This document shows, piece by piece, positions 1-58,853 of a stretch of DNA of 58,853 nt (position 1 is its first letter; each line of letters starts with the position of its first letter). The stretch lies in the IMG/VR virus record IMGVR_UViG_3300023184_006354, positions 1-58,853 of that record. The stretch is one strand, 5' to 3'. A program made the translations under genes and the position numbers. Source of the DNA: a virus. The notes beneath the pieces were generated by a model. The model was not told the DNA's origin and did not search any database. It saw only the letters and a list, made by a program, of their open reading frames with translations.

Positions 1-1
1 A

Positions 2-3000
2 TTAATTGATGATGCTGGAAATTATAACTATTCTCAAATTAATTTTAGATATGATAATGGAAATCAAACTAGTGCAATAAGTTTAACAAGTAATTTAGAA
101 AACGCTACTAGTGCAGCAGATATTCCTCAAGCTTCTAGAACTTTAACGTTAGGAGATACTTTAAGATATGGAGCAGATTTTGCTAAAAATTATGATTTTA
201 AAAGTACAAATATAAGTGAATTAATAGTATCTTTAAAAATAACAGCTCTTTTTGATCAACAAAATGATCCAAATAGAGACAGAGTAACTTTTGATTTAGG
301 TTGTGGTCAAACTGCTAAAATTTCACAAACTGCAGGAGATATTAGAGATAGAAGCATAACTTATAGGTTTAAAATTTTTAAAATAACCAGTGGTGGATAT
401 GTTGAAATTCCAGATCTGCAAAGAGATGAAAAAACCGAGGGTAAAATAAGTTCTGGTATAATTGATACTTTTAAATTTGATTTAACTGGCAAATATGATC
501 CAAATGATTTAACATTTTTAGGATGGAGAGTACAAATACAAAGAACTAGTAAAGAAAGTACAGTATTAAATTTAAAAGATTCTGTAACGGTAGATTCGAT
601 TACAGAAGTTTTTAGAGAAGATTATATATATCCAAAATCTGCAATTTTTAAAAGTCTATTTAAATCAGAATATTTTCAAAATGTTCCAGATAGATCATAC
701 GATGTTCAATTATTAAAAATGAAAATTCCAAGCAATTATGATCCAATTAAGAAAACATATAATGGAGATTGGGATGGTAGATTTTCAGATGAATATCATC
801 CTTCTGGTAATGGACTTTATTGGACAGATAATCCAGCATGGTGTTATTATGACATATTAACAAATAAAAGATATGGATTGGGAAAATATATAAAAAATCA
901 ACAAGTAGATAAATGGAATATATATCAAATCGCTCAGTATTGCGATACAATTGTTGATGATGGATTTGGTGGATTAGAACCAAGATTTACTTGTAATGCT
1001 GTCATAAATGATTTTTCTGATGCATTTAGTTTATTAAATGATATGACTAGTATTTTTCGAGGAATGTCTTATTATGCTAATGGTGCAATTTTTGCAATTG
1101 CTGACATGCCAAAAGATCCTTATGTTTTATTTACAAATTCTAACGTAGAAAATGGAGATTTCAATTATTCTAGTAGTAGTAAAAAAACAAGAAATACTGT
1201 TGCAATAGTTAGATATAATGACATGAATTATTTTGCTAAACCAACAGTTGAGCATGTTGAAGATCCAGATGGTGTAAGAAAATATGGGATTAGAAAATTA
1301 GAAATTACTGCATTTGGATGTACAAGCAGAGGACAAGCTTATAGACTTGGAAAGTGGGCATTAGCTAGCGAGCAATTAGAAACAGAAACTGTTGATTTTA
1401 CTGCGGGATTAGATTCAGTATATTTAAGGCCAGGAGATGTTATCAAAATTCAAGATTCAAATAGATTACTGCATAGATTAGGAGGAAGAGTTTTAGGAAT
1501 TAATACGGGAGTTGGAGGTAAACATAAATTTGTTCTTGACGAAGAATTTAATAATATTTCTGGATATTTTACAACAAATTTTCCAGGACAAACTTATAAA
1601 TTAGAAATTCTAACACCTACATCAAGAGCAACTGGAACAAATTATTCTGATTTTATTACTGGTTATGAAAGAAGTAAAATTCAATCTGGACTTTTTCAAA
1701 TGAATTCATCTTTTGTAAATACAGCAACAGGTTATGATCCAGAAAAAACTTTAACCGAAATTAACTGCAATAAAGTATTCAATACAACTGATTATAACTT
1801 ATATACTGGAGCAATTTGGACCGCTCAAACAACTGGTAGCGGATTTGGATTAAATACTGAAACTGAATTATATAGAATTATTGGAATAACTGAAGTTGAG
1901 CCGTTTAAATACAATATAAACGCAATGGAATATAATCCAACTAAATATGCATATGTTGAATCTGGAATATCACTTGCAGATGCTCCAGTAATAACTCCAA
2001 TTTCAGCAAAAGAAGCTAGTTATCCAAGTGGTTTATTTTTATATAAAACAGAAGATCTATATTTAAATTACAAAATAAGTGGAGCGATAGATACGATTAA
2101 CAATGAGACAGCTTATTGGAAAATATATGCTAAAAGTGGAAGCGATTTTATAAGTAATGATCTTCAAATTCAATATGCTAATATTCAAGGCACGACAGTT
2201 AATGTACCAAATGAAGAGTTCTTTTTAAGTTCTATTCAAGTTCCTGATAATAATATTCCTACAAGTGGAAATTATGTTCCTACAATAAATAATCAAAATT
2301 ATTATTTTAGAGTTTATGGCATAAGTCCAAAAGGATATTATTCTAGAAATTATAGACCTGGAAATTTTTATTTTTCTTCTGATTTATTGGGAGATTATAC
2401 TAATTTAATTGAATTGAATGATTTTAAATATAGGTCTAGTTATGATGATTTAACTACGGTTCCAGTTGTAGGTGATCAACCAGGAAGATTTCAATCTGTA
2501 GCTTTAAATACTGGTAATTTAATTCATGATAAAACTTTATCTCTTCAATGGAGTATGAAAAATCTTGCGCCAAGTTTAAAAGTATGGACAAACGATGAAT
2601 TAACTTATAGATTGAGATTTGGAGTTAGAGGTTTTGATGGATCTGGTGTTAATAGTGAAACTGTTATTTATGAAAATTTTTACTCACCTAGCGCTTTATC
2701 TGCAGAATTCGCAGCATTCGTTAACTTTAGTGATGCAAATTTAAGATCATTTTTAACAGATGATGTAATTTCTGGATTTTGGATAACTATTGACGCAAGA
2801 GAAAATGGGGGAACAAAATATACATCTCAAAAAACTTTAGCTGGTACAGCTTATAATCAACCTCATGGTTATCTTTTTGGAAGATTTCAAAATGATCAAA
2901 TGACTTCTGAAAAATATGATATAAATACTGCCACAGCTATTATAAATAGTGATAATAATATATCAATAGTACTAAAAAATCCTAAAAATTATATTGGAAG

Positions 3001-3946
3001 TATTTATGTATTTTTTACTGATCAAAAGGCTGCTACTGGTTATTTAATACCAGATAATTTAAATAAAATAATGTATCAACAATTTACTAGTCCAAGTTAT
3101 ACTAGTTTTATTAAAGCCTTAGCTAACAGCGGAATCCAATTAAGAGAAGCATTTTTTAATGGAGTTGATACTTTTACAACAACTAGTAGTTTTGCTAAGA
3201 GTACTGGTGGTGGAATTCTTAAAAGTGGATATATGGCACTAAGACCATCTACTAAATTTGAAGATAATTTAATGGCACAATATGATAAAGATTTTACTAA
3301 TGGAAGCACTTATGATTTGGGTAATTACCAAAGAAATGTATTTTATACCAGATGTGAAAATGGTACTTTGGCAGGTTGTGCATCATGTTCTCCTCCATCT
3401 CCTTGTCCTGCGTGTACAGCTGGAGCGACATTTGAAATAGAACCAGGTTTTGGTGGTCGAAAACTTTGCTATAATGTTAGTTATAGTACTGTAGATGCCG
3501 TTGCAGTTGATTACCAAGCATTTCCAACTGGATTAGCTGCTACTTATAGATTTCCAAAAGTTAATAATCAAGGGACTGCTGTTGATACTGATAGACAAAT
3601 AGTTAATAATTTAGCATTCTTGCCTCAAACTAATAATATTCCAATTCCTATCAGTAACCAGTTAAGTAATATTGTTGACGCTGAACAATTATCTGGAGTA
3701 AGCGGTTATATTATTGGATTAATAAATACTTTGAGTGGCGATGCTTTTCTTAAGAGCCAAATAAATAGTGGAGACTTAAAGTTGGCAAGCGGTTATTATT
3801 TGAATTTAAGCGGTACTGGTGGACGTTTAACATTTAATCCAGATCAAGTTATAGCTTCAACAACTAGAACTTATGCCCCTTCTGGTTATTTTAGACTCGA
3901 TATAAATGGAACTGGCGTAAGAATTCCTTATTTCAAATCTCAGTAA
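2..3946 (+). CDS. Tail-tip host-specificity protein, lambda gpJ-like (5' end outside window)
   Basis: The reading frame is open from base 2, so the gene begins upstream; at least 1314 residues are visible and the first in-window ATG candidate at 719 is internal. The region around 690-1500 carries the gpJ core: KIPSNYDP, WDGRFSDEY, YWTDNPAW, RYGLGKYI, CDTIVDDGFGG, EPRFTCN, FGCTSRGQAYRLGKWAL. In lambda-type phages this protein sits at the tail tip and contacts the host receptor. After the hub come beta-rich, fibronectin-like stretches, a Cys/Pro-rich patch (GCASCSPPSPCPACTAG, about 3375-3425) and a Gly/Ser-rich tail that may form the receptor-binding end. It converges with the next minus-strand gene with a one-base gap. 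Confidence 0.93.
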   Translation, partial: LIDDAGNYNYSQINFRYDNGNQTSAISLTSNLENATSAADIPQASRTLTLGDTLRYGADFAKNYDFKSTNISELIVSLKITALFDQQNDPNRDRVTFDLGCGQTAKISQTAGDIRDRSITYRFKIFKITSGGYVEIPDLQRDEKTEGKISSGIIDTFKFDLTGKYDPNDLTFLGWRVQIQRTSKESTVLNLKDSVTVDSITEVFREDYIYPKSAIFKSLFKSEYFQNVPDRSYDVQLLKMKIPSNYDPIKKTYNGDWDGRFSDEYHPSGNGLYWTDNPAWCYYDILTNKRYGLGKYIKNQQVDKWNIYQIAQYCDTIVDDGFGGLEPRFTCNAVINDFSDAFSLLNDMTSIFRGMSYYANGAIFAIADMPKDPYVLFTNSNVENGDFNYSSSSKKTRNTVAIVRYNDMNYFAKPTVEHVEDPDGVRKYGIRKLEITAFGCTSRGQAYRLGKWALASEQLETETVDFTAGLDSVYLRPGDVIKIQDSNRLLHRLGGRVLGINTGVGGKHKFVLDEEFNNISGYFTTNFPGQTYKLEILTPTSRATGTNYSDFITGYERSKIQSGLFQMNSSFVNTATGYDPEKTLTEINCNKVFNTTDYNLYTGAIWTAQTTGSGFGLNTETELYRIIGITEVEPFKYNINAMEYNPTKYAYVESGISLADAPVITPISAKEASYPSGLFLYKTEDLYLNYKISGAIDTINNETAYWKIYAKSGSDFISNDLQIQYANIQGTTVNVPNEEFFLSSIQVPDNNIPTSGNYVPTINNQNYYFRVYGISPKGYYSRNYRPGNFYFSSDLLGDYTNLIELNDFKYRSSYDDLTTVPVVGDQPGRFQSVALNTGNLIHDKTLSLQWSMKNLAPSLKVWTNDELTYRLRFGVRGFDGSGVNSETVIYENFYSPSALSAEFAAFVNFSDANLRSFLTDDVISGFWITIDARENGGTKYTSQKTLAGTAYNQPHGYLFGRFQNDQMTSEKYDINTATAIINSDNNISIVLKNPKNYIGSIYVFFTDQKAATGYLIPDNLNKIMYQQFTSPSYTSFIKALANSGIQLREAFFNGVDTFTTTSSFAKSTGGGILKSGYMALRPSTKFEDNLMAQYDKDFTNGSTYDLGNYQRNVFYTRCENGTLAGCASCSPPSPCPACTAGATFEIEPGFGGRKLCYNVSYSTVDAVAVDYQAFPTGLAATYRFPKVNNQGTAVDTDRQIVNNLAFLPQTNNIPIPISNQLSNIVDAEQLSGVSGYIIGLINTLSGDAFLKSQINSGDLKLASGYYLNLSGTGGRLTFNPDQVIASTTRTYAPSGYFRLDINGTGVRIPYFKSQ

Positions 3947-3947
3947 T

Positions 3948-4760
3948 TTATTTTTTAATCTTTTTAATTCTATCAATCAATTCAAATATTTTAGATTTTG
4001 GAATATCTTGAACAGAGCTAAGACCTTCTGCTCCTTCAAATTTTTCTTTAATTAATTTTTCTTTGAGATAATCAAAAGAAACACCTTTATCTTTCATAAC
4101 TTTCTCTAAAAGAACTTGTGGAGAGGTCGGATTCTCATTTGAAGCTACGGCTTCTTCAAGAAGTTTTGCATCACCTAATTCTTCTTGAGATACAATATTA
4201 ATCTTTAAAAAATTACGGACACATCTTACAAATGCTCTATTTTCTGCAATTGCTGCCAAGAAGTATCTAGCGAAACTTTTTGTATTGTTTAAAGTCGCAT
4301 CAGCAAGAGCCTCGAATTCAATAACTCTTCCATTAGTCTCATAATTAGGAATCCATGTAATTTTACAAGATGTAGCAAAATAATTTTCACTAGCTGCAAC
4401 TACTTTATATTCAACGCTAGTATAACCTCTAATTTGAGCGAGTTCTTTAATTCCACCCAAAAGAATAAGTAGATCTTTATCTTCTAGTTTAGATACATCT
4501 GTCTCTTGAGTTTTTTGTCTATTTGGAACAAGATATTCTTGCTTAACCATTTTACGCCAATTAATAGTTCCATCATCATTATATGTATAATTAGTATTTT
4601 TATCTTCAATTAAGCCGTATTTATTTCTTGTAATAAGCTTTGGAGGAACAACTTCTAGTACTGGTTCATTTAATTCTGGAATAATATTGATATTGCTATC
4701 AAAAAGTGCAGAGCTTCCAATTGAAGCGGTTTGATCTTGTTGTTTAATTTTTGGACTCAT
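3948..4760 (-). CDS. Possible single-strand annealing (Rad52/Sak-like) protein, 270 aa
   Basis: No confident family match. The middle (about residues 85-190) has an alpha/beta pattern with SVEYKVVAASENYFATSCKI and AENRAFVRCVRNFLKINIV; the latter resembles the helix found in phage Rad52-like annealing proteins before their IG/IV-ending core. The C-terminus is lysine-rich (RIKKIKK) and could bind DNA. Read from its own leaderless promoter (ATG seven bases after the -10 box), whose -35 overlaps the stop codon of the upstream gene. The annealing role is an inference from this short motif; a simple hypothetical protein is the alternative. Confidence 0.45.
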   Translation of the reverse strand: MSPKIKQQDQTASIGSSALFDSNINIIPELNEPVLEVVPPKLITRNKYGLIEDKNTNYTYNDDGTINWRKMVKQEYLVPNRQKTQETDVSKLEDKDLLILLGGIKELAQIRGYTSVEYKVVAASENYFATSCKITWIPNYETNGRVIEFEALADATLNNTKSFARYFLAAIAENRAFVRCVRNFLKINIVSQEELGDAKLLEEAVASNENPTSPQVLLEKVMKDKGVSFDYLKEKLIKEKFEGAEGLSSVQDIPKSKIFELIDRIKKIKK

Positions 4761-4767
4761 TATTAGT

Positions 4768-4796
4768 ATGATAGTCTATTTATATAAACTAGTCAA
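4768..4796 (-). promoter_or_regulatory. Leaderless promoter for the 270-aa gene
   Basis: On the minus strand TTGACT (4796-4791), 17 bp, TATCAT (4773-4768), then 7 nt to the ATG at 4760. The -35 overlaps the stop of the neighbouring glycosyltransferase gene. Confidence 0.75.
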
Positions 4797-5949
4797 CTAA
4801 AAAAGCATAATTATCTGCATGTTTCCAAAAGGTATCAGTATCAATGATTTCTTGAATGTTTTGATCAAAATCTTTAATAGGTAAGTCTTTTTCTACTGCA
4901 GCTTCACTCATGTATAATTTGCTATTACTTAATATAAAATGATTACTTTTATAGTATTTTATATTTTCATAATCATAATCTTCTTTAGATTTAAAATTGA
5001 GTTTTAGTATTAAACCTAAATCCATATAATGAATTTTAATATTATTAATATCTTCTTGATCTAATGCTGATATTAATGCAAAACTAATGTTTTCATTTTT
5101 TAATAAATTAACAAATAAAGGATCGTTCTCTTTTTCAATCTTGTATACAACTTGAGTGATATTAGCTTTATATGTCTTTATCAAATTTTCTGAAATAGTT
5201 TTGTTTGTTACAATTAAACATTTACTTTGCGCTAATTGTGCTGCTAGAAAATTTTCATTAAATTCAATATCCATTCTGACTATAACATTTGGTGCTCCAA
5301 AAGAAGCTGGATTAATAACCATATTTGGTACAAGTTCTATAGTTTTATTCATATAACTTGCGCCTATAGATTTGAATTTATTTTTAATTTTATATTTAAT
5401 ATTTAAACTATTTAAAATGTTTTGAGCTAAAATATCTGGTTTTATGTTATTTATAACCTTTGGATTCTCTTGCGGGGCATATGATGGTTTTATTTTTTCA
5501 TCAAAACCTTGAATCAAAGCTAGATCTTCTTTGTTACTCCAATAAGGTTTGTTCTGTGATGCGTAAATATTTCCATATAAACCTACAATTTTTTTATTAT
5601 AACTTGAAGCTAATTGTAATCCTAATAAATTAGAACCAATATAAACTACAGAATTTTTAATTAAATATGCTTTTTGATTTACTGTATAACCAGTTACAGT
5701 ATAAGCATTAAGTAATCTAGGATCATTCTGCCCACATATTTGCAGAATATTTATATTATTTTCTTTTAATGAAGGCAAGATTAGGCCAATGACTTCTTGC
5801 CAATAATCATAATTTTTAGATTGATATTTTGAATCATTTGTTTCAATTATTATATATTTATCAAAATTTAATGGATAGTATTTTTCATAAATATATGGTT
5901 TTGATATTTTTAAACCAGACGATGCCGCGAATGCTTCTAATACATGCAT
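4789..5949 (-). CDS. GT9-like glycosyltransferase, C-terminal half (386 aa)
   Basis: Residues about 25-190 look like the nucleotide-sugar binding half of ADP-heptose-type (GT9) transferases: an IIIETNDS strand, LPSLKENNINILQICG, then NSVVYIGSNLLGLQLAS and KKIVGLYGN. The N-terminal acceptor half of GT9 is missing here but appears at the end of the upstream protein. About 190 further residues at the C-terminus are unassigned. The ATG lies seven bases after the upstream stop, in the +1 frame, so the pair may be a split or frameshifted fusion. A weak TTGAAT-17-TAATAT promoter four bases before the ATG could also serve it. Confidence 0.65.
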   Translation of the reverse strand: MHVLEAFAASSGLKISKPYIYEKYYPLNFDKYIIIETNDSKYQSKNYDYWQEVIGLILPSLKENNINILQICGQNDPRLLNAYTVTGYTVNQKAYLIKNSVVYIGSNLLGLQLASSYNKKIVGLYGNIYASQNKPYWSNKEDLALIQGFDEKIKPSYAPQENPKVINNIKPDILAQNILNSLNIKYKIKNKFKSIGASYMNKTIELVPNMVINPASFGAPNVIVRMDIEFNENFLAAQLAQSKCLIVTNKTISENLIKTYKANITQVVYKIEKENDPLFVNLLKNENISFALISALDQEDINNIKIHYMDLGLILKLNFKSKEDYDYENIKYYKSNHFILSNSKLYMSEAAVEKDLPIKDFDQNIQEIIDTDTFWKHADNYAFLVD

Positions 5950-5956
5950 ATAGATA

Positions 5957-7879
5957 TTAGAAATTTTTTATATCAAATTCAATTTTATCTTTACCATTGT
6001 GAAGATAATTTAATATTCTTTGTGTTCCAATATAAGGTAAAAATGCAATTTCAAAATAACCTTCAAAATCTTTATTTCCCTCACACCATACTTGGTTTTC
6101 CATTTGAGGAACAAAGGGTATAACTTTATGAATATTAGGATTACCGTCTAGAATATCTAAATATTCATTTTTAGTAGCAACATATAAATTGTAATCTGGA
6201 TATAATCTTTTTATAGATGGAAATAAACTGCTACTCATAAATACATCTGACTCATCTTCTGGTATAACATATAGAATTCTTTTTCCGTGATCGTCTTTAT
6301 CAAGAAGATCTTTGAATTCTACTTTTTTATTTTTTTCATTTTCTTGCCAAGCTACTTGTCTGAAATAGTTTTCAATCTGCTCTCTCTTTTGACCTTTAGC
6401 AATTTCTTGCATCCAATATTTATGACCATCATCATTCTCATCAACTTCTGGTCTTTTTAAAATTTTAGCATACAAAGCTTTTAACCATTCAGAATTATCT
6501 TCTATTGGTGGAATTTTACACAAAGGATCTTGCTCTTCTGGTTGTATTGAAATATTTTTATAATCTGCAAAGTCTGCTGAATCTATAAACTCCTCAAATT
6601 TCTTACCAATAACTTCTGATGAATAATTATCTACAGTCCATTCTCTAGCTTTTCTACCCATTTCTTTTCTTTTTTCTATGGGCATTTTCCATACTTTTTG
6701 TAATTGTTTAGCTATTGAATTTGGTAAAGTTGAGGCTTTTCTAAATTCTGTTCCATGTTCTCTGTATTCAGCCCAATCTAAAGCTAGTGAATTAGCTTCA
6801 TCCAAACACATCTCTTCTCCACAGCTATAATTCGTAACTAATGTAATTAACTCCGTCAATTTGGCTTCTTGAATTGGTATTTCTTGTCCACCACTTGTAA
6901 ATGGATGGCAGTATACATCCATCAAATTATAAACTTCATTTAGTTGTTTTTCTGTAATTCCAATTCCTACATTAGTAGTTATTTGAGATTTTTGAGCTTT
7001 ACAAAATTTACAATCAATATCTTGTCCAGTAAAATTTTTGACTTCATAATTACCACAGCTTTTACAAACATAAGTAGTTAATATTTCTTGCTTTGGTATA
7101 TTATATTCATCTGCTAACTTGTAAATATTCCAACCTTCAGACCAATGAGTATGTAGAAGTAGATAAGTATTTTTAACTTCTGGATTTCTAGCTTTCCAAA
7201 TAGCGTAACCTTCTAATAAGTTTGGAACGCTTTTCCTTAATTGATTTCTAAAAACAAAACCAATAATAAAAGCATTTGGATTAATATTATTTTTAATTCT
7301 TAAATTCTTTCTTTCATCATCAGGTAATTTATAAAAATTATTTATATCAATTGGTCCGTGCGTTGTTTCTACTGCTTTATGACCTAAATCATGTAAAGCT
7401 TTAGTAGCAAAATCACTCCAAATCCAATAATTTTTTAATTTTGACGCACAAGAAACTGCAGATGGCAATATAGGTAATGAATCTAATGTAGTCCAAATAG
7501 CGGATTTAATCTTATTGAACCAAGGCTTTCCTATGCTATAATCTACTCCCCAGATATCTTGAGCTGCGACATAAACATCTGGCTTTTCTTGCTCTATAAC
7601 TTTATCTATAAAATATGCACCATAACTAGCAAGTCTTGCTTGATTTGGGTCTTTATTTAATTGTTCTATTTCTGCTGGCGAATTGGGTAAAGCTCCTAAA
7701 GATTTCCAAGGCGTTTTTAATAAATCTGGATTTCCTTCTTGCATTCCGCAGCAATAATGAACAATATCATATTTTCCAGTTTTATATAAATAAGTTAAAA
7801 GAGACTTTGATACTCTGCCGAAGCCAGTTTTGGCTAAAGCAAAATCTGAATGATATAAAAATTTCTTTTTCCTAGACAT
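5957..7879 (-). CDS. GT4-type glycosyltransferase fused to a GT9-like N-terminal half (640 aa)
   Basis: The first 440 residues follow the GT-B plan of GT4 enzymes: KFLYHSDFALAKTGFGRVSKSL at the N-terminus, IGFVFRNQLRKS after the linker, and YCHPFTSGGQEIPIQEAKLT as the donor-site loop. A four-cysteine zinc-ribbon-like insert (VCKSCGNYEV ... IDCKFCKA) sits near residue 280. The last 110 residues (YVIPEDESDVFMSSSLFPSI ... YLHNGKDKIEF) match the start of a GT9 domain whose remainder is in the next gene. Start chosen at the ATG at 7879, in a TAATG overlap with the upstream stop; a TTG two codons earlier is less likely. Confidence 0.72.
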   Translation of the reverse strand: MSRKKKFLYHSDFALAKTGFGRVSKSLLTYLYKTGKYDIVHYCCGMQEGNPDLLKTPWKSLGALPNSPAEIEQLNKDPNQARLASYGAYFIDKVIEQEKPDVYVAAQDIWGVDYSIGKPWFNKIKSAIWTTLDSLPILPSAVSCASKLKNYWIWSDFATKALHDLGHKAVETTHGPIDINNFYKLPDDERKNLRIKNNINPNAFIIGFVFRNQLRKSVPNLLEGYAIWKARNPEVKNTYLLLHTHWSEGWNIYKLADEYNIPKQEILTTYVCKSCGNYEVKNFTGQDIDCKFCKAQKSQITTNVGIGITEKQLNEVYNLMDVYCHPFTSGGQEIPIQEAKLTELITLVTNYSCGEEMCLDEANSLALDWAEYREHGTEFRKASTLPNSIAKQLQKVWKMPIEKRKEMGRKAREWTVDNYSSEVIGKKFEEFIDSADFADYKNISIQPEEQDPLCKIPPIEDNSEWLKALYAKILKRPEVDENDDGHKYWMQEIAKGQKREQIENYFRQVAWQENEKNKKVEFKDLLDKDDHGKRILYVIPEDESDVFMSSSLFPSIKRLYPDYNLYVATKNEYLDILDGNPNIHKVIPFVPQMENQVWCEGNKDFEGYFEIAFLPYIGTQRILNYLHNGKDKIEFDIKNF

Positions 7880-8430
7880 TACCAAAGCTCGCCATCATTA
7901 TCAGTTTTGGCATCGTTTTGATTATCGTCATTATCTTCTTTTTTAGAATTTTTAAGTTTTTTAATTGTTTCTATCCTTTGACATTCAAATACAGAATCTA
8001 ATGCATAAGATAAAAACTGCTTTAATAGACGAGCTTCATTAAAATAAAAACCAATTAGATATGATTGTTTATTTTCGCTATTTTGCTTATCTGTTTTAGA
8101 TACCATATAAGAGAATCCAACCTGCTTTTCATCCCTAAGATATGGAGATAATTTGATTTGAGTAGATTGCTTTTCTGAAGTATGGTATGCAGAAAATTCA
8201 ATATTTCTTTCTAAAGCGTCTAAAAGACCAGCAGCTTCTGTTAGAGAAAATTTAATCTTAACACTTTTATTTGGATTATTTTGATTTTCAGAAAATGAGC
8301 CAATTTTCTTAGCCTCGTTCCAAGAGGATTGTTTAATTAACGAACTCCAAATTGAGGCATCTTTTGAATTTACTGTAAAGCTGCAAGCTGTTCCAGTATT
8401 TTTACTATTAGGTTTGTAGAATGATATCAT
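7879..8430 (-). CDS. Unknown 183-aa protein with acidic C-terminal tail (possible ssDNA-binding)
   Basis: No family recognised. The body (residues 1-140) is predicted beta-rich with one terminal helix (NEARLLKQFLSYALDSVF), a layout reminiscent of PC4/whirly-like ssDNA-binding domains. The tail is strongly acidic and ends DNDGELW, nearly the same as the end of the DnaB helicase in this window (NDGELL). Acidic conserved tails are typical of phage and bacterial SSBs, so an SSB-like role is plausible but unproven. It has its own leaderless promoter and is coupled by TAATG to the glycosyltransferase that follows. Confidence 0.6.
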   Translation of the reverse strand: MISFYKPNSKNTGTACSFTVNSKDASIWSSLIKQSSWNEAKKIGSFSENQNNPNKSVKIKFSLTEAAGLLDALERNIEFSAYHTSEKQSTQIKLSPYLRDEKQVGFSYMVSKTDKQNSENKQSYLIGFYFNEARLLKQFLSYALDSVFECQRIETIKKLKNSKKEDNDDNQNDAKTDNDGELW

Positions 8431-8436
8431 ATAGTG

Positions 8437-8465
8437 ATGATATATTATCTTTAATAGAATGTCAA
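8437..8465 (-). promoter_or_regulatory. Leaderless promoter for the 183-aa gene
   Basis: Minus strand TTGACA (8465-8460), 17 bp, TATCAT (8442-8437), 6 nt, ATG at 8430. The -35 box overlaps the end of the Pol III gene. Confidence 0.8.
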
Positions 8466-11023
8466 ATCTTTTTAATTTCGCTAAGTTTCATATATATATC
8501 ATGATCTTGAATTGCTACTAGATCAGCAAATATACAATCTTCTTTTTTAATGCCTTTAACTATCACAATATTCTTTTCGTCTGGATTCTTATTACCATTA
8601 AGAGTTTTGCAGTTTTCTATTTTATCATTAAATAATAATACAGTAATATCGCCAGTTTCATCTGATACTTTAAGTCTTAGGTATTTCGTCTTCTTTTCAT
8701 TCTTTGATGTTCCAGAATATACATCTGTTATTTCTCCAACTAATGCTACTTTTTGATTTACTGGTAAATCGATAATTTCATTAATAAGTAATAAATCTTC
8801 TCTTTTTTCATGAAAAATATCTTTTAATGTTCTTTCGTAAGTATAACCAAGAAGTCTTTTTTCGTAATACCAATTAGCGAAACTTTCACTTTTGCTATTT
8901 TGGTTATAGATCTTAAGATAAGGTTCGTATTTAGATTTAATCGTATCTAATCTAGAACTCTTAATTATTACTTTATTCTTTTCATCAGTAAATACATTTA
9001 AATGTTTAATTATTCTAATAAGATCATAATCAAATTGCTCTGCAAATGAAATCGCATACTTCTTTTCTTTTGCTGTTAATATATTCCAAAGTTGGGCTTC
9101 TAGTACTATTTTACTTCTAGATTGTTTGAATCCAGTTAAAGCTCCAGCTTGAATCAATGAGCATAATACTCCAATATTAAGATCTGCTTCTTCTGCTGCT
9201 TGAAAAATTTCAAACTTATTAGAATACTTGTTTCTAAATCCGTTTAGCTTTTCAATTGATTTATCTGAAATGCCTTTAATTGATAATAGTCCAAATCTGA
9301 TATCTGAACCTTCTATAGAGAAATCCATTTCAGATTTAATAATATGGGGCTTTAATAATTTAATATCAAAATGTCCCATTTCTTTTTGAATCTTAGATAT
9401 TTCACCAATTGGATCTGGTTCGTTTCTGGTCATCTTTAATAAAGACAAAAAGAATTGTTGAGGATAATTAAACTTCAAATAAATAGTAATCGCGGCTAAG
9501 GCTGCATAAGCAATTGAATGGGATTTATTAAATGAATAGTTCGCTGAATCCTCCAAGATTTTCCATAAGATTTCTCCTACTTCTTTTGGAAGTTTATTTT
9601 GTTTAATCTTATCTTCAATCTTCTTCTTCCAAGCTTTAATTTCTTCTGTTTTCTTTTTGCCTACAATTCTTCTTAAGATTTCTGCTTCATCCAGCGTGAA
9701 TCCAATCTTATTAGCCATCTTCATTAATTGCTCTTGATATAAAGCTACTCCACCAGTATCTTTTAATATATCATCAAAGAATGGATGAATACTTTCGGAT
9801 TGTTGAAAATTAGTATGAGCAGCATATTTATCGGCAAATTGCAAAGCTCCAGGTCTAGCTAAGGCTAAAACTCCACTTAATTCTTCTAGATTCTTTGGCT
9901 TAACTTTTTGACAAACTTTAAAATTAGTTTCTGCTTCGATCTGGAATAGACCATGAGGATTTCTTAAGTCTTGTAGATTTCTATAGATCGATTCATCATT
10001 CAAATCAATGTCCGTTATTTTTTTACCAATACTTTTACAAACGTCATCTACTACAGAAACACTTCTTAAACCTAGAATGTCGAGTTTAATATTAAATAAT
10101 GAAACCCAGCTCATGTCAAAACTTGATACTGCTTCTTTATCTCCAGATAATTCAGTTGGACAAGAATTCTCTAGATCATTATAAGACAATAAAACTCCAG
10201 ATGGATGAACACCTTTATTTTTAATTAAGTTCCTTAGTCTAAGAGCGATAGCATAAATATCTTTATTATTGTCACACCATTCTTTAAATTTAGGTACATC
10301 GTCGTAAGCTGTGGTGATATCTTTAACTTGTCCGAAGATTTTAGGAATCAAAGATGATACTTCTGTCATCTCCTGTTCTGATTTTTCTCCAACAATTTTT
10401 CCACACTCTTTAATCAATAATTTTCCGCTCAATGTATTTAATGTTAAAATCTTGCTAGTCTTACCTTTGAATTGTTCTTCTAAATATTGTAAAACTTTAT
10501 GTCTATTATAATAACAAATATCTAAATCTACGTCACACATCAAACTGCCATCTAAATAGGTTACCCCATCAACAACTTGCTTTTTAGCTCTAATCTTGGA
10601 TATAAATCTTTCAAAATAAAGATCATATTTAACTGGATCAATTTGAGTGACTCCAATCAGGTATAATATAAGAGAACCAGCTGCCGAACCTCTACCTAAT
10701 CCAACTGGAATATTATTCTTGTTGCAATAATCAATAACGCTCCAAACTAAAATAATATAATCAATAAACTCTAGTTCTTTAAGAGTTTCTAATTCGTACT
10801 TTGCTCTTTCAATATATTTTTTATATAAATCTGAGTCTTTTTTAAGATTTAACTTTTTAAATCCTTTTAAAGCTAATGCTCTAAGAAATTCGTAATTTGA
10901 TACATCTTCACTTACTTCTAAGTCGTGCTTGTATTCATTATCAATTTTAAACTCTGGAAGTCTTACTCCATAAAGAGGTAAGTCTACTTGATCAAACAAA
11001 CTATTAAAATCTTTATTCGTCAT
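8462..11023 (-). CDS. dnaE: DNA polymerase III alpha subunit lacking the PHP domain (853 aa)
   Basis: Family C replicative polymerase. Visible landmarks: GLGRGSAAGSL (palm/finger start, near residue 108), DVDLDI carrying the first two catalytic aspartates, FNIKLDILGLRS with the third, GVALYQEQLM, RRIVGKKK and YSFNKSHSIAYA. The C-terminal 100 residues form an OB-like fold (VALVGEITDVYSG ... LRLKVSDETGDITVLLF). The usual N-terminal PHP domain of about 280 residues is absent: the protein begins at the normal PHP/palm boundary, and the PHP part is a separate gene at 12394-13152. Its start overlaps the preceding small gene by 11 bases, implying coupled translation. No obvious clamp-binding motif was seen near the end. 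Confidence 0.93.
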   Translation of the reverse strand: MTNKDFNSLFDQVDLPLYGVRLPEFKIDNEYKHDLEVSEDVSNYEFLRALALKGFKKLNLKKDSDLYKKYIERAKYELETLKELEFIDYIILVWSVIDYCNKNNIPVGLGRGSAAGSLILYLIGVTQIDPVKYDLYFERFISKIRAKKQVVDGVTYLDGSLMCDVDLDICYYNRHKVLQYLEEQFKGKTSKILTLNTLSGKLLIKECGKIVGEKSEQEMTEVSSLIPKIFGQVKDITTAYDDVPKFKEWCDNNKDIYAIALRLRNLIKNKGVHPSGVLLSYNDLENSCPTELSGDKEAVSSFDMSWVSLFNIKLDILGLRSVSVVDDVCKSIGKKITDIDLNDESIYRNLQDLRNPHGLFQIEAETNFKVCQKVKPKNLEELSGVLALARPGALQFADKYAAHTNFQQSESIHPFFDDILKDTGGVALYQEQLMKMANKIGFTLDEAEILRRIVGKKKTEEIKAWKKKIEDKIKQNKLPKEVGEILWKILEDSANYSFNKSHSIAYAALAAITIYLKFNYPQQFFLSLLKMTRNEPDPIGEISKIQKEMGHFDIKLLKPHIIKSEMDFSIEGSDIRFGLLSIKGISDKSIEKLNGFRNKYSNKFEIFQAAEEADLNIGVLCSLIQAGALTGFKQSRSKIVLEAQLWNILTAKEKKYAISFAEQFDYDLIRIIKHLNVFTDEKNKVIIKSSRLDTIKSKYEPYLKIYNQNSKSESFANWYYEKRLLGYTYERTLKDIFHEKREDLLLINEIIDLPVNQKVALVGEITDVYSGTSKNEKKTKYLRLKVSDETGDITVLLFNDKIENCKTLNGNKNPDEKNIVIVKGIKKEDCIFADLVAIQDHDIYMKLSEIKKI

Positions 11024-11237
11024 CTTCTTCCTCTTCTTCTTTTCTTATTTTATCTATTTCTTTATCAAAAGCCGATAATCCAGTAGCCAGAATTCTCATA
11101 GAGGACTTATCTTTTAAATGAAAGAATACATCTGCTTTGCCTTGCTTTTTCCCCTTTTGAACGGTTATAAGAAGATACTCTATGCCATTATCTTCTAGCT
11201 TTTGCGTCAAATCATATACATCATCTAAAGATCCCAT
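11013..11237 (-). CDS. Small protein with acidic tail inside the polymerase operon (74 aa)
   Basis: Unknown family. Residues 1-60 give an alpha/beta pattern (LEDNGIEYLLITVQKG, DVFFHLKD); the end is KEEEEEDDE. It lies between the proofreading exonuclease and the polymerase, overlapping the latter by 11 bases, so it is probably made in step with them and may be a polymerase accessory. ATG at 11237 is preferred over the TTG four codons upstream. Confidence 0.65.
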   Translation of the reverse strand: MGSLDDVYDLTQKLEDNGIEYLLITVQKGKKQGKADVFFHLKDKSSMRILATGLSAFDKEIDKIRKEEEEEDDE

Positions 11238-11238
11238 A

Positions 11239-11877
11239 TTATAACTCAATTTGCCACTTTAATTTATTCCAAACTTTTAAGTTAAGATCAAGATCGTTAA
11301 TTGCATCATGCAATTTATCATAGTCATGATCTATACTATTCTCTTTACCAAGGAATGTCAAGCTACTTTTTACATCTTTTCGTTTTGTATGATACGTTTT
11401 ATATTGATATTCTAATAAATCAGTATTGGGTTTATATGGAGTTCCATACTTTATCCCTCTAGCTATACAATTAGTATCAATTATCTTATTCATTAAATGA
11501 TCCCAATGACAACCCATAGATTCATATAATTCTTTAATTAAGAAAATATCAAAACCAAGAATATTGTGTCCAATAATATAATCTGCATGATCTAACCAAT
11601 CTTTGATTGTGGGAAAAGCTTCTTTAATATCAAGACCTTCCTTTTGAACTTTCTTGTGGTCGTATCTTGTTATTCTTGCTGCATTATCACTAATTTTCAA
11701 ATCAGTATTCCACTTAATATAAAAATTCTTGCTATCAGTTTTAAAATCACCTTTAGCTTTTATCATTCCAATTTGCCAAGGTAGATTATGGCAGAAATTC
11801 AAGCAAAGATTAAATGTTTCTAAATCAATAAAAACAAAAGTTTTAATCTTGTCGTATCTTAATAAATGTTCGTCCAT
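11239..11877 (-). CDS. DEDDh 3'-5' exonuclease (DnaQ-like proofreading), 212 aa
   Basis: Three exonuclease motifs are visible: Exo I FIDLETF (Asp and Glu metal ligands, about residue 18), Exo II GHNILGFD (about residue 102) and Exo III with HDAINDLDLNLKVW (His plus Asp of the DEDDh subclass). The length suits a stand-alone epsilon-type subunit. Position directly before the 74-aa protein and Pol III core argues that it proofreads for that polymerase. The start ATG follows an AGGA element within a tight junction with the 172-aa gene. Confidence 0.85.
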   Translation of the reverse strand: MDEHLLRYDKIKTFVFIDLETFNLCLNFCHNLPWQIGMIKAKGDFKTDSKNFYIKWNTDLKISDNAARITRYDHKKVQKEGLDIKEAFPTIKDWLDHADYIIGHNILGFDIFLIKELYESMGCHWDHLMNKIIDTNCIARGIKYGTPYKPNTDLLEYQYKTYHTKRKDVKSSLTFLGKENSIDHDYDKLHDAINDLDLNLKVWNKLKWQIEL

Positions 11878-11878
11878 A

Positions 11879-12397
11879 TTATCCTAAATCTGCGAATGGA
11901 TCATCAATTGATTTATTTTGATCATGTTTTTCATATATCTGATATGGAATTTTCATGTCTCTAATATTGTAATGCCATTCTAGATGCTCTAATTTGTTTT
12001 GTTTAAACCAGTTTCCATTGTCTTCTGTAAGATTATACATATGAAATGCGTTAAGATTTTCTGCAAAAGCAACAATATAAACTGGAGCTTTTAACAAATT
12101 TCCAAACCAAACGCTCATATATTTTTGCTGATCTCTTTTACAATATCTTGTCAAAATTGATTCAAAATATTTTGGCGAAGGTGCGCGAGTATAGTCGTCA
12201 ATTCTAGTTAATTCTAAAACCGCTTTAGCTTCTGGTATCTGATTTTTAAATGTTACGCAGATCAAGTCTTGATCTATGGCATATAATCCATTTTCACCAT
12301 AAATCATATTCCTATATAGAAGAGTTCTATCTTCATTATCTTTTCTTTGACGAACTTTATTTCCATACTCATTAACAATTTTTTCTATAGTTTTCAT
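11879..12397 (-). CDS. Hypothetical replication-operon protein with FADLG tail (172 aa)
   Basis: Not recognised. Compact alpha/beta protein of 172 residues with aromatic patches (YMSVWFGNLLKAPVYIVAFAE; EHLEWHYNIRDM). Its last residues, DDPFADLG, resemble the end of the PD-(D/E)XK nuclease in the same region (HDAFADLN), suggesting a common docking peptide. Start overlaps the PHP-gene stop (ATGA). Confidence 0.6.
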   Translation of the reverse strand: MKTIEKIVNEYGNKVRQRKDNEDRTLLYRNMIYGENGLYAIDQDLICVTFKNQIPEAKAVLELTRIDDYTRAPSPKYFESILTRYCKRDQQKYMSVWFGNLLKAPVYIVAFAENLNAFHMYNLTEDNGNWFKQNKLEHLEWHYNIRDMKIPYQIYEKHDQNKSIDDPFADLG

Positions 12398-13152
12398 TTG
12401 TTTTTAGTAGATAAGCTTTCAAAAGAAAATCGATTGCTGGTCATATGTGATAATTCTGGTTTATTCAAAGTGGTTCGATTGTTAATGCATCTGAATGTTA
12501 AATATGCTTTAAAATCCTTGCCGTTTTTATAGTAGATGCTTTTAGTATTTAAGGTTTCTAGTTTATTAGCTTTGGCGTAAGCTAAAACTTTAGCCTTAAT
12601 AATATGATCAAATGGAAGACTATTATTTTCAATGAATAATATTGGTTTAGTAAATTCTAAATCTGGCACACAAACTGTTCCTCTTAATGTGTTATTAAAA
12701 ATGAAAGAATCATAAAATGGAATACATAATATTAAATTCTTATCACTCCATAATGATTTTAAAGTTTTGAAATCTATTCTTGGTTCGTAATAAAAACCAT
12801 CTTTTGCAGCAATTGAAAATATTTTAATTAAATCTTTGTAGCCTTGTTCGTTCTTAAAAAATATAACTACTTTAGAAGTTTTTTGACGAGATTCTTCTGA
12901 CCTTTCATTCATATCATCGTTTATAGAAATCCTTAATCCATATCTTAAGTTAATATTATATTTCTTGGTATTAGTATAAGCTTGCAAAAATGAAGTCATA
13001 TTATCTTCAACTAGACTGACTTCTTTCAAGTTATTATCTTTTGCTATATCTATAATAGAATCTGGTTGATTCTCTTCTTTCTCTTCGTCTTCAAGAGTAA
13101 GAATAGATCTTCCAATACTAAAATGAGACTTAAATAATGGCATTACTTCCAT
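12394..13152 (-). CDS. Stand-alone, degenerate PHP domain of DNA polymerase III alpha (252 aa)
   Basis: The whole length aligns in order with the N-terminal PHP domain of Pol III alpha: FKSHFSIGRSILTL (normally HLRVHSDYSLLDG-like), EVSLVEDNMTSF (aLaiTDh-like), NINLRYGLRI (gIkpIiGcE-like), VVIFFKNEQGYKDLIKI, GFYYEPRID, and LNTKSIYYKNGKDFKAYL (TnDvhYl-like). Most metal-binding His/Asp/Glu positions are replaced, so it is probably structural rather than a phosphoesterase. With the 853-aa core it would rebuild a full alpha subunit from two chains. Leaderless promoter; ATG at 13152 six bases from the -10. Confidence 0.78.
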   Translation of the reverse strand: MEVMPLFKSHFSIGRSILTLEDEEKEENQPDSIIDIAKDNNLKEVSLVEDNMTSFLQAYTNTKKYNINLRYGLRISINDDMNERSEESRQKTSKVVIFFKNEQGYKDLIKIFSIAAKDGFYYEPRIDFKTLKSLWSDKNLILCIPFYDSFIFNNTLRGTVCVPDLEFTKPILFIENNSLPFDHIIKAKVLAYAKANKLETLNTKSIYYKNGKDFKAYLTFRCINNRTTLNKPELSHMTSNRFSFESLSTKNK

Positions 13153-13158
13153 TTGGAT

Positions 13159-13187
13159 ATTATAATTAATATATGTTATGGTGTCAA
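13159..13187 (-). promoter_or_regulatory. Leaderless promoter for the PHP-exonuclease-polymerase operon
   Basis: Minus strand TTGACA (13187-13182), 17 bp, TATAAT (13164-13159), 6 nt, ATG at 13152: a full consensus promoter starting the run PHP, 172-aa, exonuclease, 74-aa, Pol III. Confidence 0.85.
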
Positions 13188-13190
13188 TAG

Positions 13191-14144
13191 CTAATTTAAA
13201 TCAGCAAAAGCATCATGATTTTCACCTTGCTTAAGTTGTGGCCATTTTGGACAGCCTTCATATTTTCTAGTTTCTACTTTAAATCCTTTGATATCTTTGA
13301 AATTATTCTCTAAACTAGTTTCAACTACTTCGCCTTTATCATTTAATTTAACATAATATTCATAAGGATCTTTATATGGACATTTCCAGCCACCTACTTT
13401 GCACATCCATTTATTCTTTTCGTTATCTATTGCGAAGTTAGCTTTAGCAGAATTTTCATCAAACTTATTAACATAATCATTGATATGCTCTAAGTAGTGT
13501 TCAAAGCCAGTAATTTGTTCATCTGTAAAAGTTAACTCTTGAATAGGTTGCTTTGGAAACCTAAGAAACAAGAACTTTACAATAGGCTTTAATTTGGGCC
13601 ATAATTTTTTACTTGCTAGACTATACATCATGGCTTGAATATTGGCTTCAAGGTCATCACCCCTAAACTTGTATTTGGAGCTCTTATAGTCGATTATATG
13701 CATTTCTTTTTTGGTTTTAATAGGCTTATCTATAAAACCTCGAATATGGTATTTAGGCTCTTGACTTTCAATATTAAAGGAATATTCTGGTTTAACTATA
13801 TCTCCATGCTCACCAAAGAAATCATGCTTTAAACCCACTAAAATCATATCATTTAATAGCTTATAATTACTATCATCTAATTTAACTTTTTTAGCTAATT
13901 TTTTAACTAATCTATCGACACCTTTATCACCATCAATTGCGTTCTTTTTTATTATTCTCTTATAATTTTCAAGATGTCTCTTGTTTAAAAGTAGTTCAAA
14001 AACTGTATGGCAAATAGTACCACGATCACTTCCATCATTAGATCTTTGTGGAACTTTAGTATGATAGTTATTCCAATAAACCCAAGAACAAGTTTCAAGG
14101 GTTTTTATTCTTGAAGCGGATAAAATTTTATTTTGTTGTGTCAT
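13191..14144 (-). CDS. PD-(D/E)XK nuclease, RecB/Cas4-like (317 aa)
   Basis: PDDEXK_1-type nuclease of the RecB/AddB/Cas4 group. Seen in order: LSASRIKTLETCSWVYW, RGTICHTVFELLL (His and Glu), HIRGFIDKPI (Asp), MHIIDYKSSKY (catalytic D-x-K), and QAMMYSLASK. Two Cys near the end (WMCKVGGWKCPY) recall the Fe-S cysteines of Cas4/AddB, but the fourth ligand set is not clear. Likely a recombination or DNA-processing exonuclease. Its C-terminus HDAFADLN matches that of the 172-aa neighbour. Its first bases overlap the GIY-YIG gene by 17. Confidence 0.82.
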   Translation of the reverse strand: MTQQNKILSASRIKTLETCSWVYWNNYHTKVPQRSNDGSDRGTICHTVFELLLNKRHLENYKRIIKKNAIDGDKGVDRLVKKLAKKVKLDDSNYKLLNDMILVGLKHDFFGEHGDIVKPEYSFNIESQEPKYHIRGFIDKPIKTKKEMHIIDYKSSKYKFRGDDLEANIQAMMYSLASKKLWPKLKPIVKFLFLRFPKQPIQELTFTDEQITGFEHYLEHINDYVNKFDENSAKANFAIDNEKNKWMCKVGGWKCPYKDPYEYYVKLNDKGEVVETSLENNFKDIKGFKVETRKYEGCPKWPQLKQGENHDAFADLN

Positions 14145-14892
14145 AAATTTTTAATTCTTTCATTTTTCTTATTTTGGCTTTAATCGCTTCTTTTCTTGAT
14201 CTAAATCTTCCTAGGTGAAATGTTTTATTATTAAATCTTAATCTAGCTTGCCATTTTTTTCTTTTTGGGTCATAATATAAATTAGATTCTTCTTTAGAAG
14301 TTTTTTTAATAAAGAAATTATAAAAATTTTTTAAATTTTGTCTTGACCATTTATTTTTTTTATTTTTATGATTTATAATTGCTTCATTCCCATATAGAAA
14401 CAAAACCATTTTATCATATGCTATGGACGCTTTGATTTCTGAAGAAAATGCTTTTTTATATTTAATATTTCTATGTCTTAATTCCGCATGTATAGAGTTT
14501 TTATCTTTATAAACTCCAACATATTTAGATGTTTTATTTTTACTTTTTAGTTTACCTTGATTGCTTTTACTCATTTTTTCTATAGAAATTTTAGTTAAAA
14601 TTCTATTGGGTTGATATATTTCCAAATTATATCCATTTGGTGATAAAGTATTATATTTTAATATATTTTTTGTTTCTAATTTTGGAAGATTTTTATTATT
14701 AGATTTCAAGATTGGTTCAAATTTAAAATTTTGGTATCCATATTTTTTAATAGCAAATTCTATTGGTGTTCTTGGGCTTTTGTTAGCTTTACTTTTATGT
14801 TCTGTCCACCTTCTAGTGGGATTTTCTGCAGTAGTTTTACCAATATATATTTTATTATTGATTAAATTTGTTATTTTATAAATATATCCCAT
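14128..14892 (-). CDS. GIY-YIG homing endonuclease with AP2-like DNA-binding repeats (254 aa)
   Basis: N-terminal GIY-YIG nuclease: GYIYKITNLINNKIYIGKTT, RRWTEHK, with conserved Arg and Asn-containing following segment. Downstream are two AP2-like modules (KYVGVYKDKNSIHAELRH and LYYDPKRKKWQARLRFNNK ... LGRFRSRKEA). Free-standing endonucleases of this build are mobile genes of phages that cut homologous DNA lacking them. It is inserted between primase and nuclease genes and slightly overlaps the latter. A 43-base gap precedes it, with TAATAAT four bases before the ATG but no clear -35. Confidence 0.9.
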   Translation of the reverse strand: MGYIYKITNLINNKIYIGKTTAENPTRRWTEHKSKANKSPRTPIEFAIKKYGYQNFKFEPILKSNNKNLPKLETKNILKYNTLSPNGYNLEIYQPNRILTKISIEKMSKSNQGKLKSKNKTSKYVGVYKDKNSIHAELRHRNIKYKKAFSSEIKASIAYDKMVLFLYGNEAIINHKNKKNKWSRQNLKNFYNFFIKKTSKEESNLYYDPKRKKWQARLRFNNKTFHLGRFRSRKEAIKAKIRKMKELKIYDTTK

Positions 14893-14935
14893 AAAAATTA
14901 TTACACTACTTTTACCCTTTTTGCTCCATTATATT

Positions 14936-15844
14936 TTAAAGATTGTTTTTCCATTGTAATATTTCTTCGGAACTCATTTCTCCGAAATCTTTCTTGGATG
15001 GTAATTTAATCTCTAATTGCCTTGAATCAAAATATCTTAATAATTTATTATAAGCTTTTTCTGACGCAATATTCCCAGCGCTATTTTTTTCTTGATCATT
15101 ATTAAATGATATATAAATTTTAGTAGGATCAACTTTTAGTAAAACATTTAGAATTGATACGCTAACCTCTAATCCAAAAGTAACTATAGTATTTTTAATT
15201 CCAGCTTCCCATAGAGATAAACAATCACCAATACTTTCCACCAAGAATACTTCTTTAGATTTTTGAATGTCATCAATATTCAAGAATAAAGGATAACACC
15301 AATTAATCTTTTCTCCCAAGTGTTTCCATTTGATCTTGCTTTGAGAATTTAAATCTCTTCCAGAAAATCCTACGATATCTTTTTTACTATTAAGAATTGG
15401 AAATACGTATCTATTTTTCATTTTGCCATTATCTGCTACTCCGCCTAAAAACAAGTTTAAGGTTTCTTGTGATACTCCTCTATTAATCCAATAAGCGTGA
15501 TCTTTTTTTAGTTTTAAAAGTAAATCTTTATCAAAAGTTTTTGCGGATTTAATCTTTGGTTTTTCGTCCTTAAGAACTGTGCTTCCAACAAAATTCTTTT
15601 CTTTAAGCCATGTTTTTGCTTGGTCTTGGGTTTCTAATTTTAGACTAAGTTTAATTAAAGTAGCAAAATCGCCACTTATATTTTCTTTAAAATCAACCCA
15701 GTTTCCAGAGTCTTTATAAATCCTTAAAACAGAATCGTTATCGCTATCTCTATAGATTGGTCTTGCTCTATATTCTTTTCCACAATCTTTGAGTGAGTAA
15801 CCTATATTGGTTAACACTTCGTGAATATTTATTCCACTTTCCAT
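14936..15844 (-). CDS. DnaG-type primase with Toprim domain, zinc finger lost (302 aa)
   Basis: Residues 1-75 follow the CHC2 zinc domain layout (YRARPIYRDSDNDSVLRIY, GNWVDFKENISGDFATLI), yet the zinc-binding Cys/His are absent. Residues 130-200 match the primase N-lobe (YWINRGVSQETLNLFLGG, NRYVFPILNSKKDIVGFSGR). The Toprim core has FLVESIGDCLSLWEAGI (Glu) and ISFNNDQEKNSAG (Asp). Synthesises RNA primers, presumably with the DnaB helicase nearby. Short for DnaG: no C-terminal helicase-binding domain. Overlaps the ThyX gene by 16 bases. Confidence 0.85.
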   Translation of the reverse strand: MESGINIHEVLTNIGYSLKDCGKEYRARPIYRDSDNDSVLRIYKDSGNWVDFKENISGDFATLIKLSLKLETQDQAKTWLKEKNFVGSTVLKDEKPKIKSAKTFDKDLLLKLKKDHAYWINRGVSQETLNLFLGGVADNGKMKNRYVFPILNSKKDIVGFSGRDLNSQSKIKWKHLGEKINWCYPLFLNIDDIQKSKEVFLVESIGDCLSLWEAGIKNTIVTFGLEVSVSILNVLLKVDPTKIYISFNNDQEKNSAGNIASEKAYNKLLRYFDSRQLEIKLPSKKDFGEMSSEEILQWKNNL

Positions 15845-16488
15845 TGTAATGCCTCACTTATTATAGGAAAATTTTGAATAAAAATATTCTTACATTCATC
15901 TGCAATTAATCTATGTTCTTTTTGAGTATTCTGTTCTGTTCTTAAATCAAGATAGTGAACCCAACTTCTAAGTGACCCCTTCATGTACATTGTGGTTTCG
16001 GTTGTTAATGGAAGAATCATTCGTGCTACTTCTTTTGCGATTCCTCCTTGAATCATCTTATCATAAGCTGCAGTTGAAGCTTCTATCGCTTGTTTTACTG
16101 AGCTATATAAATCTGCATATCTTAAATCTGTTGGGTCTAATAAATTCTCTCCGACTTGACGATTTTTATCTCCTTGTAATCTAAATTCAATATCTTCAAA
16201 AGCTGTTGCGACGCTATATCTTTGGCTAAACTCTTGAAAACTAAATGATCTATGTCTTAAGATTTGCGCTGCAATTGCCCTGCTAGTTTTAATTTCAACT
16301 GTCATATCAACCATTTCAAATGGACTCCAATGCTTATGTTTAATTAAAAAGCTAAGTAATTTGGGCGCAGATTCAGAATTCATTTGATTTGATGGATTGC
16401 TGACTCTAGCGCAATACGCAACTAGATCTTCTGCGTTTTTTAATCCTTCAATATCTGGTTTGGTTATAGATATTAATTTTACGTTCAC
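15829..16488 (-). CDS. thyX: Flavin-dependent thymidylate synthase ThyX (219 aa)
   Basis: The ThyX signature is present as RHRSFSFQEFSQRY (about residue 77), with HWSPFEMVDMTVEI before it and LRSWVHYLDLRTEQNTQKEHR after it; length is typical. Makes dTMP from dUMP using FAD, NADPH and methylene-tetrahydrofolate. Fits the dNTP supply theme (RNR, dCMP deaminase, dNMP kinase elsewhere in the window). GTG start overlaps the helicase TGA stop, indicating coupled translation. Confidence 0.97.
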   Translation of the reverse strand: MNVKLISITKPDIEGLKNAEDLVAYCARVSNPSNQMNSESAPKLLSFLIKHKHWSPFEMVDMTVEIKTSRAIAAQILRHRSFSFQEFSQRYSVATAFEDIEFRLQGDKNRQVGENLLDPTDLRYADLYSSVKQAIEASTAAYDKMIQGGIAKEVARMILPLTTETTMYMKGSLRSWVHYLDLRTEQNTQKEHRLIADECKNIFIQNFPIISEALQWKVE

Positions 16489-17969
16489 AATAATTCTCCA
16501 TCATTTGCACTTTGATCATTTAATTGATATTGCTCTCTTTGTCTCGTAGCAATATCGTGCAAAGATCCTCGCTCTTCAATCTTAAAGTTTTGTACATTGT
16601 AATTTAAATAATTTTGCGCCCATGTTTCTTTGCCAGTAGCATCTAGTCTTCTAACCAAATCTTGATGACCCGCTGCTTCTCTACCTTGGAATCTAGTCTT
16701 AGTTGGGATTAACTTATGAGTTCCAAATTGTTGACCATCCAAAGCTAATTCATCTAATGTTTTTCTTCTAAAAATCGCTACGAATGAAGCAAACCATTGT
16801 AGTCTATCTGATAATGAAATAGCTGAACTGTCATCAACAACTGCTGAAGCGTTTCTATTAAAGTTTTCTCCAGTTCTATTAAGCTGCATAGCAGTTACGA
16901 TTGGACAATTAATTTCTTCTGAAATTCTTTTTAGCTTATCAATTTTATCTCCAATCGCTTGATGTTCTGCCCAATTCTGACCAACCTTTTCTCCAGTTAG
17001 TTTGATATAATCATAAGCAATCAAAGCTTGGTTTCCTCTGCCTACTTTAGACAAATACCATCTGCGAATCATAGAGCAGATTTGATCAATGTTTTTACTA
17101 CCAACATGATAGTGATAATGTTCATAATTTTTAACATGCGCCCAAGCTGCTCTAACTTTTTTAGTCATGTCTTCATTTTTACGCCAATTTCCAGTTTCAA
17201 GATACCACATGGGTACATCTGATATAGAAGATACCATTCTTAATTGAATATCAAAAGTCTGCATTTCTGTATCTAAAATTAATGTTTTTACTTTGTTCTT
17301 TGGATTCTTTGCTACATTAAAACATATATCATTTATCCAAGTGGACTTTCCTTGACCTGGACGACTTACGATTGCATAAATGTTTCCATTCTTTAAACCA
17401 CCATAAAGTCTGTTAAACTCTGGATAACCAGTAATTAAACCAGAATCTTCTCTAGGATTATTTCCTAATTCCTCAATTATATCCTCGACTCCTTCAAATA
17501 AATTGATTGGTTCATCCTTCGAGATATAAGATGAAATTTTATTATTATAAATAGAATCTGCTTCGGCAATGATTTTATCAATTGCATCATCACCATTTTT
17601 TGTTACGAAAGATTTTAATTTATCTGCTGTTTGAATTATCTCTCTACGTATTCTTAATTTCATTAATTCTTTGCAAGCATTCATTGTGGCTTCTTCTGTG
17701 ATCTGAGAGAATGCCAAGTTTTCGATGTAGTCAAATATATTAATATCATCTTTAAAAGATATACCAAGATTTTTAATCTTTTCTGCTAAAAGTACTTTAT
17801 CTACTTTTTCGCCTTTATGAGCTATGCTTTTATAAACAGAATATATTGTGGAATGAACTTCATTAAAGAAGTCGGTATCATTTAAGAAAATATCTACTTC
17901 TGCAAATAAATTTTGATATTTAATTAAACCACTTAATACATGTCGTTCTACTTGAATAGAATAAATCAT
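16485..17969 (-). CDS. dnaB: Replicative DnaB-type helicase (494 aa)
   Basis: N-terminal DnaB domain (ERHVLSGLIKYQNLF ... FFNEVHSTIYSVYKSIAHKG) and RecA-like core: Walker A SRPGQGKST (about residue 207), Walker B-like TLILDTEMQ and ALIAYDYIKL, IVTAMQLNRTGE, and KTRFQGREA near the end. Unwinds duplex DNA at the phage fork and should pair with the adjacent primase. C-terminus is QSANDGELL, shared with the 183-aa acidic-tail protein. ATG at 17969 sits 8 bases after a -10 box; upstream TTG codons are rejected because they would fall at the promoter. Confidence 0.95.
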   Translation of the reverse strand: MIYSIQVERHVLSGLIKYQNLFAEVDIFLNDTDFFNEVHSTIYSVYKSIAHKGEKVDKVLLAEKIKNLGISFKDDINIFDYIENLAFSQITEEATMNACKELMKLRIRREIIQTADKLKSFVTKNGDDAIDKIIAEADSIYNNKISSYISKDEPINLFEGVEDIIEELGNNPREDSGLITGYPEFNRLYGGLKNGNIYAIVSRPGQGKSTWINDICFNVAKNPKNKVKTLILDTEMQTFDIQLRMVSSISDVPMWYLETGNWRKNEDMTKKVRAAWAHVKNYEHYHYHVGSKNIDQICSMIRRWYLSKVGRGNQALIAYDYIKLTGEKVGQNWAEHQAIGDKIDKLKRISEEINCPIVTAMQLNRTGENFNRNASAVVDDSSAISLSDRLQWFASFVAIFRRKTLDELALDGQQFGTHKLIPTKTRFQGREAAGHQDLVRRLDATGKETWAQNYLNYNVQNFKIEERGSLHDIATRQREQYQLNDQSANDGELL

Positions 17970-17977
17970 CAACAATT

Positions 17978-18006
17978 ATGATACTATATTAAAAATTAAA
18001 AGTCAA
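17978..18006 (-). promoter_or_regulatory. Leaderless promoter for helicase-thyX-primase
   Basis: Minus strand TTGACT (18006-18001), 17 bp, TATCAT (17983-17978), 8 nt, ATG at 17969. Confidence 0.78.
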
Positions 18007-18007
18007 G

Positions 18008-18274
18008 TTAATCTTCGTCTTCTTGGTCGTCTTCGTCATTTTTTCTGGCAATTAAATCTGTTGTGGCTTCTAGATTAAGTTGATCTACGCTTTGACTCCA
18101 AGTATTTAAATAATATAAAAGTGCCATAGCATTTATTTGATTATCAAACTTTGTGAATACTTGAGGTTCGCCTTTATTTGAAAAATTAAAAAGAACATAT
18201 CCACCGAAACTGCATTCATCAATTTGCTTTAAAAGTGCATCTGGAAAATTGAATTTTTTCTTATTAGTCACCAC
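18008..18274 (-). CDS. Hypothetical small protein with acidic tail (88 aa)
   Basis: Unknown. Residues 5-70 contain FGGYVLFNFSNKGEPQVFTK and a helix ALLYYLNTWSQSVDQL; the tail NDEDDQEDED is strongly acidic. Starts with one of two adjacent GTG codons (18274 or 18271) preceded by AGGTG. Position between nuclease/RecA and helicase suggests a replication accessory. Confidence 0.55.
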   Translation of the reverse strand: MVTNKKKFNFPDALLKQIDECSFGGYVLFNFSNKGEPQVFTKFDNQINAMALLYYLNTWSQSVDQLNLEATTDLIARKNDEDDQEDED

Positions 18275-18286
18275 CTAATTTTACAC

Positions 18287-18706
18287 TTAAATAATTAAAA
18301 TTCCACACTTTTCTTCTATATATTGTGGTGATAAAGTTTTTAGATCAGATTCGTAGACTTGAAGGAATTTAAATTCATTCATTTCAAGCCATTTTTCTTT
18401 TTTAACATCTCTTTTAATACTTTGAAGATATTTAAATCTAGAATTATCATGGAAGAACTTGTTGAATGATTCGTGTTGATCGCCTTGTATCTCGACTGCT
18501 ATCTTTTTTGTTGCATTTAATAAATCAACTTTAAGCATGCTTCCATAAACTGGAAACTCTTCATATACAATGTGATTTTTCCAATAAGGATAAAAGAATT
18601 GTTTGAATTTAAATTGTAATTTACTTCTGGATTTTCCATTCCAATTTACTAGATATTTACTTACATTTTTGTTAACGAGAGTTCCGTTAACATTTAATAA
18701 TCTCAT
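18287..18706 (-). CDS. Small PD-(D/E)XK/Vsr-like nuclease (139 aa)
   Basis: Contains MLKVDLLNATKKIAVEIQGDQH: an Asp, then Glu-x-x-Gly-Asp-x-His, as in Vsr/DUF559-type restriction-fold nucleases, followed by KRDVKKEKWLEMNEFKFLQV, typical of the second half of that fold. Probably acts in recombination or repair beside RecA; overlaps the RecA stop by ATGA. A resolvase role is possible but not shown. Confidence 0.68.
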   Translation of the reverse strand: MRLLNVNGTLVNKNVSKYLVNWNGKSRSKLQFKFKQFFYPYWKNHIVYEEFPVYGSMLKVDLLNATKKIAVEIQGDQHESFNKFFHDNSRFKYLQSIKRDVKKEKWLEMNEFKFLQVYESDLKTLSPQYIEEKCGILII

Positions 18707-19845
18707 GAAGCAAGGGTTTGAATAAATTTATTATAAAAATAATCAACGATTGGTTTATTTTCTTCTAGATAGGATCTTAGATTATCTATACCTTGGTGTT
18801 GCTTTTTTAGTTCTAAATTTTGTTCTTTTAGTTCAGCAATGATTTCATCTGAGAATGTTACCCATGCTCCTTTAGCTGATGCAAATTCCCAAGAAAGAAT
18901 TTGATCAATTACTTCATACTCCTTCCAAACTGATGAACCATCTTTGCGACCATATTTAATTGGATATTGAACTTTTGAATTTGTGGATTCATTAGTGGAT
19001 TTCTTAATAGCGATTTTTACATTATGTCCAATAATCTTATTCTTTACTGGGTCATATCTATCATTTGGTTTTTCAAGAATAAGGTCTTTATTAAACTTTG
19101 GTTCGAATTCGAGAATCCAATTAGCAAAATGCAATAACGCATTTCCACCAGTTGCAGTAGTTTGACGAATATCCTTATTCGCTGCATAAGGGTCAAGTTT
19201 AATATCTGATCTAACTTGACTAATAAAGATTGCCATATGACCACGTTTAGAAAGAGCGAGAGAAATCTTCTTCATCAACATTGATGAGATAACTGCTCCT
19301 CCAGCAACCTTAGTTGCTTCAGTCATGCTTTTTTGGGCATCACCTTTTGTCATCAATCCGTCAACCGAATCAAGAATAAAGATGTACCTTTTATTCTCGT
19401 CATTAGATTGAATAAGATCCTTCATTAATTCTGAAACAGTTTCAAAAATATTACATTCAAATACGAAACAAGTTCCATCTACCCACTCTTTAGGATCAGT
19501 TACAAACTTAATTCCAGAACGCTCTTTGATTTCTTTGCTTAATCTTCCTTCTGCTTTAAAAAGTAAAGCTCTAGAATTTTCTACTGATTTCAAAAAGTTC
19601 TTTGTTACTTCTAATGCTTCTGAGGTTTTACCACCTTCATTCATTCCAATAAATCTATGCAACCCTGGGCATAAACCACCACCTGTAGCGATATCCAGGT
19701 TTAAGCTACCAGTAGATACTTTATAATATATTTCATCTTCAAAATTGTAATGATCTTCTTTATTGTCTTTTAAAAACGATAATAGTCTATCTGATGCACT
19801 TGGGCCAGATGATTCAATAATTTCTTCTTTAGATTTTTTTGCCAT
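18703..19845 (-). CDS. recA: RecA-family recombinase (380 aa)
   Basis: RecA/UvsX-type strand-exchange ATPase. Walker A is GMNEGGKTSEAL (about residue 67), Walker B IFILDSVDGL, L1/L2 region with GGAVISSMLMKKIS and AIFISQVRSD, then TATGGNALLHFANWILE. Begins with a Lys-rich segment and lacks the long acidic RecA tail. Would carry out recombination-dependent replication and repair with the adjacent nuclease. Its ATG overlaps the preceding 113-aa gene by 17 bases. Confidence 0.92.
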   Translation of the reverse strand: MAKKSKEEIIESSGPSASDRLLSFLKDNKEDHYNFEDEIYYKVSTGSLNLDIATGGGLCPGLHRFIGMNEGGKTSEALEVTKNFLKSVENSRALLFKAEGRLSKEIKERSGIKFVTDPKEWVDGTCFVFECNIFETVSELMKDLIQSNDENKRYIFILDSVDGLMTKGDAQKSMTEATKVAGGAVISSMLMKKISLALSKRGHMAIFISQVRSDIKLDPYAANKDIRQTTATGGNALLHFANWILEFEPKFNKDLILEKPNDRYDPVKNKIIGHNVKIAIKKSTNESTNSKVQYPIKYGRKDGSSVWKEYEVIDQILSWEFASAKGAWVTFSDEIIAELKEQNLELKKQHQGIDNLRSYLEENKPIVDYFYNKFIQTLAS

Positions 19846-20170
19846 ATGTAATAAATTCTAACAGACTTTTAGGCTTTTGGCAAACTTTTTTATCTTCACC
19901 TATTTTATTTTCTTCTAATTGGTATTTTTGAGGTTTAGGTATAACTACTTTATCTTTTATTGCTTCTGTAGCCATAAAGCATTTTCCCTCTTCTGTTAAG
20001 AACCAAGCTAGGCTAGGTAATTTTAAATCTTTTAAATTATTCCAGTAAGAATAGCTCTTATATGTTTTAATAAGTTTTTGAGCTATTTTGATTTCCCTTG
20101 CCCAATTGATTTTATCTTTTATGTATTTTTTAACTATAAATTGGCAAAGTTTATGGTTTGTAATTTTCAA
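19829..20170 (-). CDS. Hypothetical 113-aa protein joining glycan and recombination genes
   Basis: Unrecognised, basic, helical at the N-terminus (LCQFIVKKYIKDKINWAREI). It starts with TTG inside the end of gmd (20-base overlap) and ends inside recA (17-base overlap), so the sugar locus and the replication block appear to be read as one transcript. No catalytic motif seen. Confidence 0.5.
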   Translation of the reverse strand: MKITNHKLCQFIVKKYIKDKINWAREIKIAQKLIKTYKSYSYWNNLKDLKLPSLAWFLTEEGKCFMATEAIKDKVVIPKPQKYQLEENKIGEDKKVCQKPKSLLEFITYGKKI

Positions 20171-21323
20171 TATCCCATTCTACCATCTTTTTTACTAAAT
20201 TGTCAAATGAAATTTTGGGTTTCCAGTTTAATTCTTCTCTTGCTCTAGTAGAGTCTCCAAGAAGCAGTTCGACTTCTGCTGGTCTGTAAAATTTTGGATT
20301 AATTTTAACTAAAGTTTCATATTCTCCATTTTCTTTTTTTCTGCAAAAGATTTCGTCTTCTGCTCTCGCATCTGGATCTACATAAATCCAAGATCCAGTA
20401 ATACCAGCATATTTAAATGCTTTTTCTACAAATTCTCTAATAGTGTGAGTTTCATTTGATGAAAATATATATTCATGTGGAATTCCATTATAACCTTTAT
20501 TGTAAACATCTTGATTCAACATCATCCAAACTCCTTCTATAAAATCTTCTGCATCACTCCAATCTCTCTTGGCTTCTATGTTACCTAATTCTAATGGAGC
20601 AAATTTTTGATTACTTTTTATTGCATGAATTATTCTGGCTATATTTTTAGTAATTTTTCTGGTAACAAATTCCTCACCTCTTCTTGTGCCCTCATGATTA
20701 AATAACCATCCTTGAATTGCGTATAAATTATAAGAATCTCTATATACTTTAACCAATTGCCTAGAAGCAGCTTTACTTGCTCCATATGGGCTTCTTGGTC
20801 TTAGTGGGTGTTTTTCATCTTGTGGTGCATATAAGATATTGCCGAATTCTTCGCTTGATCCAGCTTGATAAAGTCTGCAAGAAGGTTTGTAAAGTCTAAT
20901 AGCCTCTAAAATATCCAAAACTGCCGTTGAATTTGTAGCCCAAGTTTGTCTTGAAAAATCCCAGCTACTTGCAACAAAACTTTGCGCAGCAAAATTAATA
21001 AAATAATCTGGTTGAAGTTTTTCCATAGTTCTAGATATTGCGTGTGAATCAGTTAAGTCAAAATTAATTAAATGAAATCTATTAGAATGAATATGTTTTA
21101 AATTTTCATGATTATAGACACTGAGCCTTCTGACTCCGCCAAAAATTAAGAAGTCCGTATTTTTTAATAAAAAATCAACCATATGACTTCCATCTTGTCC
21201 AGTTACTCCAGTTATTACTACGACTTTTTTATCCTTAATTAATTTACTAGCATCTTCAATATTTAAAATATTGGCAGTATCTATCTTTTTGCCATAATAC
21301 GCTTCTTGAATATTGTTGCTCAT
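20151..21323 (-). CDS. gmd: GDP-mannose 4,6-dehydratase (390 aa)
   Basis: Extended SDR with GVTGQDGSHM nucleotide-binding loop (about residue 39), SSEEFG, YGASKAASRQLVK (Tyr-x-x-x-Lys), and Gmd-specific GTRRGEEFVTRKI, LGNIEAKRDWSDAEDFIE and YRPAEVELLLGD. Converts GDP-mannose to GDP-4-keto-6-deoxymannose, precursor of GDP-fucose, rhamnose, colitose or perosamine sugars. The neighbouring epimerase/reductase and the FucT-like transferases in the locus fit a deoxysugar route. Confidence 0.95.
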   Translation of the reverse strand: MSNNIQEAYYGKKIDTANILNIEDASKLIKDKKVVVITGVTGQDGSHMVDFLLKNTDFLIFGGVRRLSVYNHENLKHIHSNRFHLINFDLTDSHAISRTMEKLQPDYFINFAAQSFVASSWDFSRQTWATNSTAVLDILEAIRLYKPSCRLYQAGSSEEFGNILYAPQDEKHPLRPRSPYGASKAASRQLVKVYRDSYNLYAIQGWLFNHEGTRRGEEFVTRKITKNIARIIHAIKSNQKFAPLELGNIEAKRDWSDAEDFIEGVWMMLNQDVYNKGYNGIPHEYIFSSNETHTIREFVEKAFKYAGITGSWIYVDPDARAEDEIFCRKKENGEYETLVKINPKFYRPAEVELLLGDSTRAREELNWKPKISFDNLVKKMVEWDIENYKP

Positions 21324-21329
21324 TAGTGA

Positions 21330-22106
21330 TTATATGACATTATCTTTTATTTTTCTAAAAGTATTTTCTATTCCCTTATTTAATCCTATAGTTTCTATTG
21401 GCAAATTACTTATTCCGCAATAGTTTTGAAGTAGAACGTCTTTTTCTAAAGTAATTGGAACTTCATATTTATCAAGAGTATTAATGAAATTGGCTATTTC
21501 TAAAAGGCTTTTTTTGTTTTTATAAGAACAATCTATCTCTTTTGGAGGATTTTCATTAGATATATAATAATGTATTAAAGCCTCAAGGTCTTTCATATAA
21601 AAAAAATCCATTAATTTATTCGCATGAATTAATATTGATTGTTTATTTATATATCTTAAGAGGTTTGATTTTATGAATCTTGTATTTGATTCATTTTCGT
21701 CAAAGACGGCGAAAATTCTTATATTATAAAAATTAGATTCTTTTTGAATTATATTATTTATAATGTTTTTGCTTTTACCATAATATGTTTCTTGCATATA
21801 AATTTCCGCACCAGAACCAAAAGATATGAATTTTTTAAATTTATCTTTGTTGGCTAAAAGATTATTAAACATTTTTAAATTACTATGTAAAATTGATTCA
21901 TCTTCTAATTTTAACCTAGAGCCGCCTTTGATAGCTGTATGAATTAAAATGTCAAATTTTTTATTTTCAAACCATTTATTTGTGGCGTTAATATCTTCTA
22001 AGTCGAAATCGGCTCTAGAAATATTTATTATATTATAAAACTTAGATAAAGAGTTATTGATTGATTTGGCTATATATCCATTTCCACCAGTTATCAATAT
22101 ATTCAT
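21330..22106 (-). CDS. NAD-dependent epimerase/reductase, SDR family (258 aa)
   Basis: N-terminal ITGGNGYIAKSI Rossmann loop, then FDILIHTAIKGGSR, KFISFGSGAEIY and TYYGKSKNII (Tyr-x-x-x-Lys). Shorter than GDP-fucose synthase but in the same position relative to gmd, so it may reduce or epimerise the 4-keto sugar; a different nucleotide-sugar is possible. Overlaps the methyltransferase stop by ATGA. Confidence 0.78.
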   Translation of the reverse strand: MNILITGGNGYIAKSINNSLSKFYNIINISRADFDLEDINATNKWFENKKFDILIHTAIKGGSRLKLEDESILHSNLKMFNNLLANKDKFKKFISFGSGAEIYMQETYYGKSKNIINNIIQKESNFYNIRIFAVFDENESNTRFIKSNLLRYINKQSILIHANKLMDFFYMKDLEALIHYYISNENPPKEIDCSYKNKKSLLEIANFINTLDKYEVPITLEKDVLLQNYCGISNLPIETIGLNKGIENTFRKIKDNVI

Positions 22107-22861
22107 TTTTTTCTGAAAACAGCCAAGTAATTTATTTTATGTTTGTCTAAGACCATTTCTATTAATTGAAAATTATCATTAATATCTTTAATTTGTTTAT
22201 TATTTAAAAAATGAGTCCAGAATGTACCATAAGATAAAGATTTTAAAAGATCTTCGGCTAAAAGAGAGTTGTCATATTTAAATTTTCCTCTAGATTTTTC
22301 TGGATTTTGTATATCCTCCATAAAAAAATAACCTCCAGACTTCATCATATTGCAAGCTTGCCATAAAGTAACAGCCATATGATTAGGCCAATGACTACCA
22401 TCTTCTATCAAATAGTCAAAATCATTTGGAGTTTGTTGTTTCAATTCATTCCAATCACAAAAATTTCCTTGATCTGCATATATAAAATTTATTCCTAGGT
22501 TATTTAAATTTTTAACATCTTCAGCTTTATCCTGAAGATAATGTCCCCAAAAATTATCAACGCAATATAAATCTATATTTTTAAAATAAGATAACCATAA
22601 TTTGGTTGAAGCATATGGAAATCTTTGATCGCATATACCAATCTCAAATAATTTGATAGTATTTTCCCTGTTTTTCTTCATGTATCTCTCATAAGTTTCT
22701 GTATACCCCATAGTCTCATGCCCTGGCCAATCTTTCCCCCAAGATAAAGTCATTTTATCCGCTGTACCTTTATCTGTTTCAAATTTATTTGCTAGAGTTG
22801 ATAATGATTCGTCAGGTGAATAAAAAACATTTTCTTCTGTATTCTTTTTAAAAAAAGTCAT
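22103..22861 (-). CDS. SAM-dependent methyltransferase, sugar O-methyltransferase-like (252 aa)
   Basis: Class I methyltransferase resembling macrocin/sugar O-methyltransferases: KLFEIGICDQRFPYAST (SAM loop), YCVDNFWG, FDYLIEDGSHWPNHM and MKSGGYFFMEDIQ. Likely methylates a sugar produced by this locus. A TATAAT lies nine bases before the ATG, but no good -35 accompanies it, so an independent promoter is uncertain. Confidence 0.8.
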   Translation of the reverse strand: MTFFKKNTEENVFYSPDESLSTLANKFETDKGTADKMTLSWGKDWPGHETMGYTETYERYMKKNRENTIKLFEIGICDQRFPYASTKLWLSYFKNIDLYCVDNFWGHYLQDKAEDVKNLNNLGINFIYADQGNFCDWNELKQQTPNDFDYLIEDGSHWPNHMAVTLWQACNMMKSGGYFFMEDIQNPEKSRGKFKYDNSLLAEDLLKSLSYGTFWTHFLNNKQIKDINDNFQLIEMVLDKHKINYLAVFRKK

Positions 22862-22901
22862 TTGTTTATTATTATATTTTATTAGAATATATATTTCTAA
22901 T

Positions 22902-23912
22902 TTATATAATATGCTCTAATTCTTTTAAGTTAACTGGTATTTTCTGAAATTCAAATGAATTATTCATAAGTATCATATTAATATTTGAATCACTAGTGTT
23001 TTTTTTATCTTTCTTAGTTTTTTGTATTAAGCTGTCCTTATCAAGAGATTGAAGAATATCAGAATTAATTCCAGCTTGTTTAATAATATTGATTAATATT
23101 TGATAAATATCTTTCATTGTATCCTCGCTTAAAAGTCCAATTTTATTTGAAATTTTATTTGCTAAAATAATACCAAAGACAACTGCTAATCCATGAGGTA
23201 TTTTGTAGTTTGTTTCGCTTTCTATTGCATGACCAAAAGTATGACCAAAATTTAAAATTTGTCTTTTATTTAAATCTAACTCATCTTGTTCTATAAATTG
23301 TTGCTTAATATATAGGCATCTTTTTATAGAATCTTGAAGTTCTATAAGATTTTTATTTATTAATTTATCAATAGTTAAATTTAATTGTTCGAAAGACAAC
23401 GGCCCGCCTATTAAATGTAATTTCACTATTTCGCCAAGACCACTAAAATAGTCTTTATTTTCCAATGTTTTTAAAAATTCAGAATTTATTATAATTTTAG
23501 ATGGAGGATAGAATGTCCCAATGATATTTTTATAAGAATCTAAATTTAAAGAAGTTTTGCTTCCAATGCACGAATCAGCCTGAGATAAAAGAGTAGTTGG
23601 TATATAAATCCAATCTATTCCTCGAAATAAAATATTCATTGCAAATCCACAAATGTCTTGAGTAATTCCACCGCCAATTACAATTACTTTAGTATTCTTT
23701 TTTATGTTTTTTTTGAGCAGTTCTTGGCATACATAAATAGATGAATTAATATTTTTTTTACTTTCTATCGCTTCAATCAATATGGGTTGTTTATAAAATT
23801 TATTTGAATATAAATTATATACATTCTTATCTGCAATTATAAAATCATTATCTAAATTTAGATCTGACTCAAAAGAGACAGAGTAGTTCTTATAAAAAGA
23901 GTTTACTAACAT
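22902..23912 (-). CDS. 3-dehydroquinate-synthase-like sugar cyclase (336 aa)
   Basis: AroB superfamily: IVIGGGITQDICGF, RGIDWIYIPTTLLSQADSCI, GSKTSLN, then metal ligands Glu in GLGEIVKLHL, His in LNFGHTFGHAIE and His in IPHGLAVVFG. Full family length. In a sugar locus it is more likely a secondary-metabolite-type cyclase (2-deoxy-scyllo-inosose or valiolone type), making a carbocyclic sugar, than a shikimate enzyme; the substrate cannot be assigned by eye. It overlaps the SDR gene by 7 bases. Confidence 0.85.
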   Translation of the reverse strand: MLVNSFYKNYSVSFESDLNLDNDFIIADKNVYNLYSNKFYKQPILIEAIESKKNINSSIYVCQELLKKNIKKNTKVIVIGGGITQDICGFAMNILFRGIDWIYIPTTLLSQADSCIGSKTSLNLDSYKNIIGTFYPPSKIIINSEFLKTLENKDYFSGLGEIVKLHLIGGPLSFEQLNLTIDKLINKNLIELQDSIKRCLYIKQQFIEQDELDLNKRQILNFGHTFGHAIESETNYKIPHGLAVVFGIILANKISNKIGLLSEDTMKDIYQILINIIKQAGINSDILQSLDKDSLIQKTKKDKKNTSDSNINMILMNNSFEFQKIPVNLKELEHII

Positions 23913-24559
23913 ATAGATAATCCTCCGTCTACGGATATAATCTGACCAGTTATTTTTGTATTTAAACTTAAATTATAAACTGCTTCTGCAATTTCTTCTG
24001 GTTTTAAAAATCTTTTAATTGGAATCATCTTTTTAATTTCTTCTATTTGTTCTAAAGAATTATTTTTATAAGTCAATTCTGTTTCTACATAACCTGGGCA
24101 TATGCTATTGACTTGTATGTTATGCTCTGCTAATTCCAGCGCAGAACTTTTTGTTATTGAATCTAGAGCTGCTTTTGAAGCAGAATATATAATTCTGCCT
24201 TTTTTTGCTGTATAACTTAAAATAGAGCTAATATTAATAATATGACCTTTTTTATTTTTAATCATATTTTTTAAAAGATTTTTGATCAATAAAAGAGGGG
24301 CTACAGTATTTACTTGAAAAGTATTTGTTATATTTAAAATATCCACATCTATTAAATCGGATACGTCATTTATACCAGCGTTATTAATTAAGATGTCAAT
24401 ATCTTCTGTAAATGTTTTGCAATATTCTTGTATAGAATCAAAATCTATTAAATTTAATTCTGTTCTACTCGGAGAATAGACTTTATAATTTTCTTTTTTG
24501 AATTTATTTTTTATTGCCAATCCTATACCTTTAGATCCGCCAGTTAAAAATACATTCAT
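23906..24559 (-). CDS. Short-chain dehydrogenase/reductase (217 aa)
   Basis: Classical SDR: FLTGGSKGIGLAI cofactor loop, ILINNAGIND, IINISSILSY, YSASKAALDSITKS (Tyr-x-x-x-Lys) and NSICPGYVETE; ends with GQIISVDGGLSIC. Resembles 3-oxoacyl reductase-type SDRs reused in sugar loci. Possibly reduces the product of the adjacent cyclase. An AGAGGA element precedes the ATG, one of the clearer ribosome sites here. Confidence 0.88.
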   Translation of the reverse strand: MNVFLTGGSKGIGLAIKNKFKKENYKVYSPSRTELNLIDFDSIQEYCKTFTEDIDILINNAGINDVSDLIDVDILNITNTFQVNTVAPLLLIKNLLKNMIKNKKGHIINISSILSYTAKKGRIIYSASKAALDSITKSSALELAEHNIQVNSICPGYVETELTYKNNSLEQIEEIKKMIPIKRFLKPEEIAEAVYNLSLNTKITGQIISVDGGLSIC

Positions 24560-25641
24560 AATCCTCTTTGATATATACTTTTTTTAAGATTTTCATTCTT
24601 AGAATATTCACAATCAATATCATCGATCATCATTGATGCATCTTTTTTACAATCTTTATTTAATACAAATCCATAATCTCCTAGCATTAATTCTCTAACT
24701 GATATCTGTCCTTTTTGTATTGGGATTGCTAAATAAATATCATCTTTCTTAATCGTTTGACCAGCTTTTAGATTTCTTTTAAAGTAAACTCCTCTGATAT
24801 AATTATCTAAAAAATTAGATTCCTCTTGAAGTGGTAAAATTCTTTCCATAGAAGAAGATCCACAAATTATTTTTGCTTTATGCCAAGCTTTAACCCATTC
24901 ATCTATTTCTTGTGGTAATGCGGAATACTTTGAAATTTCTTTGCCATCAGAATTAATATCAATATGTTTTTCAAATATTCTTGCTCCTTTCGCATAAGAT
25001 ACTAACATTGAATCGTGAGACGATCCTTGTTCATGGGTAGATAAACCTATAGTATTTAATGGATACCTATTTATTAAATAATCAATTTGATTTAATTGAA
25101 GATCTTGAATTTTAGTTGGATATGTAGCTATACAATGATTTAGCGCTAATGGAATATTTCTATTGGCAAAAAATTTAACTAAATCATCGGTATCTTTTAG
25201 TGACAATCCTCCTAATGAGACTATTACTGGTTTTCTAAGTTCTGCTATTTTATTTAATAAAACCCAATCGTTATTGTCTGCGCTGGCGACTTTAATAATT
25301 GGCAAGTTCAATTTATCACAAAAATCTACAGATTTTTCATCAAATGGAGTAGACATAGGAATCATGCTATGATGCTTAATGCTATCTACCAATAATTCAT
25401 AATCTTTATCGGACATTTTTGTTTCAATTGTCCTTTTTATGTATCTTATGTCTTTTCTGTCTTTAAAATCTTTATGAATAAAATTATCTACATCTCTAAA
25501 TTGAAGTTTTATGGCGGCTTTTATATTATTAAATTTAACTACTTTAGAAAATTCGCTTATAATTTTTAATCCACGCTCCAAAGATCCTAAGTGGTTATTC
25601 GTCATTTCAAGCACGAATAGGTCTTCAAATATATTATTCAT
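24556..25641 (-). CDS. neuB: NeuB-type nonulosonic-acid synthase with SAF domain (361 aa)
   Basis: TIM-barrel NeuB domain: FVLEMTNNHLGSLERG, IKLQFRDVD, PMSTPFDEKSVDF, LPIIKVASADNNDW, KPVIVSLGGLS, NTIGLSTHEQG and ARIFEKHIDI; then a C-terminal antifreeze-like SAF domain (RNLKAGQTIKKDDIYLAIP). Condenses PEP with an amino-sugar to give a sialic, legionaminic or pseudaminic-like acid. No CMP-transferase (NeuA) is seen in the window. It has a leaderless promoter inside the locus (ATG five bases from the -10). Confidence 0.92.
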   Translation of the reverse strand: MNNIFEDLFVLEMTNNHLGSLERGLKIISEFSKVVKFNNIKAAIKLQFRDVDNFIHKDFKDRKDIRYIKRTIETKMSDKDYELLVDSIKHHSMIPMSTPFDEKSVDFCDKLNLPIIKVASADNNDWVLLNKIAELRKPVIVSLGGLSLKDTDDLVKFFANRNIPLALNHCIATYPTKIQDLQLNQIDYLINRYPLNTIGLSTHEQGSSHDSMLVSYAKGARIFEKHIDINSDGKEISKYSALPQEIDEWVKAWHKAKIICGSSSMERILPLQEESNFLDNYIRGVYFKRNLKAGQTIKKDDIYLAIPIQKGQISVRELMLGDYGFVLNKDCKKDASMMIDDIDCEYSKNENLKKSIYQRGL

Positions 25642-25646
25642 AATAG

Positions 25647-25675
25647 ATTATAGTTGATAAATTATAATTAATCAA
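25647..25675 (-). promoter_or_regulatory. Internal promoter of the glycan locus, before neuB
   Basis: Minus strand TTGATT (25675-25670), 17 bp, TATAAT (25652-25647), 5 nt, ATG at 25641. Confidence 0.65.
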
Positions 25676-27413
25676 AACTTTCTGAAATAAACATGTCGGT
25701 CAATTCTCCAGGAATTATTCTACCATTATCATCTATGCCCTTTGGCACTACTTTTGGTTCAAAAGCTTCATTATCGTGAGCAAATATTTCACATAATATA
25801 GGCTCATTTAAAGATAATGCTTTTTTAATATTTTCATCTATTTGATTATTGGTTTTTATAGATAAATACTTAATATCAAAAGCATAAGCTATTTTTTCAA
25901 AAGAAGGAATTGATACTCCATTATTTGGGCCAGAAGCATATTCATTTCCGTTAAAGAATAATTTTTGCGTTTGTTTGATTGAGAAATATCCATTATTATT
26001 GATAATAAATAATTTAATAGGAAGATTATAATACTTCAAAGTCTGAAGTTCTTGCAGATTCATCATAATACTTCCATCACCTTCTATACAGATTATTTCT
26101 TTTTTATTATTTGCAAAGCATGCTCCAATAGCTGCTGGCAATCCATATCCCATAGAAGCACATCCAGTATTAGTAAAGAGTCTTTGATTTTCTTTTAATC
26201 TTATAGATTGTTGAGTAACTACATGTGCTGCGCCATCGCTTGTGACAATTGGAATATTAGTTGGTAAAATTTTGCTTAATTTTTCTATGAAAACATATAT
26301 GCTAGTTTTATCTTTTAAATTATAATGCTTATCAAAAACAAAACGATCTTTATTTCTTAAATTTTTACAATACTCTATCCATTCTTTAATTTCTGGTTTT
26401 TGAATTGATTTATTGATTAAAGTTAAGAATTTCTTTATATCTGTATTAACTTTAATATCTATATTGAACTTGTGTTTGTCTATTTCATTTTGATCTATAT
26501 CAACTATAACTTTTTTAGCATTTTTAGCAAATAAATTTAAATTATATCCTGTAGTTTTTAATATAAGTCTAGAGCCTAAGACCAACAATAAATCACATTC
26601 TTGAATGATTTGATTTGATGATCTTTGCCCTAAGATTCCATGTCTGCCAGCGTAATACGGATAACTCTCATTTACTGTATCTATTGCGCTATGGCAACTA
26701 GTCATAATTGGTATTTGAGTTATTGATAAAAATTTATTTAAATCATCTATAGCATTAGCAGATCTAACTCCACTTCCTACTACTATTAAAGGTTTATTAG
26801 CAGATTTAATTAAAGATAAAATATTTTCTATATCAGAAACCTTGATTGTTTCGTTAATTTGATCTGGAATAAAAGATTCTAATTTATCTGGATTAATGTC
26901 TGATCCTTGTATATCTAAAGGTATATCAATCCAAACTGGTCCTTTTCTTCCATTCGTAGCTTCATAATAAGCTCTTTCTAAATGGTATCTTATTGTATTT
27001 TTGTCAGTAATCATTACTGCGTATTTTGTCATTGGTTTTACAGATTCAATAATTGGATATTCTTGATCTCCTATTTGTCTGCATTTAGTATTTTGAATAG
27101 TTTGATTTAAACTAACTTGTCCAGATAAAAATAAACAAGGAATAGAATCTGTCCAACATCCAAATACTCCATTCAAAGCATTAATACCTCCAGGCCCAGT
27201 AGTTACCAATGCAACTCCTATATTTCCATTTATTCTAGAATAACCTTCTGCAGCAATAGCAGAAGCTTGTTCATGATGATTGCATATATATGTTATATTT
27301 TTATTTTTTCCTAATGAATCGATTAAATGTATGCATCCTCCACCTGAGACAGTAAATATATCTTTTACTCCCTTTGAAACTAAAAACTCAATAATGAAAT
27401 CTGAAACTTTCAT
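25668..27413 (-). CDS. Thiamine-diphosphate enzyme, acetolactate-synthase/YerE-like (581 aa)
   Basis: Three-domain TPP enzyme: FTVSGGGCIHLIDSLG, the catalytic Glu region CNHHEQASAIAAEGYSR, VTTGPGGINALNG, then the TPP/Mg motif CIEGDGSIMMNLQEL ... INNNGYFSIKQ. Although similar to IlvB, it lies in a sugar locus with an RfbH-type dehydrase; in yersiniose A synthesis YerE adds a two-carbon unit from pyruvate to a CDP-3,6-dideoxy-4-keto sugar, so a branched-sugar role is a good candidate. ATG at 27413 lies in a TAATG overlap with the preceding stop; an earlier TTG is less likely. Confidence 0.85.
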   Translation of the reverse strand: MKVSDFIIEFLVSKGVKDIFTVSGGGCIHLIDSLGKNKNITYICNHHEQASAIAAEGYSRINGNIGVALVTTGPGGINALNGVFGCWTDSIPCLFLSGQVSLNQTIQNTKCRQIGDQEYPIIESVKPMTKYAVMITDKNTIRYHLERAYYEATNGRKGPVWIDIPLDIQGSDINPDKLESFIPDQINETIKVSDIENILSLIKSANKPLIVVGSGVRSANAIDDLNKFLSITQIPIMTSCHSAIDTVNESYPYYAGRHGILGQRSSNQIIQECDLLLVLGSRLILKTTGYNLNLFAKNAKKVIVDIDQNEIDKHKFNIDIKVNTDIKKFLTLINKSIQKPEIKEWIEYCKNLRNKDRFVFDKHYNLKDKTSIYVFIEKLSKILPTNIPIVTSDGAAHVVTQQSIRLKENQRLFTNTGCASMGYGLPAAIGACFANNKKEIICIEGDGSIMMNLQELQTLKYYNLPIKLFIINNNGYFSIKQTQKLFFNGNEYASGPNNGVSIPSFEKIAYAFDIKYLSIKTNNQIDENIKKALSLNEPILCEIFAHDNEAFEPKVVPKGIDDNGRIIPGELTDMFISESFD

Positions 27414-28369
27414 TACCAAATGAATTTATTTTTATAATAATTAACAATTGGAGAAATCTCTTTATCAAAAATTGCTTCAGATTTCCAGCCTAACATTTTT
27501 AATTTATCATCATTTAGCGCGTATCTTACGTCTTGTCCTGCTCTTGAAAATGAGAAGTCAACATAATCATTAATATTAAAATCGCTAGAATTTAAAAATG
27601 CACTAATTATTTTTCTTGCAGTTTCTAGATTTGACTGTTCAAAACCACCTGATATATTATATATTTGATTTTCTTCTTGTGAATCTATTATTTTTATTAC
27701 AGCTTTGGCTGTATCTTCAGCATGCAACCAATTTCTAATTGGTGTTCCGTGATTATGCAAAGGAATTTTTCTTCCCAAATTTAAATATTTACATGTTTTA
27801 GGGATAAGTTTTTCTACATATTGACCTATTCCATAATTATTTGTTGGTCTTACTATAATATATTTAAGATTATAAGTTCTAGCCCAAGCTAAAACTAACA
27901 TATCTGCCGCAGCTTTTGTTGCGGAATATGGATTGGATGGTTTTAAAATATCCGTTTCTATATGTATGCCACTGCTAATATCTCCATATACTTCGTCTGT
28001 ACTAAAATGTAATAGTATTGGTTTTTTATTTGATTCTTGTCTATAATTTTTTATTAAATTTAAAATATTATGTACGCCATTAACATTTGAATGAATGAAG
28101 TCATCACTATTAGTTATAGAATTTCCAACATGAGTTTCTGCTGCAGTATTAATAATATAATCGCAATCATATAAAAATTTAAGATCATTTATATCACAAT
28201 GTACGAATGAAAAATTTATATATTTATTAAATTCTTCTAGTAAATCTTTATTCGCTGCATATGTGACTTTATCCACACCTTTTACATACCATCCTTTTTT
28301 CAAGCAAAGTCTGGTTATGTATGAACCAATAAATCCAAGACATCCAGTTATATATACAATTTTATTCAT
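27413..28369 (-). CDS. NDP-glucose 4,6-dehydratase-like SDR (RfbB-type), 318 aa
   Basis: Extended SDR: ITGCLGFIGSYITRL, NTAAETHVGNSI, HFSTDEVYGDI, NPYSATKAAADMLV (Tyr-x-x-x-Lys), RPTNNYG, PLHNHGTPIRNWLH. The pattern is that of dTDP-glucose 4,6-dehydratases, with HVGNSI in place of the usual HVDRSI. Produces a 4-keto-6-deoxy nucleotide sugar that RfbH-like and TPP enzymes could use. Confidence 0.87.
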   Translation of the reverse strand: MNKIVYITGCLGFIGSYITRLCLKKGWYVKGVDKVTYAANKDLLEEFNKYINFSFVHCDINDLKFLYDCDYIINTAAETHVGNSITNSDDFIHSNVNGVHNILNLIKNYRQESNKKPILLHFSTDEVYGDISSGIHIETDILKPSNPYSATKAAADMLVLAWARTYNLKYIIVRPTNNYGIGQYVEKLIPKTCKYLNLGRKIPLHNHGTPIRNWLHAEDTAKAVIKIIDSQEENQIYNISGGFEQSNLETARKIISAFLNSSDFNINDYVDFSFSRAGQDVRYALNDDKLKMLGWKSEAIFDKEISPIVNYYKNKFIW

Positions 28370-28374
28370 TTATT

Positions 28375-29193
28375 TTAACCATGTAATGCTTCACAATAAG
28401 TCGCGTAAGGTAAATTTAGATTACGATAAATAGCATAATAATTAACATTTGAGTGTGGTAAGCATAATAAAAAATTGCTCATAGACATTAAATGTGCTTC
28501 TATAATAACATCTTCTCCAGCTCTATACTTTGTTTCAGATATTGGATAAAATTGCCCATGGAGTGGAGATGTAGATGAGCTTTTGAGGCTATCATACGTG
28601 ATTACTTTATCTCCAAAAGTTTGTTTTACTTGATTATATCTTTCAAATTCATCTGTAGAAATATAAATTAAATCATATGAGTCTGCATATTTTTTTATTT
28701 GTTCTATAGATTTTTCTATTGAAACTTTATATGGATGATCCGTGCCTCTCATATGTACGCCTAGTACTTTTTTATTTAAAAAATTATTATTATAAAAATT
28801 ATCTATTTTTGATTGAATATTCGAATTTAAAACACAATATTTTGATATAAGATTATTATATTGTAGTCTTCTTGAATATTTTTTTTCATCAGGTAAATTT
28901 CCATAATTAGGATCATGAGGATTATATACGTAATAGAAAATTTCATCTGGATCAAGTTGTTCAACATAATTTGAATAGTGAATATTTTTAATTTTATTTG
29001 GGCTTTTTTCTATAAAGGGTTGTTTAAAAAAATAATCCCAAACATTATCTCCTAATTTTTTTTGATATATGCTTTGAGTCCAATCAATATATATGCTTTC
29101 GTTTTGATTTGCTTTAATCATTTTTAATGTTTCCCACATATAGCTAAACATGCCAGCGTGATGATTTGGGCAAATTACAATATATTCATCCAT
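28375..29193 (-). CDS. Fucosyltransferase-like enzyme, GT23/NodZ-type fold (272 aa)
   Basis: Contains LGVHMRGTDHPY, the H-x-R-x-x-D GDP-fucose binding motif of alpha-1,6-fucosyltransferase/NodZ-type enzymes, followed by YDLIYISTDE and, near the end, EDVIIEAHLMSMSNFLLC. Likely transfers fucose or a related GDP-sugar made via Gmd. A second member of the same family is encoded at 29876-30634. It has a TATAAT promoter seven bases upstream. Confidence 0.75.
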   Translation of the reverse strand: MDEYIVICPNHHAGMFSYMWETLKMIKANQNESIYIDWTQSIYQKKLGDNVWDYFFKQPFIEKSPNKIKNIHYSNYVEQLDPDEIFYYVYNPHDPNYGNLPDEKKYSRRLQYNNLISKYCVLNSNIQSKIDNFYNNNFLNKKVLGVHMRGTDHPYKVSIEKSIEQIKKYADSYDLIYISTDEFERYNQVKQTFGDKVITYDSLKSSSTSPLHGQFYPISETKYRAGEDVIIEAHLMSMSNFLLCLPHSNVNYYAIYRNLNLPYATYCEALHG

Positions 29194-29200
29194 ATTGTAG

Positions 29201-29229
29201 ATTATAATGTTGTATTCTCTAAAAGTCTA
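29201..29229 (-). promoter_or_regulatory. Internal leaderless promoter before the 272-aa fucosyltransferase-like gene
   Basis: Minus strand TAGACT (29229-29224), 17 bp, TATAAT (29206-29201), 7 nt, ATG at 29193. The -35 is one base from TTGACT. Confidence 0.6.
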
Positions 29230-29879
29230 CATTTTTCTTGAAATTGATAATATTCTCCATCATGAACGCTAATATCTTCTGGACGACCCCTGCCATGAAA
29301 ACCAAAACAATTATTTAAATTATATTCACATTCTGGAATTTTAGACTCTAAAGAAAACTTCATAGCAACTTCTACTGGAGCATATTTGCAACCATAATTA
29401 GTAAAATAATCATAATATACATTTGTTAGTTCTCCATCTTCGTGCGAGCCTAAATATTTTATATTTCTAGTTAATTGTATAAATTTATTACTTTTTAAAA
29501 CAAATCCGCCATTTCCTACCCTGTTTCTTAATCCATAAATTTTCCAAGGTGCACCAATGTAGTCGTAATTCAAGAAATCATCGTCCCATAAATGTGGATT
29601 GATAACAAAACCATCATCATGAATACCTAGCATGAATTCTGTATTTATTATATTTGGTAATTCTGTATATGTAAATGAATTTGCACTATAATGAGTTTTT
29701 GGCTCAGTATATATGTATTTTATATTTTCTGGTAATTTTTCTGGTTTTGTGTCGCTAACTAATATTAACTCTCCAAAATCTATATCTTTAGAGCTATATA
29801 ATAAAGCTTTTACGCTTTGAATAGGATTTGTACAATTCAGAGAAAGTAATGTTATATTTTTAAGATTTAATTTATTCAT
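29202..29879 (-). CDS. DUF5672-type glycosyltransferase (225 aa)
   Basis: Matches the DUF5672 glycosyltransferase pattern: EFMLGIHDDGFVINPHLWDD (acidic nucleotide-sugar motif), YDYIGAPWKI, RVGNGGFVLKSNKF and FGFHGRGRPED. Small GT-A type enzyme; acceptor unknown. ATGA overlap with the upstream stop. Confidence 0.78.
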   Translation of the reverse strand: MNKLNLKNITLLSLNCTNPIQSVKALLYSSKDIDFGELILVSDTKPEKLPENIKYIYTEPKTHYSANSFTYTELPNIINTEFMLGIHDDGFVINPHLWDDDFLNYDYIGAPWKIYGLRNRVGNGGFVLKSNKFIQLTRNIKYLGSHEDGELTNVYYDYFTNYGCKYAPVEVAMKFSLESKIPECEYNLNNCFGFHGRGRPEDISVHDGEYYQFQEKCRLLENTTL

Positions 29880-30634
29880 GATATAAAATTAATATGTTTA
29901 TCTATTTGATCATACTCTATATGCGGATTAGTCATTAAAACATACCCCGCTACATTACTAGCAGTAATCAATATTTTTTTACATTTAGTCAGTGATAAAG
30001 CGTCCATCATAACATCTGACGTTAATTTTTCTTTATCTATTTGATTGCTATAATGAATCCCAATGCTTCCATTCGATCTGACGATATTTTCATTATAAAA
30101 AAGCCTATTTCCATATCTGTTTTTAAATTTTATAATAGTATTAAAATCATCTGTAGCAAGAAAAATATTTTCATATTTATCTTTATTCAAATTTTCATCT
30201 ATTTTTGAAAAATAATATTCATCAGGTAGAAGTTCTCCGTGTCTTGAGTGATCTGTTCTACGAACATGAACTCCTAAAGAGCTTGGTCTTTCTATAGATT
30301 TATTTTTTATTTCAATAAAAAATTCATTATTATAACAATCATAATGATTCATAACCATATTTAACTTGCGAAATGTTTCTATTGGAGTAACGAAATGAAA
30401 CATAAAAACGCTTAAATCATGAGCTGTATGAATTAAATCAAAATCAGAATATATTTCTTGTTTATAAAAGTATCTATCAAACATATTGTACTTTGTATTT
30501 TGATACAAAGGATTTTCCCATACAACATTAAATTCTTTAATATTTTTTTCGTACATGCTATAAAGACTCCCAGCAATCAAATTAAAATTTGAAAAAAATC
30601 CTTCTCTTCTGTTTTCTACTATCAAGTGCCTCAT
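29876..30634 (-). CDS. Second fucosyltransferase-like enzyme (252 aa)
   Basis: Has LGVHVRRTDHSRHG, the same H-x-R-R-x-D fucosyltransferase motif as the 28375-29193 protein, then NIFLATDDFNTIIKF and SDVMMDALSLTKCKKILI. The N-terminus (ENRREGFFSNFNLIAG) corresponds to the Gly-rich start of these enzymes. Divergent paralogue of the other copy; probably acts on a different acceptor. Confidence 0.72.
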   Translation of the reverse strand: MRHLIVENRREGFFSNFNLIAGSLYSMYEKNIKEFNVVWENPLYQNTKYNMFDRYFYKQEIYSDFDLIHTAHDLSVFMFHFVTPIETFRKLNMVMNHYDCYNNEFFIEIKNKSIERPSSLGVHVRRTDHSRHGELLPDEYYFSKIDENLNKDKYENIFLATDDFNTIIKFKNRYGNRLFYNENIVRSNGSIGIHYSNQIDKEKLTSDVMMDALSLTKCKKILITASNVAGYVLMTNPHIEYDQIDKHINFIS

Positions 30635-31353
30635 AGAAATTGTTTGAGCGTGGTTTTCAACATATCTACTCTCTCTTGATTTGAACAGCCAGTTAAATGT
30701 GCTAAAAAACAGTCTTCATTCCATGGAGATATAATTTGCGTTCTATTTTTATCTGATCTCCACGTTTTTGTTTCCGCAACAAAACTAGGAACTGCATTCA
30801 AAAATTTATGTTCTAATATTTTTATAGTATTTTTTTCATTTAAATTCCTGTAAATATAATTTAATGTTTCTTGCTCTTGCAGAACTCTCCCGCTAAATTG
30901 ACTTCCTATTTGCAGGAATAGGTCGAATAATAATTTATATTCTGGTGTGCGTTGAATTATAAAATTTCCAGTACTAAAAGATTGTCTCCATGCCCAATCA
31001 TAAGATGCGCAAAAAGTTTTTTGTTCTATCGGGAAATCACTTATAGGTATATCATTTGTTATTATTGCGTCTGCGTCTATCCACATAACTAAATCGTAGT
31101 GTGCTAGCATTTCAAACGCTCTTGTAACTCTCAAAAATCCTAAATCTACGTCTTTATTAAATCCATATATATTGCCATTCTTAAATGAACGAATTGTTAA
31201 TAAATCATAATTATATTTTTTTGCATATCTTTCTTTTGAAGGTAAGGCTAAGTCGAATACTTCTTGCATTTTTACACCATTCTCATGAAATAGATATTCA
31301 TCAGTCGTACCAGTTAATATTAAAACTTGTTTATTCATTTTTGAGTTATGCAA
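30631..31353 (-). CDS. GT34-like (GMA12/MNN10-type) glycosyltransferase (240 aa)
   Basis: GT-A fold with DLVMWIDADAIITN (D-x-D type metal site), TGNFIIQRTPEY, and LQEQETLNYIYR; pattern as in alpha-galactosyl/xylosyl transferases of the GMA12/MNN10 group. Overlaps both neighbours by a few bases, so it is co-translated with them. Confidence 0.72.
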   Translation of the reverse strand: MHNSKMNKQVLILTGTTDEYLFHENGVKMQEVFDLALPSKERYAKKYNYDLLTIRSFKNGNIYGFNKDVDLGFLRVTRAFEMLAHYDLVMWIDADAIITNDIPISDFPIEQKTFCASYDWAWRQSFSTGNFIIQRTPEYKLLFDLFLQIGSQFSGRVLQEQETLNYIYRNLNEKNTIKILEHKFLNAVPSFVAETKTWRSDKNRTQIISPWNEDCFLAHLTGCSNQERVDMLKTTLKQFL

Positions 31354-32650
31354 AAAATTGATTTAAAACATATTCAATGTAGTCTATCTGCTGGTCTGTA
31401 ATGACTGGACTTGTTCCTAAGAAAAATGTATCAGTAGTAATTTTTCTAGCAATTGGAAAATTATTAATAACTTCATTTTGATCCATTAAACCTTCGTAAG
31501 CTGGTTGTAGCATAATATTCCCAGCAAAATATGGTCTTGTTTGAATTTTAGAACTTTCAAAATAATCTACAATATCTTTTCTCTTGAATTTATTGTTATT
31601 TTTAATTGTAAGTGCAAACGCAAACCAACTTGGATCAGAATTTTTTGTTGCTTTTGGAATTATAAAATAGTCTTCATACTTTGAAAATATTTCGGACAAT
31701 CTTTTATGATTGTGTTTTCTGAGGTTAATTATTTCTGGTAATTTTTTAATTTGAGCTAATCCCATAGCCGCTTGTAAATCCGTAGGTTTTAAATTATAAC
31801 CAATTTCATCATAAACATATTTATGATCAAAAATTTCATCTGGAAGAGATGGAAGCCAATTTGAAAATCTATTATTGCAACTTCCATTTTTTAAAAGATT
31901 AGCTTTAAGTCCAACACAATAACATCCTCTTCCCCATTCTCTAAAACTTCTAGCTACAATTTCTTGTTGTTTTGTATTGCAAGCTACAAAACCTCCTTCT
32001 CCCATTGTCATATGGTGCGCTGGATAAAAAGAACAACTTGAAAACTCACCAAAACTACCAAGTAGTTTATTATTATAAGTCGAACCTAAAGCGTCACAAC
32101 AGTCTTCCAATAAAATTAAATTATATTCTTTGATAATCGCCATCAATTGATCCATGTTTGGAGGATTACCTAATACATGTGCAAATGTTATTACTTTTGC
32201 ACCTTGTTTAGCTTTTTGTTCAACTTGTTCTAAATTTAAATTTAATGTATCAAGATCTATATCAACAAAAACAGGTTTAAACCCAATTTGGAATATTGGA
32301 TTAATTGTTGTTGGAAAGCCAGCTATGGGGGTTATTACCTCTGTTCCTTTCGGAAAATTATATAATCTTTTTGATGCTAAAGCAGACATCATTATTAAGT
32401 TAGAGCTACTTCCGCTATTTGTTAATATACCATATTCTTTACCAAGTTCTTTTGGGAAAATATTTTCAAAAGTAATTCCATTTTTACCCAATACTAACCA
32501 GCCATTTAAGAGCGCTTTTGTGGATTCTGTATATTCTTCAGTTCCAAAAAATGGTCCAGCATATTGAACCCAATCTTTTCCAGGAATCCATTCTTTTTTT
32601 GATTTCTCTTGATTAATATAGTCTTCAATTAATTTTAATATTTGTTCCAT
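31346..32650 (-). CDS. rfbH: RfbH-like 4-keto-6-deoxyhexose 3-dehydrase, Fe-S and PMP-dependent (434 aa)
   Basis: DegT/DnrJ/EryC1 fold with features of RfbH (E1 of 3,6-dideoxyhexose synthesis): GSSSNLIMMSAL, EVITPIAGFPTTINPI, LLEDCCDALGSTY, and SFYPAHHMTMGEGG with His instead of the PLP-binding Lys. The cysteines GRGCYCVG ... NGSCNNRF fit the 2Fe-2S site. Removes the C3 hydroxyl of a 4-keto-6-deoxy nucleotide sugar; its usual E3 reductase is not in the window. ATG at 32650 lies two bases after the previous stop; an in-frame TTG upstream is less likely. Confidence 0.92.
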   Translation of the reverse strand: MEQILKLIEDYINQEKSKKEWIPGKDWVQYAGPFFGTEEYTESTKALLNGWLVLGKNGITFENIFPKELGKEYGILTNSGSSSNLIMMSALASKRLYNFPKGTEVITPIAGFPTTINPIFQIGFKPVFVDIDLDTLNLNLEQVEQKAKQGAKVITFAHVLGNPPNMDQLMAIIKEYNLILLEDCCDALGSTYNNKLLGSFGEFSSCSFYPAHHMTMGEGGFVACNTKQQEIVARSFREWGRGCYCVGLKANLLKNGSCNNRFSNWLPSLPDEIFDHKYVYDEIGYNLKPTDLQAAMGLAQIKKLPEIINLRKHNHKRLSEIFSKYEDYFIIPKATKNSDPSWFAFALTIKNNNKFKRKDIVDYFESSKIQTRPYFAGNIMLQPAYEGLMDQNEVINNFPIARKITTDTFFLGTSPVITDQQIDYIEYVLNQFFA

Positions 32651-32652
32651 AA

Positions 32653-33486
32653 TTAATGTATATTCATTCCCCAATCATTTAAATTTGGAATTCCATATTT
32701 ATTTATATGATCTTTGATAAATTTATATTTATAATTCATTTCAATTGGTTGATTATCGTATATATCATATCTTATTTTCAAAGGAAAGTCAAACTCTTCG
32801 TACTCCCAATTAAAATTATTAATTGATTCATCATAGGCTGTTACTGGAACAGTTTTTATATTAAATTTTAATCTATTAACATAGTCTGTGACTTTCCAAA
32901 AGTATTGTTTAATTGCTACTGATTTTTTATCTATCCATTGTAAGTGCGCAATAAAAAGAAATGGTTTGTCTATTATTAAATTTTTACCAGTATGAGGTAA
33001 ATGCGTAGAATGCATTTGTGCTGGTTGAAATATTGCTCTATTTTCATAAGAGCCTATCCTGTCTTTAAAATTAGTTTTCCAAGGACCGTCTACTCTTATT
33101 TGATTTCTATCAGTATATTGAATCCAATGTAAGTAAAAAACTGTATCTTTATTTGAATCTAATACTTTCTCTAAATCTTTTTTTAATAATGTTCCGTCTA
33201 GATATTCATCTGAATCTAAACATATTATATTATTAGAATATTTTAATGCTTCATCATAAAGGCGTTGCCTTAAGTCTGTTTCTATGACAAGTTTATCATT
33301 ATCAATATTAGTTTTTAGAATGCTTAAAATATTATATTTTTCTTTATTCTCTATTAAAAATTCATATGTTCCATCTGTTGATCTATCATCTAAAAATACA
33401 AAACCATCAGCATAGTCTTTCCAAACCTCTAGCATTTCTTTTATAAGAAATAATTCATTTCTTGTCATTGTTATCTGTACAATCAT
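32653..33486 (-). CDS. GT2-like glycosyltransferase (277 aa)
   Basis: GT-A type: VQITMTRNELFLIKEMLE at the N-terminus, FVFLDDRSTDGTYEFL, and IICLDSDEYLDG as the D-x-D-like metal site. Resembles the Glyco_tranf_2_4 group. The C-terminal half (HLPHTGKNLI, WIDKKSVAIKQYFWKV) is typical of this small family. Acceptor not predictable. Confidence 0.78.
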   Translation of the reverse strand: MIVQITMTRNELFLIKEMLEVWKDYADGFVFLDDRSTDGTYEFLIENKEKYNILSILKTNIDNDKLVIETDLRQRLYDEALKYSNNIICLDSDEYLDGTLLKKDLEKVLDSNKDTVFYLHWIQYTDRNQIRVDGPWKTNFKDRIGSYENRAIFQPAQMHSTHLPHTGKNLIIDKPFLFIAHLQWIDKKSVAIKQYFWKVTDYVNRLKFNIKTVPVTAYDESINNFNWEYEEFDFPLKIRYDIYDNQPIEMNYKYKFIKDHINKYGIPNLNDWGMNIH

Positions 33487-34172
33487 TTGTATTTTTCCTG
33501 TATCTCTTTATCTTCCGCTTGAGCTACTTCTAACCCTGCTACAGAAACTGAATCTTCTCTTTGATAAAATGAGCCTATAATATCTGAGATTTTTTTAAAT
33601 TTAAAACCAAATTTAGATAGCTTCAACCACATATCATAGTCTCCAGAAGATTTATAATTTTCATTAAAATATCCAACGCTTTCTATCGCTCTTTTTTTTA
33701 CTAATGGAAAAGGACCACAATAACAAAATTTTAAAAGCAAGTCGTGAGAATAATCTGGCCAATTTCTTAGTCCTACTATAGAATCATAGCTTTGAGAATT
33801 TATAATACAACATGGACTATAAAATAAATCTATTTCTGGATATTTGTTTGCATAGTTTGAATAAGTTTGAATTGCCGATGGATAAATAAGGTCATCAGTA
33901 TTCCAATTCATTACATAAGGATTAGAAGCATTTTTTATACCAATATTCCAAGCATTATATATCGTAATTCTTTCTGAATTCTTTATAATTTGTTTACTAA
34001 TCCCTTTCCTAAAGTTAAAATTATTAATAATGTCTACTGAGTTATCTGATGAATTTGCGTCTATAAAAATAATTTCAAATTCTTTTTCAAATTGATTGTT
34101 TACGCAATTAAGGTAAACATCTAACCATTTAGAAGAATTATATACCGAACAGATAACCGAAATCAAATTCAT
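33483..34172 (-). CDS. Family 2 glycosyltransferase (229 aa)
   Basis: Classical GT2: ISVICSVYNSSKWLDVYL, FEIIFIDANSSDNS, NAWNIGIKNASNPYVMNWNTDDL (donor/metal site) and GDYDMWLKLSKFG. Single domain, no membrane segment, so cytoplasmic. TAATG overlap with the upstream GT4 gene. Confidence 0.88.
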   Translation of the reverse strand: MNLISVICSVYNSSKWLDVYLNCVNNQFEKEFEIIFIDANSSDNSVDIINNFNFRKGISKQIIKNSERITIYNAWNIGIKNASNPYVMNWNTDDLIYPSAIQTYSNYANKYPEIDLFYSPCCIINSQSYDSIVGLRNWPDYSHDLLLKFCYCGPFPLVKKRAIESVGYFNENYKSSGDYDMWLKLSKFGFKFKKISDIIGSFYQREDSVSVAGLEVAQAEDKEIQEKYK

Positions 34173-35035
34173 TAATTTAAAATTTTATTCCAAAAAATTT
34201 CTGGAGCATTTTTACAATTTTCAATAAATTTTTCTTTACCTAATTCTCGAAATTCGTGCATGCATCCTATAATATTTGAGCTAGAGGACATTAATTTTAT
34301 TCCACATAATATGCCTTCGCCAACAGATCTGCAAAATGGTTCTGGTATAATTGGGCTATAAAAAAGTGTTTCATATTTATTTAAAAGTTTAGGCATTTCT
34401 TCGTGACGGACTGTTCCTAGATATTCTACATTAGGAGTATTCCTTGCTAGAAAATCAAAAACTCTTGTTCCCCATCCAGCAACTACAAATTGTAATTGAG
34501 GATTGTTCATAACGAATTCAAAAAATGATAATGTACCTTTTAATTCATGCATAAATCCAACGTATAAAATCTTGTCTTCTCTTTCTTGGTTTTGATTATA
34601 GAATAAATCTATATCTATAGGATCCGCTACGATTTCTACATTATTAAAAATATCTCCATAATTATTAATAAATAACTGATGATGAAAATTAGTTAAAAAT
34701 ACTGTCTTTTTGCAAGATCTAAAAAGTTTTTCTCTGTCTTCTTGTTTTAAATATCTATTTGAATCATGTTCAAGTCTAACATGATACTTGTGAGAAGCTA
34801 TTTTATCTATAATATTGGGATATAATTTATATATCGCTTCTAAGTTAGATGAAATTAATATATCGTATTGATTAAAATCTTCAATATCAAAATTAAAGTT
34901 ATAATTTGCTTCTAATATAGATAACTCTAATTCTCTGCCTTTTTGAATAATTATATCGTTACTTCTTTGAGCTCCTCCAGCAGAGTGAGATAAATTATAA
35001 TCAGATATCCATAATATCTTTTTTTGAGTTACCAT
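34172..35035 (-). CDS. GT4-like glycosyltransferase (287 aa), first gene of the glycan locus
   Basis: GT-B enzyme: ILWISDYNLSHSAGGAQRSN, CKKTVFLTNFHHQLF, VEIVADPIDIDLF, KILYVGFMHELKGTLSFFEF and the donor-site EPFCRSVGEGILCG. Slightly short for the family. It starts the roughly 15-kb minus-strand sugar run and follows a leaderless promoter. Confidence 0.85.
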   Translation of the reverse strand: MVTQKKILWISDYNLSHSAGGAQRSNDIIIQKGRELELSILEANYNFNFDIEDFNQYDILISSNLEAIYKLYPNIIDKIASHKYHVRLEHDSNRYLKQEDREKLFRSCKKTVFLTNFHHQLFINNYGDIFNNVEIVADPIDIDLFYNQNQEREDKILYVGFMHELKGTLSFFEFVMNNPQLQFVVAGWGTRVFDFLARNTPNVEYLGTVRHEEMPKLLNKYETLFYSPIIPEPFCRSVGEGILCGIKLMSSSSNIIGCMHEFRELGKEKFIENCKNAPEIFWNKILN

Positions 35036-35040
35036 AGATA

Positions 35041-35069
35041 ATGGTAATCTATTATTATAAAAATGTCAA
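35041..35069 (-). promoter_or_regulatory. Main promoter of the glycan locus
   Basis: Minus strand TTGACA (35069-35064), 17 bp, TACCAT (35046-35041), 5 nt, ATG at 35035. Heads a chain of overlapping genes reaching to about 20151. Confidence 0.75.
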
Positions 35070-35079
35070 TTAATTTTAA

Positions 35080-35754
35080 TCAAACTAGGGTTAATAGATA
35101 TTTTAATTGATTTAAAGAACCAAGAATTTCATCTCTAATATTTAATAAATCTGAGTCTTTTGAAGCGTCAAGCATATTAGATAAGCCAATTAAAAATTCA
35201 ATATATTTATCTGTAAGAGCCATAAAATCTGTATCTTTGTAATTAGCTAAAGTAATATTAAATGTATTTGTAGCAATTACTCTGCCGTATTTACCCATAT
35301 AAGTTTCAATGAATTCATCAGTATTTTCTACTAGACTGCTTACTATTTCATCAAATGATTTATGTTGTGAAAATGAAGTTGTTTGCCAATGTAAAATTTT
35401 ATATTGGTGTTGCATTTGAAGAAGAGTTGTTTGAATTAATTCACCCTTACCATCAGTTTCTGCTTTAATTTGACTTTTTACTTCTTCTGCTTTAGTTTCT
35501 TCAACTGGTGCAGTTACGGCTGTATGAGTTGGTTCTTCTATTTTAACTTCTTGTTTATTCATATTTTTAATTTGTTCTGAGAAATCAATTTCAACTTCTG
35601 CCTTGCTTTTCTTTTTAGGATTATTATAAGTGTTGAGACAAATTGCAACTTGTTGTTTATTTTCCATTTTTGGATTATCTTTATTGACCTTATGCATGCA
35701 ACGACCCATGTAATCGTTTTGTTTTTCGTTATCTTTTGGCTGGGGTATTGGCAT
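35080..35754 (-). CDS. Virion-type protein: capsid-associated N-motif plus DUF5856-like helical domain (224 aa)
   Basis: The N-terminus (MPIPQPKDNEKQNDYMGRC ... KQQVAICLNTY) matches a short Cys-containing motif common in phage portal/prohead-associated proteins. Residues 95-224 form a helical, Dps/ferritin-like DUF5856 domain (LLQMQHQYKILHWQTTSFSQ). A Lys/Glu-rich linker joins the two. The DUF5856 function is unknown. A TAATAC before the ATG could be a -10, but its -35 is poor. Confidence 0.7.
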   Translation of the reverse strand: MPIPQPKDNEKQNDYMGRCMHKVNKDNPKMENKQQVAICLNTYNNPKKKSKAEVEIDFSEQIKNMNKQEVKIEEPTHTAVTAPVEETKAEEVKSQIKAETDGKGELIQTTLLQMQHQYKILHWQTTSFSQHKSFDEIVSSLVENTDEFIETYMGKYGRVIATNTFNITLANYKDTDFMALTDKYIEFLIGLSNMLDASKDSDLLNIRDEILGSLNQLKYLLTLV

Positions 35755-35829
35755 GTATAGTATTACACTTAAAATAAATAAATAAATACATATAAGATAT
35801 TATAGTTAATATAATTAAATAAATTTTAT

Positions 35830-35858
35830 TTGACAAAATATATTGATTCATATATTAT
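35830..35858 (+). promoter_or_regulatory. Strong promoter for the structured RNA
   Basis: TTGACA (35830-35835), exactly 17 bp, TATTAT (35853-35858). The predicted start is near 35865, at the first base of the structured region and over 400 bases before any start codon. Confidence 0.85.
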
Positions 35859-35864
35859 AGTACG

Positions 35865-36160
35865 ACATCTCGCTGCAAAGCGAAAAGGTTTGCCATACTC
35901 CTCAAAATGGTGAGTTAGATTAGTTCTTAACGTCGGGCAACGCTATCAAAGCTTGCGCCCCGAGAAACCAGAAGAAATTCTGGGAGTGTAGGTGTAAGGG
36001 CTAACACGCGATGGATGATCCTACCGACATCCGATAAGTGTTAGGTGGCCGAAAGGCTTACGGACTCAATTGGGAAATAGAACTAATGGCTCGAGCAATC
36101 CTGTAGTAAAATACAGGGAAAGCTTTGCTTTGTAAGGAGCTCATTGGGAAATATTTATTA
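35865..36160 (+). ncRNA. Structured RNA of about 300 nt, family not recognised
   Basis: This gene-free stretch is clearly less AT-rich than its surroundings and full of helices: CGCT-GCAA-AGCG (35871-35882), CCAGAA-GAAA-TTCTGG (35968-35983), CTAACAC (36001-36007) with GTGTTAG (36038-36044) enclosing GGATG/CATCC, GCC-GAAA-GGC (36048-36057), CCTGTA/TACAGG (36100-36117), and AATGGCTC (36085-36092) with GAGC-U-CATT (36137-36145). GCTTTGC (36122-36128) can pair with GCAAAGC (35875-35881), giving a pseudoknot or a switch. ATTGGGAAATA occurs twice (36069, 36143). Three GNRA loops are typical of large ornate RNAs. It is either a free ncRNA or the leader of nrdAB; no terminator separates them. The 3' end is uncertain. 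Confidence 0.82.
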
Positions 36161-36283
36161 AGAAAAGATATAAAATCAGTACACTTGTTTAGTATGATAT
36201 AAAGTTATTAACACTAGTTTGATTATTTTTCTTTTATAAAAATTAAAAACACTGTAAACTATTCTTTACCTTAGAAACAAAAT

Positions 36284-38545
36284 ATGAGCAAAAATGTTAT
36301 TATAAAGAAAAGAAATGGTGCAACAGAAAAATTTGATGTAGAAAAAATAAATAAAGTAATCAACTGGGCAATTGATGGTTATTCTGGAGTCAGTTTAACA
36401 GATATTGAAATCAATGCAAAAATAAACATACATGATGGTATCACAAGCAAAGAGATACACAACCTATTGATTGAAAGTGCAGCTAATCTTATTTCAACTG
36501 AAAAACCAAATTATCAATTTGTCGCAGCGAGGCTTTTGAATTACCAACTAAGAAAAGATGTTTGGAAAGGTAAGCATGCTCCAAGGCTATCAGAGTTTTT
36601 AAATCAAGGCATAAAGAATAAAGTATACGATACTTCAATTCTAGAAAATTATTCTGAAGACGAAATAAATAAAATCGGAGAGTTCATTGATCACGAAAGA
36701 GATTTTACTTTCACTTATGCTGGAATTAAACAGCTTTGCGATAAATATTTAATTAAAAATAGAACCACTGGTCAAATTTATGAAACTCCACAATTTGCTT
36801 ATATATTAATTGCATCTTATGCTTTTGCAAAATATCCAGTAGATTCAAGATTGAATTATGTAAGAAAATTCTATGACGCGATTAGTAAGCATAAAATTAA
36901 TTTACCAACGCCAGTAATGGCTGGAGTAAGAACTTCTAGTAGGAATTATGCTAGTTGTTGTTTAATTGGGGTAGACGACACAAGAGAAAGTATTACAGCT
37001 AGTGCAACTGCTGTTAGTATGGCTACAGCTAATAGATGTGGAATTGGTATTGATATTAGTAAGATTAGAGCTATTGGATCACCAATCAAGAATGGCGAAG
37101 TTGTTCATACTGGTTTAATCCCATTTTTAAAAATCTATGAAAGTAGCGTAAAAGCTTGGCAACAAAATGGCTTAAGAGGTGGTAGCGCAACTTGCAATAT
37201 TCAATGGTGGCATTATGAAATTGAAGATATTGTTGTACTAAAGAATAATGCTGGAACAGATGACAATCGAGTTCGTAAGCTTGATTATACTGTTGGCATG
37301 AGTAAATTATTCTATGATCGAGTTTTGAAAGATGAAGATATTACATTATTCAATAATTCAGAAGTTCCAGAGCTTTACGAAGCTTGGGGAACCAAAGACT
37401 TTGATAAAGTATATAAAGAATGCGAATCTAAAAAATTAAAATTAAAAAAGAAAGTATCTGCTAGAAAATTATTCTCTTTGATAATTAAAGAAAGAGTTGA
37501 AACTGGTCGTATTTATATTCTTAATGTAGATCATGCTAACGAGCATGGAGCTTGGTCTGATAAAGTTACGATGAGTAATCTTTGCACAGAAGTTATCCAT
37601 CCAACTATTCCATTAAACGATTACAATGACAAGAATGGGGAAATTGGAATGTGCATTCTTTCGGCAGTAAATATGCTAGAAATAAAAAACTGGCAGGATC
37701 TTGAAAAGACTTGCGATCTTATCGTAAGATTTCTTGATGAAATCATTGAACTTCAAGATTACTTTAATGTTGCTGCTGAAAATTTTGCTAAAAAACGTAG
37801 AAGTCTTGGAGTTGGTATTACTAATCTTGCAGCTTTTCTTGCTAAAAATGAATTAAAATATAGTTCAGATAAGTCACTACCAGTAATTGATGAATGGATG
37901 GAATACTTTCAATATTATCTTTTAAAGAGTAGTCTAGAATTAGCCAAAGAAAAAGGTAAGTGTGAAAAATTCAATCATACAAAATATTCTAAAGGCATAT
38001 TACCAATTGATACTTACAAAGATAAAGTAGACGAAATATGTAAAAGAAAACTATCTCTTGATTGGGAAAAGCTAAGAAAACAAATTAAAGAACATGGTTT
38101 AAGACACTCAACATTATCTTCCTGTATGCCTTGTGAAAGTAGTTCGGTTATTCAATCCTCCACAAATGGTGTTGAACCTATTCGTAGTCTTATTACTTAT
38201 AAAACTAGTAAAATGGGCAAGCTTCCAGTAATGGTTCCAGGAATTGGCAAGTATGATGATAATTATGAATTAGCTTATGATCTTAAAGATAATAATGGAT
38301 TATTAAAAATAAATGCAGTAATTCAAAAATATATTGACATGGCTATATCAACTAATGTATACTACAACTATAGTCATTATGAGAATAATATATTACCAGA
38401 CGCTAAAGTAATGAAAGAAATCATGTACGCATATAGTCTTGGCTTAATTAGTCTTTATTATAATAATACAGATGATGGAGATAGAGAACAATCCCTAGAT
38501 CAAAAAGAAGACGGAGATTGTTCTAGCGGTGCGTGTAAGCTATAA
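36284..38545 (+). CDS. nrdA: Class Ia ribonucleotide reductase large subunit (753 aa)
   Basis: E. coli NrdA-like. N-terminal ATP-cone (VIIKKRNGATEKFDVEKINK), then SCCLIGVDD (active-site Cys), NRCGIGIDISKIRAIGSP, GGSATCNIQWW, SNLCTEV and CILSAVNMLEI (catalytic Asn, Cys, Glu region), GILPIDTYKDKVDEI, and the C-terminal redox pair CSSGACKL. Reduces ribonucleoside diphosphates. Overlong leader (about 420 nt from the promoter at 35830) and no adjacent promoter; no clear Shine-Dalgarno. nrdB follows directly. Confidence 0.97.
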   Translation: MSKNVIIKKRNGATEKFDVEKINKVINWAIDGYSGVSLTDIEINAKINIHDGITSKEIHNLLIESAANLISTEKPNYQFVAARLLNYQLRKDVWKGKHAPRLSEFLNQGIKNKVYDTSILENYSEDEINKIGEFIDHERDFTFTYAGIKQLCDKYLIKNRTTGQIYETPQFAYILIASYAFAKYPVDSRLNYVRKFYDAISKHKINLPTPVMAGVRTSSRNYASCCLIGVDDTRESITASATAVSMATANRCGIGIDISKIRAIGSPIKNGEVVHTGLIPFLKIYESSVKAWQQNGLRGGSATCNIQWWHYEIEDIVVLKNNAGTDDNRVRKLDYTVGMSKLFYDRVLKDEDITLFNNSEVPELYEAWGTKDFDKVYKECESKKLKLKKKVSARKLFSLIIKERVETGRIYILNVDHANEHGAWSDKVTMSNLCTEVIHPTIPLNDYNDKNGEIGMCILSAVNMLEIKNWQDLEKTCDLIVRFLDEIIELQDYFNVAAENFAKKRRSLGVGITNLAAFLAKNELKYSSDKSLPVIDEWMEYFQYYLLKSSLELAKEKGKCEKFNHTKYSKGILPIDTYKDKVDEICKRKLSLDWEKLRKQIKEHGLRHSTLSSCMPCESSSVIQSSTNGVEPIRSLITYKTSKMGKLPVMVPGIGKYDDNYELAYDLKDNNGLLKINAVIQKYIDMAISTNVYYNYSHYENNILPDAKVMKEIMYAYSLGLISLYYNNTDDGDREQSLDQKEDGDCSSGACKL

Positions 38546-38549
38546 GCAT

Positions 38550-39614
38550 ATGAAAACAGTATTAAATTTCAAAAATATAGATACTACTAAACAACCATTG
38601 TTTCTTGGCGAAGATCTTAATCTTCAAAGATATGATCGTTTTAAATATCCAATATTTTTTGAGTTATTTAAAAAGCAAAATGAAAATTTTTGGTGGCCTC
38701 ATGAAATAGCTTTAGGAAAAGATCGCAGTGATTATAATAACCTAACAGAAACAGAAAGATTTGTTTTTGATAGTAATTTAAGATTTCAAACTCTTGGCGA
38801 TAGTATGCTTTCTAGGAGTATTCATTCTCTTAAAGATTATGTAAGTAATCCAGAACTTGAGATTTGTATGAATACATGGGCTCAATTCGAAGGTATTCAC
38901 AGTTATTCTTATTCTTATCTTTTGAATAATGTATATCCAGATGCTACTAAATTCTTCGATAGCATTATGGAAGATAAAGAAATTACAAGCCGTGCAGAGT
39001 TAATTAGAAATAATTTTGATAAAATTCTTGGAGATGACGAGAAAAAAGACCCAAAACAAAAGATTTTTGACGCTATTCTTTCTATTAATGTAATGGAAGG
39101 TCTTGTATTTTATGTTTCTTTCGCTTGTTCTTTCTATTTTGGATATAGAGGTAAGATGGAAGGCAATTCTAAAATTATAAAATTCATTCAACGTGATGAA
39201 GCTCTTCATTTTGCAGTAAGTCAAAATTTACTTAAAATATTAAGAGACGAAGATAAAGAAGGTTTTACAAGTATAGTCAAGAAAAGTGAAGATAAAATCT
39301 ATGCTTTTTATGAACAAGCAGCCAAGAACGAAAGTGAATGGTCTAAGTATCTCTTCAGTAATGGTAGTCTACTTGGATTAAATGCAGAGGTTCTAGATGG
39401 CTACTCTAAGTGGCTTTGTGATAGCAGACTAAGAAGCTTAGGTTATAAGAAGATATTTAATCAAAAAGATAACCCTATTGGGGGATGGCATGATAGTTAT
39501 CTAGATAGCAGCAAAGTACAAGTCGCGCCTCAAGAAACTGAGATTTCTAGCTATAAAGTCGGTGCAAGAAAGACTGATATAGAAGACGAAGATTTTGGTG
39601 ATTTAAAACTCTAA
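38550..39614 (+). CDS. nrdB: Class Ia ribonucleotide reductase small subunit (354 aa)
   Basis: Di-iron radical protein: LRFQTLGDSM (Asp ligand), QFEGIHSYSYSYLL with Glu, His and the radical Tyr in E. coli spacing, NVMEGLVFYVSFACSF (Glu), and IQRDEALHFAVSQ (Glu, His). NPIGGWHDSY and VQVAPQETEISSY near the end are conserved in E. coli-type NrdB; the last residues (DFGDLKL) should dock to NrdA. ATG at 38550 lies just after the nrdA stop; an upstream in-frame GTG inside nrdA is less likely. Confidence 0.97.
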   Translation: MKTVLNFKNIDTTKQPLFLGEDLNLQRYDRFKYPIFFELFKKQNENFWWPHEIALGKDRSDYNNLTETERFVFDSNLRFQTLGDSMLSRSIHSLKDYVSNPELEICMNTWAQFEGIHSYSYSYLLNNVYPDATKFFDSIMEDKEITSRAELIRNNFDKILGDDEKKDPKQKIFDAILSINVMEGLVFYVSFACSFYFGYRGKMEGNSKIIKFIQRDEALHFAVSQNLLKILRDEDKEGFTSIVKKSEDKIYAFYEQAAKNESEWSKYLFSNGSLLGLNAEVLDGYSKWLCDSRLRSLGYKKIFNQKDNPIGGWHDSYLDSSKVQVAPQETEISSYKVGARKTDIEDEDFGDLKL

Positions 39615-39643
39615 TAATTATATATTAATGTGTAATTATCTAT

Positions 39644-39973
39644 GTGAATTTAGATATTACAATATTATTTAATGTCATTTTAGGAGCTTTATCCTTTCTT
39701 GGAGGATGGTTATTTACTAGAGTGTTCTCTCTTTTTGATAAGCAAGAGAATCTTATGAAGGAAATTAATGATAAAACCTTTAGTGATTTTATTACCTTAA
39801 GAAAAGAAATGGAGCTAGAAGGAAGAAAGCATCAACAAGAAATAGCGGATTTAGCTTTAAAAATAAGTACTACGTATGTTACTAAAGAATCTTTTGAAGT
39901 TTATTTTGATAGAATCGAAGCTAAATTAGATCGTAATTTTGATATAATACAAAACCATTTAAATAAAAAATAA
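39644..39973 (+). CDS. Membrane-anchored coiled-coil protein (109 aa)
   Basis: GTG start. A hydrophobic N-terminus (ILFNVILGALSFLGGWLF) is followed by a long charged, heptad-like region (KQENLMKEINDKTFSDFITL). This layout occurs in phage holin-associated or spanin-like proteins, but no lysis gene is next to it. Function unassigned. Confidence 0.65.
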   Translation: MNLDITILFNVILGALSFLGGWLFTRVFSLFDKQENLMKEINDKTFSDFITLRKEMELEGRKHQQEIADLALKISTTYVTKESFEVYFDRIEAKLDRNFDIIQNHLNKK

Positions 39974-39974
39974 A

Positions 39975-40325
39975 TCAATCAGTATGTGATTTAGGGTGTT
40001 TTTTACCATTACGTTTTTTACTCCAGTCTTTAAAATATTTATTTTTAACTGGATCTTTACCATAGAGTTGTTGTCTCTTTTCAGAAAGCTCTTTGCTTCT
40101 GTCAAAAAGATCACCAACATTTCCTTTTTGGGAAGAAGTTACTCTAGCGAAGTCTTTATCACTTGAATTTGCTGATAGTTTTTCTTGGGTATTAATTTGT
40201 GGGCTAGTAAATAATCGATTCCATTTTACACCCTTTACGTCAATATATTGGTGCTTATCATTGATTCCTTGTATCAAACAAATTGTTCTTCCATCAGTAG
40301 GATGTTGATACATATATTCTGGCAT
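39975..40325 (-). CDS. FmdB-like N-terminus without cysteines (116 aa)
   Basis: MPEYMYQHPTDGRTICLIQG has the layout of FmdB-type zinc-ribbon proteins (MPxYxYxC...), followed by DVKGVKWNRLFTSPQ, but the zinc cysteines are missing. The C-terminal half is Lys/Ser-rich and basic. Phage proteins of this kind are common; the role is unknown. TAATATG junction with the upstream glycosyltransferase. Confidence 0.55.
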   Translation of the reverse strand: MPEYMYQHPTDGRTICLIQGINDKHQYIDVKGVKWNRLFTSPQINTQEKLSANSSDKDFARVTSSQKGNVGDLFDRSKELSEKRQQLYGKDPVKNKYFKDWSKKRNGKKHPKSHTD

Positions 40326-40326
40326 A

Positions 40327-41412
40327 TTATTCCATTAATTTTAATATTTGTGACATTGTGTTTTCTATCGTATATTGTTCTTGTAATTTTAGTCCATTGG
40401 TATTAACTCTACTAGACTCAAATCTTTTAATTGCTTTTTCGCATCCATCAATAAAATCATCATCTTTGAATGTATAGATATTCCCTTGATTTGTGGCTGC
40501 TCCTTTATGAAAGAACATATTATCATATGCTTCTATTTTAGCAGAAGGATTAACTAGGCATGAATTTTCTTCATTTGCCCAATCTTTATATACATGAGCA
40601 TTTAGAATTACTGCGTGTTTACCTAAAGCTAATGAATGAAACTCTGGTAATCCCCAACCTTCTCCGCCACTCATACCGATAATAATATCACCACTATTTA
40701 GATAATCATTATAAGTTTCATTACTTTGCATAAAGCCTAAGAAAGATATATTGAAATATCTTTTTCCATCCATCATTGAGTTTATTAAATTTTGTTGATC
40801 TTCTGGTTTTAAAAATGGATTAAAAATAGAGCATTGAAGAAAATATTTTGGATTGTTACCATATTTTTTAAGCCAAGATTGTATCACAATTTTATGATTC
40901 TTTCTTTTCTCTAATTTACCTACTAAATTAAATGTTATTCTTTCGTCTTGAAAGAATTGCTTTTGCTTTACATTAAAATTATTTTTATCAAAAAATAATG
41001 GAACATATTCTATGTTTGAGCATCCACTATTTTTGAAAATTTCACATGTATATTTAGATGTAAATATAGTCTTATGGTTATTTTTAACAATATTTACTTC
41101 TTCTTTAGTTGGAGAATCCAACTCATAAAATGAAAGAAGAATTTGTTTTTCAGAAAAACTTTCTAAACTACCCATTAAGTGCCAGAGTTTAAATATTTTT
41201 TCTTTTCTAGAGAAAGAAGATAATGACCCATCTATAGATTTTTTAATCCATAAATTAAGATCATTATCAACTTTCTGACTAGAAAGATCAATGTTATTTC
41301 CTATTGGAAATATTTTAGCATTAAAATTCCTTTCATATAAGTTTTTAAGCAAAGCAAATGAAGTTTGCCCAAAACTTAAATTATTTAAAGGAATATTAAG
41401 AGCTATATCCAT
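40327..41412 (-). CDS. GT4-like glycosyltransferase (361 aa)
   Basis: GT-B fold: LNIPLNNLSFGQTSFALL at the start, FTSKYTCEIFKNSGC, ITFNLVGKLEKRKNHKIVIQ, and the donor loop SGGEGWGLPEFHSLALGKHA. About ten glycosyltransferase genes lie in the window, and this is one of the few outside the main sugar cluster. Two bases separate it from the 107-aa gene. Confidence 0.85.
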   Translation of the reverse strand: MDIALNIPLNNLSFGQTSFALLKNLYERNFNAKIFPIGNNIDLSSQKVDNDLNLWIKKSIDGSLSSFSRKEKIFKLWHLMGSLESFSEKQILLSFYELDSPTKEEVNIVKNNHKTIFTSKYTCEIFKNSGCSNIEYVPLFFDKNNFNVKQKQFFQDERITFNLVGKLEKRKNHKIVIQSWLKKYGNNPKYFLQCSIFNPFLKPEDQQNLINSMMDGKRYFNISFLGFMQSNETYNDYLNSGDIIIGMSGGEGWGLPEFHSLALGKHAVILNAHVYKDWANEENSCLVNPSAKIEAYDNMFFHKGAATNQGNIYTFKDDDFIDGCEKAIKRFESSRVNTNGLKLQEQYTIENTMSQILKLME

Positions 41413-41413
41413 T

Positions 41414-41737
41414 TTACAATAGATCTTCTTCTACTTCTTGTACTTGCTTTACTTGAGGTTTTTGTACTTTAGCTTTAACTGGTTGTGGATTTTCTGTAGT
41501 TTTTGCTGCAGATGAAGATCCATTAGTATCCTTAGAAAGATAAACTCTAAAGTCTGGAGCTTTTGCATTTTCACCTTTGTACTTATTGGTGAATACTACG
41601 ATCTCTACTTGTTCTCCGAGTTCATCTTTGAAATATCCAGAAAGATATTTACCACTCTTACCTTCTCTTTTCCATAGAGCTCCAATATCTCTTTTAGACC
41701 ATTCATTGCTTTTGTTGTTTGTTTGATTTGTATTCAT
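41414..41737 (-). CDS. DUF736-like / SSB-like small protein with acidic tail (107 aa)
   Basis: Residues 14-70 (DIGALWKREGKSGKYLSGYF ... APDFRVYLSKD) fit a DUF736-like beta-barrel pattern seen in small phage and plasmid proteins. A Pro/Lys/Val linker leads to the tail EVEEDLL, which resembles an SSB partner-binding tip. May bind ssDNA; inference only. Starts 8 bases after a consensus -10. Confidence 0.6.
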   Translation of the reverse strand: MNTNQTNNKSNEWSKRDIGALWKREGKSGKYLSGYFKDELGEQVEIVVFTNKYKGENAKAPDFRVYLSKDTNGSSSAAKTTENPQPVKAKVQKPQVKQVQEVEEDLL

Positions 41738-41745
41738 ATTTTATG

Positions 41746-41774
41746 ATTATAATGGCTTTATTATAAAAAGTCAA
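41746..41774 (-). promoter_or_regulatory. Leaderless promoter for the 107-aa gene
   Basis: Minus strand TTGACT (41774-41769), 17 bp, TATAAT (41751-41746), 8 nt, ATG at 41737. Confidence 0.82.
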
Positions 41775-41778
41775 GAAA

Positions 41779-42363
41779 TTATATTTGATCGTTAAAATTA
41801 TTTTTGAAAGATTTTACTTTTAAAAAATCAATATGTTTATTATATATATTAATAACAGTCTGGGTGCTTATATTCAATTTTTTTCCAATAGCATTCCAAG
41901 AACGATTTTTCTTTTTAGGAGAATAAAAGCGCATTTTGAATATTTTATATGCTCTTTTATCTTTTAAAGATTTTAAAATATTAAGGAAATAATCGCAATT
42001 TTCCTTTTTCATATCTTCTTTCTGATCTTGAGAATTCTCTATCATATTCTGGAGGTATTCATTATCTGTGGGCAAGAATTTAGCATTTTTATTCAAAAAA
42101 TTCAAACAATGATATCTAGCTTGATTACCTAACCAAGTAGAAAATTTTACATTTTTATCTTCATTAAAAGACAGAGCGGATTGATATACAATAACATCTT
42201 TATCTTCGTAAAGATCTTTTGGATCATGTCCTTTTTGAGATATGAAAGATTGATATCTTTTTACAATCTCGCAAAAAATACCACTATGGCGATGTATTAA
42301 ACATTTTAATGATTCGTTATCTTTGTTATTTTTTATATTTTTAATTAAGTCTAAGTCTGTCAT
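41779..42363 (-). CDS. Phage sigma-70-family (ECF-like) sigma factor (194 aa)
   Basis: Region 2 is seen as DLYEDKDVIVYQSALSF ... KFSTWLGNQARYHCLNFL (about residues 50-90), and region 4 as a helix-turn-helix RSWNAIGKKLNISTQTVINI near residue 155. Probably redirects host RNA polymerase to late phage promoters. The promoters recognised in this window look like ordinary host sigma-70 sites, so its own target motif is not evident. Overlaps the kinase gene; TAAGGA seven bases upstream of ATG. Confidence 0.82.
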   Translation of the reverse strand: MTDLDLIKNIKNNKDNESLKCLIHRHSGIFCEIVKRYQSFISQKGHDPKDLYEDKDVIVYQSALSFNEDKNVKFSTWLGNQARYHCLNFLNKNAKFLPTDNEYLQNMIENSQDQKEDMKKENCDYFLNILKSLKDKRAYKIFKMRFYSPKKKNRSWNAIGKKLNISTQTVINIYNKHIDFLKVKSFKNNFNDQI

Positions 42364-42925
42364 ATATATTCCTTAAGTTTTTCTGCATTAGTTCGTACAA
42401 GAAGTTTGTATCTTGACAAGTTTCCCAGCATATAGAAAAATCAGCAACAGCTTTTAATTTATTATCATTTGCTTTTTCTTCAATATTAGCTGGAGGAATA
42501 ATAGATCCATCATCTAGTTTTCTAGATAAATGAATTAATATACCATTACGAGATTTCAACCAAGAATATTCATCATCCCTATATTCTATATATCTTACAT
42601 CAGTAACAATAGGAATGATATTGTCTTTCAATAAATTTTCTACTTTTATATCTAATTTAGAAGTCCAATACTTTCCCTCGGTCTGACTTCGTCTACATTT
42701 TCCATAAGCTACCATTAATGGTCTTACCAGTTCTTTATCTGTGCCATCACATTTAAATAAATCTATATTAAATTTATCTTTAGTAAAACTATTTAATTCA
42801 TTTTTTAAATCATCTGCAAAAGCCAACCTTTGAGATTTTAATTGTTTTTCTTCTAGAAATTTTTTAAGAATAGAGTAAAAAGTGTCTTTGCCACATCTAG
42901 CTACTCCAGTTATACCTATAATCAT
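42341..42925 (-). CDS. Deoxynucleoside monophosphate kinase (194 aa)
   Basis: P-loop at the start, IIGITGVARCGKDTFYSIL, followed by LAFADDLKNEL, YGKCRRSQTEGKYWTSKL and IPIVTDVRYIEYRDDE, as in T4 gene 1-type dNMP kinases. Phosphorylates dNMPs, likely dTMP, dGMP or modified forms. Start fixed at 42925 because upstream in-frame ATGs fall within the promoter; the 7-nt distance from the -10 gives a leaderless mRNA. Confidence 0.82.
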   Translation of the reverse strand: MIIGITGVARCGKDTFYSILKKFLEEKQLKSQRLAFADDLKNELNSFTKDKFNIDLFKCDGTDKELVRPLMVAYGKCRRSQTEGKYWTSKLDIKVENLLKDNIIPIVTDVRYIEYRDDEYSWLKSRNGILIHLSRKLDDGSIIPPANIEEKANDNKLKAVADFSICWETCQDTNFLYELMQKNLRNIYDRLRLN

Positions 42926-42932
42926 AACAATC

Positions 42933-42961
42933 ATTATAATAAGAATAAAATATCTTGTCAA
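42933..42961 (-). promoter_or_regulatory. Consensus leaderless promoter for dNMP kinase and sigma factor
   Basis: Minus strand TTGACA (42961-42956), 17 bp, TATAAT (42938-42933), 7 nt, ATG at 42925. Its -35 overlaps the -35 of the opposite promoter. Confidence 0.87.
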
Positions 42962-42983
42962 GTCATTAATTTTATGGTAATAT
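42955..42983 (+). promoter_or_regulatory. Divergent leaderless promoter toward the dCMP deaminase genes
   Basis: TTGTCA (42955-42960), 17 bp, TAATAT (42978-42983), 6 nt, ATG at 42990. Overlaps the -35 of the minus-strand promoter by five bases. Confidence 0.68.
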
Positions 42984-42989
42984 AACTGC

Positions 42990-43049
42990 ATGGAATTAAA
43001 ATTTATTTTGATTATTCTATTTTCAGTTTATTTGTTTTATAAATTATGA
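42990..43049 (+). CDS. 19-residue membrane micropeptide
   Basis: ATG six bases after a -10 box, reading MELKFILIILFSVYLFYKL, then TGA overlapping the dCMP deaminase ATG. The peptide is a single transmembrane segment with a charged residue at each end. It may be a true micropeptide or serve as a leader for coupled translation of the deaminase. Confidence 0.6.
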   Translation: MELKFILIILFSVYLFYKL

Positions 43050-43456
43050 GAAGAATATCATTTGAAGAGTTAGCAATTAATATTGCTACAGAATGTGCCA
43101 AAAGATCAGAAGATCTTCATAAAAAGGTAGGATGCTGTATTTTGAATAAAGAAGGCAGGGTGTTATCGACTGGATACAATGGACTTTTACCAAAAGTAAA
43201 TATGGACGAAAGCTTTTGGCTAGATCGAAATTTAAGAAGAAAATACGTCATACATGCTGAGATAAATGCTTTATCAAGAATAAAAAGAGAAGAACAACCT
43301 TACATTTTAGCTACAACTTTATTACCCTGTTCTGCTTGCGCTTCAAATATAGCCTCATATGGAATTAAAAAAGTGATTTATAAAGAAGACTATCATATGG
43401 ATAAAGGATCTTTTGACATTTTTAATTTCTATAAAATTGAACTTATTAAACTTTAA
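43046..43456 (+). CDS. dCMP deaminase (cytidine/deoxycytidylate deaminase family, 136 aa)
   Basis: Zinc deaminase motifs: VIHAEINAL (His-Ala-Glu) and PCSACASNI (Pro-Cys-x-x-Cys). KKVGCCILNKEGRVLSTGYNG precedes them, as in T4-type dCMP deaminases, though it is shorter than T4 Cd. Would give dUMP for ThyX. TGA/ATG overlap with the micropeptide and TAATG with the next gene. Confidence 0.9.
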   Translation: MRRISFEELAINIATECAKRSEDLHKKVGCCILNKEGRVLSTGYNGLLPKVNMDESFWLDRNLRRKYVIHAEINALSRIKREEQPYILATTLLPCSACASNIASYGIKKVIYKEDYHMDKGSFDIFNFYKIELIKL

Positions 43457-43848
43457 TGAAAGACATAATCATACCATTACATAAGACAAGCAGAAATGCT
43501 ATTGAACCAGATAAAATATCAAATAATATTTTTAAATTTTATTCTGATTTTGATTATGAAGTTTTACCAGAAAGAAATAATATAATAAAATCTGGCTTCT
43601 ATTTAAAAGGTATTGATTTTTTAGTTTCTCCAACAAATATATATTCCAAATATAACTCAATAGCTTCTAGTTTTGCATCAAATGACTCACATTTAGATAT
43701 CAATATATACTGTTATACCTTAAAAGATAAGAATAATTTTCATTTTGCTGAAATGGGCAAAATTCTTCAAAAAAAGTCTTGCATTTTTTATTTAAGTCTA
43801 GTAGTATCAAATTATGAAGAAAATTATATATTTGATATTATTAACTAG
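43456..43848 (+). CDS. Unknown 130-aa protein
   Basis: No family recognised. Mixed alpha/beta, with DKISNNIFKFYSDFDYEVLP near the start and FYLSLVVSNYEENYIF at the end. Co-translated with the deaminase (TAATG) and overlapping the following secreted repeat protein by 35 bases. Confidence 0.6.
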   Translation: MKDIIIPLHKTSRNAIEPDKISNNIFKFYSDFDYEVLPERNNIIKSGFYLKGIDFLVSPTNIYSKYNSIASSFASNDSHLDINIYCYTLKDKNNFHFAEMGKILQKKSCIFYLSLVVSNYEENYIFDIIN

Positions 43849-44110
43849 CATCTCCACCCTAAGCTTAAAAGCTCAAACGTCTCAAGGTACTTATATTTAT
43901 AGAAATTATAAAGATTCTATAGTAAGAGTTCCATACCCATCTTATGTGGTTCAAGGTAGTTATATCTATAGAACATATCCAAAGTCAATCGTAAGAGTTC
44001 CATATCCAGAATTTACAATTAAAGGTGATGACATTTATAGAACATACCCAAAGTCTATTGTTCGTACTCCATATCCAATAGGTAAAATCGGTAATGGAAT
44101 ACCTGAATAA
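43814..44110 (+). CDS. Secreted protein of three tandem IYR-PYP repeats (98 aa)
   Basis: Signal peptide MKKIIYLILLTSISTLSLKA with a likely cleavage after Ala, then three about 25-residue repeats: YIYRNYKDSIVRVPYP, YIYRTYPKSIVRVPYP and DIYRTYPKSIVRTPYP, separated by short beta-like links. The pattern loosely resembles 4-fold beta-flower repeats. Exported to the periplasm or surface, function unknown. Overlaps the genes on both sides. Confidence 0.78.
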   Translation: MKKIIYLILLTSISTLSLKAQTSQGTYIYRNYKDSIVRVPYPSYVVQGSYIYRTYPKSIVRVPYPEFTIKGDDIYRTYPKSIVRTPYPIGKIGNGIPE

Positions 44111-44438
44111 TATACTATTATCAGTTTTTTTAAATACTACTATACTGGTAGTATGGTTTTTAACTAACGCTTATTACGAATATGTATCTAAAGTAATACC
44201 ATGCCTATTCACTTCATATAAATCTTACATAAAAGATAATAATTTCTTATATTACGCAGATTTTCTAGAGAAAAGAAATACTTTCGTATCCAAACTGTTT
44301 TCTTGTCCATTTTGTTTAGGTTTTTGGTCAGCTTTAACCTGCGCTATGATTTATAATGTTTTATTTTATATTTGTGTAATATATATTGTATCATTGATTT
44401 TATTCTTTGGTATAAAATATATATGTTGCAACAATTAA
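44094..44438 (+). CDS. DUF1360-like membrane protein (114 aa)
   Basis: Two hydrophobic segments (LLSVFLNTTILVVWFLTNAY and YNVLFYICVIYIVSLILFF) flank a loop holding SCPFCLGFWSAL, the CPxCLGFW motif of DUF1360 phage/bacterial membrane proteins. Function unknown. It overlaps the genes before and after. Confidence 0.78.
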   Translation: MEYLNNILLSVFLNTTILVVWFLTNAYYEYVSKVIPCLFTSYKSYIKDNNFLYYADFLEKRNTFVSKLFSCPFCLGFWSALTCAMIYNVLFYICVIYIVSLILFFGIKYICCNN

Positions 44439-44695
44439 TATTAAAAACAAGTTCCGACTATACAGCTTTCTTTAATAAGTTATCAACTTTAAAACCAGAA
44501 GATCAAGCCGTTAAACAAATCTTAAATTCTTTATTTAATCTAGAGAATGGATGTTCTTGCAAAAGAAAAGGCAGATACAAAAACTGCGGTAATCAAATAC
44601 AATTTTATTTGTCTAATCTAGAAACTACATACATAGATCAATTAAAAAATCTATATCAAACAGAAAATTTTATATTTGAATTTTTAATATCTTGA
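44423..44695 (+). CDS. Cys-containing hypothetical protein (90 aa)
   Basis: Starts at the ATG giving MLQQLILKTSSDYTAFFNK, overlapping the DUF1360 stop; an upstream in-frame ATG would lie inside the previous gene. CSCKRKGRYKNC may bind a metal. Two helices around it; no function assigned. Confidence 0.6.
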   Translation: MLQQLILKTSSDYTAFFNKLSTLKPEDQAVKQILNSLFNLENGCSCKRKGRYKNCGNQIQFYLSNLETTYIDQLKNLYQTENFIFEFLIS

Positions 44696-44720
44696 CTTAT
44701 TTTAAATCATAGACTATAAT
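44692..44720 (+). promoter_or_regulatory. Leaderless promoter for the IMPDH/GMPR gene
   Basis: TTGACT (44692-44697), 17 bp, TATAAT (44715-44720), 9 nt, ATG at 44730. The -35 begins within the end of the previous gene. Confidence 0.85.
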
Positions 44721-44729
44721 AATAGTCAT

Positions 44730-45836
44730 ATGAAACAAGAGTTTAAAGAAGCACTCAGCTACGACGATATTTCACTTTTACCAAATTTTTCAGACATTTC
44801 ATCCAGAAAAGAAGTTGACACAACTACAAAAATAAGCAGAAACAAATACATTGATATACCTATTGTTCTTTCTCCAATGGATACAGTTTCTTCTGTAAAA
44901 TCTTGCGTTAAGATAAATAAAATAGGTGGAGCTGGAGTTTTACATCGTTTTATGTCCATAGAAGAGCAAATGAAAAAAGCCAAAGTAATTAGAGATGAGA
45001 GTAATTTTTGTATTACAGCTATTGGTCTAAAGGACGCAGTAGAAAGAATTAGAGATACTTCATTATATACTGATATTTATTTTGTAGATACAGCAAATGG
45101 ATTAGCTAAAAATGTAGAAGATTTTTTAAGATGGTATAAAACATCTGGATACAAGCAGGATATTATTGTTGGCAACACTTTGACAAAAGAAAGCGTTTAT
45201 AGACTTGCTAATTTAAAAGCGGATGGTTTTAGACATTTAATTGGTCCAGGTTCTATGTGTTTAACTCAAGTTAAAACTGGGATTGGTTGTCCAAGTTTGA
45301 CTGGAAATTTTTATGCTTGGCAAGCCGTAAGAAATTGGGAGTTATCACAAGTAGATTTATTTAAACAAGACGAACCTAATCCAGAGCATAGACCAAGCAT
45401 ACTTGCTGATGGTGGTATTCGTTATCCAAAGGATTTAGTTAAAGCTATAGCAAGTGGTTGTGATGCTGTAATTTGCGGAAGAATTTTTGCTGGATTACTA
45501 GATACGACTGATGATGAAAATATTATTGAAAAAGACGGAAAAATATATGCAAAATATAGAGGAATGGCCAGTCAAGACGTAGTGGAAGATTATGAGTTAT
45601 ACGATGGAACAAAAAAGAATCTTTTCGTAGAAGGAGATAATACTTTGATCCCAATTATAGAGAATAAAACTATAGAAGATATTGTATATGATTTTACAAA
45701 TGGTCTTAGAAGTGCAATGAGTTATCTTGGTTTTAGGTCTATAGATGAAATGCGAGGTGGATTATGGACGAATAAGATACGAGCAGTAAGAAATAGTCCA
45801 AATAGCATGTACGAAGGATTTGCTCATGGAAAATGA
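44730..45836 (+). CDS. IMP dehydrogenase / GMP reductase family enzyme, CBS-less (368 aa)
   Basis: TIM-barrel IMPDH/GMPR: ALSYDDISLLPNFSD, PIVLSPMDTVSS, GGAGVLHRFMSIEEQ, the Cys loop GPGSMCLTQVKTGIGCPS, ILADGGIRYPKDL, ICGRIFAG and YRGMASQDV. There are no CBS domains, as in GMP reductase and some short IMPDHs, so IMP-to-XMP versus GMP-to-IMP cannot be decided by eye. With the PurA enzyme 2 kb downstream, a GMPR would provide a GMP-to-AMP route. Confidence 0.87.
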   Translation: MKQEFKEALSYDDISLLPNFSDISSRKEVDTTTKISRNKYIDIPIVLSPMDTVSSVKSCVKINKIGGAGVLHRFMSIEEQMKKAKVIRDESNFCITAIGLKDAVERIRDTSLYTDIYFVDTANGLAKNVEDFLRWYKTSGYKQDIIVGNTLTKESVYRLANLKADGFRHLIGPGSMCLTQVKTGIGCPSLTGNFYAWQAVRNWELSQVDLFKQDEPNPEHRPSILADGGIRYPKDLVKAIASGCDAVICGRIFAGLLDTTDDENIIEKDGKIYAKYRGMASQDVVEDYELYDGTKKNLFVEGDNTLIPIIENKTIEDIVYDFTNGLRSAMSYLGFRSIDEMRGGLWTNKIRAVRNSPNSMYEGFAHGK

Positions 45837-46572
45837 ATGGCAACAACAAGCGAAGGCGCATGCAATAAAAAACAAAACTGAAGAAGTTTGTGGTTTAATA
45901 GTTTCGAAAAATAACAATTTGTTATATATTGGAGCAAGAAATATATCTGAAAATAAAAATACTAATTTTGCTGTAGATCCTAATAGTTATATGTATGCGG
46001 CTAGTATTGGTAAAATTATAGCTTGCTTTCATTCTCATGTTAAAAATACTTCATTTTCTTGGAGTGATATAAATAATAGTTTTAAATTGAATTTACCATA
46101 TTATCTATATAATCTTAAACAAGATAAGATTAATTATTTTTCTCCTACAGAGCATAAAGAATATAAAAAATACTTATATTTAAAATTTATTTATGGTAAA
46201 GATGATTGTTTCTCTTTAATAAAAAATTTTTACAAAAATGAATTAAATATTGAAATTTCAGATCCAGAACAAGATAGAGCTACTAAATATACCCCACCAG
46301 ATAATTGTCTGATTTGGAATAGACAAAAATATAAACAATGGGGAGATGAAAACAGTCTTATAGATATAGACGTAGACAATATTTCTCAACTTAAAAAATA
46401 TGATATATTAGTTTTTAATGGTTTTAATAAAGGTGAGCCAAGTCACGGCATGTTATATATTGGAAATGAATTAGTTTTGCATCATCCATTCAATGATATA
46501 TCTAAAATAGAATCAATTAGAAAAGCTCATTTTAAATTTTTAAAATTTGTAATTAGACATGAAAAATTTTAA
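45826..46572 (+). CDS. gpK-like tail-tip peptidase, JAB plus NlpC/P60 (248 aa)
   Basis: N-terminal JAB/MPN metallo-domain: EEVCGLIV, then ACFHSHVKNTSFSWSDINNS (H-x-H ... S-x-x-D). C-terminal NlpC/P60: YGKDDCFSLIKNFY (Cys) and EPSHGMLYIGNELVLHH (His). Lambda gpK has the same two-domain build and acts in tail-tip assembly and cell-wall passage. ATG at 45826, preferred over a TTG two codons earlier. Tandem paralogue follows. Confidence 0.88.
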   Translation: MENEWQQQAKAHAIKNKTEEVCGLIVSKNNNLLYIGARNISENKNTNFAVDPNSYMYAASIGKIIACFHSHVKNTSFSWSDINNSFKLNLPYYLYNLKQDKINYFSPTEHKEYKKYLYLKFIYGKDDCFSLIKNFYKNELNIEISDPEQDRATKYTPPDNCLIWNRQKYKQWGDENSLIDIDVDNISQLKKYDILVFNGFNKGEPSHGMLYIGNELVLHHPFNDISKIESIRKAHFKFLKFVIRHEKF

Positions 46573-47314
46573 TACAATAGATCAAATTACTTTAAACAAA
46601 ATAAAAGAATATTGTTTAATAAATAAAAATCAAGAATCTTGCGGGTTTATATATGAAAATAACAATATTTTAAATATTTATAAATGTAAAAATATAGCTT
46701 CTGATCCAAAAAAATACTTCCTAATAAATGATGAAGATTATGAAAAATGCTCTTTTAAAGGTAATATAATATATTGTTTTCACTCACATATAAATGACAA
46801 AGGTTTTTCAGCAGAAGATATTTCAAACAGCCTATCTAATGAAATGTCATATTTAATGTATAATATAAAACAAGATGAATTTTATTTTTTTGATTACAAT
46901 AAATATTCTTATTATAAAAAATACATAGGACTACCTTACAACGATAGAATAAATGATTGTTGGTCTACTCTGTCAAGATTTTATTACGACCAATTAGGTT
47001 TAAAAATTCCAGATCCAGAACAATCTAGAACAAATTTTTCTTGGGACTATCAATTAAGAAAAGCTTGGGGTGAAAGCGTAGACTTATTAAGAGTAGACCC
47101 AACACCAAAAACTTTAACAGAATTAAAAACATATGATCTTTTGATTTGCAAAGATATAAAAGATAAAGAACCTGCTTATGGTTGTATTTATTTAGGTAAT
47201 GGGTTAATACTTCATCAAGCTCATCACAAACCATCTAAAATTGAATCTATAAGAAAAGGGCATATAAAACTACTAGCTTACGTTGGAAGATTTAATAAAA
47301 AGCTTGATATTTAA
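46559..47314 (+). CDS. gpK-like paralogue with lost NlpC histidine (251 aa)
   Basis: Same architecture as the previous gene: QESCGFIY, YCFHSHINDKGFSAEDISNS (intact JAMM), RINDCWSTLSRFYYDQLGL (Cys present). The catalytic His position reads EPAYGCIYLGNGLILHQ, with Tyr in place of His, so the cysteine-peptidase half may be inactive. Clear tandem duplication with a 14-base overlap. Confidence 0.83.
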   Translation: MKNFNTIDQITLNKIKEYCLINKNQESCGFIYENNNILNIYKCKNIASDPKKYFLINDEDYEKCSFKGNIIYCFHSHINDKGFSAEDISNSLSNEMSYLMYNIKQDEFYFFDYNKYSYYKKYIGLPYNDRINDCWSTLSRFYYDQLGLKIPDPEQSRTNFSWDYQLRKAWGESVDLLRVDPTPKTLTELKTYDLLICKDIKDKEPAYGCIYLGNGLILHQAHHKPSKIESIRKGHIKLLAYVGRFNKKLDI

Positions 47315-47332
47315 TTATACATAGTATATAAT
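47304..47332 (+). promoter_or_regulatory. Leaderless promoter for the LSm-like gene
   Basis: TTGATA (47304-47309), 17 bp, TATAAT (47327-47332), 8 nt, ATG at 47341. Confidence 0.75.
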
Positions 47333-47340
47333 CTTTAAAG

Positions 47341-47550
47341 ATGAAACAAAAAAATACACAAAAACTAAATGTTCTTAAAAGAATGCTAGGAAAAAGAGTA
47401 GCAGTTATAACAAATTATAATACTCTTGATCATTTTTATGGGGAAGTATTAGAAGTAATTGATGAAACTAATGTTGTAGTAAAAAGTGATAGAAATGAAG
47501 ATTCTAAAGTTTCAATTTTTGATATTAGAAATCCAGCGCAAGAGTTATAA
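47341..47550 (+). CDS. LSm/Sm-like small protein (69 aa)
   Basis: Sm-fold-like succession of strands: VLKRMLGKRVAVITNY, HFYGEVLEVIDETNVVVKS, then KVSIFDIRN, as in Hfq/LSm proteins (Sm1 then Sm2). Basic N-terminus. May bind RNA; the match is by pattern only. Last base shared with the ATG of the next gene. Confidence 0.5.
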   Translation: MKQKNTQKLNVLKRMLGKRVAVITNYNTLDHFYGEVLEVIDETNVVVKSDRNEDSKVSIFDIRNPAQEL

Positions 47551-47795
47551 TGGAGCAAGATAATCAACAAGAATCGGCTGAAGTTGGACTATATGTTCAA
47601 CCTTATTTTAGAGGACCAATTCGAAGATTAGCTCCAAAAATGCAAAGAAATGATCTTTGCCAAATCAATAATAAAAAATTTAAAAAATGTTGTGGTGCAG
47701 ATGGAAGCAATTTTTGTAAAAAACTTCTTGGCGATTATTTGAATGAACTTCAAAAAGCTCAAGAACAATTAACAAAAAATGATCAAAGCAGTTGA
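47550..47795 (+). CDS. SEC-C-like zinc motif protein, degenerate (81 aa)
   Basis: RNDLCQINNKKFKKCCG matches the SEC-C zinc motif (usually RNDPCPCGSGKKYKKCCG) with one Cys lost. The rest is helical and charged (LLGDYLNELQKAQEQL). Co-transcribed with the LSm-like gene and overlapping purA. Confidence 0.68.
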   Translation: MEQDNQQESAEVGLYVQPYFRGPIRRLAPKMQRNDLCQINNKKFKKCCGADGSNFCKKLLGDYLNELQKAQEQLTKNDQSS

Positions 47796-48771
47796 TATTA
47801 TCTTTGGATTAGCTTGGGGCGATGAAGGCAAAGGCAAGATAAGCAATGCAATATCTAAAAATTATGATATTGTTTGTCGCTGGAATGGTGGTCCCAATGC
47901 AGGTCACACAGTTTATCTTAATGATAAAAAATATAAAACTCATCTCATTCCTTGTGGCGTTTTTCAAAATAAACTTAGTGTCATCGGCCCAAATTGCGTT
48001 ATCAATATTGATAAATTTTTTGATGAGATAGAATATCTAAAAAGAGAGGGATTTGACACATCCTTAATTAAAGTAAGTCCCAAAGCTCACATTATTACTG
48101 AAAAGCATATTCAGTACGATCTTAAATTCTTAAAACCTAAACTCGGAACTACTGGACAAGGAATTGCCCCAGCTTATGCTGATAAAGCCCTACGAACTGG
48201 TAAACTTGCTGGAAATTATTTAGATAAACAGTATCTTTGGGATGGAGAGCTTTATGGAGAAATTCTTTGCGAAGGCGCGCAAAGCTTTTGGTTAGATTTA
48301 AATTATGGAGATTATCCATATGTTACAAGTAGTGAGACTCTACCATACTCTGCTTGTTCTTTGGGCTTTAGTCCCAAAAAAATAAGAGAGATAATTGGAG
48401 TAGCAAAAATTTACGATACAAAAAGTGGAGTAGATCCATTATTTCCAGAATCATTGTGGCTCGATGAAGAATTAAATAAAATAATAGATTTAGGTAAAGA
48501 GTACGGGACAACAACTGGCAGAAAAAGACTTGTCAACTGGCTTAATTTTAATAAATTATTAAATGCGATAAGAATATCTGGAACAACTAAATTAATAATC
48601 AATAAATGCGATATCCTGCAAGAGTTAAATATATTTAAAATAAGACTAGATAATGAACTTGGACCTAATTTTATTAAGTTTAATGATTTTGATAATATGA
48701 AAGAGTATATATCTAGAGAATTAAAAGATTATTGCGATGTAGTATTTTCTGGTGACAAAAGTATAATTTAA
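47779..48771 (+). CDS. purA: Adenylosuccinate synthetase (330 aa)
   Basis: PurA fold: GLAWGDEGKGKISNA (catalytic Asp present), NGGPNAGHTVYL, GTTGQGIAPAYADKALR (IMP site), GAQSFWLDL, YPYVTSSETLPYSA, and TTGRKRLVNWL. Shorter than the bacterial housekeeping enzyme, near the size of compact phage forms. Joins Asp to IMP in AMP synthesis. The PurZ of 2-aminoadenine phages has a changed catalytic Asp; here it is kept, so ordinary PurA activity is likelier. Confidence 0.92.
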   Translation: MIKAVDIIFGLAWGDEGKGKISNAISKNYDIVCRWNGGPNAGHTVYLNDKKYKTHLIPCGVFQNKLSVIGPNCVINIDKFFDEIEYLKREGFDTSLIKVSPKAHIITEKHIQYDLKFLKPKLGTTGQGIAPAYADKALRTGKLAGNYLDKQYLWDGELYGEILCEGAQSFWLDLNYGDYPYVTSSETLPYSACSLGFSPKKIREIIGVAKIYDTKSGVDPLFPESLWLDEELNKIIDLGKEYGTTTGRKRLVNWLNFNKLLNAIRISGTTKLIINKCDILQELNIFKIRLDNELGPNFIKFNDFDNMKEYISRELKDYCDVVFSGDKSII

Positions 48772-49322
48772 TTATTTTTAATTAAATTAATAAAATCGAC
48801 CATCTCTTCTTTAGTGAAATCATTTTTCATTACATTAACACAATAGCATACAAATTCAACATTACCCTTAAAATAGCCTATATTTGGGTCAATCCTATCA
48901 AGACTTAATTTAGTTGGGCTTTTTTTAATGTCTTCATCTTGAGAACTTCTTGGCATTTCCATGATTATGTTTGTGTAGGTACATAAACCATTTTGGTTTT
49001 CCCAGATTTCTTTTAAGTATTCTAGAGTTAAATCTGTTTCTTCGCCTCTTTCTTTGCTTCTTGATCTAGCTTTATTTAAGGAGTATTTAAAAGAACTATA
49101 TTCATCTAATCTATTAGCTTCATAACCTTTTAGTAAACTAATATTACCCTTGTTTTTTTCTAATTTACTTGGATTGTTTTTATGATCAGCTTTTCCAGAA
49201 CACTTTAAACTACAATAAAATTTTTTTTGGCCAGCTTTAATTTTTCTATTATAATCACTTTGCCTTATTTCATGCTCGTTGCCACATTCGGCACAAATTA
49301 TTTTTGTCTTTTTTATCTTCAT
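48768..49322 (-). CDS. HNH-family homing endonuclease (184 aa)
   Basis: Two-Cys zinc pair at the N-terminus (IICAECGNEHEI, FYCSLKCSG) and a C-terminal HNH-like core NGLCTYTNI ... KLSLDRIDPNIGYFKGNVEF ... NVMKNDF. Similar free-standing endonucleases occur in many phages. Lies between purA and the tmRNA, and converges with purA with a four-base overlap. Start at 49322 because of the promoter; an upstream ATG at 49337 would overlap the -10. Confidence 0.83.
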   Translation of the reverse strand: MKIKKTKIICAECGNEHEIRQSDYNRKIKAGQKKFYCSLKCSGKADHKNNPSKLEKNKGNISLLKGYEANRLDEYSSFKYSLNKARSRSKERGEETDLTLEYLKEIWENQNGLCTYTNIIMEMPRSSQDEDIKKSPTKLSLDRIDPNIGYFKGNVEFVCYCVNVMKNDFTKEEMVDFINLIKNN

Positions 49323-49328
49323 GTAAGT

Positions 49329-49357
49329 ATCATACATGGATATTATTGTATTGTCTA
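49329..49357 (-). promoter_or_regulatory. Leaderless promoter for the HNH endonuclease
   Basis: Minus strand TAGACA (49357-49352), 17 bp, TATGAT (49334-49329), 6 nt, ATG at 49322. Confidence 0.65.
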
Positions 49358-49389
49358 GTAAAAAATGCAGACACAGGGATTCGTTTGCT

Positions 49390-49809
49390 TGGACCCGAGA
49401 GGAATTGAACCTCTGTCTTTTAAAAATCTAAATTAAAATACTACAAGTTTAGTTTATTCCGTTAGTTCGCTAAAGAGTCGAATAAACAATTGGTTTTTAG
49501 CTATTCATTTAATAATAAATTTAACCTTGGTCAAATTCATCCCTAATAATTCTTATAAAAAATCAAATGAAAAGGATTATATAAGAATACATCTAATAAC
49601 GCAATATTCCAGTAGATGTGTCGTGGATATCACGCTGTAACTTAGGCTACAGATTCGGTCATCTCAACAAGAGAAACTCTTGCAGAAATATGACCTTTAT
49701 ATTTTGCTGTTTTGGCAGTTAATATAAGTGAAACTTTTTTAGGAGTCCTCGATTCAACCTCCACTTGCATTTCAATTTATTTTCTTAAAATCGAAACCAT
49801 TACGGGCCC
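49390..49809 (-). ncRNA. ssrA: Transfer-messenger RNA (tmRNA)
   Basis: The two ends form an alanine-type tRNA acceptor stem: 5' GGGCCCG (49809-49803) pairs with CGGGTCC (49397-49391) including the G3-U70 wobble that specifies alanine, discriminator A at 49390. The T arm is AGAGG-TTCAATT-CCTCT, and the 5' side has the tmRNA-specific TGGTTTCGA. The resume region AACTGCCAAAAC aligns with B. subtilis AACTGGCAAAAC, so the resume codon is GCC. The tag frame reads AKTAKYKGHI ... VEMTESVA (24 residues) and ends in TAA inside a CTGTA/TACAG hairpin. CCA is not encoded. Tags stalled peptides and frees ribosomes. One-piece, so not the split alphaproteobacterial form. Confidence 0.95.
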
Positions 49810-49830
49810 AATGTTAAAGAACTATAATGT

Positions 49831-49859
49831 ATATTACATTAGATTTTGACTTTTATCAA
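49831..49859 (-). promoter_or_regulatory. Promoter of the tmRNA
   Basis: Minus strand TTGATA (49859-49854), 17 bp, TAATAT (49836-49831); expected start about 15-20 nt before the mature 5' end at 49809, leaving a leader for 5' processing. Overlaps the spacer of the opposite promoter. Confidence 0.65.
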
Positions 49860-49874
49860 TATTTTATGTATAAT
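49846..49874 (+). promoter_or_regulatory. Leaderless promoter for the 53-aa gene, divergent from tmRNA
   Basis: TTGACT (49846-49851), 17 bp, TATAAT (49869-49874), 6 nt, ATG at 49881. Confidence 0.82.
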
Positions 49875-49880
49875 AGTAGT

Positions 49881-50042
49881 ATGGAAAAGATATATATTTT
49901 ATTAGATCAAATTATTGAAAAAAATATTTGGGAAGATAATATGAGCAAAGATAAAGATGCTACTGGCGACAATTGGGATGTGCATCATTTAAAATTATTA
50001 AGAGCCTTATTAGAACAATATGAAAAAGAAAAAAGCTCATAA
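49881..50042 (+). CDS. Small acidic protein (53 aa)
   Basis: MEKIYILLDQIIEKNIWEDN then DKDATGDNWDVHHLKLLRAL; two helices, no known family. Start moved to 49881 because the longer frame beginning at 49827 would include the promoter. Its stop overlaps the next gene. Confidence 0.62.
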   Translation: MEKIYILLDQIIEKNIWEDNMSKDKDATGDNWDVHHLKLLRALLEQYEKEKSS

Positions 50043-50286
50043 AGTAAAAGATTTTACAGATAGATCGAATTATTGTATTGCCACTTGTGAGTGGATTGCT
50101 AATAAAGCTTTTAATATCTTGTCTAAACTAGATGAACTAGATAACGATAAATTTTCTTCATCTTATAATAAAAAATTTGAAGAGTACATGAAAGAATTAA
50201 AATATTTATTAAACAAAAGCGATAAAGAAATGCAAACAATGGATAACCTAGAAAAAGAATTAATAGCTCTTCAAAAGAAAAAATAA
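50020..50286 (+). CDS. Helical hypothetical protein (88 aa)
   Basis: Lys-rich start, then long helices (CEWIANKAFNILSKLDELDN; KEMQTMDNLEKELIALQKKK). No family recognised. Translationally coupled to the 53-aa gene. Confidence 0.6.
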   Translation: MKKKKAHKVKDFTDRSNYCIATCEWIANKAFNILSKLDELDNDKFSSSYNKKFEEYMKELKYLLNKSDKEMQTMDNLEKELIALQKKK

Positions 50287-50287
50287 C

Positions 50288-50452
50288 ATGCCCAAAACCA
50301 AAAGAAAAAAATACTACGCAATCTTATCAAAGAACGATAATTTTCTTCATGGAGTATTTCCCCTATCAAAAGAAGGATATAAAGAGGCGAAAACCTACAT
50401 ACAGAAAATTTCACCAAAAAACCATAAAAATTTCTATATACAAGAAAAATAA
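50288..50452 (+). CDS. Small basic protein (54 aa)
   Basis: ATG two bases after the previous stop; reads MPKTKRKKYYAILSKNDNFL ... KEGYKEAKTYIQKI and ends FYIQEK. Strongly basic N-terminus, compact alpha/beta. Spacing and codon use match its neighbours; an antisense frame over the same bases lacks such support. Confidence 0.6.
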   Translation: MPKTKRKKYYAILSKNDNFLHGVFPLSKEGYKEAKTYIQKISPKNHKNFYIQEK

Positions 50453-50483
50453 TATTATATAGCCCAATAGTGTAAATTATTAT

Positions 50484-50690
50484 GTGAAAGCAGAAATAGC
50501 AATTTGTCAAGAGTTTTCAAATAAGATTCATTATAAAGAGTCAGAAAAAAGTATATTAGTTTTAGTTGATGAAAAATATTTCGAAGACCTAAAGACTCAA
50601 TTAGATAAATTGAACTATAAAGTAATAAGCAAAACTAACCAAGGAACCTCTACTGTAGTCGAGTTTGTTAAGATACATAAAGTTCATTAA
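50484..50690 (+). CDS. Hypothetical protein (68 aa, GTG start)
   Basis: Starts GTG at 50484. Beta-alpha-beta pattern KSILVLVDEKYFEDLKTQLD, YKVISK, TVVEFVKIHKV. Unrecognised. Followed by a weak hairpin with a T run. Confidence 0.5.
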   Translation: MKAEIAICQEFSNKIHYKESEKSILVLVDEKYFEDLKTQLDKLNYKVISKTNQGTSTVVEFVKIHKVH

Positions 50691-50703
50691 TTAAGCTTTT
50701 TTT
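50679..50703 (+). terminator. Weak intrinsic terminator
   Basis: AAAGTT (50679-50684) can pair with AGCTTT (50694-50699, one G-T pair), then a run of T to 50703. AT-rich and overlapping the stop codon, so strength is doubtful. Confidence 0.35.
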
Positions 50704-50718
50704 CGTGTAATAATAGTC

Positions 50719-51021
50719 ATGCCAAGACTATATAGATACGATGGATTTGAAAATGTTGCATTAACAGCAAGCTCTTCTATAAATGGATCATTAATTATAG
50801 CTGCACCTGGAGTAGGATTGAGTATATACTTACTTGGAGCTTCTACTTTTGATGATATCAGATTACATGAAACAAATGGCTCTGGAGCAAATATAGTAAA
50901 TATTGGCGGAGGAATGTCCGATTTTCCATCTACAATAAAAGTAAGAGAAAATACAGGAGTTTGGCTTGTGGCAAGTGCAAGCGCTGGAGTAACTCTTTTT
51001 TATTATATAGATGAAGCTTAA
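50719..51021 (+). CDS. Beta-rich paralogue A, probable virion surface or decoration protein (100 aa)
   Basis: Small Gly/Ser/Ala-rich protein: YRYDGFENVALTAS, LSIYLLGASTF, STIKVRENTGVWLVASAS, VTLFYYIDEA. Pairs with the next gene (shared IYLLGA, LFYY..E). The predicted beta-sandwich and neighbouring virion-type gene suggest a structural role. TAATAAT lies just upstream of the ATG with no good -35. Confidence 0.55.
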   Translation: MPRLYRYDGFENVALTASSSINGSLIIAAPGVGLSIYLLGASTFDDIRLHETNGSGANIVNIGGGMSDFPSTIKVRENTGVWLVASASAGVTLFYYIDEA

Positions 51022-51039
51022 AGGTGTAATAATAATATT

Positions 51040-51339
51040 ATGACAGTATTTTTTAGAGATGCAGGTTTTGAAAGCGTAGCTCAAGTGGCTAATACACTTT
51101 TATCTGGAGTAGTATTATCTGGACAAGGAGCAAATACTACAATTTATTTATTAGGAGCAAATGCTCATGCAAATACTACTTTAAAACAAAACGATAATAA
51201 CGGAGCAGTAATAGCTTACGTTCCAGCTGGCAATAATAGTTTTCCTTGTACAATAGCAGTTACTGGAAATAATCATATATTCACTACAACAAATGATGCA
51301 GTTTCTTTATTTTACTACGTTGAATCTGGAATGTTATAA
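51040..51339 (+). CDS. Beta-rich paralogue B (99 aa)
   Basis: Same plan as the previous gene: FFRDAGFESVAQVAN, TTIYLLGANAHANTTL, FPCTIAVTGNNHIFTT, VSLFYYVESGML. Tandem duplicate; divergence is high, so the copies probably differ in role. An AAAGGTG lies about 11 bases before the ATG. Confidence 0.55.
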   Translation: MTVFFRDAGFESVAQVANTLLSGVVLSGQGANTTIYLLGANAHANTTLKQNDNNGAVIAYVPAGNNSFPCTIAVTGNNHIFTTTNDAVSLFYYVESGML

Positions 51340-51342
51340 TAC

Positions 51343-52473
51343 ATGAAAAATTTAGAAATTGATTTCACTTCTATTTTAGCAGAAAAGAAAAAAGGTAAAG
51401 CTCCACTTAATAAACCATTTAGACTTCCAGCTGGAAGCAAAAAGAAATTCGGTGTTTATGTTAAAAACGATAAAGGTAATATTGTAAAAGTTACTTTTGG
51501 TGATCCAAATATGTCTATCAAAAGAGATAATCCAGAAAGACGAAAGTCTTATAGAGCAAGACATGGTTGTGATAATCCTGGACCAAAATATAAAGCTAAT
51601 TATTGGAGTTGCAAAATGTGGAGCGCAAAACCAGTTAGCAAAATTACTGGAAGTGAAGAAGAAGTTACTTTAGAAGCAGACATTCAAGCTAAAAATAAAG
51701 GTCTTTGGTATAACATTCAACAAAAGAAAAAAAGAATGGGTAAAAATTATCGCCCAGCAAAACCAGGATCTCCAGATCGCCCAACTCCAGAAGCACTTAA
51801 AAAAGCTCAAGCAGAAGATTATTTTAATGAAGAATATGAATGGGATGGTGAAACAGAATTTAATCAAGCTGATCTAATTGGTCCAGAATTAAATAATATA
51901 GAAGAAGTTGATTCTCCAGAGGAAGAATTGCAAGATTATAAAGAAGATTTTTATGGTATGATTGTTGGTTCAATTACCTCAATTCAAGTTCACGCACAAA
52001 ATATTTTAAATAAATTAAATGATCCAATGGTACAAGAAAATCTAACAGAACCATTCTTACAACAAATGGCCGCTCTTGCAGAAGATTATATGATCACAAT
52101 TCATAACTATGTAATGTTTAATAAAGAAGAAGCTCAAGCACAAGAAATGATGAATGGTCCAATGGATCATCATTGTATGTTTAATGTTGGAGATAAAGTT
52201 AGAAATATTAATGCTATGTGCAAGCATTATGGCAGCGAAGGCACAGTCAAAGAAATTCGCCAACTTCCAGAAGATATGGGTTATGGAGTTGTATACGAAT
52301 GTTCAAATAATGGATCAACTTGGAAAGCTGGCGATATGCTTGCTAAAACAGAAGTACAACTTCAAAAAATTAGCGAAGCAAAATGGACAAAAGAATACAA
52401 AGACAGCATAGATTGCAATAATCCAAAAGGCTTTTCTCAAAGAGCGCACTGCCAAAGTTTAAAAAAGAAATAA
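51343..52473 (+). CDS. Virion-associated DUF6321/DUF5872-like protein (376 aa)
   Basis: N-terminal basic module KKFGVYVKNDKGNIVKVTFG, DPNMSIKRDNPERRKSYRAR, CDNPGPKYKANYWSCKMW, as in phage proteins of the DUF5872/DUF6321 group. The centre is acidic and helical; residues 275-340 form an SH3-like strand set (VGDKVRNINAMCKHYGSEGT). The C-terminus has DCNNPKGFSQRAHCQSLKKK, a Cys motif common to marine-type phage capsid-region proteins. A capsid or assembly role is likely, but the exact step is unknown. Confidence 0.65.
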   Translation: MKNLEIDFTSILAEKKKGKAPLNKPFRLPAGSKKKFGVYVKNDKGNIVKVTFGDPNMSIKRDNPERRKSYRARHGCDNPGPKYKANYWSCKMWSAKPVSKITGSEEEVTLEADIQAKNKGLWYNIQQKKKRMGKNYRPAKPGSPDRPTPEALKKAQAEDYFNEEYEWDGETEFNQADLIGPELNNIEEVDSPEEELQDYKEDFYGMIVGSITSIQVHAQNILNKLNDPMVQENLTEPFLQQMAALAEDYMITIHNYVMFNKEEAQAQEMMNGPMDHHCMFNVGDKVRNINAMCKHYGSEGTVKEIRQLPEDMGYGVVYECSNNGSTWKAGDMLAKTEVQLQKISEAKWTKEYKDSIDCNNPKGFSQRAHCQSLKKK

Positions 52474-52509
52474 TATAGAATATACTATAATAACTATATA
52501 TCATATATA

Positions 52510-53247
52510 GTGATAATATATCAAGCCACGCAAGGAAGATTATATCCTAAAGTAGTAGATGCAATTTTAAACAATATTCCTTTAGACATAAAATTCACTG
52601 AATTTCATTATCATTTATTAATTGAAGATAATCAATACGAAAATTCAAATAACGTATTGAAAATGATACCTAAAGATGTAAAACATAGTAGATATGATGG
52701 ATTTTTATATGGCGTTTTTCCTTCAACACAATTAAATAGACGACAAAATGATTTTGTATTTACAATAATTGGACATCCAGTTAAGAAAATATATGATCTT
52801 TATGCGTATTGGATTTTTACAAGAAAACAATTTGGACCAAGAGAGGTTAATTATGTAACAGAAGCTGAAAGAAAAAATCCAGCTAAATTATGGTCGGCAG
52901 AAGCAGAAGTTTTTAAATATGGAGAAGATTATTCTTTAGAAAAATACATAGATGAGGTTTTAGAAGGAAAGCAATTCAATATTCAATACAAAGATGTTAA
53001 ATATCAATTTATTTCAGAATTATTTTATGGACATACAAGTTATAAGGATTTTGATTATGTTGGATCATTTGATAATTTAAAATTGACTTTTGAAAAATTA
53101 AGCAAAGTTTTTAAAAAAGATATGCCACATCCAACAGATAATAGAGCATATTCATATAGTGGAGAACTTTACAGACTAAAAGATTTAGAAAATATGTTTA
53201 AAGAAGAAATTAAATTTTATGATCATATATCAAGCAATGGCTGGTAG
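52510..53247 (+). CDS. Sulfotransferase-like paralogue A (245 aa)
   Basis: GTG start, IIYQATQGRLYPKV at the N-terminus, RYDGFLYGVFPSTQLN, and FVFTIIGHPVKKIYDLYAYW, which resembles the PAPS-binding R-x-P-x-x-R-x-x-S-x-Y segment of Sulfotransfer_2 proteins. The usual N-terminal PKTGGT-like loop is not obvious. Likely a group-transfer enzyme of the sugar or virion surface; low certainty. Tandem duplicate follows. Confidence 0.5.
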   Translation: MIIYQATQGRLYPKVVDAILNNIPLDIKFTEFHYHLLIEDNQYENSNNVLKMIPKDVKHSRYDGFLYGVFPSTQLNRRQNDFVFTIIGHPVKKIYDLYAYWIFTRKQFGPREVNYVTEAERKNPAKLWSAEAEVFKYGEDYSLEKYIDEVLEGKQFNIQYKDVKYQFISELFYGHTSYKDFDYVGSFDNLKLTFEKLSKVFKKDMPHPTDNRAYSYSGELYRLKDLENMFKEEIKFYDHISSNGW

Positions 53248-54001
53248 ACTATATCCAAAAGTTACTTACAGCATTTTAAATAGTATACCTAGCATTATGC
53301 AAGTAACTGAATTTCACTATCCATATCAATTAATAGACTCAAAATTCTATACAGATGCAGATAATATTATGGAAATGATACCGAGAGATCTTAAACATTT
53401 AAGGCATGATGGATTTTTATATGGAGTTTTTCCAACTTGTAATTTAAATAAAAAAAATGAAGATTTTCTATTTACTATTTTAAATCATCCAGTAGATAAT
53501 ATATATGAACTTTACACTTATTGGAAATTTACAAGGAAAGGCGAAGGACCAAGAGTTACAGAAAAAGTTATATGGGATTCACAATCAAAAGAAACTACAA
53601 TAGAAAAAGGATGGAGGCCATTATATACGCCAGAAAGAAAAGTTTACAGAAGTAGCCAAGATTATTCCTTAGAAGAATATATTGAAAAAATTTTAAATCA
53701 TGAAATTATTATTTTACAGTATGGTAATGTACAATATGAATTCATGAAAGAAATGTTTTACGGATTTGAAAATATAAAAAATTTTAATTTTATTGGAAAA
53801 TATAGCGATTTAAATCATTCGTTTAAAAAACTTTCAAAGATTTTTAATTGTGAAATAAAAAATTTACCACATCCATTTTCTAAAAACGATTCAAAAACTA
53901 ACGCTTATATTGGAGATCAATATAAAAGAAATGAATTAGAAGAATTGTTTAAAAAAGAAATAGAATTCTATAACAACTTAAATGAAATTTTCCCTGAATA
54001 A
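53219..54001 (+). CDS. Sulfotransferase-like paralogue B (260 aa)
   Basis: Close to the previous protein throughout: IIYQAMAGRLYPKVTYSILN, RHDGFLYGVFPTCNLN, FLFTILNHPVDNIYELYTYW, FTRKGEGPR, and a similar C-terminal helix. It carries a short insert (KETTIEKGWRP) missing from paralogue A. Overlaps that gene by 29 bases and the next by 20. Confidence 0.5.
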   Translation: MIIYQAMAGRLYPKVTYSILNSIPSIMQVTEFHYPYQLIDSKFYTDADNIMEMIPRDLKHLRHDGFLYGVFPTCNLNKKNEDFLFTILNHPVDNIYELYTYWKFTRKGEGPRVTEKVIWDSQSKETTIEKGWRPLYTPERKVYRSSQDYSLEEYIEKILNHEIIILQYGNVQYEFMKEMFYGFENIKNFNFIGKYSDLNHSFKKLSKIFNCEIKNLPHPFSKNDSKTNAYIGDQYKRNELEELFKKEIEFYNNLNEIFPE

Positions 54002-54776
54002 AGAAAACTCTTTAATAAAAGAAGATATAAAAATTGAAGCTTTTTTTGTTTATAAAAACGAAGAAGAAATGAATTATTATAAAAAATTTATAGTGCCAGC
54101 AGACTCAAAAAGAGAATGGATGAATGAAGATTCTATTAAGTTTATTTATAATTGTATTCCAGTAGTATCTGCAAATAGTATGGGTTGGTGGATTTTAAAT
54201 AATCAAGATATAGAAGTCAGATGGAACGGAGGAGCATCAGCATCTGATATAGAGATAAAAAATTTAACAGAAGAAAAACATTACCAATTATGTTCAAGTC
54301 ATTTTGGTTCTGGAATATTAACTTTTAATATGGCAATTCTTTTTAAAACTCCTCCAGCTTGGGGCTTATGGGTAGGAGGCCCATCTAATATATTTATAGA
54401 TGGATTATTTGCGTTAGAAGGTATAGTAGAAACAAATTGGTCGCCTTTCACTTTTACAATGAATTATAAAATAACTAGAGCTAATCATTGGATTAAAATA
54501 CCTAAACTTCATCCAATTTGTAGAATTATGCCAATCCCACTTAATTTAAACGATAAGTCAAAATTAGATTTAAAACATTTAAAAGAAAATTCAAATTTAG
54601 AACAAAAACATTTTGAATGGCTTCATGCCAGAAAAAAACATATTAAAGATATGGATGAAGGAAACACTAACGAAAGAATGAATCATTATAAAAATGGAAC
54701 AGATGTAAAAGGGTGTCCATTTCTTGGAATGCATAAACTTTTATATAAGTACTCTAAACCAAATGATAATATCTAA
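53982..54776 (+). CDS. DUF6065-like protein (264 aa)
   Basis: Follows the DUF6065 pattern: VPADSKREWMNEDSIKFIYN, PVVSANSMGWWILNNQDIEV, RWNGGASASDIEI, then SHFGSGILTFNM, PPAWGLWVGGPSNIF and LEGIVETNWSPFTFTMNYKI. Function of the family is not known; its place beside two transferase-like genes hints at a shared surface-modification pathway. Confidence 0.72.
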   Translation: MKFSLNKENSLIKEDIKIEAFFVYKNEEEMNYYKKFIVPADSKREWMNEDSIKFIYNCIPVVSANSMGWWILNNQDIEVRWNGGASASDIEIKNLTEEKHYQLCSSHFGSGILTFNMAILFKTPPAWGLWVGGPSNIFIDGLFALEGIVETNWSPFTFTMNYKITRANHWIKIPKLHPICRIMPIPLNLNDKSKLDLKHLKENSNLEQKHFEWLHARKKHIKDMDEGNTNERMNHYKNGTDVKGCPFLGMHKLLYKYSKPNDNI

Positions 54777-55116
54777 TAAAATTAAATTTTTTGGCTTTTA
54801 TTTTTATGATTGTGATTATGATAAAAAAAATCATAAATTTAATATACTTTTAGCAGGAAGCAAAAGTGCAGATGAAGGCTTTATATTAAGTCAATTCACA
54901 TCACGAGCAGATATAGAAGAAAATACAAATTATGCTTATCATGCAATAAATCTAAAAATGCTTCATGAAATATTAGATGAAATTTTTAATAAAATAAAAA
55001 ATCCTAAAAATAAATTCATTTTAATGTGTGAAGATGATATAGATATGGATAAAATGACCAATATACTTGACAAATGGAGAAATGATATTATAATGTTAAA
55101 TAGGGAAAATGTTTAA
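54763..55116 (+). CDS. Hypothetical protein (117 aa)
   Basis: Starts at the ATG at 54763 (IISNKIKFFGFYFYDCDY), overlapping the DUF6065 stop; an earlier ATG at 54724 is inside that gene. Compact alpha/beta with IFNKIKNPKNKFILMCEDD. The tRNA promoter is embedded in its last 50 bases. Confidence 0.55.
   Translation: MIISNKIKFFGFYFYDCDYDKKNHKFNILLAGSKSADEGFILSQFTSRADIEENTNYAYHAINLKMLHEILDEIFNKIKNPKNKFILMCEDDIDMDKMTNILDKWRNDIIMLNRENV
55067..55094 (+). promoter_or_regulatory. Promoter of the tRNA pair
   Basis: TTGACA (55067-55072), 16 bp, TATAAT (55089-55094). Inside the end of the 117-aa gene; start expected about 20 nt before tRNA-Asn. Confidence 0.8.
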
Positions 55117-55119
55117 TTT

Positions 55120-55191
55120 TCCCAAATAGCTCAATGGTAGAGCACTTCGCTGTTAACGAGGCTGTTCTAGGTTCAAATCCTAGTTTGGGAG
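55120..55191 (+). tRNA. tRNA-Asn (GTT)
   Basis: Acceptor TCCCAAA/TTTGGGA, D arm GCTC...GAGC, anticodon stem CTTCG/CGAGG with loop CTGTTAA (anticodon GTT), T arm CTAGG-TTCAAAT-CCTAG, discriminator G. No encoded CCA. Confidence 0.96.
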
Positions 55192-55193
55192 CT

Positions 55194-55280
55194 GGGGCGA
55201 TGGTTGAGCGGTTTAAAACAGCAGTTTACTAAACTGCCGATGGAGAAATCCATTCGTAGGTTCGAATCCTACTCGCCCCG
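55194..55280 (+). tRNA. tRNA-Ser with anticodon ACT
   Basis: Acceptor GGGGCGA/TCGCCCC, D arm with GTT/AAC, anticodon stem GCAGT/ACTGC with loop TTACTAA, so the anticodon is ACT (reads AGU). A long variable arm (GATGG/CCATT stem) marks a type II tRNA, and T arm GTAGG/CCTAC. The usual bacterial form is GCT; position 34 is A here. No encoded CCA. Two bases separate it from tRNA-Asn. Confidence 0.9.
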
Positions 55281-55324
55281 AAATTTATTAGAGATTTTTT
55301 ATTGTTTCTTATATAATAATTAAT

Positions 55325-55618
55325 ATGAATAAAATTAAAACATTAGCATTAATTGCATTACTCTCAGTCTCTTTAGGGCTAGCTGATACAGGTACTCAAG
55401 ACGAATCTACTCCAGTAGCAGATGGTTTTTTATGTGCTGGCGATCTAGTATTTGTTCGTCCAATTTCAACCGCAGCAACTATTGGTGCATTTGGAATCTT
55501 TGCGGTAGTAGCACCATTTACTGAAATGGCTGGATGCACAGAAGAAACTTACGAAGGTCTTGTAGAAAAGACTGGAAAGTTTTCTTTTGATCGTGATCTT
55601 GGCGATTTCAACAAGTAA
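55325..55618 (+). CDS. Secreted protein with signal peptide (97 aa)
   Basis: MNKIKTLALIALLSVSLGLA is a typical Sec signal. The mature part has a hydrophobic stretch (ATIGAFGIFAVVAPFTEMA) and two Cys, so it may be membrane-associated. Function unknown. TATAAT stands seven bases before the ATG (leaderless); the -35 is poor. Confidence 0.65.
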   Translation: MNKIKTLALIALLSVSLGLADTGTQDESTPVADGFLCAGDLVFVRPISTAATIGAFGIFAVVAPFTEMAGCTEETYEGLVEKTGKFSFDRDLGDFNK

Positions 55619-55645
55619 TATTTACTAACAAAAAAATCCCAAATA
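55619..55645 (+). repeat. 27-bp inverted-end element, copy 0
   Basis: Begins TATTTACTAAC and ends ATCCCAAATA, starting on the base after the 97-aa stop and lying 8 bases upstream of a -35 box. Differs at two of 27 positions from the copy at 56231-56257. Confidence 0.7.
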
Positions 55646-55653
55646 TATAAAAC

Positions 55654-55681
55654 TTGACAAAGTTTATATATTCTATATAAT
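55654..55681 (+). promoter_or_regulatory. Leaderless promoter for the 59-aa gene
   Basis: TTGACA (55654-55659), 16 bp, TATAAT (55676-55681), 6 nt, ATG at 55688. Confidence 0.83.
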
Positions 55682-55687
55682 ACTTTT

Positions 55688-55867
55688 ATGAGATATATTT
55701 TGTCTTATGGATTGTACATTATAGGAGATATAATAAGCATGACAATTATGAATTGGGGTGATGGATATGGGTATAAAATTTATAATAAAGTTATGCTTTG
55801 GAGCGTTAATCTAGATGAAGAAGGCAGAATTTGGAAACGAGTTAAAAGTAAAAAGAAAAAACTATAA
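55688..55867 (+). CDS. Small hypothetical protein (59 aa)
   Basis: Six bases after a -10 box; reads MRYILSYGLYIIGDIISMTI, MNWGDGYGYKIYNKVMLWSV, NLDEEGRIWK, then a Lys-rich end. Hydrophobic start, possibly a membrane or signal-like segment. Its stop lies one base before the next ATG. Confidence 0.62.
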   Translation: MRYILSYGLYIIGDIISMTIMNWGDGYGYKIYNKVMLWSVNLDEEGRIWKRVKSKKKKL

Positions 55868-55868
55868 A

Positions 55869-56165
55869 ATGAACTGGATTAAGATATTAAATTTTATTGA
55901 TGGAGTTTTTGAAGAAGAAAAAGAACAACCAATCTTAGGAACTCTTTATAAGATTAAAGGGGAAGATCTTCCATTTAGATATATTAGATTTATGAATGTT
56001 AATTACTCAAATAAGCCAGTATATCATTTCAAACATCACCAATTGAAAGAATATAAGTTTAATGATTTATCTAAAGTAGAAAGAAAAGCTAATCAAAAAG
56101 AAATAAATATTTATAATGATATCAAAGATCATGTAAATGAAATTGCAAAAAATTTTAAAAGTTAA
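55869..56165 (+). CDS. Hypothetical protein (98 aa)
   Basis: ATG at 55869 directly after the 59-aa stop; the upstream ATG in the same frame (55815) would overlap that gene. MNWIKILNFIDGVFEEEKEQ ... GTLYKIKGEDLPFRYIRFMN, beta-rich centre and a helical tail. No family recognised. Confidence 0.55.
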   Translation: MNWIKILNFIDGVFEEEKEQPILGTLYKIKGEDLPFRYIRFMNVNYSNKPVYHFKHHQLKEYKFNDLSKVERKANQKEINIYNDIKDHVNEIAKNFKS

Positions 56166-56196
56166 TTTGTGAACCTGATTTTTGCAAATAAAGAGC

Positions 56197-56257
56197 TATT
56201 TACGAACACGAAAACGCCAAATAAATAGTCTATTTGCTAACGAAAAAATCCCAAATA
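56197..56257 (+). repeat. Two further 27-bp inverted-end elements, copies 1 and 2
   Basis: Copy 1 (56197-56223, TATTTACGAAC...) and copy 2 (56231-56257, TATTTGCTAAC...ATCCCAAATA), 34 bp apart start to start, 20 of 27 positions shared. In copy 2 the ends TATTTG/CAAATA form a perfect inverted repeat. Diverged fragments flank them (CAAATA at 56185-56190 and again near 56280). They fill the gap before the 58-aa gene. Confidence 0.65.
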
Positions 56258-56433
56258 TGAACACAAATGAGCCAAATAAAGGAGCTGGAAAAGGTGATAA
56301 ACCTCGAAATTGTTTCTCTGATAGGTTTAAGAAAAACTATGACAGCATAGAATGGAAAAATGAAAATCATAAGTCATTGATTAAAAAAGAATTAAAAAAC
56401 CATAATGGTTCAGCTACATACATTTACAAATAA
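56257..56433 (+). CDS. Small hypothetical protein (58 aa)
   Basis: Starts at the ATG at 56257, at the last base of repeat copy 2; the frame is open further upstream only through the repeats. NEPNKGAGKGDKPRNCFSDR then FKKNYDSIEWKNENHKSLIK. The N-terminus is a Gly/Lys-rich patch seen in many small phage proteins of unknown role. Confidence 0.55.
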   Translation: MNTNEPNKGAGKGDKPRNCFSDRFKKNYDSIEWKNENHKSLIKKELKNHNGSATYIYK

Positions 56434-56444
56434 TATATAGAGTA

Positions 56445-56473
56445 TTGACAGATTTGACAAAAAGTAATATACT
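56445..56473 (+). promoter_or_regulatory. Leaderless promoter for the UV endonuclease
   Basis: TTGACA (56445-56450), 17 bp, TATACT (56468-56473), 6 nt, ATG at 56480. Confidence 0.83.
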
Positions 56474-56479
56474 CTTACT

Positions 56480-57379
56480 ATGAGAAAAGGAGTTTGTTGT
56501 ATTGTATTAAGTCTAACTGAACAAGATAATCCTATCAAGTTCAATACTATGACTTATGCTCGTTTTTCTGCTATGTCTAGATCAGAAGCGTTATCTACTC
56601 TTTCTTCTAGAATATTAAACAATATGCTTACTACATATCACTATATCAAATATTGTGCTGACCATAATCATACTTATAGAATTTCTTCTGATCTATTTCC
56701 TCTTATTACTTATGACAAAGCAAATGTAAAGCTAGAAGATTTACCAGACTATCATAAAATATTAGTATCATTTGATAGTATCAAACATCTTATTCAATCT
56801 AGGAATGTAAGAGTATCTTGCCATCCTAGTGAATTTAATGTTCTTGCAAGTGACAACGAAAATGCAATCACTAAAACAATCAAAGAATTAAATCACTATG
56901 GTTGGTTTATGACTCAAATTGGTTGTCCACTAAACTATGATGCACCTATGAATATGCACATACATAATTCCAAGGGCAATCTAAATGATATAGTAAAGAA
57001 GTTTATGAGCAACTTTCAAAGACTATCAGATGATGTTAAGTCTAGATTAGTAATTGAGAATGATGATAAAGATACTTGCTGGTCAGTTAAGAAACTTATG
57101 AAGTATTTTCATTCTGTATCTAATATTCCTATTACCTTTGATTATCTTCACCACAAATGCCATCCAGATAATCTATCAGAGGAACAAGCATTTCATCTTG
57201 CACGAATTACTTGGGGCAATCATACTCCACTATTTCATTATTCAGAAAGCATTGATGGTCATAAGAATCCACGCAAACACGCAGACTACGCAAAGTCCTT
57301 GCCAAATACTTATGGTTATGATAATATAGATGTCGATTTTGAATTAAAGATGAAAGAACAATCTTTTGCTAAATTATGA
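56480..57379 (+). CDS. uvsE: UV-damage endonuclease, UvdE/UvsE family (299 aa)
   Basis: TIM-barrel UVDE: YRISSDLFPL (N-terminal strand), RVSCHPSEFNVL, MNMHIHNSKG, RLVIENDDKDTCWS and ITFDYLHHKCHP, carrying the conserved His/Glu/Asp metal ligands. Nicks next to UV photoproducts for alternative excision repair. Leaderless start, first of a short run with the next three genes. Confidence 0.93.
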   Translation: MRKGVCCIVLSLTEQDNPIKFNTMTYARFSAMSRSEALSTLSSRILNNMLTTYHYIKYCADHNHTYRISSDLFPLITYDKANVKLEDLPDYHKILVSFDSIKHLIQSRNVRVSCHPSEFNVLASDNENAITKTIKELNHYGWFMTQIGCPLNYDAPMNMHIHNSKGNLNDIVKKFMSNFQRLSDDVKSRLVIENDDKDTCWSVKKLMKYFHSVSNIPITFDYLHHKCHPDNLSEEQAFHLARITWGNHTPLFHYSESIDGHKNPRKHADYAKSLPNTYGYDNIDVDFELKMKEQSFAKL

Positions 57380-57681
57380 AAAATAAAAATATGCTTAAAA
57401 AGCTACAAAAAGAATTAGAACGAGATCCTTTTATGAGATTCGCTAAACAAAAAAATCCAACAATGTATAAATCAGAACTTGATAAACTTTTTAATCGTGA
57501 AAAAAAGCATTTGAGGCAAAAAAGAATAGGACAAAAAGAAGCCGAAAAACAAATGGATTTTATGGAAGCAGAATCAAGATTCAAACATATTAATGACCCT
57601 TGGTTAAGAAAGCATTTGGCCTATAAATCGTTGCAAAAAAATAAAAAACAATCACCAAAAAATAAAAATTTTTACCTATGA
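57376..57681 (+). CDS. Basic helical protein (101 aa)
   Basis: Lys-rich throughout (MLKKLQKELERDPFMRFAKQ, LFNREKKHLRQKRIGQKEAE). No family recognised; DNA or RNA binding is possible on charge alone. ATGA overlaps with both neighbours. Confidence 0.58.
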   Translation: MKNKNMLKKLQKELERDPFMRFAKQKNPTMYKSELDKLFNREKKHLRQKRIGQKEAEKQMDFMEAESRFKHINDPWLRKHLAYKSLQKNKKQSPKNKNFYL

Positions 57682-57767
57682 CACATAAACTATACGAAAT
57701 GTTCATAGTTATCCTTGGTGTAATTGCTAATATAGTGCTTATAATTAATGCAATACATCATTGGTAA
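57678..57767 (+). CDS. 29-residue membrane micropeptide
   Basis: ATG overlaps the previous stop; reads MTHKLYEMFIVILGVIANIV then LIINAIHHW and TAA overlapping the next ATG. A single transmembrane segment. Position in a tightly overlapping gene chain argues it is translated. Confidence 0.55.
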   Translation: MTHKLYEMFIVILGVIANIVLIINAIHHW

Positions 57768-58429
57768 TGAATAAATATTTAATAGTATCAGACATTCATC
57801 TTGGAGATAAACATTCCAGAGCAGATTTAGTTTTAAAAGTATTAAAAGAAAACAAAGCAAAAACAATTATAATTGCTGGCGATCTTTTTGACCACCATAA
57901 TCTTCATAGACTAAACAAAACCCATTGGAAGGTATTATCTAAATTACGCAAACTTTCTAAAAAATGCAAGATAATTTATTTGATTGGTAATCATTGTTTT
58001 CTTAAAGCAGAGTTTATGAGTATTCTTCTTGGTTTTAATTGCAAAGACGAACATATCATAGATTTAAAAGATGAAAAGGTATTAGTAGTTCACGGAGATA
58101 TATTTGATATTTACTTTACAAAATATAAATGGATTACTAATTTTATTATTAAAATATATTACCTCATTAGACATTATACTCCATTTGCAGATGATTTCTT
58201 TAAATTATTTAAACACCATACAAATGATTTTGTAGAGAAAAGTTCGGATATTAAACAAAATGCTTTGAATTATATTAATATGAATGGATACGATAAGATA
58301 ATCTGTGGTCACACTCATCTTCCAGAAGATGATGGTAAATATATAAATACTGGAAGTTTTTGCGAAAAAGAATGTGGATATGTTGTTATAGATAAAAAAA
58401 ACAAAATAAGATTGACAAAAATTAAATAA
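57767..58429 (+). CDS. Calcineurin-like metallophosphoesterase, LpxH-like (220 aa)
   Basis: Metal motifs in order: SDIHLGD (about residue 8), AGDLFDHHNL, IGNHCFL, VVHGDIFDI and CGHTHLP. The layout is that of UDP-2,3-diacylglucosamine pyrophosphatase-type enzymes, though phage versions may act on nucleotides or sugars. Start at the TAATG junction; a TTG two codons earlier is less likely. Confidence 0.85.
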   Translation: MNKYLIVSDIHLGDKHSRADLVLKVLKENKAKTIIIAGDLFDHHNLHRLNKTHWKVLSKLRKLSKKCKIIYLIGNHCFLKAEFMSILLGFNCKDEHIIDLKDEKVLVVHGDIFDIYFTKYKWITNFIIKIYYLIRHYTPFADDFFKLFKHHTNDFVEKSSDIKQNALNYINMNGYDKIICGHTHLPEDDGKYINTGSFCEKECGYVVIDKKNKIRLTKIK

Positions 58430-58439
58430 AAGATAATAT
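58412..58439 (+). promoter_or_regulatory. Leaderless promoter for the final gene
   Basis: TTGACA (58412-58417), 16 bp, TAATAT (58434-58439), 7 nt, ATG at 58447. The -35 lies inside the end of the phosphoesterase gene. Confidence 0.72.
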
Positions 58440-58446
58440 ATAGTAT

Positions 58447-58853
58447 ATGGGTATGTTTAATTATATCAAAGTCGAGCAAGATTTACCTCTTAATGATGAG
58501 TTAAAAGCTCTTAACATTGATTTTAAGAAAGAAGAATTTCAAACAAAAGAATTAGAAGAAAGTCTTATGTCTACTTATATTATTCGTGATTATAGATTAT
58601 TTGAATTAAAAATAACTAGCCATTGGGAAGATAATCCAGACTATGTAAAAGATGGTAGTAGATTTGGTGAATTTTTCAATAAGAATAAATTGGTAAAAGA
58701 TAGTGAAGAAGAAGTTTTTAGAGATGATTATACTGGAGTATTTACTTTCGGTTGTTACATTTTAGGGAAAGATATTAATGACGATGATCTTTTTCCAGAT
58801 TGGAAATGTGTTGTAATTAAAGGCTTAGTAGAAGAAATGTCTCTTATTACTCC
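58447..58853 (+). CDS. Hypothetical protein, 3' end outside window
   Basis: At least 135 residues: FNYIKVEQDLPLNDELKAL, then IIRDYRLFELKITSHWEDN, and GVFTFGCYILGKDINDDDLF. Beta-rich, no known family. Runs off the window. Confidence 0.6.
   Translation, partial: MGMFNYIKVEQDLPLNDELKALNIDFKKEEFQTKELEESLMSTYIIRDYRLFELKITSHWEDNPDYVKDGSRFGEFFNKNKLVKDSEEEVFRDDYTGVFTFGCYILGKDINDDDLFPDWKCVVIKGLVEEMSLIT

Follow-up and report, generated by a model that had tools for sequence, protein, structure and literature searches.

The window, the whole 58,853-base stretch of a virus record analysed here (about 28% GC, with genes for tail, DNA polymerase, a DnaB-like helicase, a UvsX-like recombinase and ribonucleotide reductase), carries a well-formed tRNA-Ser gene with the anticodon ACU at 55194-55280. 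We consider it probable (roughly 0.7) that this is a functional phage serine tRNA belonging to a stable, recurrent class with A at position 34 (A34), which would be charged by SerRS, keep A34 unmodified and serve as an AGU reader. A 2021 review describes ANN anticodons in split boxes, Ile excepted, as universally missing, with phage data in agreement and such anticodons 'prohibited' there too (PMC8007984). The present data contradict that universal absence: despite its published status, tRNA-Ser(ACU) appears to be common and stably inherited in environmental phages. Chlorella virus ATCV-1 offers a viral precedent: its listed tRNA-Ser ACU (PMC4810235, Table 1) shares amino acid, anticodon and viral encoding with the phage gene but belongs to a virus of a eukaryotic alga and is likened to it by listing, not by sequence. 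No phage tRNA-Ser ACU or ACT beyond ATCV-1 was found in the open-licence literature, where bracketed anticodons are unsearchable and an earlier phage report is possible. This opens a long-standing question to testing: which of three factors, recognition by the synthetase, editing by TadA or the fidelity of decoding, bars A34.

The gene lies on the plus strand and was called tRNA-Ser(act) by ARAGORN (55193-55281) and matched by Rfam RF00005 at 55194-55280 (57.9 bits, E 6e-10), which bears out the first-pass annotation of a serine tRNA with ACU at this place. Both support a tRNA fold with a long variable arm; position 73 is G and CCA is not encoded. The anticodon A-C-T (positions 34-36) occupies 55229-55231, with A34 at 55229, within the loop TTACTAA (55227-55233). 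The predicted fold energy was -35.5 kcal/mol compared with -20.6 kcal/mol for shuffles (z = -5.6). Acceptor, T and variable arms are present in the minimum-energy fold but textbook D and anticodon arms are absent, and support for the cloverleaf therefore comes from ARAGORN and Rfam. A tRNA-Asn(GUU) on the same strand (55120-55191) ends two bases before the tRNA-Ser, and the pair was found again in part of the phage family. A perfect sigma-70-like site, TTGACA-16-TATAAT (55067-55094, plus strand), lies 25 bases 5' of tRNA-Asn as a candidate promoter; an own promoter for the pair was rejected, as the site is kept in one close relative only. The window holds four perfect sites of this kind (55067-55094 and 55654-55681 on the plus strand, 42961 and 13187 on the minus strand), two of them within 600 bases around the tRNA pair.

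A search of IMG/VR with the nearby UvsE-like gene (56480-57379) brought in 54 related loci. All 44 family members with a tRNA-Ser (43 relatives and the window) had ACU and none had GCU, the G34 of the tRNA-Ser(GCU) isoacceptor being absent throughout. Because A34 is shared by family contigs that are independent of one another, a sequencing error at position 34, which had been named as grounds for abandoning the assignment, is excluded. The 44 aligned tRNAs comprised 34 distinct sequences. On the UvsE-gene tree (39 taxa, length 2.8), 39 of 90 tRNA columns changed, with 146 inferred changes, and the changed positions included anticodon-stem pairs and position 32. A34 underwent zero changes and the other anticodon positions were constant too, which points to constraint on the whole anticodon together with no reversion to G34.

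Beyond this family, IMG/VR was scanned with a tRNA-Ser pattern that left position 34 open to A or G and required GAGTGG in the D arm. Among the matches listed, 22 of 108 tRNA-Ser(RCU) had A34 (22 ACU, 86 GCU). Dereplication at 80-95% identity left 12-16 A34 and 46-71 G34 clusters and zero mixed ones among the matches listed, an A34 share of 16-21% that is an estimate for the GAGTGG-bearing subset. A second, A34-selected pattern gave 113 loci, and ARAGORN called all 107 newly fetched ones tRNA-Ser(ACU). Most A34 loci, arrays of 10-27 tRNAs included, lacked a GCU gene; ACU and GCU occurred together in four. ACU was absent from 17 cultured-phage regions drawn non-exhaustively from INPHARED matches, whose serine tRNAs read GCU or UGA, with CGA in addition in one region; this survey thus yielded no phage and host pair for laboratory use. 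Judged from these loci, tRNA-Ser(ACU) is not peculiar to the window phage: it recurs among environmental phages as a stable class, a point that the first-pass annotation had missed. Another unusual A34 tRNA, tRNA-Thr(AGU), was seen in environmental phages, at L005, L007, L013 and about 25 further viral loci; the 28 genes of this kind were picked up because the search pattern, taken as its reverse complement, also fits them.

By sequence comparison, A34 and G34 tRNAs are separate, stable and rarely interconverting lineages. With position 34 masked, the nearest A34 neighbour was at least as close as any G34 sequence for 188 of 189 distinct A34 sequences, a count biased toward A34 neighbours by the A34-selected scans that enriched the sample; for that reason more weight can be placed on the lack of near-identical pairs across the two classes, the closest A34-G34 pair showing 13 differences. 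Switches between A34 and G34 on the tRNA tree numbered about 28, compared with 121 under shuffled labels. The phage tRNA shares with bacterial and phage tRNA-Ser(GCU) its type II form and long variable arm, G1-C72, G2-C71, G30-C40 and G73, as well as AGY-box decoding and the anticodon-loop context around position 34, but has A for G at that position and at least 13 differences from the sampled GCU tRNAs.

Cells rarely have this anticodon, and the remark that ACU in a tRNA-Ser is abnormal for bacteria was right. Across 84,980 species, each represented by a single genome, a scan gave 70 A34 loci, mostly in Patescibacteria MAGs. Of 97 pattern matches in 380 sampled Patescibacteria genomes, 11 had A34 (the centre genome being one of the 11), and among 299 sampled Pseudomonadota genomes A34 occurred in one, the sample's centre genome, a Polynucleobacter. 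tRNA-Ser(ACU) is thus rare in cells, some Patescibacteria excepted. The chromosomal tRNA-Ser(ACU) of Patescibacteria has an identical anticodon and a similar anticodon arm, but often stands beside tRNA-Ser(GCU) in the same genome, inside the same 8-kb stretch, whereas most phage loci have ACU without GCU. In Polynucleobacter sp. 31A-FELB (L242, 3207-4658), tRNA-Ser(ACU) immediately precedes a phage-type integrase gene; a second Polynucleobacter genome has three A34 pattern matches, and a GCU-type match is also present in both. The Polynucleobacter tRNA may be used or carried by an integrative element. An identical tRNA-Ser(ACU) occurs in seven contigs of 58-60% GC (L240, L249, L255, L268, L293, L294 and L302) binned to unrelated bacteria (Planctomycetes, Phycisphaera, Chitinophaga), which probably represent one mis-binned phage or other mobile element.

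The occurrence of A34 in serine, with the six G34-dependent families lacking it, suggests that recognition by the synthetase is the chief obstacle. Among the matches listed, A34 was found in 0 of 171 tRNAs of the other six GNN split boxes in the same loci, versus 22 of 108 for Ser (Fisher p = 2e-10, a statistic that ignores relatedness). In a review of identity elements, G34 appears among the bacterial determinants of Cys, Tyr, His, Asp, Asn and Phe, and the anticodon plays no part in serine identity (PMC9976931). Under these published rules, charging of the six families should be lost or impaired by G34A and that of tRNA-Ser should not. The change could then persist in tRNA-Ser but would be barred from tRNA-Asn, Asp, His, Tyr, Phe and Cys, for whose synthetases G34 is a determinant, and SerRS, ignoring the anticodon, would charge tRNA-Ser(ACU) with serine. 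Bacterial serine determinants are G73, C72, G2-C71, R4-Y69, G30-C40 and C11-G24 (PMC9976931, Table 1). The window tRNA has the first five and U11-A24 in place of the last; C11-G24 is found in most relatives and U11-A24 in the window lineage, a departure that counts against this reading. The argument from G34 identity is also imperfect, as tRNA-Thr(AGU) occurs in some phages though G34 is listed for bacterial Thr. The stable inheritance of ACU is probably due to SerRS ignoring the anticodon combined with a loop that TadA does not recognise.

TadA of E. coli and K. pneumoniae edits only within UACG, in the extended form YUACGAA like the tRNA-Arg(ACG) loop, and that of S. pyogenes accepts UAMG, so that G at the third anticodon position is required in the published editing motifs (PMC11472039). 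The loop UUACUAA contains neither UACG nor UAMG: it fits YUACGAA at six of seven positions and mismatches only at position 36, which is U. Since TadA targets need G36, the enzyme would pass over A34 and leave it unmodified, and the presumption of the first-pass annotation to that effect is probably right. That near fit is also what lends some credit to an alternative we hold unlikely, in which host TadA makes inosine and the resulting ICU reads AGU, AGC and weakly AGA, gaining AGY coverage while some Arg-to-Ser misreading is tolerated. TadA-family deaminase genes are indeed present in genomes with tRNA-Ser(ACU), e.g. the two Polynucleobacter genomes. However, all published TadA targets have a third-position G (PMC11472039), and the earlier concern that inosine at 34 would endanger AGA was well placed: AGA is the main Arg codon of the window (447 AGA, 51 AGG, 77 CGN), and codon counts revealed no AGA avoidance in A34 relative to G34 loci. 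Unmodified A34 would thus suit the window phage, in which ICU could misread AGA. Compared with tRNA-Arg(ACG), which TadA converts to ICG, the phage tRNA-Ser shares U33-A34-C35 and A37-A38 but differs in U36 for G36, in its type II form and in belonging to a split box where inosine would misread AGA. Protection by a co-encoded tRNA-Arg(UCU) was rejected, this tRNA being unenriched with A34, as was a phage-encoded TadA, the deaminase at 43046-43456 fitting a dCMP deaminase instead.

Unmodified A34 would pair Watson-Crick with AGU, and host tRNA-Ser(GCU) would keep reading AGC, leaving the phage tRNA as a dedicated AGU reader. Codon use argues only weakly for a benefit. The abundance of AGT noted in the first-pass annotation holds as far as counts go (258 AGT and 152 AGC, with three consecutive AGT at 1172-1180), but AGU makes up 63% of AGY, below the 83% U-ending share of the window's other two-fold codons. 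With other two-fold codons controlled, AGU:AGC was equal in A34 and G34 loci (beta 0.03, se 0.10; loci phylogenetically non-independent), which gives a pure codon-supply benefit no support. AGU reached 18.8 per 1000 codons in A34 and 16.2 in G34 loci, a modest difference between non-independent loci.

Persistence of A34 against a one-step reversion suggests that the class differs in function. It is about an even bet that phages and some Patescibacteria keep a second, ancient class of AGY serine tRNA with unmodified A34 in a split box, the difference lying in AGU decoding or in immunity from a GCU-directed host factor. A specific form of the latter, suggested by analogy but in our view improbable, is that A34 evades a host anticodon nuclease or toxin recognising GCU and that the phage tRNA replaces tRNA-Ser lost to defence. 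The rarity of A34-to-G34 reversion would be expected under a penalty on G34, altered anticodon loops have been suggested as a way for phage tRNAs to escape defences that cleave tRNA (PMC10264068), and retron effectors can be countered by phage tRNAs (PMC11555353). Yet the literature consulted names no GCU-specific anticodon nuclease, and phage tRNA-Ser(gct) is described as the serine tRNA that nucleases leave alone (PMC10264068). Neutral G-to-A drift in AT-rich phages, tolerated because charging by SerRS does not depend on the anticodon and AGC is read by host tRNA-Ser(GCU), agrees with the slightly AT-richer A34 loci (median GC 0.37 vs 0.41 among the matches listed) and with the lack of a codon-ratio signal between A34 and G34 loci, but is very unlikely, as it predicts frequent interconversion and near-identical pairs where switches are rare, even the closest pair is well separated and A34 is invariant throughout the phage family.

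Several other features of the window stand apart from the tRNA pair. A phage-encoded tmRNA (49389-49809, minus strand; Rfam 94.8 bits) has an unusual predicted tag, AKTAKYKGHISARVSLVEMTESVA, with an ending other than the common LAA, and G3-U70 in its acceptor stem; G3-U70 is the alanine determinant. The adenylosuccinate synthetase-like gene at 47779-48771 (plus strand) bears the PHROGs label 2-aminoadenylosuccinate synthetase (PurZ), but NCBIfam scores its product far higher as PurA than as PurZ (260 bits against 102), which leaves a 2-aminoadenine genome as no more than a possibility for this phage. Two metabolic genes are unusual given the size of the phage: an acetolactate synthase-like gene (25668-27419, minus strand) and an IMP dehydrogenase/GMP reductase-like gene (44730-45836, plus strand).
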